A program made the position numbers and the translations under genes. A model generated the notes under the pieces. That model ran no database searches and was not told the origin of the DNA. It worked only from the letters and a program-made list of their open reading frames with translations. This document shows positions 1 to 31,666 of a stretch of DNA of 31,666 nucleotides, piece by piece; position 1 is the stretch's first letter; every line of letters begins with the position of its first letter. The stretch comes from a virus: positions 1 to 31,666 of the IMG/VR virus record IMGVR_UViG_3300048037_000007; one strand, 5' to 3'.

Positions 1-168
1 ATCTGATTCTCTTCCAGTAGTTAAGTTTGAAGGATCAAAACTTATTCAAGTAGGAATGGGTAATTCTTCTGAGCTAACGTTTAGCTTTGCTAAATTTGCA
101 CCAAGAAGTCCTGAGTTTGTAATACCAAGTTGGTATACAGATCAGGAAGCACCAGTAGAGGACACATT
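1..168. repeat. Terminal overlap, left copy
   Basis: These 168 bases recur at 31499-31666 with a single difference: T at 42 against C at 31540. The reading frame of the SSB-like gene continues across the two copies without interruption. The simplest reading is that the window is a circular (or concatemer-derived) genome opened at an arbitrary point, not a phage with true direct terminal repeats. A GpA-type terminase normally makes short cohesive ends, and a physical end inside a coding gene would be odd. Confidence 0.93.
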
Positions 169-253
169 TAAGAGTCCTAATGATGGTCTTAGCGATAAAG
201 TAGCTGAGATGGTAAGTCAGAATGAATTAACAGATGATGATATTCCTTTCTGA
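1..253 (+). CDS. SSB-like protein, C-terminal part (5' partial at the window edge)
   Basis: This is the C-terminal portion of the gene that begins at 31128. It is open from base 2 with no start codon, and the stop TGA is at 251-253. Joined across the circular junction, the protein is 207 residues. It ends in an acidic stretch closing with DDDIPF, the same terminal motif that bacterial SSB proteins use to recruit replication and repair partners. That ending, and the next gene being the primase-helicase (ATG at 253 overlaps the stop by one base), suggest a single-stranded-DNA-binding role. I cannot recognise an OB fold by eye, so the function is inferred from tail motif and context. The internal ATG at 56 lies within this frame and is not a separate gene. 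Residue 138 is Leu here (CTT) and Pro in the 3' copy (CCT). Confidence 0.75.
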   Translation, partial: SDSLPVVKFEGSKLIQVGMGNSSELTFSFAKFAPRSPEFVIPSWYTDQEAPVEDTFKSPNDGLSDKVAEMVSQNELTDDDIPF

Positions 254-2199
254 TGCAATCAGTAGATTGGCAAAGAATAGCACCTGAAGTTGCAAAGCAA
301 TTACTAGGTGAACCCACCAGCACCTCATCTAATGAATTAAGATGGGGTCGCAAGGGTTCTTTTGTTCTTAACTTAGAAGCAGGCACTTGGTTTGATTTTG
401 AGAATGATACTGGTGGTGGATTAATAGATTTAATCAAACACTTGAATCAAGATGTCAATACAATTTTAAAACAGTTTGGTTATGACTTAGCATTACAATC
501 AAATGACTCCTTATTAAGTGGTTTTTCTCCCCCTAAAAGCAAAACCACAAGTAATGCTAGGTCATTCTCTAGAGAGCAGATGATTGATCTTTACAAACAA
601 GCAATTGTGAAGGTCAAGTATGCTGATAACTTTATGGTGATGAGGTTTCCTGAAGGACACTTTATAAAGCAGAAATACGCACCATTTACCCTTAACAATG
701 ATCAAACTTGGTCTATGAAGAGACCTGAAGGCTCTCTACCTATTTATTACACAAATAAGTACCCTACTAAACCTATTATCATAAATGAAGGTGAGAAGGC
801 TCTAAGGGGCTGTGAAGCGATTTATGAGGGTGATAGTTGTACTTGGCATGGTGGAGTTAATAGCTGGGAGAAAGCAGATTGGAGTCCTATATTTGGTAGG
901 GAAGTTTGGGTATTTCCTGATAATGATGAAGCTGGTATTAAGTGTGCAAATGACATAGCTAAGATGCTAAAGAAGAATGGTTGTAAAGTAAAAGTAGCAC
1001 AACCACCTGAATCATTTAATGAAAAAGATGATCTATACGATGCATATATAAGGGGTGATTTTAAAGAGTCAAAAGATTTAGAAGAATACATAATTAATTG
1101 TACTGAGAAGAAACCTAAAGGTGCTGTTACCTTTACAAGAGCAGATGAGGTATTAAGACAGGTAGATAACCCTGACTGGCTCATAGAAGATGTAGTAGAG
1201 AAGGAATCATTAATGTGCATTTTTGGAGCTCCCAAGAGTGGTAAGTCGTTTATTGCTATAGCTATGGCAGCTTCTATTGCTAAAGGTGAAAGATTTTATG
1301 GCAATAAAGCATACGCTAAACCAGTAATGTATGTATGTGGTGAGGGTCAAAGAGGTGTAAAAAGAAGATTAGCAGCATGGCAACAAGGTATGTTTGATCT
1401 AAACAATGTACCTTTATATCTATCTGATAGAGCAGTTAGAGTTAATGATCCTGATGATTTTAAGATGCTAGAGGAAGAAATAGAAGCATTGACACAGCAA
1501 GTAGGCGATATAGGTATGATTGTTATTGATACATTTCAGCGTAACTTTGTAGGTAATGAGAACAGTGCTGAAGATGTAGGTAACTTTATTAATAAATTAG
1601 ATGGACTTATATCACATTATAAGTGTTGTGTATGTTTGGTACATCATACTGGTCATGGCAACTCTACAAGAGGTAGAGGATCAAGTGTTATGGGTGCATC
1701 CTTAGATTATGAATTTAAAGTAGAAAGAGATGATCAACCAGTAAATGGTTTTGTTGATGAACAAATGCTTGTATCTTTTGAGCAGACATTAAATAAAGAT
1801 GGTCAAGGAATGGCTGTTAAGAACTTTATGTTTAAAGAAGTACAAATTATAGGTGAAGGCTTGAATCTAACATCAGGATTTTTAGAAGAAACTGATGTTG
1901 AATTAAAAGTTAAAAAGAAAACTGGATTACCACCTATGCAACAAAGAGCTTCAGATGCATTAAGAACTGTAGCTATGATTAAAGACAGTGCTTCTCCTCA
2001 AAGCATATATTTACAACCAGCAGACTTAGAAGGTTATGTAGAAAATCTTAAAGGTGAAAATATAAAAGCAGACAATATTAGAAAGCATTTAGAAGCATTA
2101 AAGAAAAAAGATAAGGTTGTATATGATCCTAACTGGGGTTATCAGCATGAGGATTTTAAGAATATGCCACCAAATTTTCCTGAAAAAAATGATAATTAG
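253..2199 (+). CDS. TOPRIM primase / AAA (RepA-type) replicative helicase
   Basis: A 648-residue replication protein that should prime and unwind phage DNA. The N-terminal segment (about residues 25-75, with WGRKGSF and a GTWFDFE...GGG pattern) looks like the N-terminal region found on phage primases. No zinc-ribbon cysteines are visible. A TOPRIM domain follows, with the acidic motif INEGEKA (177-183) and DNDEAG (223-228), which carry the metal-binding residues. A RecA/RepA-type ATPase follows, with Walker A GAPKSGKS (325-332), Walker B MIVIDT (422-427) and a conserved HHTGH (464-468). The C-terminal 120 residues are lysine-rich. It starts immediately after the SSB-like gene, giving an SSB/primase-helicase pair. 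No polymerase is encoded, so host DNA polymerase III is the likely partner. Domain calls are confident; the exact balance of primase and helicase activity is inferred. Confidence 0.9.
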   Translation: MQSVDWQRIAPEVAKQLLGEPTSTSSNELRWGRKGSFVLNLEAGTWFDFENDTGGGLIDLIKHLNQDVNTILKQFGYDLALQSNDSLLSGFSPPKSKTTSNARSFSREQMIDLYKQAIVKVKYADNFMVMRFPEGHFIKQKYAPFTLNNDQTWSMKRPEGSLPIYYTNKYPTKPIIINEGEKALRGCEAIYEGDSCTWHGGVNSWEKADWSPIFGREVWVFPDNDEAGIKCANDIAKMLKKNGCKVKVAQPPESFNEKDDLYDAYIRGDFKESKDLEEYIINCTEKKPKGAVTFTRADEVLRQVDNPDWLIEDVVEKESLMCIFGAPKSGKSFIAIAMAASIAKGERFYGNKAYAKPVMYVCGEGQRGVKRRLAAWQQGMFDLNNVPLYLSDRAVRVNDPDDFKMLEEEIEALTQQVGDIGMIVIDTFQRNFVGNENSAEDVGNFINKLDGLISHYKCCVCLVHHTGHGNSTRGRGSSVMGASLDYEFKVERDDQPVNGFVDEQMLVSFEQTLNKDGQGMAVKNFMFKEVQIIGEGLNLTSGFLEETDVELKVKKKTGLPPMQQRASDALRTVAMIKDSASPQSIYLQPADLEGYVENLKGENIKADNIRKHLEALKKKDKVVYDPNWGYQHEDFKNMPPNFPEKNDN

Positions 2200-2200
2200 G

Positions 2201-2272
2201 TCGGAAGTGTCGGAAGGAAGTGTCGGAAGTTTTAAGGAAGTTTTTGGTGAAAAACAATAAATAGGTCGGAAG
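2201..2272 (+). repeat. Iteron-like TCGGAAG repeats, candidate origin or operator
   Basis: The gap after the primase-helicase gene contains TCGGAAG at 2201, 2210, 2223 and 2266, with a related TTCGGAG at 2318-2324 next to the following start codon. The first three form a 13-bp period: GGAAGTGTCGGAAG occurs at 2203-2216 and again at 2216-2229. The strand is almost purely G/A between coding AT-rich genes, so this is not background composition. Short direct repeats beside a RepA-type helicase gene are typical of replication origins, but they could also be operator sites. No binding protein is identified. Confidence 0.5.
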
Positions 2273-2280
2273 GAAGGGAA

Positions 2281-2299
2281 GGAAGTATGTAATACTTCC
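2281..2299 (+). promoter_or_regulatory. Perfect 8-bp hairpin upstream of the 2329 gene
   Basis: GGAAGTAT (2281-2288), a 3-nt loop GTA, then ATACTTCC (2292-2299) form a perfect inverted repeat. A second CTTCC at 2304-2308 allows alternative pairing with the GGAAG repeats upstream. There is no T-run after it, so it is unlikely to be an intrinsic terminator. It could be part of an origin or a translational control element for the gene starting at 2329, whose GGAG (2321-2324) lies just downstream. Confidence 0.45.
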
Positions 2300-2328
2300 C
2301 TTACTTCCTACTAAATGTTCGGAGTTTT

Positions 2329-2823
2329 ATGAAAACATATTTAGATGAAACATTACAAGATAAATTAAAAGAACTTAGGGTTTATGAGTTAGAAACTTTT
2401 GTGAAGTGGGGTAATCGTAAACGAATCTTTAAGATGGTAGGTGTAAAGTTTGAGATCAAATTTTGCAAAGCAGAACAATTACTTAAGGATTCTTTATATA
2501 GTGATACTACTGCTCAGAAACTTAAAATGGTTGAGATGATGATTAGAGCTTATGAGCAGTTAAATATTAAATGCGAAGAAAGTGGTTACATTATGATCCA
2601 GCCAAATGTTAAGTGTTTTAACTTTGATAACAAGACTGCATTAGTTTGTGATACTGATGATGAGAAACCAGCACTTGAAATGATACATAAAGATGAGAAG
2701 GATATAATGATATTTAGTATAGAAGAATTATTACGATGTATTCCTGATGATTTTATGAAAGCAAAACAACTATTATCTAGATTAGATAAGTCAGTAAACA
2801 TACAGAAGGTGACCTATGATTGA
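2329..2823 (+). CDS. Hypothetical protein, 164 aa
   Basis: I do not recognise this protein. It is 164 residues, soluble-looking, rich in Lys/Glu/Asp, with cysteines near residues 46, 82, 96, 107 and 136 that are not spaced as an obvious zinc finger. A GGAG sits 4 nt before the ATG. It is the first gene after the repeat/hairpin region and overlaps the PP-loop gene by 8 nt, so the two are probably translationally coupled. Its place beside replication genes suggests a DNA-metabolism or regulatory role, but nothing in the sequence proves it. Confidence 0.7.
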   Translation: MKTYLDETLQDKLKELRVYELETFVKWGNRKRIFKMVGVKFEIKFCKAEQLLKDSLYSDTTAQKLKMVEMMIRAYEQLNIKCEESGYIMIQPNVKCFNFDNKTALVCDTDDEKPALEMIHKDEKDIMIFSIEELLRCIPDDFMKAKQLLSRLDKSVNIQKVTYD

Positions 2824-3652
2824 TCCATATAAAATACCAACTCCAGCATTAATTAGTTTTAGTGGTGGTAGGACTTCAGGTTTTATGCTTTGGAATATAA
2901 TACAAGCATATAATGGAAAATTACCTGATGATATACATGTGGTTTTTGCTAATACAGGTAAAGAAGCACCTGAAACATTAGATTTTGTGCATGAAATATC
3001 ACAAAAATGGGATATTAAAATACACTGGCTAGAAATGTATCTTGGTAAAGAGAGACCAATTTATAGAACAAAAGAAGTAACTTATGAAACAGCAGCTAGA
3101 AATGGCGAACCATTTGAAGAGCTTTTAGATCATAGAAAATATTTACCTAATCCAGTTACAAGATTTTGTACATCAGAGTTAAAAATAAAAGTTATGTATA
3201 GGTTTATGAGAAAAATGCAAGGTTATAAAGATTGGCATAATGTTATAGGTCTTAGATATGATGAGCCAAGAAGGGTTAAGAGTGCTATGAAACAATATAA
3301 TGTTTGGACAAATTTAACTCCAATGTATGATGCCAAGCACACGATAACTGATGTGTCACAATTTTGGAAAAAACAAAATTTTGATCTAAATTTAACTAAT
3401 GCCAATGGTAAAACTCCTGCTGGTAATTGTGATCTATGCTTTTTAAAAGGTATGGATACAACTATTTCGATTATGAAAGAAAGACCTGAAATGGCTGATT
3501 GGTGGATCAAACAAGAGCAAAAGTTTGGTAAACATGCTGGTGCTACTTTTAGAAAAGATAGACCTAAATATATTGATTTAGTTGATATAAGTAAAAAAAC
3601 GCAAGATTTATTTAATGATGATGATCAAATGACCTGTTTCTGCCATGACTAA
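2816..3652 (+). CDS. PP-loop ATPase, PAPS reductase-like family
   Basis: A 278-residue protein of the phosphoadenosine-phosphosulfate reductase/PP-loop superfamily, which activates substrates with ATP or binds adenylylated sulfate. The PP-loop SGGRTS is at residues 16-21 and is followed by the family's VVFANTGKE (42-50). Cysteines occur in RFCTSELK (116-123), CDLCFLKG (205-212) and CFC near the C-terminus (274-276). Such clusters suit iron-sulfur binding or thiol chemistry. Phage members are often annotated PAPS reductase, but true sulfate assimilation is unlikely here. Modification of nucleic acid or a nucleotide is an alternative. It overlaps both the preceding gene (8 nt) and the small gene at 3645 (8 nt). 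Family call is strong; substrate unknown. Confidence 0.85.
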   Translation: MIDPYKIPTPALISFSGGRTSGFMLWNIIQAYNGKLPDDIHVVFANTGKEAPETLDFVHEISQKWDIKIHWLEMYLGKERPIYRTKEVTYETAARNGEPFEELLDHRKYLPNPVTRFCTSELKIKVMYRFMRKMQGYKDWHNVIGLRYDEPRRVKSAMKQYNVWTNLTPMYDAKHTITDVSQFWKKQNFDLNLTNANGKTPAGNCDLCFLKGMDTTISIMKERPEMADWWIKQEQKFGKHAGATFRKDRPKYIDLVDISKKTQDLFNDDDQMTCFCHD

Positions 3653-3779
3653 GTGGCATGGTGGTAAAGGGTCAAAACGTAGACCTGAAGATAAGAAAAA
3701 GATAGACGATAATTGGGATAAGATATTTAAGAAGGAGAAGAAGGATGCCAATAAAACTAAAACCAAGTGCAAAGATTAG
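3645..3779 (+). CDS. Small basic phage protein, 44 aa
   Basis: An ATG at 3645 opens a 44-residue frame ending TAG at 3777-3779. The product starts MTKWHGGKGSKRRPEDKKK, continues with a DNWDKIF segment and is strongly basic. I recall this GGKGSxRRP...WDxIF pattern from small proteins in many tailed phages. Function is unknown, and nucleic-acid binding is possible from the charge. It overlaps the PP-loop gene upstream by 8 nt and the next small gene by 35 nt, in a run of tightly packed tiny genes. Confidence 0.7.
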   Translation: MTKWHGGKGSKRRPEDKKKIDDNWDKIFKKEKKDANKTKTKCKD

Positions 3780-3927
3780 AGATAGAGCTACAGGTAAGAT
3801 AACTACTGAGCATTATTATCTAAAGTGTATGACACTTAAAGAACTAAATGATTACATTGAATCACCTAGTTCTAAGAAAAAGGTTATACAAAAATGTAAA
3901 AATGAAATAAAAAGGAGAAATACATGA
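3745..3927 (+). CDS. Small conserved phage protein, 60 aa
   Basis: A 60-residue basic protein starting MPIKLKPSAKIRDRATGK, preceded by a strong GGAG-type site (AAGGAGAAGAAGG at about 3732-3744). I remember similar short proteins from uncultured marine phages, but no function is known to me. No membrane segment or metal site is visible. Its start lies inside the 3645 gene in another frame, and it overlaps the next ATG by 4 nt. Confidence 0.7.
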   Translation: MPIKLKPSAKIRDRATGKITTEHYYLKCMTLKELNDYIESPSSKKKVIQKCKNEIKRRNT

Positions 3928-4211
3928 GTCTTATAACATTAAAAGAAATGGAAGATAAATATAAACAAAGAGAAAAAAAATCATCTTGGGGTGATTGGGT
4001 TCTGAATGATGAATATCAATCTTTAGAATTAATTAAAAATAAAAGGTGGATGTATGAGTTTGATTTAGAAAGATGCACAACAGCAGAAGAACTATGGGTG
4101 CAAATTAATCACATATCTAAGAAGACTTGGTTAGAGGAAAAGGATAGATCAGATTTGATATTAGCTCTATCTTATTTAATTGGTTATCAATGCAAGTGGA
4201 GTAAAAAATAA
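3924..4211 (+). CDS. Hypothetical protein, 95 aa
   Basis: A 95-residue charged protein with no family I can name. A GGAG lies upstream (AAAAGGAGAAATAC before the ATG). The C-terminal half (TAEELW...SDLILALSYLIGYQ) looks helical and moderately hydrophobic but too short and charged for a clear membrane segment. The stop overlaps the ATG of the DUF3310-like gene by one base, so it is in the same transcript. Confidence 0.65.
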   Translation: MSLITLKEMEDKYKQREKKSSWGDWVLNDEYQSLELIKNKRWMYEFDLERCTTAEELWVQINHISKKTWLEEKDRSDLILALSYLIGYQCKWSKK

Positions 4212-4435
4212 TGAATGATCCAGTAAACCATCCATTACATTATAACAATGCTAAAGGTGGATTAGAATGTATTGACTACATCAAACAACAATTAGGTAGT
4301 GAATTCCCTGCTTATCTTGAAGGTAATGCAATTAAATACTTGCATCGCCACAAATACAAAGATGCCAATATACAAGACTTACAGAAGTCTGTTTGGTATA
4401 TTAATAAGTTAATAGAACATTACGAGAACTTATGA
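4211..4435 (+). CDS. DUF3310-like protein, 74 aa
   Basis: A 74-residue protein beginning MNDPVNHPLHYNN and containing the family's core ECIDYI and NAIKYLHRHKYKD patterns. This matches the small phage family DUF3310. Members are sometimes labelled nucleotide kinase in databases, but they lack a P-loop, and none is visible here. The role is unproven. The conserved histidines and RHK cluster suggest nucleotide or nucleic-acid contact, which is inference. It overlaps the HTH gene by 4 nt. Confidence 0.8.
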   Translation: MNDPVNHPLHYNNAKGGLECIDYIKQQLGSEFPAYLEGNAIKYLHRHKYKDANIQDLQKSVWYINKLIEHYENL

Positions 4436-4590
4436 AGATAGATAAACAAAAATTAGAACAAAAGATTAAGGAAGGTAAATCATCACATGATATTGCTATG
4501 ACTTATGACGTGCATCCATCTACTATCAGAAGAAAAGCTAAAGCATTAGGTCTTAAGTTTCAAACACAATCACATTGGAGAAAAGGATGA
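4432..4590 (+). CDS. Small helix-turn-helix protein, 52 aa
   Basis: The frame ATG 4432 to TGA 4588-4590 encodes a basic 52-residue protein. Residues about 17-41 (SSHDIAMTYDVHPSTIRRKAK onward) have the spacing of a helix-turn-helix of the resolvase/homeodomain-like type: a helix, a short turn, then a recognition helix rich in Arg/Lys. It is probably a DNA-binding regulator or an accessory packaging/replication factor. It overlaps DUF3310-like (4 nt) and the next gene (4 nt). The last genes before the candidate cos site are a plausible place for a cos- or origin-binding accessory protein, but this is inference. Confidence 0.65.
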   Translation: MKIDKQKLEQKIKEGKSSHDIAMTYDVHPSTIRRKAKALGLKFQTQSHWRKG

Positions 4591-5180
4591 GAGTATCAGT
4601 CAAAAGCAATATAGATGAAGTAACAAAGTGGACTACTAATGTTCAAAGAAAACAAATACCATTTGCAACATCTAGTGCAATTAACAAAACATTGTTTCAG
4701 CTTAGAAAAGAGATGATGAAGCAGACTGTTAAGAAGTTAGATAGACCTACTCCATTTACTCAAAAAGGTTTCTTAGTGCAGACAGCTAAGAAAACAAAAC
4801 TAAAAGGTATGTTGTTTATAAAGCAACAAGTAGAAGAATATTTACAATATCAAATAGATGGTGGTATTAGATCAACTGGCAAGAATATACCTATTCCGTA
4901 CAAACCTAATGCTAGACTAAACAAGTATGGAAACATTATAGGTAAAAGAACTGGACTAATTAAAAAGAATACTCAATTCTTTGGAACTGTAAAAGGTATT
5001 GATGGTGTTTGGGAAAGACAGAAGAAAGACAATAGGCTAAAGCTCATTATAGGATTTACAAAGACTGCTGCTTATGAACCTAAGTTTCCATTCTATGTGA
5101 TCGCTGATAAATTTGTTGCAGCTAACTTTGATAAGAACTTTGCAGAAAAATTTGCTCAAGCACTAAGGAGTGCTAAATGA
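4587..5180 (+). CDS. Putative minor tail/neck protein (gpZ-like), 197 aa
   Basis: I chose ATG 4587 over a TTG at 4575 because GGAG (4577-4580) is correctly placed 6 nt before it. The 197-residue product starts MRVSVKSNIDEVTKW and has a PFATSSAINKT segment, a DRPTPFT motif near residue 50, and a C-terminal FPFYVIADKF...F.NFA region. These features recall phage minor tail or tail-completion proteins of the gpZ-like group. I am moderately sure of 'conserved structural-type phage protein' and unsure of the exact role. It lies before the candidate cos gap, apart from the other structural genes, so on a linear molecule it would be at the opposite end from the terminase. Confidence 0.5.
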   Translation: MRVSVKSNIDEVTKWTTNVQRKQIPFATSSAINKTLFQLRKEMMKQTVKKLDRPTPFTQKGFLVQTAKKTKLKGMLFIKQQVEEYLQYQIDGGIRSTGKNIPIPYKPNARLNKYGNIIGKRTGLIKKNTQFFGTVKGIDGVWERQKKDNRLKLIIGFTKTAAYEPKFPFYVIADKFVAANFDKNFAEKFAQALRSAK

Positions 5181-5272
5181 TAGGTTCTTCTACAGCATTC
5201 AACGTGGGTTATTCGCGACCACAGTTTTTTTTTAGCGACAGTCAAAATCTAATAGGGTAATAAACGCACTGT
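5181..5272. other. Candidate cos / terminase recognition region
   Basis: A 92-bp non-coding gap directly upstream of the Nu1-type small terminase gene, the position of cos in lambda-like phages. It holds a local G/C-rich patch with TCGCGA (5213-5218), arms GTGG (5204-5207) and CCAC (5219-5222), and a nine-T run (5225-5233). GCGAC occurs at 5215-5219 and 5235-5239, exactly 20 bp apart, compatible with two sites on one DNA face. A weak intrinsic terminator (4-bp stem plus T9) is an alternative reading. The exact nicking site cannot be read from sequence alone. Confidence 0.5.
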
Positions 5273-5797
5273 ATGGCTACACAAAGAGAAGTTGCAGACC
5301 ATTTGGATTTATCAGTCAAAAGAGTCTCAGAACTCATTAGAGATGGGATACTGCCCTCAAAACAGGGTAGAAGTCCTTTAAATATAGACGTTTGCAGAGT
5401 TGCATACATCTCCTACCTTAGAAAACTAGGTGGTTATCACAAAAGAAGTGGATCAGGTGATATTGCAGAAGAAAAAACTAAACTTACTGCAGCTCAAGCT
5501 AGAAAAGCAGAGTTAGAAGTAGAAGAACTAGAAGGAAACCTAATACCAGCACAATTAGTAGAAGATACTTGGGTTGATTATGTGGCTAATGCAAGAGCAA
5601 AGCTATTAGGACTACCTTCAAGAGTTGCACATCAGGTTATAACTGTTGATAAGTATGCAGAAGCAGAATTAATAATAAAAGAACAAGTGCATGAAGCACT
5701 AAACGAGTTAGCTCAAAATGGAATACCTCAAAAATATAGAAAAGGTGATACAGGAGACGAATCAGACATGGACTCCACCACCCAATCTGAAGATTAG
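5273..5797 (+). CDS. terS: Terminase small subunit (Nu1-like)
   Basis: A 174-residue DNA-recognition subunit that should bind cos and load the large terminase for packaging. Residues 1-25 (MATQREVADHLDLSVKRVSE) form the N-terminal winged helix-turn-helix typical of lambda Nu1. Residues about 66-90 (EEKTKLTAAQARKAELEVEE) form the helical assembly segment seen in this family. The C-terminal tail is acidic and would contact the large subunit. No clear Shine-Dalgarno is visible before ATG 5273. The gene overlaps the large terminase by 80 nt, suggesting coupled translation. Confidence 0.9.
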   Translation: MATQREVADHLDLSVKRVSELIRDGILPSKQGRSPLNIDVCRVAYISYLRKLGGYHKRSGSGDIAEEKTKLTAAQARKAELEVEELEGNLIPAQLVEDTWVDYVANARAKLLGLPSRVAHQVITVDKYAEAELIIKEQVHEALNELAQNGIPQKYRKGDTGDESDMDSTTQSED

Positions 5798-7538
5798 CGA
5801 CTGGTCAGATAACTACAGGCGATTATCTCCTGAATCTTCAGCAGAAGCAGGAGCATGGAGAACTGATAGAGCACCTTATCAAAGAGAGATAATGGATTCA
5901 TTTAATGATCCTGATATCCAAAGAATAGTATTTATGAAGTCTGCTCAAGTAGGTGCTACTGAAATTCTTTTAAATGTAATTGGTTACTACATAGATCAAG
6001 ACCCAGCTCCAATGCTAATAATGCAACCAACTCTACAAATGGCTCAAGCATTTAGTAAAGACAGACTTGCTACTATGATTAGAGATTCAGAGAAGATAAG
6101 AGATTGTGTAAAAGACCCAAGAAGCAGAGATAGTGGTAATACAGTTTTATCTAAGAAGTTTGCAGGTGGTAATCTAAACATCGTTGGTTCTAATTCTGCA
6201 TCAGGACTAGCATCAAGACCGATTAGAATTGTATTAGCTGATGAGGTTGATAGATATGAGCAATCAGCAGGAGCAGAAGGTGACCCAATATCTCTTGCAA
6301 CTAAAAGAACAACTACCTTTTGGAATAAAAAGATTTATATGTGTTCTACTCCTACAATAAAAGGACTATCAAGAATAGAAACTGCTTTTGAAGAATCAGA
6401 TAAACGCTACTACCATGTTCCTTGTCCTGAATGTAATGAGAGCCAAGTTCTTAAATGGAAGAATGTAGTTTGGGATGAAGATCAACCTGAGACAGCTTCT
6501 TATGCTTGCGAACATTGTGGTTCAGTTATAGATGAGTCTAAAAAACAATGGATGTTAAAACATGGTGAATGGATTGCATCAGCACCTAAATCAGATACAG
6601 CAGGATTCCATATATCAGAATTATATTCAGTTTGGTCTACTTGGGCTGATATGGCTAAATCATTTCTTGAAGCTAAAAAGAATCCTGAGATGTTAAAGAC
6701 TTGGATCAATACTGCTCTTGGTGAATCTTGGGAAGAACAAGGTGAAGCTGTTGAATACGAAACATTACTAGAACGTAGATTGAATTATGATTACACAACT
6801 ATACCTGAAGATGTTTTGGTTTTAACTGCTGGTGTTGATACACAAAAAGACAGATTAGAATTACAGCTAGTTGGTTGGGGTAAGAACTATGAAGCATGGG
6901 TTTGTGATTACAAGATATTATGGGGTGATCCAAATGCTATGAATGTTTGGAATGATTTAGATGCTTACTTAAAGAAAAGATTTAAAACTGAATCAGAAAG
7001 ATTAATACCTATATCATGTTGCACGATTGACTCAGGTGGTCATCATACTAATATGGTTTATCAATTTACTAAACCACGACAAGCTAGAAGAATATTTGCA
7101 ATCAAAGGTTTATCTCAAGCTGGCAAACCAATAGCTAATAGACCTACATTTGTTGGTAAGAATAAAGCTGTTCTTTATGGTGTTGGTTCTGATAGTGCTA
7201 AAGAAGCTATCTTTGCTAGATTATCTGCTGAACCTGAATCTACTACTTTGCACTTCTGCTCTGATCTTGATGAAGAATACTTTAAGCAGCTTACAGCAGA
7301 AAAAAGAATCACAAAGTTTGTGAGAGGTAGAAAGTCACTGGTTTGGAAGCAAGTTAGACCAAGAAACGAAGCACTAGATACACTGGTTTATAACTTTGCT
7401 GCTATTTATATCTTGAATCCTAATTATGATTCTATTGAAAATAAAATACTTACAAGAGAGTCAAAACCAAGAGAAAAACCACAAAATAGACCACAAAGAG
7501 GTATAAATAGAGGTAATTTCGCTACTTCTTGGAAATAA
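5718..7538 (+). CDS. terL: Terminase large subunit, GpA family
   Basis: A 606-residue packaging motor and endonuclease of the lambda GpA family. The ATPase part has a Walker A-like KSAQVGATE (74-82) and Walker B IVLADEVD (171-178). Two CxxC pairs, CPEC (236-239) and CEHC (264-267), look like a zinc ribbon between ATPase and nuclease. The nuclease domain shows AGVDTQ (371-376) and IDSGGH (437-442) with the acidic residues expected for metal-dependent cleavage. ATG 5718 gives an N-terminal extension of about 29 residues before SDWSDNYRRLSPES, matching the family layout. A later GTG at 5745 is possible. The C-terminal 30 residues are basic and probably flexible. Confidence 0.93.
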   Translation: MEYLKNIEKVIQETNQTWTPPPNLKISDWSDNYRRLSPESSAEAGAWRTDRAPYQREIMDSFNDPDIQRIVFMKSAQVGATEILLNVIGYYIDQDPAPMLIMQPTLQMAQAFSKDRLATMIRDSEKIRDCVKDPRSRDSGNTVLSKKFAGGNLNIVGSNSASGLASRPIRIVLADEVDRYEQSAGAEGDPISLATKRTTTFWNKKIYMCSTPTIKGLSRIETAFEESDKRYYHVPCPECNESQVLKWKNVVWDEDQPETASYACEHCGSVIDESKKQWMLKHGEWIASAPKSDTAGFHISELYSVWSTWADMAKSFLEAKKNPEMLKTWINTALGESWEEQGEAVEYETLLERRLNYDYTTIPEDVLVLTAGVDTQKDRLELQLVGWGKNYEAWVCDYKILWGDPNAMNVWNDLDAYLKKRFKTESERLIPISCCTIDSGGHHTNMVYQFTKPRQARRIFAIKGLSQAGKPIANRPTFVGKNKAVLYGVGSDSAKEAIFARLSAEPESTTLHFCSDLDEEYFKQLTAEKRITKFVRGRKSLVWKQVRPRNEALDTLVYNFAAIYILNPNYDSIENKILTRESKPREKPQNRPQRGINRGNFATSWK

Positions 7539-7557
7539 AGAAAGTTAAGTTTTAATA

Positions 7558-7603
7558 TTGACAATAACCTGTTGCACATTAGTGTTAGATGTAGATATAT
7601 CTA
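7558..7603 (+). promoter_or_regulatory. Possible promoter with palindrome before head genes
   Basis: The 86-bp gap between terminase and neck gene contains a perfect TTGACA (7558-7563) and a perfect 12-bp palindrome TAGATATATCTA (7592-7603), nested in a wider inverted repeat TTAGAT (7585-7590)/ATCTAA (7599-7604). No good -10 hexamer lies 16-18 nt from the TTGACA, so a sigma-70 promoter is only possible. The palindrome resembles an operator or a short hairpin. This is one of the few gaps in the late region large enough for regulation. Confidence 0.35.
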
Positions 7604-7624
7604 AAACATTTATGAGGTTTTTGC

Positions 7625-8242
7625 TTGAGCAACAAATTTGATTCAACAAATTATCCATCCCAAGTTCCTACTGAACTTCAGTTGGGAGATTATTGGGCAT
7701 GGAAAAGAGAAGATTTAGCTAACGATTATCCAGTAGCAGATTATTCATTATCTTATGAATTTAATCTTGTAGATGGAAGCACTGCTTCTAACTTCACATT
7801 AACTGCAACTGAGTCAGGTGACACTTACTTGATCGAAGCTACTAATACATCTTCTTACAATAAAGGTAATTACAATTGGGTTTCTTATATAACTAGAACT
7901 TCTGATTCTGCAAGAGTCAAACTAGAAGAAGGTTTTGTAGAGGTTCAGGATAATTATGCAACTACATCTGCTTCAGTTAGAAGTCATGCAAAGATTGTTT
8001 TAGATAGCATTGAAGCAGTTATTGAGAATAGAGCAAATATTGACCAATCATCTATGTCTATAGCTGGTAGATCATTATCAAGAATGTCTATAGATGAATT
8101 ATTAACTTTTAGAGATAGATATAAAGCTGAATATCTTAAAGAAGTTAAAATACAAAGAATTAAAAATAAACGTGGATCAGGAAACACTATCAAAGTTAAT
8201 TTTGGTAAAGTTGCTGGTTCAACACCTAAGAGTTACACATAA
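7625..8242 (+). CDS. Neck protein with beta-rich N-terminus and gpW-like C-terminus
   Basis: A 205-residue protein between terminase and portal. The start is TTG 7625, supported by GAGG at 7614-7617, 7 nt upstream; no in-frame ATG is nearby. Residues 1-110 are Ser/Thr-rich with alternating hydrophobics and read as an immunoglobulin-like beta domain. Residues about 125-205 (ending with SIAGRSLSRMSIDELLTFRD, then a basic tail) resemble the gpW head-tail joining fold: helices followed by a short basic hairpin. gpW plugs the portal in lambda and sits at the same gene position. I recall similar two-part proteins in proteobacterial phages. Function is inferred from position and C-terminal pattern. 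Confidence 0.65.
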   Translation: MSNKFDSTNYPSQVPTELQLGDYWAWKREDLANDYPVADYSLSYEFNLVDGSTASNFTLTATESGDTYLIEATNTSSYNKGNYNWVSYITRTSDSARVKLEEGFVEVQDNYATTSASVRSHAKIVLDSIEAVIENRANIDQSSMSIAGRSLSRMSIDELLTFRDRYKAEYLKEVKIQRIKNKRGSGNTIKVNFGKVAGSTPKSYT

Positions 8243-9738
8243 TGGCATGGTATAACAGAATATTAGGTATTAACGAACCTAAGAAAAAGAAAAGACAAGC
8301 ATATAGAAGAAGCTATACAGGAGCTAATACTGGAAGATTGTTTGCAGATTTTGTTACTACATCTACAAGTGCTGATGCTGAAATAAAAGATAACATAAGA
8401 ATTCTAAGAGATAGAGCAAGAGAATTAGCAAGAAACGATAGCTATATTGCTAGATACTTAAACCTGATGGTATCTAATGTTATCGGTAAGCATGGCATAA
8501 GAGTTAGCTCTAAGGCTAGGAACGATAATGGTTCTTTAGACATTGGAGCTAACCTGCTCATTGAACGTGCTTGGAGAGAATGGGGTCAAGTCGGAAGTTG
8601 TACAACTAATGGTAGATTATCATTCTTAGATTGTCAGAAAATATTTGTTGAATCACTATGTAGAGATGGTGAAGTATTAATCAGGAAAATAAAAGACAGC
8701 AATTCGCCTTTTGGTTTTCAGTTACAGTTTTTAGAAGCAGATCATTTAGATGAAAATAAAAATGATATTTATAAAGCTACTGGCAATAAAATCAAGATGG
8801 GTGTTGAAGTAGATAAGTATGACAGACCAGTTGCTTATCATTTATATAAAGACCATCCATACGATAGAGTTTATTTAAGTCAAGCACAACACATTAGAGT
8901 ACCTGCTGATGAGATTATCCATGCTTACCTACCTACTAGAGCAGAACAAACTAGAGGTGTTTCTTTGGTTGCTACAGCTATGGCTAATGTGAAGATGTTA
9001 AATGGTTATTTAGAAGCAGAAATAGTTGCAGCTAGAGTTGGTGCATCTAAAATGGGTTTTTTTACTTCACCTGATGGTGATGGATATGTTGGTGATGGTG
9101 AATATGAGGACACATTTAATCCTACAATGAATGCTCAAGCTGGTGTATTTGAACAATTACCTAGTGGTATGGACTTTAAAGCATTTGATCCTACCCATCC
9201 AACATCTGCTTTTGATTCTTTTACAACTAGTGTTTTAAGAAGTATCGCATCAGGTTTAAATATCTCTTATCATTCATTATCTAATGATTTAACTTCAGTT
9301 AATTATTCTTCAATAAGACAAGGTGCTTTAGAGGATAGAAGTATGTATCAGATATATCAACAGTTCGTAATTGAGCATTTTGTAAATCCAGTATTTCAAT
9401 CTTGGTTAGAGATGGCTATATCAACTGGATATATTAATTTACCAATGGGTAAGTTTGATAAGTTTGCTAGATCAGTAAATTACATTCCAAGAAGTTTTGC
9501 TTGGATTGATCCTTTAAAAGAAATGCAAGCTAATGTAATAGGTTTACAAAATGGAACACTTACCTATTCTGATATTTCTGCTTCTTATGGTAGAGATACT
9601 GAAGAGTTATTTGAGCAACATCAAAAAGAAATAGAACTAGCTAAACAATATGATATTGAATTAGCCTATCAACCGTTTGGTCAAAAATTACCTGTAGAAG
9701 CAAAAATACAGGGTGGGGAAGAGGAAGACGATGGCTAG
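8242..9738 (+). CDS. Portal protein, lambda family
   Basis: A 498-residue portal of the lambda gpB-like family (Phage_portal_2). It would form the dodecameric ring through which DNA enters and leaves the capsid. Family patterns include NDSYIARYLNLMVSNVIGKH (about 68-87), a segment with CRDGEVLIRK near residue 143, and the C-terminal part with GLNISYHSLSNDLTSVNYSS (about 340-359), a hallmark of lambda-type portals. Length is normal for the family. It starts one base into the stop of the neck gene and overlaps the capsid fusion by 8 nt. Confidence 0.93.
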   Translation: MAWYNRILGINEPKKKKRQAYRRSYTGANTGRLFADFVTTSTSADAEIKDNIRILRDRARELARNDSYIARYLNLMVSNVIGKHGIRVSSKARNDNGSLDIGANLLIERAWREWGQVGSCTTNGRLSFLDCQKIFVESLCRDGEVLIRKIKDSNSPFGFQLQFLEADHLDENKNDIYKATGNKIKMGVEVDKYDRPVAYHLYKDHPYDRVYLSQAQHIRVPADEIIHAYLPTRAEQTRGVSLVATAMANVKMLNGYLEAEIVAARVGASKMGFFTSPDGDGYVGDGEYEDTFNPTMNAQAGVFEQLPSGMDFKAFDPTHPTSAFDSFTTSVLRSIASGLNISYHSLSNDLTSVNYSSIRQGALEDRSMYQIYQQFVIEHFVNPVFQSWLEMAISTGYINLPMGKFDKFARSVNYIPRSFAWIDPLKEMQANVIGLQNGTLTYSDISASYGRDTEELFEQHQKEIELAKQYDIELAYQPFGQKLPVEAKIQGGEEEDDG

Positions 9739-12298
9739 ACCAACTGAAGGAATGAAAGTCGAAGCTCAAAAAGGTTTAGACTGGAGAGAAGAGTTTGGTC
9801 GTGGTGGTACTAGAGTTGGTGCTGTTAGAGCAAGACAAATAGTAGCTGGTGAAAACTTATCTGATGAAACTATCAAAAGAATGTTTAGTTTCTTCTCAAG
9901 ACATGAAGTAGATAAGAAAGCAGAAGGTTTTAATGCTGGTGAAGAAGGCTATCCTTCTAATGGCAGAATAGCTTGGGCATTATGGGGTGGTGATGCTGGC
10001 TATAAATGGTCAGAAACAAAAGTGAACCAAATGAAAAACGAAGAAGAAAGAGCAGTATCAGGTAAGGCTCTTGAGATGATTAAGAATAAAGTAGAAGAAC
10101 ATAATGAAGAAGTTGGTGATGTTAAGTCAAAAAGAACTAACGTATCAACACTATCAAAAGTTTATGAAAGAGGGATTGGTGCATATAAAACTAATCCAGC
10201 TTCAGTCAGACCAACAGTGAGTAGTCCTGAACAATGGGCAGCTGCTAGAATTAACAGTTTCTTATTTGCTTTAAGAAATGGTAAGTTCAGAAGTGGCAAA
10301 CATGATACAGACCTACTACCTGAAGGACATCCTTTATCAACTAAAAATAAAGAGGAGAAAGCTATGAATAAAGAAGATAGACATATCCTTAATGTGAGTG
10401 AAACTGATGATAAAGTTATCGTTGAATTTGCAAAGCATGAGGATGTAGAACATGAAGGTGAAGAAGTAGAAATGACTGACGAAGTTTCTATGTCTGAATC
10501 AGATGAGGAAAGAAAGGTAATTGATATGCCTATGAAATATAGAACTATTGATCTATCTAAACATTCTTATCTTGATGAGGACAAAAGAATGGTTCGTGTA
10601 GGTGTTTCTTCTGAAGAACCTGTTGAAAGAAGTTTTGGCATGGAAGTGCTAGGACATTCTGCTGGAGATATAAACATGGAGTTTATAAATTCAGGAAGAG
10701 CTCCTTTACTTTTGGATCATGATATGACCAAACAGATAGGAGTAATTGAAGAATTCAAATTAGATGAGACAGCAAAAAGGACAACTGCTGTAGTTAGATT
10801 TGGAAAATCTGCTTTAGCTCGTGAAGTATTTGAAGACGTAAAAGATGGTATACGCATGAATATATCAGTCGGATATCGAATCGATAAACTAGAACGCTAT
10901 GAACAAGACAATGAGACTTACTACAAAGCTCAATGGACTCCTATGGAAGTATCTTCTGTAAGTGTTCCTGCTGACCAGTCAAGGCTCGTAGGTGTTGGTC
11001 GTAGTAAAGATAAACAAAATAATAACATTGAGGTAAAACTAATGGAAAACGAAAAGAAACAAGATATTAATCTTGACGAAGTTAGAGCTCAAACTGTTGA
11101 AGATGCTAAAGCTGAATTCAAAAGAAATTCAAAAGAAATCATAGATTTAGCTGTTAAGCACAACAAAAGAGATTTAGCTGATAAAGCAATTAGTGATGGT
11201 ATCTCTGTTGCAGAATTTAGAGGAATTTTATTAGAAAACATTTCTAACAATACTCCTTTAGAAACTCCTTCAGAAATTGGCATGACTAAAGAAGAAGTTA
11301 GAGAGTTCAGTCTAGTAAAAGCTATTAGAGCTATGGCTAACCCATCTGACAGACAAGCACAAAGAGATGCAGAATTTGAATTTGAATGTTCTGCTGAAGC
11401 TGCAAGACAGTATGGTAAAGATGCTCAAGGTATCATGTTACCTGCTGAAGTCCTAAGAACTTGGGGCAAAAGAGACATCAATTCATCTGATGATTCAACA
11501 CTAATAAGTGAAGATTACAGAGGTGGAGATTTTATTGATGTATTAAGAAATGAATCTAGCGTAATGCAAGCTGGTGCAACAATGCTTAGAGGATTACAAG
11601 GTAATGTTGTAATTCCTAAGAAAACTGCTGCTTCATCTGCTGGCTGGATTGCTACAGAAGGAACTGCTGCTTCTGAATCAGAATTTACTTCAGGTTCAGT
11701 AACAATGTCTCCTAAAGTAATCGGTGCTTTCACTGATGCAACAAGACTCTTATTACAACAATCATCATTAGATGTTGAGAACTTAATCAGAGATGACCTA
11801 ACAAAATCTATAGCTACTGCTATTGATTTAGGTGCTTTAGCTGGTTCAGGTTCAAGTGGACAACCAACAGGTATTGCTAATACTTCAGGTATTAACACAA
11901 CTACATTTGCTGCTGCTAACCCAACGTGGAGCGAAGTCGTGGCGATGGAAAGTGCTGTTGCTAACGACAATGCTTTAACTGGTTCTTTAGCTTACATCTG
12001 TAGACCTGCTGACTTTGGTACTTTAAAAACAACTGAAAAGGCTACTGGTACTGCTCAGTTTGTTGTTTCTCCTGATAACACTATGAATGGTTATAATGTT
12101 GTTAGAAGTAATCAAGTAACAAGTGGTGATTTCTACTTTGGTAACTTTGCAGACTTATTAATTGGTATGTATGGTGGACTAGATATTACTGTTGACCCTT
12201 ATGCATTATCAACTTCAGGTGGAGTAAGAATTGTTGCTCTACAAACTGTTGATGTTGCTGTAAGACATGCAGTATCTTTCTGTAAATCAAGCGACTAA
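9731..12298 (+). CDS. Prohead protease-major capsid fusion (HK97 type), with extra N-terminal modules
   Basis: ATG 9731 follows GAGG at 9721-9724; an in-frame GTG at 9713 has no such site. The 855-residue product has three parts. Residues 1-211 carry two small modules: the first has FSFFSRHEVDKKAEGF and NGRIAWALWGGDAGYKW (about 50-93), the second SPEQWAAARINSFLFALRNG (about 166-186). Residues about 212-437 are an S78-type head-maturation protease with His330 (LLDHD), Ser379 (NISVGY) and Glu406 (PMEVSSVSVPAD); the 49-residue His-Ser distance equals HK97's. Residues about 438-855 are the HK97-fold major capsid protein, with the N-terminal charged delta-like region and VVIPKKTAA...GWIATEG. Protease-capsid fusions are known, but this three-part form is unusual. 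Autocleavage should free the capsid subunit. Confidence 0.9.
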   Translation: MARPTEGMKVEAQKGLDWREEFGRGGTRVGAVRARQIVAGENLSDETIKRMFSFFSRHEVDKKAEGFNAGEEGYPSNGRIAWALWGGDAGYKWSETKVNQMKNEEERAVSGKALEMIKNKVEEHNEEVGDVKSKRTNVSTLSKVYERGIGAYKTNPASVRPTVSSPEQWAAARINSFLFALRNGKFRSGKHDTDLLPEGHPLSTKNKEEKAMNKEDRHILNVSETDDKVIVEFAKHEDVEHEGEEVEMTDEVSMSESDEERKVIDMPMKYRTIDLSKHSYLDEDKRMVRVGVSSEEPVERSFGMEVLGHSAGDINMEFINSGRAPLLLDHDMTKQIGVIEEFKLDETAKRTTAVVRFGKSALAREVFEDVKDGIRMNISVGYRIDKLERYEQDNETYYKAQWTPMEVSSVSVPADQSRLVGVGRSKDKQNNNIEVKLMENEKKQDINLDEVRAQTVEDAKAEFKRNSKEIIDLAVKHNKRDLADKAISDGISVAEFRGILLENISNNTPLETPSEIGMTKEEVREFSLVKAIRAMANPSDRQAQRDAEFEFECSAEAARQYGKDAQGIMLPAEVLRTWGKRDINSSDDSTLISEDYRGGDFIDVLRNESSVMQAGATMLRGLQGNVVIPKKTAASSAGWIATEGTAASESEFTSGSVTMSPKVIGAFTDATRLLLQQSSLDVENLIRDDLTKSIATAIDLGALAGSGSSGQPTGIANTSGINTTTFAAANPTWSEVVAMESAVANDNALTGSLAYICRPADFGTLKTTEKATGTAQFVVSPDNTMNGYNVVRSNQVTSGDFYFGNFADLLIGMYGGLDITVDPYALSTSGGVRIVALQTVDVAVRHAVSFCKSSD
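10352..10366 (+). promoter_or_regulatory. Internal in-frame RBS and ATG at the protease module
   Basis: GAGGAG (10352-10357), a 6-nt spacer and ATG (10364-10366) lie inside the capsid fusion, in frame at codon 212, exactly where the N-terminal module ends and the protease begins. This is as good as the site used for the gene's own start. It could give a second product lacking the first 211 residues. Purine-rich coding sequence can mimic such sites, so it remains a candidate. Confidence 0.45.
11030..11044 (+). promoter_or_regulatory. Internal in-frame RBS and ATG at the capsid module
   Basis: GAGG (11030-11033), an 8-nt spacer and ATG (11042-11044) lie in frame at codon 438, just after the protease domain and at the start of the charged region that opens the capsid domain (MENEKKQDINLDEVRAQ). 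Initiation here would make a free 418-residue capsid protein, the usual size for HK97-type capsids, giving many capsid subunits per protease without cleavage. Confidence 0.45.
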
Positions 12299-12320
12299 TT
12301 AGCTGATGCTTAAATGGAAT

Positions 12321-12338
12321 GGGGGTAGCAATACCCCC
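12321..12338 (+). terminator. Strong GCAA-loop hairpin after the capsid gene
   Basis: GGGGGTA (12321-12327), loop GCAA (12328-12331), TACCCCC (12332-12338): a perfect 7-bp stem closed by a GNRA tetraloop, 23 nt after the capsid stop codon. It is the most G/C-rich stretch in the structural region. No T-run follows, so it is not a classic intrinsic terminator. It may stall or partly terminate transcription, or protect the 3' end of capsid mRNA so that downstream genes are made in smaller amounts. Confidence 0.6.
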
Positions 12339-12347
12339 AACTTAAAT

Positions 12348-12563
12348 ATGAAAAAATATAAAATATTAACAGATACAATGGCTGGTGGTTCTAAAGTTCA
12401 TGCTGGCGATATAGTTGAACTACCTGAACATGAAGGTCATGCTTTATGTGGATATGGTAAAGCTGAAATTCATGTAGCTAAACCTAAAGCTAAAAAAGAA
12501 GATAGAAGCGTAGGTTTAGAAACTTCAAAAGTTAAAGCTCCTAAGACTAGAGCTAAAAAATAA
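12348..12563 (+). CDS. Small post-capsid protein, 71 aa
   Basis: The frame is open from ATG 12306, but that start would place the 12321-12338 hairpin inside the coding sequence and add a poor, Asn-rich leader. ATG 12348 gives a sensible protein, MKKYKILTDTMAGGSKVHAG onward. Neither start has a clear Shine-Dalgarno. The 71-residue product has a compact first half (GDIVELPEHEGHALCGYGKAE) and a Lys-rich tail. Similar short proteins commonly sit directly after the capsid gene in proteobacterial phages, but I know of no proven role. A minor capsid or neck-associated factor is possible. Confidence 0.6.
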   Translation: MKKYKILTDTMAGGSKVHAGDIVELPEHEGHALCGYGKAEIHVAKPKAKKEDRSVGLETSKVKAPKTRAKK

Positions 12564-12566
12564 ATC

Positions 12567-12968
12567 ATGCCTTTAGAGAGTGCATTAGATTTTAACGCCT
12601 ATGTTGATACCACAACAGGTCATGGTGTTACTGCCACTTTCTTTGAAGTCCAACAATCTTTATGGGATGACTTCCCATTGATAGATACTCTTTTTGATAT
12701 TGATTCAGGATTTTCTAAAAACATTAATATCATAATAGATCAAGAATATCTAAATATAGAAGGTGGCACTGTTCCTGTAGCTGGTTATCAACCAAGAGCA
12801 ATAGTAAAAGCATCTGATGTACCTTATATATCTCAAGAAGATAGATTAATTGTTGATGCAATAACAACTGATCAAGGTAATGTTTTAAAACCACAAACAT
12901 CATTTACTGTGAGAAGTGTAGAGCCTGACAATACAGGTTTGGTTTCTTTAGTGTTAGAGGAAGAATAA
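12567..12968 (+). CDS. Head-tail joining protein (gpFII-like), copy 1
   Basis: A 133-residue protein with the beta-rich pattern of lambda gpFII-type head-tail attachment proteins: IIIDQEYLNIEGGT, then SDVPYISQEDRLIVDAI, and a closing SFTVRSVEPDNTGLVSLVLE. These proteins cap the portal/neck and dock the tail. It is clearly homologous to the next gene, with matching order of all motifs, but has an extra 15-20 residues (about 28-48) after FNAYVDTTTGHGVTATF. No Shine-Dalgarno is visible before ATG 12567, so translation is probably coupled to the upstream gene, which ends 3 nt before. Confidence 0.75.
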   Translation: MPLESALDFNAYVDTTTGHGVTATFFEVQQSLWDDFPLIDTLFDIDSGFSKNINIIIDQEYLNIEGGTVPVAGYQPRAIVKASDVPYISQEDRLIVDAITTDQGNVLKPQTSFTVRSVEPDNTGLVSLVLEEE

Positions 12969-13318
12969 TGTCGCAATTTAGATTAGAAACTGAATTAGAT
13001 ATGGCTGGATATTTAGATATTAATTTTGGTCATGGAGTTTCTGCTGTTTATACAAATTCAGGTACTTCTACAACAATTAATATTATTTTAAATAATGAAT
13101 ATGTAGAACAAGAAGAGGGGATTGGTGTAGAAGCATTAAAACCAATAGCTTATTGCAGAACTATAGATGTACCAAATATTGCATTTGGAAATAGATTAGA
13201 TGTATCTGCAATTAAAGATACAAATGGTAATATACTCAAAGCAGCACAAAGCTATACTGTTGTTAATATACAAGCAGATAGAACAGGTTTTAGTGCATTA
13301 ATGTTAGAGGAAATATAA
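12968..13318 (+). CDS. Head-tail joining protein (gpFII-like), copy 2
   Basis: A 116-residue paralogue of the gene just upstream. Corresponding segments are MAGYLDINFGHGVSAVY, INIILNNEYV, TIDVPNIAFGNRLDVSAI, DTNGNILKAAQSYTVV and RTGFSALMLEE. Here it has GAGG ahead of the ATG, unlike copy 1. The start overlaps copy 1's stop by one base. One copy is probably the functional gpFII-like connector and the other a specialised partner (for example at a different neck ring), or they form a mixed ring. Identity is moderate, so the duplication is old. Confidence 0.75.
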   Translation: MSQFRLETELDMAGYLDINFGHGVSAVYTNSGTSTTINIILNNEYVEQEEGIGVEALKPIAYCRTIDVPNIAFGNRLDVSAIKDTNGNILKAAQSYTVVNIQADRTGFSALMLEEI

Positions 13319-13758
13319 TGGCAAATCACGTTAGACAACAAATCAGAGAAAAGTTTGGTACTACTTTAACCGGTTTAACAACAACTGGATCAAGAGTCTA
13401 TGAGTCAAGGGTTTACCCATTAGAAACAGTACCAGCATTAGTTATCTATACTAAGTCAGAAACATCTGAACCTATAGTGATAGGTGCTGATAGAGTTATG
13501 AGTAGAGAATTGTCAGTAGTAGTAGAAGGATATGCAAAAGCTACTAGTGACTTTGATGATACTATTGATACAATATCAAAAGAAGTTGAAGAAGCAATAG
13601 CAACAGATAGAACTTTAGATGGATTAGCTAAAGACTGCTATTTAGAATCAACAGAAATAGAGTTTAATGGTGAAGGTGAGAAACCACTTGGATATGTGAG
13701 TTTAACCTTCTTAGCAAATTACTATGTTCAGGAAACTAATCCTGACGTAGCAGTATAG
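13318..13758 (+). CDS. Tail terminator-like protein (gpU family), 146 aa
   Basis: A 146-residue protein with the lambda gpU-like layout: an N-terminal helix (HVRQQIREKFGTTLTGL), a strand region with SRVYPLETVPALVIYTKSE, then a long helix (DDTIDTISKEVEEAIATD) and a final beta segment (LGYVSLTFLANYYV). gpU forms the ring that stops tail-tube growth and joins the tail to the head. Position after the head-tail joining genes and before the tail tube supports this. It has GAGG before ATG 13318. Confidence 0.8.
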   Translation: MANHVRQQIREKFGTTLTGLTTTGSRVYESRVYPLETVPALVIYTKSETSEPIVIGADRVMSRELSVVVEGYAKATSDFDDTIDTISKEVEEAIATDRTLDGLAKDCYLESTEIEFNGEGEKPLGYVSLTFLANYYVQETNPDVAV

Positions 13759-13767
13759 GAGACAATT

Positions 13768-13935
13768 ATGAAAATGATTAGTCCTGATGGCAAAGTTTCT
13801 ATAGAAGCTCATCCTTCTAAGGTTGAGTCTTTATTGAATAAGGGCTGGAAAGAGGAAGCAGTCCATTCGCAAGATAAAATTAAATCTTCTTCTAAGAAAA
13901 AGTCGAAAGACGAGGTAGAAAATGGCAACACATAA
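13768..13935 (+). CDS. Small phage protein before the tail tube, 55 aa
   Basis: ATG 13768, with GGAG at 13758-13761, opens a 55-residue frame ending TAA 13933-13935. The product starts MKMISPDGKVSIEAHPSKVE and ends in a Lys/Ser-rich tail. Tiny proteins with this MISPDGK...HPSKVE pattern are often found between tail terminator and tail tube in related phages. Function unknown. It overlaps the tail tube start by 14 nt. Confidence 0.65.
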   Translation: MKMISPDGKVSIEAHPSKVESLLNKGWKEEAVHSQDKIKSSSKKKSKDEVENGNT

Positions 13936-14311
13936 GGGAAGTGAAGGAACTATAAAAGTCGGTTCTAATGCTGTAGCTGAAATAAGATCTTATAACATTG
14001 ATGAAACTGCTGATACTTTAGAAGATACATCAATGGGTGATTCTGCAAGAACTTATAAACCATCATTGACTTCTTTCTCAGGAAGTTTAGATGTATTTTG
14101 GGATGAGACTGATACTTCAGGTCAAGGTGCTTTAAGCATTGGATCAGAGGTAACTCTTAATGTTTATCCTGAAGGTGATACATCAGGTGATACTTATTAC
14201 AGTGGTTCAGCAATTGTGACTGGTGTAACTAGAAGTGCATCATTTGATGGATTGGTTGAAGCTAGTATTTCAGTTCAAGGAACTGGTGCATTAACTGAAT
14301 CAACAGTATAA
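13922..14311 (+). CDS. Major tail tube protein, 129 aa
   Basis: A 129-residue protein rich in Ser, Thr and Gly, with the alternating strands of a small tail tube fold: EGTIKVGSNAVAEIRSYNID, SLTSFSGSLDVFWDE, SIGSEVTLNVYPEGD and a final SASFDGLVEASISVQGTG. It would stack as hexamer rings around the tape measure protein. The gene order (terminator, tube, frameshifted chaperones, tape measure) is the canonical long-tail arrangement. It begins inside the previous small gene, after GACGAGG. Confidence 0.88.
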   Translation: MATHKGSEGTIKVGSNAVAEIRSYNIDETADTLEDTSMGDSARTYKPSLTSFSGSLDVFWDETDTSGQGALSIGSEVTLNVYPEGDTSGDTYYSGSAIVTGVTRSASFDGLVEASISVQGTGALTESTV

Positions 14312-14315
14312 GAAC

Positions 14316-14651
14316 ATGAAAGCAATAGATAACGCAAAAAAGCATTTTGCAGAGCAAGATGTAAAAGTAATCGAAGTGCCTGAATGGGGTGATGAGAATA
14401 AACCTCTTAAAATATATAGTAAGCCATTAACGTTAGCTGAAACCTCTAAACTCTATAAGATGAGTAAAGAAGATGATCTAACAATGATGGCTTATGTTCT
14501 TATTTACAAAGCACTAGATGAAAATGGAGATAAACTATTTGATTTAGCAGACAAAAATGCTTTATTGAATCACGTTGATAGAGAGATATTAGTTAGCGTA
14601 GCGACTCAGATTATGGGTCAAGAACCTATTGAGGAAACGAAAAAAAACTAA
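14316..14651 (+). CDS. Tail assembly chaperone, short form (gpG-like)
   Basis: A 111-residue protein equivalent to lambda gpG, which coats the tape measure and recruits tube subunits during tail assembly, then leaves. The N-terminal part (VIEVPEWGDENKPLKIYSK) and a LTLAETSKLYKM segment fit the family of short chaperones before tape measure genes. It ends at TAA 14649-14651, one base after a slippery heptamer. The longer frameshift product is listed separately. Confidence 0.85.
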   Translation: MKAIDNAKKHFAEQDVKVIEVPEWGDENKPLKIYSKPLTLAETSKLYKMSKEDDLTMMAYVLIYKALDENGDKLFDLADKNALLNHVDREILVSVATQIMGQEPIEETKKN

Positions 14652-14797
14652 TAAAGGATACTAATTTATATTTGCAGTATGCACTTGCTGAAAAACTTGG
14701 TAAAACCTTACAAGAGCTTCAACAAATTAGTGTCCAAGAATATCAAGGATGGATAGCTTACTTAGAGTTAGCACAAGAGAAACAAAGGAATGGCTAA
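14316..14797 (+). CDS. Tail assembly chaperone, -1 frameshift product (gpGT-like)
   Basis: Slipping back one base at A AAA AAC (14642-14648) moves ribosomes past the TAA 14649-14651 into the -1 frame from CTA 14648 onward, which stays open to TAA 14795-14797. The extension is 49 residues (starting LIKDTNLYLQYALAEKLGKT and containing QEYQGWIAYLELAQEKQ), giving a product of about 160 residues. The extension has no start codon of its own in a usable position. This is the lambda gpG/gpGT scheme, in which a minority of long product recruits tube protein to the tape measure. The extension overlaps the tape measure start by 8 nt. Confidence 0.85.
14642..14648 (+). promoter_or_regulatory. -1 ribosomal frameshift slip site (A AAA AAC)
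   Basis: In the zero frame the codons read ACG AAA AAA AAC TAA. The heptamer A AAA AAC fits the X XXY YYZ rule, and both tRNAs re-pair well after a -1 slip. The zero-frame stop follows immediately. No obvious downstream pseudoknot is visible, which is common for phage tail chaperone slips. Confidence 0.85.
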
Positions 14798-16325
14798 AAA
14801 AAGAATACAATACGAACTAACTGCAATAGATAAAACTAAAGCAGCTTTTGATAGAGTTAGCAAAGGTCTAAAAACAGTTGGTGGTACTGCAAAAACTGCA
14901 GGTGTTGGTATTGCTAAAATAGGATTAGCAGCAACAGCATCAGCAGCAGCTCTAGCTGTATTCACACAAAGAAATATTGAAGCTATTGATAGACTTGGAA
15001 AAACAGCTAGTAAGCTAGGTGTAAATGTTGAGCTGTTGCAAGAAATGAGATTTGCAGCAGAACAAACAGGTATTGAGCAAAGAACTTTAGATATGGCTCT
15101 TCAAAGGTTTATAAGAAGGGTTGGTGAAGCAGCTAAAGGTACTGGTGAAGCTAAAGGTGCTTTAAAAGATTTAGGTATACAGCTTAAAGATAGTAATGGA
15201 AATCTGAGATCAACTAGAGACATCTTAGGTGATGTAGCTGATGGTATTATGAATACTGAAAGCTCATCTGAACAATTAAGATTATCTTTTAAATTCTTTG
15301 ATTCAGAAGGTGCAGCTTTAGTTAATACTTTAAAAAATGGTAGAAAGGGTTTAGAGGATTATGCAAGACAAGCACAAAGTTTAGGATTTATTCTTGATTC
15401 TGAAACAGTTGCTAACACTGAAAAATTTGCTGATCAAATTAATGTTGTTAAAAGACAGATAACAGGGTTTGTACAATATACTATTTCAGCTTTCTTACCA
15501 GTATTGCAAGATATAGCTACTGAGCTTAGTACAGTGCTTAAAAGTGCTGCTATGGAAAATGGTGGATTTAAGGTTTTAGGTAGAGAGATAGCAATAACAT
15601 TAGTTGATGCTTTAAAGACAGTAGTAATAACAATAGCAGAAGTTGCCAATGCTTTAAAAGCTATTTCAACATTTGGTTTTGGTGAACCAATAGCTGATAT
15701 AGGTAAATTAGAAAATACATTTTATGATCTTAAATTAAGAATCTTGGCTGTAAAACCACCTATTGATGATGTTGGTGATACAGTAAAAGATAATGTTGAA
15801 AATAAAATGCTACCTGCATTAGTAACATTTAATCAAGAATTAGGTGTAACAGAAGAAAATCTTGGTAAAGCAGCAGTTGGATCAATGAAAAAGTTTGAAG
15901 ATTCAATCGTTAATTCTTTAAAAGCTGGTAAGTTATCTTTTAAAGAATTCGCTGATTATGTTGTTGAACAACTTTTAAGAATTGCTATACAAGAATTAGT
16001 TATAAAAAGAATAACTGGTGCTGCATCATCTTTCTTTGAAGGTTTTGGCGATTTATTTTCAGCAGAGGGTGGTGGCTATACAGGAATGGGTGCAAGAGCA
16101 GGTGGTGTAGATGGAAGAGGTGGATTTCCTGCAATACTACATCCTAATGAAACTGTTATAGATCACACTAAAGGACAAGCTATTCAATCAGCACCTACAG
16201 TAAACTTTAACATATCAACAGTAGATGCTGCTGGATTTGATCAGTTATTAGCATCAAGAAAAGGATTGATAACATCAATCATAAACAATGCCATGAATAA
16301 TCAAGGCAAAATGGGAGTCGTATAA
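14790..16325 (+). CDS. Tape measure protein, 511 aa
   Basis: A 511-residue tape measure that sets tail length and is ejected with DNA. The N-terminus is basic and helical (AKKRIQYELTAIDKTKAAFD), followed by an Ala/Gly-rich hydrophobic stretch (about 35-60), long helical segments to about residue 330, and a C-terminal region with a GGGYTGMG and FPAILHPNETVIDHTKG motif (about 427-463) seen in lambda gpH-type proteins. At about 0.15 nm per residue the tail would be near 75 nm, short for a siphovirus. It starts inside the -1 chaperone frame. Confidence 0.9.
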   Translation: MAKKRIQYELTAIDKTKAAFDRVSKGLKTVGGTAKTAGVGIAKIGLAATASAAALAVFTQRNIEAIDRLGKTASKLGVNVELLQEMRFAAEQTGIEQRTLDMALQRFIRRVGEAAKGTGEAKGALKDLGIQLKDSNGNLRSTRDILGDVADGIMNTESSSEQLRLSFKFFDSEGAALVNTLKNGRKGLEDYARQAQSLGFILDSETVANTEKFADQINVVKRQITGFVQYTISAFLPVLQDIATELSTVLKSAAMENGGFKVLGREIAITLVDALKTVVITIAEVANALKAISTFGFGEPIADIGKLENTFYDLKLRILAVKPPIDDVGDTVKDNVENKMLPALVTFNQELGVTEENLGKAAVGSMKKFEDSIVNSLKAGKLSFKEFADYVVEQLLRIAIQELVIKRITGAASSFFEGFGDLFSAEGGGYTGMGARAGGVDGRGGFPAILHPNETVIDHTKGQAIQSAPTVNFNISTVDAAGFDQLLASRKGLITSIINNAMNNQGKMGVV

Positions 16326-16930
16326 TGTCAGGACAATTTCCAACATCTCCTAATTTTAGAAGTATAAATTTCAAAGATAATAGACCTACTTTATTAAATC
16401 AGACTTTATCAGGTAGAAAACAAGTCAGACAAATAGGTAGTCAATATTTTTCTTTTACAGTGCAAATGCCACCTTTACAACAAGAAAAGGCTCAAGAAGT
16501 ATTTGCATTTTTACAAAAACAAAAAGGTTCTTTTGAGGACTTTACTATAGTTGCACCACTAGATAATTTAGGTGCAGGCAAAGCAGAAACAGATATTCAA
16601 GTAGTTGGAGCACATACATCAGGAGATGCTTCTATTGCTTTAGATGGATTTTCTGCTAGTCAAACAGGTGCATTAAAAGCAGGTGATCTAATTAAGTTTG
16701 CTAATCATAGTAAAGTTTATATGGTGCAATCAGATATTGATTCTGATATCGGTGGTGCATTAACTGTTCTTATATCACCTAACCTAGTAGCATCTCTAGC
16801 AGATAATGAAGCTGTTACTGTAAATAAACCTAGTTTTACTGTTTATCTTGAAAACAATGAAATTATGTATTCAACAGATGCTAGTGGTTTTTATAGTATT
16901 TCATTTGATGTTAGAGAGGTTATAGCCTAA
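16325..16930 (+). CDS. Distal tail / minor tail protein, 201 aa
   Basis: A 201-residue protein directly after the tape measure, the position of lambda gpM-type distal tail proteins that start the tail tip. It is beta-rich: an N-terminal SGQFPTSPNFRSINFKDNRP, a KQVRQIGSQYFSFTVQMPPL segment, and a closing DASGFYSISFDVREVIA typical of proteins at this locus. A central domain (about residues 75-170) looks like an inserted beta module. GGGAG precedes the ATG. The call rests mainly on gene order. Confidence 0.7.
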   Translation: MSGQFPTSPNFRSINFKDNRPTLLNQTLSGRKQVRQIGSQYFSFTVQMPPLQQEKAQEVFAFLQKQKGSFEDFTIVAPLDNLGAGKAETDIQVVGAHTSGDASIALDGFSASQTGALKAGDLIKFANHSKVYMVQSDIDSDIGGALTVLISPNLVASLADNEAVTVNKPSFTVYLENNEIMYSTDASGFYSISFDVREVIA

Positions 16931-17478
16931 TGCCTAGAAGTTTATCTACTGCTTTACAAACTCAAGTATCATCAACAGCAACTAAGACAGCTTTCTTGGT
17001 TGAGCTTAACTTATCATCCACTATCAGATTAACTGATTGGTATTCTAATGTTACATATGATGCAAATTTATATGAAGCTGGTGGTTCTTTTCTGTCAGTT
17101 AATTCAACAACTGAAACAGGTCAATTACAAGTAGATGAAATAAATATAGGATTTTCTAATATAACTGACCAAGTTAGGTCTTTAGTTCAAGATGGTGCAT
17201 TTACAGATAAAACAGTAGAAGTCTATATAGCTTATTTTAATTCTGATGAAACTATTGTAGGTGCAATAAATTTCTTTACAGGTCAAATAAGAAATGTAGC
17301 TATATCAGAAACTAAAGACGATTCAACATTAACTATGACTGTTGCATCTCATTGGGCAAACTGGAATTTAACTAAAGGTAGGCATTTTTCTGACGAATCG
17401 CAGCAAACATTTAGCTCAGGCGATAAAGGTTTTGAATTTGCAACGCAAGTTAAAGCAGATGTTAGGTGGGGTGTCTAA
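16930..17478 (+). CDS. Tail hub protein, DUF2163/gpL-like N-terminal part
   Basis: A 182-residue minor tail protein resembling the N-terminal domain of DUF2163/gpL-type hub proteins: it starts MPRSLSTALQTQVSSTATKT and contains RLTDWYSNVTYDANLYEAGG, a VEVYIAYFNSDETIV strand pair and a final HFSDESQQTFSSGDKGFEFA. The DxxQ...GDKGFEF ending is typical of these hub subunits. Lambda gpL and GTA hub proteins carry cysteines that hold an iron-sulfur cluster; this protein has no cysteine at all. It probably forms the baseplate ring between the distal protein and the gpJ-like hub. Confidence 0.75.
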   Translation: MPRSLSTALQTQVSSTATKTAFLVELNLSSTIRLTDWYSNVTYDANLYEAGGSFLSVNSTTETGQLQVDEINIGFSNITDQVRSLVQDGAFTDKTVEVYIAYFNSDETIVGAINFFTGQIRNVAISETKDDSTLTMTVASHWANWNLTKGRHFSDESQQTFSSGDKGFEFATQVKADVRWGV

Positions 17479-20400
17479 TGGTTTGGCAAGCAATAGTTGG
17501 CTTTTTTAAAACAGTTGGCTCTTTTTATGTAAAGTATAAAGCCTATATAGATGCTGCTGTTACTATAGCAACTCTTGCAGTAGGTGTTAAAGGATATAGG
17601 CAGGCTCAAGATATGCTTGCTCAATCTCAAGCTATATTAGCTAATAAAGTAGCTGCTGGTGGCAAAATGCCTGTCGTTTATGGAACAAGAAGAGTTGGAG
17701 CTCAAATTGTTTACATGGATGTATCCAATAATGATTCAAGACATTTATTTGTAGTTTATGCTTTATCAGTTGGTGAATGTGATGAGATTCTTTATAGAAC
17801 TATTGAATTAGATGGAAATCCTATAACTAATCCTAATAGGTTTAAGTATGGATGTTATGTTGGTTCAGATAGAAATAATCAAACTGGTTATAGTGGTCAT
17901 AGACCTTTAAATACAGTATCTCAAGTTGGTTCTACTGTAAGTGCTGGAGCAGGACAGTTTGGTACCAATCAAAACGCAAGATATAGAATCACTTTAAATC
18001 TTCATCATGGTACTGCATCACAAACAGCAGACCCTATGCTTGTTGCATCTATGCCTAACTGGACTTCATCACATAGACTAGATGGTGTTTGTTATATAGC
18101 AGCACATTATAAATACGATAAAGAAGGTATGTTTTCAGGAATACCTCAATTAACAGTTCAAGTTAAAGGTAAAAGAATTTATGACCCAAGAGACACAAAT
18201 CAGCAATTTGGTACTCCAACTACTTACAAACATTCTGATAATCCAGCTTTAGTTTTCTTAGATTACATTACTAATAATGAATATGGTAAAGGTTTAACTT
18301 CATCACAAATAAATATGTCAACCTTTAGCTCTGCTGCTAATGTTTGTGATACGCAAGTTGATCAGCCATATTTTAATGGTTCAGCACAATCTTTAACTTG
18401 GTCTGCTAATAGTGGGGATGATTTTTTTACTATTTCAGGTACAGGTGCAAATGCTGCTTGGTGGCAAAACAAAATAGGTGAGCTTTTAGATTTATATGAT
18501 GGTAATGGTAATGGCGTATTAGATGAAGTAGAAATAAAAGAAATACAAAGAACGCAATATTTTGATTCTACTCAAGAATTTATTGTTTTTATAAATGGAT
18601 ATTTTAGTAGCAGTTATTCTGCACAAAATGGTACTTCATTACTAAAAGTTAGAAGATTTCACTGTAATGGTTATTTAGATGCAAATAAAAATGTAATGGA
18701 AAATGCTAAAGAACTTCTTAGCAATATGAGAGGTATCTTTCTTTATATTAATGGTCAATATGAATTATCAATAGAAGATACGGGCACTTCTACATTTAGT
18801 ATTAATGATAATCATATTATTGCTGATGCTGGTATTTCAGTTGACTATGGAAACAAAGATAAAAAAGCAAACAAGGTTATAGTTGAATTTTTTAATGCTA
18901 ATAAAAAATACGAATTAGATACAGCTACAGTTTTACATGATGCTAGTCCTGAATATTACTCAGATGATAATGATGAAATATTAGAGATTAAAGCAGAGTT
19001 TCCTTATATAACTGATCCATATATTGCTTATAACATGGGTAAAGCAATATTAACTAGAAGTAGGAATCAAACAACTATGCAGTTCTTAGGAACTCCTGAG
19101 ATGTATAAATTAAATGTAGGAGATATAGTAGATTTAACTTATGCAGGCTTGGGATTCTCAGGCAAAGTTTGTAGAGTAGAAGCATTAGAATTGCAATCTG
19201 ATGGTTTAGTCGCAGTTAGCTTAATAGAATATTTTGATGTTTATACATGGGAAGTACCACCTCAAGAACCAGTAGAAGAATTGGCTAACTTACCTTCTGC
19301 TTATGCAGTTAAAGCTCCAACAGGTTTATCATTTACTGATACTGATTCTAGTTCTACAGGTAGACCATTTTTATCTTGGAATGAGCCAACAGATTTTCCT
19401 GATTATCAATATAGAGTTAATGTTGTGGATAGTTCTAGCAATCAGGTTTTAAATAGAATAGTAGATGTAGAGAATTGTGATCTAAACTTTGTACCTACTG
19501 CTTCTAATTATGTAGCTAGTGTAAGTTCACTTAATACATTAGGATCAGAATCATCTCCAGCTACTCTAACATTTACTATTGGTGATGCTCCTACTAAAAC
19601 AGTTGATATACAAGACGATGCTATTGTTACTGATAAGATTGTAGATAACGCTGTTACTGATGCAAAGATTAATTCATTATCTGCAAACAAAATTACAGCA
19701 GGAACGATTGATGCTAGTCAGATAACAGTTACTAATTTAGATGCAGATAATATAACTTCAGGTACTTTAGCTACTGCTAGATTAAATGTTAATGACATCA
19801 TATCTACAGGTAGCATTATAGTAAATGGAGATAATGTTTCTGATTTAACTAATGATGCAAGTTATGTTGATGCATCAGGAGCAGCTTCAGCAGCACCAGT
19901 ACAATCAGTTGCAGGAGCTACAGGAGCAGTATCAGCTTCAACTATTATTACTGCTGGTAATATTGTTGTTCAAGGTGACAATATATCTACTCTAACTAAT
20001 AACGAAAACTTTATTGATGGTACGCAAGTTAATTCAAATGTAACTTCAATATCAGGTGGTGCTATTACTACTGGAACTGTAGCAGCAGCAAGAATAGATG
20101 TATCAGGAGTTATAACAGCAGGAAGCATTATTGTTAGTGGAGATAATATATCTTCTTTAACAAATGATGAATCTTTTATTGATGGTACTCAGGTTAATTC
20201 AAATGTAACTTCTATATCAGGTAATGTTATTACCACTGGAACTATCAATGCTTCAGTTGTAAATGTTACTAATATAAATGCAGACAATGTTTCTACAGGA
20301 ACTTTAAATGCAAATAGAATACAAATAGATAACGTCACCATTGATACTGATGGTAGTGGTAATCTAATTATTAAATCAGGTGGAGTAGATACAACACAAA

Positions 20401-20942
20401 TAAAAGATGATGCTGTTACTAATGATAAAGTTGATAGCATATCAGCAACTAAGATTACTGCTGACCAATTAGATTCAGCAAGAATTAACACAAATACTTT
20501 AAACGTAAAACATTTTGATGATGTCAGTACAGATATTAAGAGTCATTTAACAACTGAAACTTTTGTACCTTTATCAAGAGATGGTCAAGCGTATGTACAA
20601 AGAACATCAGAATATACAGGAAGTAATGCTTCTTTTATTCCAGTAACAGTTACACAAATTAGAAACAATGCCACTTATGTTGCTATCTTCTCAGGAGTTC
20701 TTGGTGATGTAAGTGGTGGTAGGGTTCAATATTCTTTAAATAATTCTACTTGGGTTAATGCAAATGGTAATACCAATATCTCTTGGAGTGCTGGAACTTA
20801 TAGAGGATACACTTATGTTTATACAGGACAAATAACTACTTTATCAAATACACAATCAACTGTTTATTGGAGAGTATATTTTTCAGGAGCTTACAATCAT
20901 ACTCAGCTTTCACTTAATGTAATGATGGATAACACACAATAA
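17478..20942 (+). CDS. Central tail hub / host-specificity protein (gpJ-like), 1154 aa
   Basis: ATG 17478 overlaps the previous stop; an in-frame GTG at 17466 is less likely. The N-terminus has a hydrophobic stretch (about 24-41) and VYGTRRVGAQIVYMDV (about 66-81), typical of gpJ-type proteins. The hub core ends with DPYIAYNMGKAILTRSRN and VGDIVDLTYAGLGFSG (about 512-560), matching the Phage-tail_3 region. A fibronectin-III-like segment follows (about 605-705), then about 300 residues of repeats of the kind GSIIVNGDN.SDLTND, and a beta-rich C-terminal domain (about 1020-1154) that may touch the receptor. Residues 341-352 (DGNGNGVLDEVE) form a perfect 12-residue EF-hand calcium loop inside the hub region. 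Confidence 0.85.
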   Translation: MVWQAIVGFFKTVGSFYVKYKAYIDAAVTIATLAVGVKGYRQAQDMLAQSQAILANKVAAGGKMPVVYGTRRVGAQIVYMDVSNNDSRHLFVVYALSVGECDEILYRTIELDGNPITNPNRFKYGCYVGSDRNNQTGYSGHRPLNTVSQVGSTVSAGAGQFGTNQNARYRITLNLHHGTASQTADPMLVASMPNWTSSHRLDGVCYIAAHYKYDKEGMFSGIPQLTVQVKGKRIYDPRDTNQQFGTPTTYKHSDNPALVFLDYITNNEYGKGLTSSQINMSTFSSAANVCDTQVDQPYFNGSAQSLTWSANSGDDFFTISGTGANAAWWQNKIGELLDLYDGNGNGVLDEVEIKEIQRTQYFDSTQEFIVFINGYFSSSYSAQNGTSLLKVRRFHCNGYLDANKNVMENAKELLSNMRGIFLYINGQYELSIEDTGTSTFSINDNHIIADAGISVDYGNKDKKANKVIVEFFNANKKYELDTATVLHDASPEYYSDDNDEILEIKAEFPYITDPYIAYNMGKAILTRSRNQTTMQFLGTPEMYKLNVGDIVDLTYAGLGFSGKVCRVEALELQSDGLVAVSLIEYFDVYTWEVPPQEPVEELANLPSAYAVKAPTGLSFTDTDSSSTGRPFLSWNEPTDFPDYQYRVNVVDSSSNQVLNRIVDVENCDLNFVPTASNYVASVSSLNTLGSESSPATLTFTIGDAPTKTVDIQDDAIVTDKIVDNAVTDAKINSLSANKITAGTIDASQITVTNLDADNITSGTLATARLNVNDIISTGSIIVNGDNVSDLTNDASYVDASGAASAAPVQSVAGATGAVSASTIITAGNIVVQGDNISTLTNNENFIDGTQVNSNVTSISGGAITTGTVAAARIDVSGVITAGSIIVSGDNISSLTNDESFIDGTQVNSNVTSISGNVITTGTINASVVNVTNINADNVSTGTLNANRIQIDNVTIDTDGSGNLIIKSGGVDTTQIKDDAVTNDKVDSISATKITADQLDSARINTNTLNVKHFDDVSTDIKSHLTTETFVPLSRDGQAYVQRTSEYTGSNASFIPVTVTQIRNNATYVAIFSGVLGDVSGGRVQYSLNNSTWVNANGNTNISWSAGTYRGYTYVYTGQITTLSNTQSTVYWRVYFSGAYNHTQLSLNVMMDNTQ
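19806..20300 (+). repeat. Tandem repeats in the gpJ-like C-terminal shaft
   Basis: Three in-frame units share G(S/N)I(I/V)V.GDN(V/I)S.LTN, starting near 19809, 19954 and 20115. Units two and three also share FIDGTQVNSNVTSISG. Interspersed NITSGTL/TGTINA motifs resemble the repeats of extended tail-fibre shafts. The DNA copies are diverged at third positions, so the duplication is not recent. Confidence 0.7.
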
Positions 20943-21310
20943 TGAATACTTTTACTATATACAATTTAGAAACTGGTGAGATAGAACATTCAACTACTAC
21001 AGTTGCAGAAATAAATGAAGTGGGTTTATTAGATGGGCAAGGAATTATTCAAGGTGATTATCAACCTAACGAATATAAGATAGTTAATGGAGAAGCAGTA
21101 ATTAGAACTGATAATACACTAGAGATATTAAGAAACAAAAGAAACGAATTACTAAAACAATCAGATTGGACTCAAGTAAATGACTGTCCTTTATCTGATT
21201 CTAAAAAACAAGAATGGGCAACATATAGACAATCATTAAGGGATTTACCATCTACACATCAGTCAGTCAATAATATTGCTGATGTTATATTTCCAACTAT
21301 CCCTGAATGA
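20942..21310 (+). CDS. Tail fibre assembly chaperone-like protein, 122 aa
   Basis: A 122-residue protein between the hub and the fibre. The C-terminal half (LRNKRNELLKQSDWTQVNDC, then a WATYRQSLRDLP segment) is the signature of phage tail assembly chaperones of the Phage_tail_APC type, which accompany tail fibre genes. The N-terminal half (MNTFTIYNLETGEIEHSTTT) is a small beta region also seen in these proteins. It likely helps fold or attach the following fibre. No strong Shine-Dalgarno is visible; the start overlaps the hub stop by one base. Confidence 0.75.
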   Translation: MNTFTIYNLETGEIEHSTTTVAEINEVGLLDGQGIIQGDYQPNEYKIVNGEAVIRTDNTLEILRNKRNELLKQSDWTQVNDCPLSDSKKQEWATYRQSLRDLPSTHQSVNNIADVIFPTIPE

Positions 21311-21338
21311 TTTAAGATATATAAAATAGGATTTTATT

Positions 21339-24300
21339 ATGGCACAACACGATTACAACATAGCAAACCAGTCAGGTGCAGATTTTAGAGCAGACTTAAA
21401 CAATGCTCTTTTAGCTATTGCAACAGTCAATAGTGGAGCAACTGAACCAACAACTACATTTGCTCATCAATTATGGGTAGATACAGCTAACAGCGTATTA
21501 AAGATCAGAAACGCTGCTGATAATGCTTGGATTACTACAGGTGTTAGTATTACTGCATCAAATACATTTACAGGTGACTTAACAGGAGATGTCGTTGGTA
21601 ATGTAACAGGTAATGTTACTGGTAATGTAACTGGAGACTTAACAGGTAATGCTGATTCTGCTGATACTCTAAGTACAGCAAGAACTATATCTTTATCAGG
21701 AGATGTTGTAGGTTCAGCTTCTTTTGATGGTAGTGCCAACATAGATATAGATACAGTTGTTCAAATTAACTCAATTACTTTAGGTACTGATACTACTGGT
21801 GATTATGTTGAATCTATGTCAGGTGGAACTGGTGTAACAGTAACAGGTGGAACTGGTGAAGGTTCTACTCCTAGTATTGCTATAGGACAAGCTGTAGCTA
21901 CTACTGATAATGTTACTTTTAATATTATTACAGCTTCAGAAGAATTTATTGGTGATTTAGAAGGTGGTATAAGATTCAATGCTAAAGCTGATGGTGCTTT
22001 ATCAAAAGGTGACGTAGTTTATATATCAGGCGTATCAGGTGATGTGCCAACAGTTGGTCAAGCTAAAGCTGATGATGCTTCTAAAATGCCTGCTTTTGGA
22101 TTAGCTTTATCTGATGCTAATGATAATGCTGCATTACAAGTAGTTACTTTTGGTACTATTGAAGAATTAGATACTTCAGGAGTATCAGAAGGTCAAATAC
22201 TTTATGTATCTACAACAGCAGGTGCTTATACAACTACAGCTCCAACAGGCGAATCCAGTCAAATACAAAACATAGGTAAAGTAATTAGAAGTCATGCAAG
22301 TGCTGGATCAATTAAAGTAGGTGGTGCTGGAAGAAGCAACGCTACTCCTAACCTAGATAATGGCAAAATATTTATAGGTAATGGTTCTAATCAAGCAGTT
22401 ACATCAACACTTGATACTTCTATAGTTGTTGAAAATACAAATTTATATTATACGCAAGCACGATTTGATACAGCATTTGGAAATAAAGACACTGATGATC
22501 TTAGTGAAGGATCAACGAATCTTTACTATACATCTACAAGAGCAAATACAGATTTTGATACAAGATTAGCTACTAAAGATACAGGTGATTTAAGTGAAGG
22601 TACTAATCTTTATTACACAACAGCTAGAGTTAATTCAGCATTTGATACAAGACTTGCAACTAAGTCTACATCTGATTTAGCAGAAGGCACAAATTTATAT
22701 TACACAACAGCAAGATTTGATTCTGCATTTAACAACAAAGATACCGATGATTTAAGCGAAGGTTCTACTAATCTTTACTATACAGATGCAAGAGCTAACT
22801 CAGCTATTGATACAAGAGTTACTAAAGCATTTGTTGATGCATTAGGAATACAAGCATCAAGTGTAGATTCTAACTCAGTAACACTTGGAACTGATACTAC
22901 AGGCAACTATGTGCAAACAATTACAGGTACAGCAAATAAGATTTCAGTATCAGGAAGTGGTAGTGAGTCTGCTGATATAACACTATCGCTACCTGATGAT
23001 GTTCAGATTGCATCTGATTTAACAGTAGCAGGTAATCTTACAGTTAATGGAACTTTAACTTCACTTGATACTACTAACTTAGATATAGAAGATAACTTAT
23101 TCCAGCTTAATGCAGGATTAACAGGATCACCAGTTAATGATTCAGGTATGCTGATCAATAGAGGTACTGCTGATAATGGTATCTTTATGTGGGATGAATC
23201 AGTAGATAAATTCACACTAGGATTAACAACAGCAGATGGTAGTGCTACAGGTAATATTACTCTTAATTCACTTGGTACTTTAGTTGCTAATATTGAGGGA
23301 GATGTTACTGGAGATGTCACTGGTACAGTTTCAAGCATAAGCAATCATTCAACATCAGACTTATCAGAAGGTACTAATCTTTATTACACTGATGCTAGAT
23401 TTGATACAAGACTAGCTACAAAAGATACTGATGATGTATCTGAGGGTTCAACTAATCTTTACTATACAACAGCTAGATTTGATTCTGCTTTTAGTGGTAA
23501 ATCTACATCTGATTTATCTGAAGGAACTAATCTATATTATACAAGTGCAAGAGCTAACTCTGATTTTGATACTAGACTTGCAACCAAAGACACTAGCGAT
23601 TTAGCTGAAGGGTCAAACCTTTACTACACTGATGCTAGGGCAGATGCTAGGGTTAATTTACAAACAGGAGCTAATTTAGATTTAAGTTCTAAATCTACAT
23701 CTGACTTATCAGAAGGCTCTAACCTTTATTACACTGATGCTAGAGTACAAGCTGTTTCTATTAATAATGTTGTAGAAGATACAACTCCACAGTTAGGTGG
23801 TAATTTAGCATCTAATGGTAATGACATATTATTTGCTGATAACGACAAAGCTATCTTTGGAGCAGGTTCAGATTTACAGATTTACCATACTGGTAGTGCA
23901 AGTGTTATTCAAGATAGTGGAGATGGTAGTTTATTTTTACAAGGTGAAAGTCAAATTGTACTAGGTAACGTAGGAAACGCTGAATCTTATGCAGTATTTA
24001 ATACTGATGGAGCAGTACAGTTAAGACATAATAATTTACAAAAATTTACCACAACCTCAACAGGCATAGACGTAACAGGTACTGTTGTTGCTGATGGTTT
24101 GACAACAGTTACCTCTTCTAATTCAAATAATATACAACTTAGAAGAAACTCTACAACTACAGATGAATACGCACAATTAGGATTTTCTGTATCAACAGGA
24201 ACTGGAGCAGATAATCAAGCAGAAATAAGAGCAATAAGAACAAATTCTCCTAACAGCGGAGATGCTGAACTTGTATTTTTAAATAGAGGAAGTGGTACTG

Positions 24301-25151
24301 GGCCTACAGAAGCTATGAGAATTGATTCAGAGCATTTTGTTTTAATAGGAAAAACCTCATCAGCTAATGTTTATACAACTGCTGGTATTGATATGAGACC
24401 AAGTGGAACTATTTTTGCTACAAGAGACCAAGCGGTATCTTTAGTTCTTAGTCGTACAACTAATGACGGAGATTTACTGGAATTCAGAAAAGACGGCTCA
24501 ACAGTTGGAAGTATTGGTAGTAGAGGAACTGGAACACAAATATATTTTGGCTCTGGTGATACTGGCTTACTTTATGTTCCAGCAAGTGACGCAATATTAC
24601 CATTTAATACAAGTACAAATGTTCCTAGTAATAATGTTATTAGCTTAGGTGGTTCAGGTGATGCATTCAAAGACCTCTACCTTTCAGGTGGTGCTTATCT
24701 AGGCGGTACAGGTTCAGCAAACTATCTTGACGATTATGAAGAGGGTACTTGGACTCCTACTCTTACTCCTAATTCTGGCAGTTATTCAATAAATTCTGCT
24801 TACAGCAAACTGGGATATACAAAAATAGGTAAAGTAGTGGTTATAACAGGGCAACTTGTTTTATCAGGAAGCAGTAGCCCAACAGGAACAGTAACTTTAG
24901 GTAATTTACCATTTCAAATGGCAAATGACACATTAAGAACATCACAGACAAGACCAAGCATTCATATTTATGCAAGTGGTGGTGGTGCTCCAAATGCAGG
25001 GTATTATCCAGCATTTATAGCATTTAACGAGGGTTCATCTTCAGGAACAATTATAGTTACTTATGATTCAAATTTTGAGAGCACACCAGCATCTTGGTTT
25101 TCAGGTGGTACAGACTTTTTTGTAAATTTTACATACCATACACAAGAATGA
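21339..25151 (+). CDS. Long repeat-rich tail fibre protein, 1270 aa
   Basis: A 1270-residue fibre. The N-terminus (MAQHDYNIANQSGADFRADL) is the attachment domain I recall on many marine phage fibres. Then come Gly/Thr/Val repeats (NVTGNVTGNVTGDLTGN near residues 88-104) and two blocks of the NLYYTxAR repeat, five copies each (about 368-492 and 670-804), separated by a domain of about 180 residues. Residues about 840-1120 contain beta modules such as ADNDKAIFGAGSDLQIYHTG. The C-terminus opens with NYLDDYEEGTWTPTL (about 1128-1142) and is the likely receptor-binding tip. I see no intramolecular chaperone motif. The largest gene in the window. Confidence 0.88.
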   Translation: MAQHDYNIANQSGADFRADLNNALLAIATVNSGATEPTTTFAHQLWVDTANSVLKIRNAADNAWITTGVSITASNTFTGDLTGDVVGNVTGNVTGNVTGDLTGNADSADTLSTARTISLSGDVVGSASFDGSANIDIDTVVQINSITLGTDTTGDYVESMSGGTGVTVTGGTGEGSTPSIAIGQAVATTDNVTFNIITASEEFIGDLEGGIRFNAKADGALSKGDVVYISGVSGDVPTVGQAKADDASKMPAFGLALSDANDNAALQVVTFGTIEELDTSGVSEGQILYVSTTAGAYTTTAPTGESSQIQNIGKVIRSHASAGSIKVGGAGRSNATPNLDNGKIFIGNGSNQAVTSTLDTSIVVENTNLYYTQARFDTAFGNKDTDDLSEGSTNLYYTSTRANTDFDTRLATKDTGDLSEGTNLYYTTARVNSAFDTRLATKSTSDLAEGTNLYYTTARFDSAFNNKDTDDLSEGSTNLYYTDARANSAIDTRVTKAFVDALGIQASSVDSNSVTLGTDTTGNYVQTITGTANKISVSGSGSESADITLSLPDDVQIASDLTVAGNLTVNGTLTSLDTTNLDIEDNLFQLNAGLTGSPVNDSGMLINRGTADNGIFMWDESVDKFTLGLTTADGSATGNITLNSLGTLVANIEGDVTGDVTGTVSSISNHSTSDLSEGTNLYYTDARFDTRLATKDTDDVSEGSTNLYYTTARFDSAFSGKSTSDLSEGTNLYYTSARANSDFDTRLATKDTSDLAEGSNLYYTDARADARVNLQTGANLDLSSKSTSDLSEGSNLYYTDARVQAVSINNVVEDTTPQLGGNLASNGNDILFADNDKAIFGAGSDLQIYHTGSASVIQDSGDGSLFLQGESQIVLGNVGNAESYAVFNTDGAVQLRHNNLQKFTTTSTGIDVTGTVVADGLTTVTSSNSNNIQLRRNSTTTDEYAQLGFSVSTGTGADNQAEIRAIRTNSPNSGDAELVFLNRGSGTGPTEAMRIDSEHFVLIGKTSSANVYTTAGIDMRPSGTIFATRDQAVSLVLSRTTNDGDLLEFRKDGSTVGSIGSRGTGTQIYFGSGDTGLLYVPASDAILPFNTSTNVPSNNVISLGGSGDAFKDLYLSGGAYLGGTGSANYLDDYEEGTWTPTLTPNSGSYSINSAYSKLGYTKIGKVVVITGQLVLSGSSSPTGTVTLGNLPFQMANDTLRTSQTRPSIHIYASGGGAPNAGYYPAFIAFNEGSSSGTIIVTYDSNFESTPASWFSGGTDFFVNFTYHTQE
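22440..22812 (+). repeat. NLYYT repeat block 1 (five copies)
   Basis: Five in-frame copies of NLYYTxxR, spaced roughly 30-33 residues, with the linker pattern DTRLATKxTxDLxEG between them. Copies carry the variants TQARF, TSTRA, TTARV, TTARF and TDARA. The DNA is diverged among copies. Such repeats form a trimeric fibre shaft and are prone to copy-number change. Confidence 0.8.
23349..23755 (+). repeat. NLYYT repeat block 2 (five copies)
   Basis: A second run of five NLYYTxAR units (TDARF, TTARF, TSARA, TDARA, TDARV) with the same DLSEG linkers as block 1. The two blocks are separated by about 530 bp of non-repeat fibre domain, so the repeat unit was either copied or retained on either side of an inserted module. 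Confidence 0.8.
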
Positions 25152-25199
25152 TTTTAAATTTATATCTAGTGGATTCTAGGTACGGACATAGGAGAAAAA

Positions 25200-25493
25200 A
25201 TGGCAATAACAAAAGAAATAATAGAAGATAAAATAGAAGTTGTAGGAGACTACAAAACTATACAAGTAAGAACAGCTACAGTCATCAAAGAAGATGGTGT
25301 AGAGCTTAGTAGGTCTTTTCATAGACACGCGTTAGATTGTGTAAGCTCATCACAAGATGAAGATGGTAACTGGACTCATACAGATACAGATATATCAGGT
25401 GAGTCTACAGAGGTTCAGGGTATAGCTACAGCAGTATGGACTGATGAAGTTAAAGAAGCTAAAAAACTTGCTAATGAAACTGCATCATTATAA
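25200..25493 (+). CDS. Conserved phage protein after the fibre, 97 aa
   Basis: A 97-residue soluble protein, MAITKEIIEDKIEVVGDYKT onward, with a strong GGAG before ATG 25200. The pattern VIKEDGVELSRSFHRHAL...W.HTDTDISGE...VQGIATAVW is one I remember from small genes near fibre/lysis genes in marine phages. No function is known to me. The order suggests a virion or adsorption accessory, which is only inference. Confidence 0.65.
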   Translation: MAITKEIIEDKIEVVGDYKTIQVRTATVIKEDGVELSRSFHRHALDCVSSSQDEDGNWTHTDTDISGESTEVQGIATAVWTDEVKEAKKLANETASL

Positions 25494-25539
25494 TTTCTTA
25501 GTATATAATTTAATTTTAATAAACTTATAGGAGAGTTAA

Positions 25540-25803
25540 ATGAGTAAAGAAGAAAATAAAATGGAAAACCAAGAACCAGTAGTAATCACATTTAATGGCA
25601 CAGAATATAGAGCTGCTGATCTAAATGAAGAGCAAATGGCTTTAGCTGCTAAATTAAATATTGCTGGTAAAAAACTAGCTAGACTTCAAGAATACTATGA
25701 TGATTATGTGATCACTGATGAATATAAGAATCTATGTATCCAATCATTTGATAGAGCTATCAATGCTACAAATGAAGAAGTTGAGGTAGTAGAGGAAGAA
25801 TAA
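25540..25803 (+). CDS. Small hypothetical protein, 87 aa
   Basis: An 87-residue acidic protein with GGAG 7 nt ahead of ATG 25540. The central part (VITFNGTEYRAADLNEEQMA) followed by a helix with AKLNIAGKKLARLQEYYDDY recalls small phage proteins annotated DUF6447 or similar, in which a short beta hairpin precedes an amphipathic helix. The tail is Glu-rich. Role unknown. An A/T-rich TATAAT (25504-25509) lies upstream without a good -35. It overlaps the next start by one base. Confidence 0.6.
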   Translation: MSKEENKMENQEPVVITFNGTEYRAADLNEEQMALAAKLNIAGKKLARLQEYYDDYVITDEYKNLCIQSFDRAINATNEEVEVVEEE

Positions 25804-26003
25804 TGCCAGCTAGAAAGACTGCCAACGATGTACATTCAGACCTTAGAGTTCATGAAAAAATGTGCGAAGAAAGATGGAAAACTATTTATAAAAAAACTGA
25901 TGATCTACAGTCATCAATAAATGGTATGAGACTTTGGTTAGTAGGTGGTCTTACAACAATTATAGCTTCTTTAATTACTATTATTGTTAGAGGTTTAATC
26001 TAA
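25803..26003 (+). CDS. XhlA-like small membrane protein, 66 aa
   Basis: A 66-residue protein: a charged helical N-terminal half (DLRVHEKMCEERWKTIYKKT) and one C-terminal membrane helix (about residues 44-62, LWLVGGLTTIIASLITIIV). This layout matches haemolysin XhlA-type proteins, which assist holins in phage lysis. It opens the lysis gene group. A holin-accessory role is inferred from topology and place. Confidence 0.6.
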   Translation: MPARKTANDVHSDLRVHEKMCEERWKTIYKKTDDLQSSINGMRLWLVGGLTTIIASLITIIVRGLI

Positions 26004-26015
26004 CAAACAAAAATT

Positions 26016-26387
26016 ATGATAGACAAACTGATTCAACCAGTCAGCAAATTATTAGATAAATTCATACCTGATGCTGACACCAAACAAAGAATTGCCCATG
26101 AAATTGCTACAATGTCTGAAAAGCATATACACGAAATTGCTAAGGCACAAATATCTGTAAACAAAGAAGAAGCTAAAGGTAACTGGTTTCAATCATCATG
26201 GAGACCAGCAACTGCATGGGTATGTGTTGCAGGTTTTGCAGTAAACTTTTTAATTAGTCCTTTACTTGCACCTTTTGGTATTGATGTGCCACAAGCAGAT
26301 ACTTCTACTATGCTACCTGTATTAATGGGTATGTTAGGACTAGGTGGTATGAGGAGCTTTGAGAGAATAAAAGGCGTAGGCAAATGA
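26016..26387 (+). CDS. Holin, three-TM/GTA type
   Basis: A 123-residue membrane protein with a soluble helical N-terminus (about 1-55) followed by WRPATAWVCVAGFAVNFLIS (about 62-81) and a hydrophobic region around TMLPVLMGMLGLGGMRSFER (about 97-116). The WRP...W pattern and GGxRxFER ending match the phage/GTA holin family often called 3TM holin. It would permeabilise the inner membrane so that the lysozyme reaches the cell wall. It overlaps the next gene by 4 nt. Confidence 0.8.
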   Translation: MIDKLIQPVSKLLDKFIPDADTKQRIAHEIATMSEKHIHEIAKAQISVNKEEAKGNWFQSSWRPATAWVCVAGFAVNFLISPLLAPFGIDVPQADTSTMLPVLMGMLGLGGMRSFERIKGVGK

Positions 26388-26671
26388 GTGAGTTAGCCAA
26401 GGTTGATGACAAGTCAAGTTTAAATATATCACTAAGTTATCTTTTACAAATTATTGGTGTTGCAGCAGTTGCTGTTTGGGGTTATGCACATACAACTGAA
26501 AGAATAGACTTTAATCTAAGAGAGACACAAAACCTTAGAGCTAATCAAAATAAATATCTATTTCCTGATATAAGAAGATTAGAAGAACAGGTAGTAAAAT
26601 TAGAAAAAGAGGTTATTATTTTAAGAACAGAACTAGAAGCATATAAGAAACAAAATGCAAATAATAAATAA
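26384..26671 (+). CDS. Membrane-anchored coiled-coil protein (possible spanin-like), 95 aa
   Basis: A 95-residue protein with one membrane helix (about residues 16-36, including LLQIIGVAAVAVWGYA) and a C-terminal coiled coil (about 60-90, RRLEEQVVKLEKEVIILRTE). The topology N-in, single helix, coiled coil outside would match an inner-membrane spanin, and it lies between holin and lysozyme. No lipoprotein partner (o-spanin) is visible nearby, so spanin function is a possibility only. Confidence 0.5.
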   Translation: MSELAKVDDKSSLNISLSYLLQIIGVAAVAVWGYAHTTERIDFNLRETQNLRANQNKYLFPDIRRLEEQVVKLEKEVIILRTELEAYKKQNANNK

Positions 26672-27017
26672 AATAAAAAACACAGAGTTCTATCAAAACT
26701 GGGCAAAAGCATTTGCTGTTTGTTACCCAATGATGGTTGAGGGTGATTTATCAGCACTAACCTTTACACATTTTTGGAAAGCTAATGTGACTGGGATCAT
26801 AGCAGCTACACTAGCTTCATTAACCAAGAAGTCTTGGTATCAAAGTTTTATGCAACATAAATATGCACCAGCAATAATTTTAGGTGTATGTACATTTGTT
26901 GCTGATCTATTAGTTCACCCAACTCACTTTGGAGCATTTTGGACTGAAGCTCTAGCAACAGGAGTTGGTGCTGGTTTACTATCAGCATTTTTTATCTATA
27001 AACCATTAGGAAAATAA
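26655..27017 (+). CDS. Multi-pass membrane protein in the lysis group, 120 aa
   Basis: A 120-residue membrane protein with about three hydrophobic segments: around residues 43-57 (ANVTGIIAATLASL), 71-89 (APAIILGVCTFVADLL) and 95-116 (EALATGVGAGLLSAFFIY). It might be a second holin or antiholin, judging by its place just before the lysozyme. I do not recognise a named family. The start overlaps the coiled-coil gene by 17 nt; the lysozyme ATG follows 1 nt after the stop. Confidence 0.55.
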   Translation: MQIINKIKNTEFYQNWAKAFAVCYPMMVEGDLSALTFTHFWKANVTGIIAATLASLTKKSWYQSFMQHKYAPAIILGVCTFVADLLVHPTHFGAFWTEALATGVGAGLLSAFFIYKPLGK

Positions 27018-27018
27018 A

Positions 27019-27462
27019 ATGTACGACAATATCAAAGAAATGCTAATCAAAAATGAAGGGTTATGTCTTAACTTGTATAAATGTAGCTTAGACTACAACA
27101 CAATTGGCGTAGGTCGTTGCTTAGATAAGAATGGCATATCAGAAGATGAAGCTATGTATCTTTTAGAGAATGATATTAACAGAGTCGTAGCTAATTTAGA
27201 TAAGGTATGGGAAGTATGGAGAAGTTTTCCTGTACCTGCACAAGAAGTTTGTGTGGACTGCACCTTCCAAATGGGAATCTCAGGATTTATGAACTTCAGA
27301 AGAACAAGGGCTTTGATGGAGATGGGAGCTTGGTTAGAAGCATCAGAGGAATTATTAAGAAGTAAGTATGCAGTTCAAACACCAAATAGGGCAGCTAGGA
27401 ATTCAAGAAAACTAGCTTTGTGTAAAAGTGCCAAGAAAAACATCAGATCAACATCAAGCTAA
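27019..27462 (+). CDS. Lysozyme (GH24, T4-type), Cys in place of catalytic Asp
   Basis: A 147-residue muramidase of glycoside hydrolase family 24 that cuts peptidoglycan at lysis. Aligned by eye to T4 lysozyme, Glu13 (in KNEG) equals catalytic E11 and Thr28 (in YNTIGVG) equals T26, but the residue matching Asp20 is Cys22 (in LYKCSLDY). Published T4 work found the D20C mutant active, so the enzyme need not be inactive. The rest is conserved: ISEDEAMYLLENDI and a VCVDCTFQMGISGFMNF segment. There is no signal peptide, so it depends on a holin. The stop overlaps the next gene by 35 nt. Confidence 0.88.
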   Translation: MYDNIKEMLIKNEGLCLNLYKCSLDYNTIGVGRCLDKNGISEDEAMYLLENDINRVVANLDKVWEVWRSFPVPAQEVCVDCTFQMGISGFMNFRRTRALMEMGAWLEASEELLRSKYAVQTPNRAARNSRKLALCKSAKKNIRSTSS

Positions 27463-27874
27463 TTCTAGACTTGGTGCTTTAGGAGAATCATTAGTCCAAA
27501 CTTTTCTGCTTGAGTACGCTGACTTTTGTTACCCCACCCAAGAAAAACATCCTGCTGATCTTATGGTTGAATTTGGATCAGCTAAATATACAGTACAAGT
27601 AAAAAGCAGAAGGGCTACTAAAGAAAAGAAGTTTATATTTGCTGCTGAGAACTCAAGGTCAATGTCTGAAACTTACAAACATTACACTTGCGATATCTTA
27701 GCTTTTGTTTTCTTTGATGGAGAGAATAAACGAATCATGTTCAAGGCAAATACATCATCACAAAACTATTTTACTTTTGATAAGAAAGTTATCACTGAAT
27801 CTATGGAATTAGATTCTCTAAAAGAAACACTGGATAATCTAAGCTCAGTACCAGTTCTAAATCCTATAATTTAA
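27428..27874 (+). CDS. PD-(D/E)XK nuclease-like protein, 148 aa
   Basis: A 148-residue protein starting at GTG 27428, inside the lysozyme gene; no better in-frame start exists before the conserved region. The core reads LGALGESLVQTFLLE (Glu20), ADLMVEF (Asp44) and YTVQVKSRR (Gln57-Val-Lys59), the pattern of a small PD-(D/E)XK nuclease of the PDDEXK_5 type. It could be a Holliday-junction or homing-type nuclease. The Q in the QxK position is a common variant. The region after residue 70 is family-typical. It is the first gene of the nuclease-rich region. Confidence 0.65.
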   Translation: MPRKTSDQHQANSRLGALGESLVQTFLLEYADFCYPTQEKHPADLMVEFGSAKYTVQVKSRRATKEKKFIFAAENSRSMSETYKHYTCDILAFVFFDGENKRIMFKANTSSQNYFTFDKKVITESMELDSLKETLDNLSSVPVLNPII

Positions 27875-27888
27875 TCTTTATATATTTA

Positions 27889-27918
27889 TTTACATATTTC
27901 TATATATATGTATATAAT
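27889..27918 (+). promoter_or_regulatory. Sigma-70-like promoter upstream of the small-gene operon
   Basis: TTTACA (27889-27894), an 18-nt spacer and TATAAT (27913-27918) form the best sigma-70-type promoter I found in the window. It sits in a very AT-rich 79-bp gap, 36 nt before the ATG at 27954, which has GGAG ahead of it. It likely drives the operon of small genes and recombination nucleases running to 31110, and possibly onward through the SSB-like and primase genes across the junction. Confidence 0.55.
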
Positions 27919-27953
27919 ACGTTATGTTAATTAAAAATAAGGAGTTAAATAAC

Positions 27954-28184
27954 ATGAAAATAGAATTAAATCAAAAAGAATTATCAATACTTACACATTT
28001 GATTTCTATAGCAGAGAATAATGATGTGTTCAATGAAACAAAAAAAATAAAAGTGTTTGTTGGTGCTAATGATGGTAGTGATGACCATTGGATAGAAACA
28101 AAATCTAATGAATTTTATAATTTATACAACAAAGTTCAAAACAGTCTTGACCAAGAATTTAAAAATAAAAAGGAGTGTGCATAA
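27954..28184 (+). CDS. Hypothetical protein, 76 aa
   Basis: I chose ATG 27954 (GGAG 9 nt upstream) over ATG 27924, which lies just after the promoter's -10 and has no ribosome site. The 76-residue product starts MKIELNQKELSILTHLISIA and is acidic with a mainly helical pattern. It is the first gene of the probable early operon, where phages commonly place host-takeover proteins. No family recognised. It overlaps the next ATG by one base. Confidence 0.55.
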   Translation: MKIELNQKELSILTHLISIAENNDVFNETKKIKVFVGANDGSDDHWIETKSNEFYNLYNKVQNSLDQEFKNKKECA

Positions 28185-28336
28185 TGTCAGCAACTAGATA
28201 CACACTACAAGTTCAACTGCCTAGCTTAGGCTGGGTGGTTGCTATCAAGACTAGCGACTTATTCTATATGGCTAGTAAGAGAGCAAGATTAATTGCAGAG
28301 GGGCATAAGGTTAAATTAACTAAGGAGAAGAAGTAA
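28184..28336 (+). CDS. Small basic protein, 50 aa
   Basis: ATG 28184, with AAGGAG 8 nt upstream, encodes 50 residues: MSATRYTLQVQLPSLGWVVA onward, ending in a Lys-rich tail. It is basic and has a short beta-like start. The stop TAA overlaps the next ATG by one base. Function unknown. Confidence 0.5.
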   Translation: MSATRYTLQVQLPSLGWVVAIKTSDLFYMASKRARLIAEGHKVKLTKEKK

Positions 28337-28593
28337 TGAACCTAATGTGCAATACCAAACATGGTGCTGTTGAATGGAGATGGAAAGATTCAGGTCAACC
28401 ATCTCCTGAATACAAATCATTGAATCATCAATGGTGGATTCCTAAGAAGTCTGAGTTTGAATTAGTAACTAAAGTTGATCCTTCGATCAAGCAAGAGATC
28501 AAAGATGAGATTTGGGAAGATATGCAATCTGATTTTGAGTATACAAAAGAGCTTTACAAGCTACATAAAAAAATAAAAAGGGAGAGTAAATAA
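28336..28593 (+). CDS. Hypothetical protein, 85 aa
   Basis: An 85-residue protein with an aromatic N-terminal half (tryptophans in VEWRWKD and HQWWIP) and a charged helical C-terminal half. GGAG precedes the ATG. No family recognised. Coupled on both sides by one-base overlaps. Confidence 0.55.
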   Translation: MNLMCNTKHGAVEWRWKDSGQPSPEYKSLNHQWWIPKKSEFELVTKVDPSIKQEIKDEIWEDMQSDFEYTKELYKLHKKIKRESK

Positions 28594-28691
28594 TGTTAGA
28601 AAATCTACAACTACTAATACTATTGGCTGTAATGGCATATCTATGTTATGGAGCAGCTTTAATAATCAACGACAGGAATAATAGAAAATGA
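28593..28691 (+). CDS. Tiny membrane protein, 32 aa
   Basis: ATG 28593, with GGGAGAG 6 nt upstream, opens a 32-residue frame: a single hydrophobic helix (LQLLILLAVMAYLCYGAALI) with a short charged C-terminal tail. It ends by overlapping the next ATG by 4 nt. Good ribosome site and tight coupling argue that it is real. Single-helix microproteins in phage early operons can act on host membrane proteins, but no role can be assigned. Confidence 0.5.
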   Translation: MLENLQLLILLAVMAYLCYGAALIINDRNNRK

Positions 28692-28864
28692 ATGTAACAT
28701 TTAATTTATTAGGTGGTGGTGAGTTAAATATTCCACCAAGAGCAATCAGTGGTTTCTATAAAGATCAATTCACTAGTGAGGTTATTGTTGAAGTTGGTGA
28801 AGACGAATACAAGGTCAGGGATTCACTAGATGAAGTTAAATATATTTTAGGAATAGCAAGATGA
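28688..28864 (+). CDS. Small hypothetical protein, 58 aa
   Basis: A 58-residue acidic protein, MNVTFNLLGGGELNIPPRAI onward, with a beta-strand pattern (SEVIVEVGEDEYKVRDS). It overlaps genes on both sides by 4 nt (ATGA). No known family. Coupled translation makes it credible despite its size. Confidence 0.5.
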   Translation: MNVTFNLLGGGELNIPPRAISGFYKDQFTSEVIVEVGEDEYKVRDSLDEVKYILGIAR

Positions 28865-29124
28865 AATTTTATTATTTAGAAGATATAAATAGATACGACT
28901 GTCAAATATTCAGCACAAAAAAAGCTGCATTAGATTGGATAAAGAGTTCTAACAATCGTAGTCGTGAGTATGGCTACGACGATGAAGGATATTTTACTAA
29001 AGAAGATATACAGGTTATGTATGTACCACTATTAACTAAAAAATCATTACTTAATGCTTTTATTGATATAAGCATGATTGTGGGTTCAAAAATTCATGCA
29101 CCTGAGGTAGAAAATTATGATTAA
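28861..29124 (+). CDS. Hypothetical protein, 87 aa
   Basis: An 87-residue protein starting MKFYYLEDINRYDCQIFSTK, with many aromatic and acidic residues. The segment TKKAALDWIKSSNN looks like a helix of the kind seen in small phage regulators, but I cannot place it. It overlaps the exonuclease start by 8 nt, suggesting a co-translated accessory. Confidence 0.55.
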   Translation: MKFYYLEDINRYDCQIFSTKKAALDWIKSSNNRSREYGYDDEGYFTKEDIQVMYVPLLTKKSLLNAFIDISMIVGSKIHAPEVENYD

Positions 29125-29950
29125 AATAGAATCACTAAAGAAGTTTGAATATAAACAAAAAGGTCAGGCTCTTATTTATAAAGATATACCCAATCAGGAC
29201 TATCATGCTGGCGTAGGAGTTAGCTCTAGTTACATTAGAAGGTTTGGTCAGTCTCAGCTTCATGCTGTTGAGCATAAGCAAGAGGAATCACCAGCATTAA
29301 AGTTTGGAACAGCAGCTCATGCTTTATTAGTAGAAGGACAAGAAGCATTTGATAAAGAGGTCAGAGTAATTACAGGATCACCTTATACCAAAGCATATAA
29401 AGAAGAGAAGGCTGAATATGAAGAAGCTGGTTATATAGTCCTAAAAGAAGATGATGCAAAAGTTATACAAGGCATGAAGGACAATATGATCTATGAGGGT
29501 AATGCTTATCTAAATGCAAAAGGCAAGATAGCAGAAGCTAGTGTTTACTGGTATGAAGATGATGTGCTTTGTAAATGTAGACCTGATTTAATGTGTCCAC
29601 CTTTAGATGCACCTAATTCAGATAACAAGATTGTGATAGTAGATTATAAGACTACACAATCATGCGAACCTTATGCTTTTAGTAATTCAGTTAAGAAGTA
29701 CAGCTATGATATGCAAGCATCATTTTATAGAAGAGGATTGCAAATGGCTGGATATGAAGTCATTGATTTCTTATTCATAGCTCAAGAGAAAGTACATCCT
29801 TATGCATCTAAGGTATTTAGAATCACAAAAGAACAAATGGATTATGGCTGGACTATGATGGAGAGATATCTGAATGATTATAAAGAATATCAGAAGGGTA
29901 AACCTCTTAGTATTTACAACAGTCCTAATGTTGTGGATTTGGTGTTGTAA
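29117..29950 (+). CDS. RecE-like PD-(D/E)XK exonuclease, 277 aa
   Basis: A 277-residue nuclease of the exodeoxyribonuclease VIII/PDDEXK family, which resects DNA ends for recombination. Family signs: DIPNQDYHAGVGVSSSYIRR (about 23-42), FGTAAHALL (63-71), Glu140 (AEAS), CRPDLM (154-159), VDYKTT (175-180, Asp176 and Lys178) and QASFYRRGL (200-208). GAGG precedes the ATG. No RecT, Redbeta or Erf-type annealing protein is recognisable; the SSB-like protein or an unknown gene may fill that role. Confidence 0.85.
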   Translation: MIKIESLKKFEYKQKGQALIYKDIPNQDYHAGVGVSSSYIRRFGQSQLHAVEHKQEESPALKFGTAAHALLVEGQEAFDKEVRVITGSPYTKAYKEEKAEYEEAGYIVLKEDDAKVIQGMKDNMIYEGNAYLNAKGKIAEASVYWYEDDVLCKCRPDLMCPPLDAPNSDNKIVIVDYKTTQSCEPYAFSNSVKKYSYDMQASFYRRGLQMAGYEVIDFLFIAQEKVHPYASKVFRITKEQMDYGWTMMERYLNDYKEYQKGKPLSIYNSPNVVDLVL

Positions 29951-30100
29951 GTAAGGGCAAATAGATATATGAGAGTATTTAGATTTATGGAGAGTTTATC
30001 AATTGCCCTTGAGATTAGTATAAGGGTTTTTGGAAGAGTAGGTAATAAAGTTCTAGCTTTATTATCAAATTAATATTAATATAAAAAACGGAGAGTCATT
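29951..30100 (+). other. Structured gap between exonuclease and RHH gene
   Basis: This 150-bp stretch holds two perfect inverted repeats: AAGGGCAA (29953-29960) with TTGCCCTT (30003-30010), and TAATAAAG (30043-30050) with CTTTATTA (30057-30064) around the 6-nt loop TTCTAG. A frame ATG 29969 to TAA 30071-30073 (34 codons, weak ribosome site) also spans it; the hairpins and poor start make coding less likely. It may be an RNA element, such as a leader controlling the RHH operon, or a small RNA. Confidence 0.45.
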
Positions 30101-30262
30101 ATGGACGAAAAAACAAAAAAGGCACTGTGGATTCCTGAAGAATTACATAAGGATATCAAAATCTTTGCCATCAAAAATAATATGAACATTGAATCTGCTA
30201 CTCAGTTGATACTGAAGCTAGGCATGGTTTCCTATAAGGAGAACAATCATGGGTCAAAATAA
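30101..30262 (+). CDS. Ribbon-helix-helix-like DNA-binding protein, 53 aa
   Basis: ATG 30101 with GGAG upstream. The 53-residue product has a short strand (KKALWIPEELHKDIKIFAIK) followed by two helices (NMNIESATQLILKLGM), the layout of Arc/MetJ-type ribbon-helix-helix repressors. It probably regulates phage transcription, possibly from its own structured upstream region. Its final codons overlap the next gene by 14 nt. Confidence 0.65.
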   Translation: MDEKTKKALWIPEELHKDIKIFAIKNNMNIESATQLILKLGMVSYKENNHGSK

Positions 30263-30413
30263 AGCAGCAGTAGAGAAGCGTAGAAAAGAATTAGAACAAG
30301 AAAAGCTAGATAAGCAAATTAAAACATATTATTTCCAAAAGGGTGCTGGTAAGCATTATAGAGAAATAACTTATATGAGTGGCAAAGTAGTTAGGACTGA
30401 TTACGATGCTTGA
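30249..30413 (+). CDS. Small basic protein, 54 aa
   Basis: ATG 30249, with AAGGAG 7 nt upstream, encodes 54 residues: MGQNKAAVEKRRKELEQEKL, then a basic C-terminal part with a YYFQKGAGKHYREI segment. The first half is a charged helix. Unknown function; nucleic-acid contact is possible from the charge. It overlaps the next frame by 8 nt. Confidence 0.5.
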   Translation: MGQNKAAVEKRRKELEQEKLDKQIKTYYFQKGAGKHYREITYMSGKVVRTDYDA

Positions 30414-30513
30414 GTGGATTCTATATTTTATTGCAGGAATATTTGGATTAGTATTTATAGGAATCATTTTAAGTGTATTAGCATTTATATATGTAATTAG
30501 AGAGTTGGATTAA
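30406..30513 (+). CDS. Tiny membrane protein, 35 aa
   Basis: A 35-residue frame, almost all one hydrophobic helix: MLEWILYFIAGIFGLVFIGI and a second hydrophobic part, ending IRELD. It overlaps the preceding gene by 8 nt and the next ATG by one base. No clear Shine-Dalgarno, so translation would be coupled. A second single-helix microprotein in the same operon as 28593. Confidence 0.45.
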   Translation: MLEWILYFIAGIFGLVFIGIILSVLAFIYVIRELD

Positions 30514-30947
30514 TGGTAAACAGTAGAAATAAAGGTGCAGCATTTGAGAGAGTTATAGTTAATAAACTTAATGCAGTTTTAGAAGATAAGGGTTTAGAGG
30601 AGAGAGTAAAAAGAAATCTTGACCAATATCAAACTAAAGGTATGGCTGATATTTATTTCAGGAACTTTGCTATTGAATGTAAGAGATATAAGAACAATGG
30701 TAAGCAAAACATTTACAAGAACGAATGGTGGCAACAAGCAATAGATAGTGCTGGTGATAACTTGATTCCTATATTGATATACAAGTTTGACAGAAGAAGC
30801 ATTATGGCTGTAATACCATTGTTTCTATTTAATCAATTTGAACAACCAAACTGGCAGTGTGCATATATGTGTCCTCTATCAGATATATGCGAAAGGTTAG
30901 ATGAAATCATACAAAAGGCAGATGGATTTAAACAGCTACCTGCTTGA
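30513..30947 (+). CDS. Holliday-junction resolvase-like nuclease (Hjc type), 144 aa
   Basis: A 144-residue PD-(D/E)XK nuclease. NKGAAFERVIVNKLN gives Glu12, KGMADIYF gives Asp46, and FAIECKRYK gives Glu55-Cys-Lys57, the Hjc/archaeal resolvase pattern. It would cut branched DNA so that replicated concatemers can be packaged. GAGAG lies before the ATG. It overlaps the following small gene by 47 nt in another frame. Confidence 0.78.
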   Translation: MVNSRNKGAAFERVIVNKLNAVLEDKGLEERVKRNLDQYQTKGMADIYFRNFAIECKRYKNNGKQNIYKNEWWQQAIDSAGDNLIPILIYKFDRRSIMAVIPLFLFNQFEQPNWQCAYMCPLSDICERLDEIIQKADGFKQLPA

Positions 30948-31110
30948 GCAGGACTTTGAAGATTATTGTAGGTTCGCCTATGAAAAGATACAAAGTGCTT
31001 GCGAATTTCTCGGAATTATAAATGACGAGGATTATGAAAGTTTTAAGGAAAGGTGTTATACCCAACTTGAAGCTGATTATTTAAACAGTATTGAGAAAAC
31101 AATACATTAA
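30901..31110 (+). CDS. Hypothetical acidic protein, 69 aa
   Basis: A 69-residue acidic helical protein, MKSYKRQMDLNSYLLEQDFE onward. The start is uncertain: ATG 30901 has AAGG close upstream, while ATG 30922 would give 62 residues. It overlaps the resolvase gene by 47 nt. No family recognised. It is the last gene before the SSB-like gene. Confidence 0.5.
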   Translation: MKSYKRQMDLNSYLLEQDFEDYCRFAYEKIQSACEFLGIINDEDYESFKERCYTQLEADYLNSIEKTIH

Positions 31111-31127
31111 TATGGAGATAATATACT

Positions 31128-31666
31128 ATGGATATATTAGGTGGGATGAGTAATCCCAATAGTGAGAGTCAGCAAGTTTATCTTGCTTTTAAAACCATGC
31201 AGCAAAAGTTTTTTGCTAATGGTGAAACTCCAGTTGAATTTCAATATCTACAGCTTGATCCTGCTACCTTTAAAAGTGGCTGGGGTCGTTATACAAAAGC
31301 TGAAGGTTTTGAATATCACTGGGATGATAAATTTGGTGTAGTTAGTTCTAAACCAGCAGAGGATTTTAAAAGAGCATTTAGTGCTTGGGTATTTCCTCAA
31401 GGAGCACAACATGCTTACTTATGGCAAAGATTTACCTACGCTGAAACAAGTGCATTTAACAGCCTATTAGCTACATTTTGGAATCAAATGGATACATCAT
31501 CTGATTCTCTTCCAGTAGTTAAGTTTGAAGGATCAAAACCTATTCAAGTAGGAATGGGTAATTCTTCTGAGCTAACGTTTAGCTTTGCTAAATTTGCACC
31601 AAGAAGTCCTGAGTTTGTAATACCAAGTTGGTATACAGATCAGGAAGCACCAGTAGAGGACACATT
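31128..31666 (+). CDS. SSB-like protein, N-terminal part (continues at position 1)
   Basis: ATG 31128 has GGAG 10 nt upstream. The frame continues through the window end and, after removing the 168-bp overlap, into 1-253, giving 207 residues. The N-terminal half (SESQQVYLAFKTMQQKFFAN, with aromatic-rich SGWGRYTKAEGFEYHWDD) is unfamiliar, but the full protein ends in the SSB-type DDDIPF tail. A small hairpin TGGGAT/ATCCCA (31142-31158) lies 12 nt inside the coding sequence. See the left-edge entry for the C-terminal portion. Confidence 0.75.
   Translation, partial: MDILGGMSNPNSESQQVYLAFKTMQQKFFANGETPVEFQYLQLDPATFKSGWGRYTKAEGFEYHWDDKFGVVSSKPAEDFKRAFSAWVFPQGAQHAYLWQRFTYAETSAFNSLLATFWNQMDTSSDSLPVVKFEGSKPIQVGMGNSSELTFSFAKFAPRSPEFVIPSWYTDQEAPVEDT
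31499..31666. repeat. Terminal overlap, right copy
   Basis: Matches 1-168 with one mismatch (C at 31540, T at 42), changing a Pro codon to Leu in the SSB-like gene. The overlap shows the genome is complete. Confidence 0.93.

Follow-up and report, generated by a model that had tools for sequence, protein, structure and literature searches.

A candidate iteron origin with a replaceable repeat word beside the primase-helicase gene of uncultured phages

Replication of the crenarchaeal plasmid pRN1 needs a stem-loop located 3' of its primase-helicase/winged-helix gene, according to the available part of PMC4234260. As described there, pRN1 and phage stem-loops such as BIP-1 are positioned directly 3' of a multidomain primase-helicase gene with a C-terminal winged helix, and the stem structure is kept while its sequence varies; both features are also exhibited by the locus analysed here. 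The proteins differ, as pRN1 encodes an archaeo-eukaryotic primase (prim-pol) with an SF3 helicase, whereas the protein of this study contains a Toprim domain and a RepA-type AAA_25 helicase. The pRN1 origin is also without iterons in that part of PMC4234260, whereas the element described below features an iteron array whose word covaries with its proposed reader. Because the protein make-up differs from that of the pRN1 family, the element appears to work alike without being a member.

In the PLE satellites, the DNA-binding domain of the RepA_N initiator changes in step with the origin and is exchanged modularly against a conserved remainder of the protein, as at this locus, and experiments have demonstrated that this domain works only with its cognate origin (available part of PMC8263062). 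The PLE initiator differs in carrying a RepA_N domain with no primase-helicase fusion, its iterons are semi-palindromic and ~30 bp long, and two replicon groups are described in the same text, whereas the family of this study and its relatives use ten or more words. The alpha protein of phage P4 unites a primase, a helicase and a winged helix that binds origin repeats in one protein, as is proposed for the reader at this locus, and RSF1010 oriV shares with it iterons, hairpins and a RepA-type hexameric helicase (both in the available part of PMC4234260). RSF1010 uses three separate proteins (RepA, RepB' and RepC, with RepC binding the iterons), whereas a single polypeptide is encoded here. The lambdoid O/ori system also contains four or more initiator-bound iterons beside an AT-rich region, but these are located inside the O gene and not in a gap between genes (available part of PMC7466680).

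The stretch of DNA analysed, hereafter the window, is the entire linear IMG/VR virus record IMGVR_UViG_3300048037_000007 of 31,666 bases. The helicase of P4 alpha belongs to a different family from that encoded in the window, and to our knowledge P4 ori has neither a hairpin nor a family-wide replacement of its word; lambda O is neither a helicase nor a primase. The element found in the window at about 2203-2309 is quite probably an iteron origin read by the product of the upstream primase-helicase gene, with word and reader together forming an exchanged module. No description of the element or of family-wide word replacement was found in the open-access literature searched, and the repeated replacement of a putative origin word across a phage family is possibly new here. 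The sequence of an uncultured phage seldom reveals its replication origin, and the layout of the element, rather than its sequence, may serve as the rule for finding them.

Anatomy of the element in the window

The primase-helicase gene (253..2199, + strand, 648 aa) is separated by a gap of 129 bp from a gene encoding a conserved 164-aa protein (2329..2823, + strand), and this gap holds the repeat element. The repeats and hairpin noticed earlier are real in the window sequence (2197-2331). The first part is a direct array on the + strand (2203..2240) with the word GGAAG at 2203, 2212, 2216, 2225 and 2236. The array had been reported as copies of TCGGAAG with a 13-bp tandem period at 2203-2229; this period is borne out, and four of the five TCGGAAG copies on both strands of the window are within the element (2201, 2210, 2223 and 2266), with the related TTCGGAG at 2318. 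The array is adjoined by an AT-rich spacer (2240..2265) containing a small TTTTTG/AAAAAC hairpin. An AT-rich region is likewise read beside the array in relatives, and the spacer is a candidate unwinding region. The final part is an inverted word cluster or hairpin (2268..2309) with GGAAG at 2268, 2272, 2277 and 2281, CTTCC at 2295 and 2304, and a palindromic centre of GTAT-GTA-ATAC at about 2285-2295. The perfect 8-bp hairpin proposed from the window is found at 2280-2287 / 2302-2309, nested in a longer imperfect inverted repeat (2271-2288 / 2292-2309) that is 83% complementary with a 3-nt loop.

The window contains 49 copies of GGAAG on both strands, 11 of which are within 2203-2308, and elsewhere the word does not exceed two copies per 160 bp. 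Among order-1 Markov windows, the top clustered 5-mer of any kind reached at least 11 copies per 130 bp in 2/100, so that the cluster in the window sequence alone is unusual, not overwhelming. Taken alone, the hairpin is likewise modest, its longest perfect stem of 8 bp having p<=0.015 against shuffled sequences, and the RNA fold of the entire region has a z of -1.23. The element rises above chance because its layout is conserved in relatives. GC skew stays positive from one end of the window to the other, does not switch sign and lends the origin reading no support. Apart from GGAAG, the strongest 5-mer clustering in the window is that of a short ATATA-rich tract at 27879-27916. Following the downstream gene is a PAPS-reductase-like gene (2816-3652), which has a match in only 6 of 144 related loci.

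Layout and word in relatives

A first scan of viral contigs with the primase-helicase returned 62 loci, and the element is present in all 57 gaps that were extracted. With further scans, 251 loci were collected, from which 144 distinct pairs of primase protein and gap remain; 14 loci without a downstream gene were dropped, and others were N-terminally incomplete or duplicates. In every one of the 144 pairs, the word core of the respective group is found in both orientations. The earlier note had named absence of the repeats from close relatives with the same replication gene as grounds for giving up a candidate origin; the opposite is found, and the conserved element supports the proposal of a putative origin. 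The word of relatives often differs from that of the window, which was not visible from the window alone.

The common layout 3' of the primase-helicase gene consists of ~4 direct copies at intervals of roughly a helical turn, then an AT-rich spacer, and lastly inverted copies around a palindrome. Ten words occupy this layout across the groups: GTGTG (48 pairs), GGTTT (26), GGAAG (21), GGGAAG (14), GGGAA (11), GGGTG (7), CGGAA (5), GGCAGAG (5), GGGGTA (4) and AGTTAG (3). These machine labels were assigned by regular expressions and then by hand for loci L229 (GGGGTA) and L198 (GGGAAG). All copies in an element, the inverted ones included, switch word together, and within word groups the spacers and part lengths persist. 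Relatives with GGAAG, for example L013, contain four copies at a spacing of 11-12 bp, and the GGCAGAG group carries its word mainly on the opposite strand.

An extra gene is located on one side of the element in 8 of the 144 pairs. It lies between the primase gene and the element in three (L097, L109 and L117) and between the element and the downstream gene in five (L156, L198, L199, L200 and L222). The element is intact beside the inserted genes except in L198, in which a 653-aa protein and a shortened gap suggest that the array is inside an extended primase ORF. Since genes are inserted on either side, the element is more than a tail of the primase gene or a leader of the downstream gene. 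Several of the inserted genes are DNA-methyltransferase-like by eye.

Searches of phages returned neither a close DNA match nor a match to the downstream 164-aa protein. Plasmid matches to the primase-helicase comprise 25 records, none of which covers 80% of the protein and all of which are below 60% identity.

The proposed reader and alternative explanations

The 648-aa product is composed of a Toprim-like primase half (Toprim_2, 4.3e-05), a RepA-type helicase (AAA_25, 4e-36) and a C-terminal predicted winged helix, as identified with Pfam, PHROGs and a structural model. The predicted winged-helix domain, which is the proposed word reader, spans residues about 561-632 (1933..2148, + strand), and its predicted recognition helix spans residues 606-618 (2068-2106, + strand). 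The AlphaFold2 model has three helices followed by a two-stranded wing (H561-577, H589-592, H606-618, E622-625, E629-632), with a pLDDT of 80.5 for the C domain and 82.2 for the full length. Structural matches of the C domain are mostly winged-helix proteins with Z of 7-8.6, little above background, and Foldseek provided no match for it at E<=0.001. The fold look-up gave no clear nearest family; a fold like that of P4 alpha did not stand out, an outcome that does not count against it.

Pairwise identity of each protein part was compared with sharing of the word over 139 of the 144 loci (9591 pairs), five being left out of the domain comparisons due to an odd length of the downstream protein. 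The AUC for the same word is 0.970 for the C-terminal 103 residues, 0.628 for residues 1-140, 0.686 for residues 141-280 and 0.63-0.64 for the downstream protein. The helicase, at 0.941 and 0.953, tracks the word almost as well as the C domain (0.94-0.95 vs 0.97), which limits the origin reading. Minimum word changes on the domain trees are likewise close for these two parts, with 11 for the C domain and 12 for the helicase, against 27 for the primase half and 29 for the downstream protein (possible minimum 9; shuffled labels ~84). The tracking by the helicase indicates that helicase and C domain often travel together.

Contrasts between single words point to the C domain as the part that tracks the word. 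Groups GGAAG and GGGAA are separated by 37 columns, with 34 in the C domain, three in the helicase and none in residues 1-280, and for GGGTG and GGGGTA 32 of 44 separating columns are in the C domain. The contrast of GGGAAG with AGTTAG is less clean (22 of 119). Loci L008 (GGGAA) and L046 (GGAAG) are 95% identical over residues 1-545 and 39% in the C domain. C-domain identities overlap, with same-word pairs down to 27% and different-word pairs up to 84% (L027, GGGAAG/GGAAG). Across the entire protein, the column most informative about the word is H612, followed by A615, then G379 of the helicase and A606; H612, A615 and A606 are all on helix 606-618. The motif of this helix is NIGKHL-like in phages with GGAAG, SIKKML-like in those with GGGAA and in most with GGGAAG, SIKTTHL for AGTTAG, TIGKAL for CGGAA and AINDRL for GGGTG. 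These pairs of reader and word, including the near-isogenic L008 and L046, constitute a natural data set for decoding winged-helix recognition.

Other phage proteins were considered as readers. The downstream protein adjoins the element as closely as the primase-helicase does and is rejected on its low AUC and on being 100% identical in L156 (GTGTG) and L198 (GGGAAG). Three binders were proposed in the earlier note, and two of them drop out: the HTH (4432) and the RHH (30101) protein are each 100% identical in the window (GGAAG) and in L174 (GGTTT) and are therefore not word readers, which leaves the primase-helicase.

An operator, at which the primase-helicase or another phage protein would bind the words and control transcription of the downstream gene with no origin involved, is improbable. 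Such a site would agree with the usual position of the element directly upstream of the conserved 164-aa gene, and covariation of word and reader would look identical; however, genes intervene between element and downstream gene (5/144) or between primase gene and element (3/144), promoter-like matches are no more than expected by chance, no terminator was found, the genomes checked contain no second word cluster, and none of the HTH, RHH and downstream proteins qualifies as the reader. Mere linkage is slightly less probable still. Here the C-terminal coding end and the element would recombine as one block, and the words would have another reader, for instance a host factor or a phage protein encoded far away. 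No other part of the protein is as close to the element as the C domain, and some of the correlation therefore stems from linkage; tracking by the helicase domain also agrees with this explanation. Yet the downstream protein, equally adjacent, does not track the word, and linkage leaves unexplained both the concerted change of all copies inside a conserved layout and the concentration of the most informative residues on the recognition helix.

The array period is 10-12 bp in nine of the ten word groups; that of GTGTG is not resolvable because the word forms a dinucleotide repeat. Mean identity over groups is 0.39, 0.49 and 0.43 at lags 10, 11 and 12, and 0.25-0.29 at the other lags from 6 to 19. 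This period agrees with proteins binding along a single face of the double helix. For the tests of structure, 92 distinct short gaps were taken from the 144, and a longest-stem test over 16 word types gave a Fisher p of 1.4e-8, in which relatedness of the sequences is not corrected for. The hairpin is thus modest per sequence and jointly significant. A conserved 5'-side bulge is not supported, as 41 elements best fit a 5' bulge and 51 a 3' bulge. The least probable explanation is a role at the RNA level, with words and hairpin forming a leader, an attenuator or a protein-bound structure of the transcript: the stem is kept while its sequence varies and the outer flanks look complementary in most groups, though only weakly above the control (4.54 vs 4.03 +/- 0.63), but the array period is close to the DNA helical repeat, the GGCAGAG word is mainly on the opposite strand, Rfam gave no match at gathering thresholds, and stem mismatches (75 G.T, 39 A.C, 260 others) carry no clear RNA signature.

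An iteron origin accords with the helically phased direct repeats, the AT-rich region next to them, the site beside the gene of the proposed initiator, and the single site in each genome checked. At such an origin, primase-helicase protomers would bind the words as double-stranded DNA through the C-terminal winged helix. On the direct array, where neighbouring words are separated by about one turn of the helix, they would line up on one face of the DNA. The inverted cluster would bind further protomers in the opposite orientation, and assembly on both sides would melt the AT-rich spacer. The RecA-type helicase ring could then be loaded and the Toprim domain could prime, while the palindrome may form a hairpin that aids loading or priming. 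Word and winged helix would constitute a specificity module exchanged between phages, sometimes together with the helicase domain; the histories of the primase half and of the neighbouring genes would be separate.

Distant relatives, named phages and bacterial contigs

Named phages encode only distant primase-helicases, with about 25-38% identity over part of the protein. For 18 distant relatives encoding a related helicase, the DNA 3' of this gene was inspected, and seven contain the element. These exhibit the same design with a new word, which is GGTTCA in Alteromonas phages XX1924 and PB15, GGTACA in Idiomarinaceae phage 1N2-2, GGGACA in MW202867, GGGGACA in Salicola phage CGphi29, GCTGGAA in Roseobacter phage CRP-406 and TTGGCA in Wolbachia phage WOVitB. 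In ten the element was not found 3' of the gene (Microcystis phage Mae-JY30, BFK20, Baee, Oline, BiggityBass, Vibrio phage 1222, CKT1, MW202475, WOVitA2 and WOMel_AMD), and the remaining one, wKue (L276), contains a weak TAGGAA cluster after the gene (4403-4511). WOVitA2 (L274) has a TTGGCA-type cluster at 862-972, ~500 bp upstream of the match, and none after its repA-like gene.

The words GGTTCA and GGTACA are one base apart throughout their clusters, and the respective primase-helicases are about 60-78% identical, depending on the part. The word cluster is unique genome-wide in the window and in all five named genomes fetched whole. GC-skew minima of the named genomes lie close to the element in some cases, where gene orientation is a confounder, and at a great distance from it in MW202867. 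The available part of PMC12629253 places the helicase of CRP-406 near those of 1N2-2 and CGphi29, and that text makes no mention of a primase, repeat, hairpin or iteron. The origin of the Wolbachia chromosome is discussed in the available part of PMC9203015, with no mention of an iteron.

A broader interpretation, slightly more probable than not, is that these elements constitute a widespread class of phage origins with a self-read word code. The winged helix and a word of 5-7 bp would be freely exchangeable in such a class, and the word, repeated several to many times, would have been replaced in all copies at once, repeatedly. Its range would include uncultured marine phages, one of them linked to SAR86, and Alteromonas, Idiomarina-type, Salicola, Roseobacter and Wolbachia phages. 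This raises the question of why the identity of a phage origin is replaced so repeatedly; plausibly, it happens because origins that do not cross-react avoid rivals, satellites or origin-directed nucleases. Such nucleases have a precedent in PLE/ICP1 (available part of PMC8263062).

Four loci are from bacterial genomes. L253 and L254 contain the element, L252 has no downstream gene in its contig and is followed by a different gene, and L255 has another arrangement. The bacterial genome scan placed L253 within the SAR86 single-cell contig AG-390-L11 (~50.2-72.7 kb, L256-L259), in which the first ~50 kb consists of bacterial-looking genes, judged by eye from ORF starts, before the phage begins. 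The terminase of this phage is 96% identical to that of the window. L253 is either an integrated prophage or an amplification chimera, and SAR86 is the likely host. In L255, from Microbulbifer aggregans, several GC-rich hairpins that resemble one another (TTCCGC...GCGGAA type, about 4980-5650) come after a RepA-type helicase gene, and the gene after these hairpins is presumably ZorA/MotA-like.
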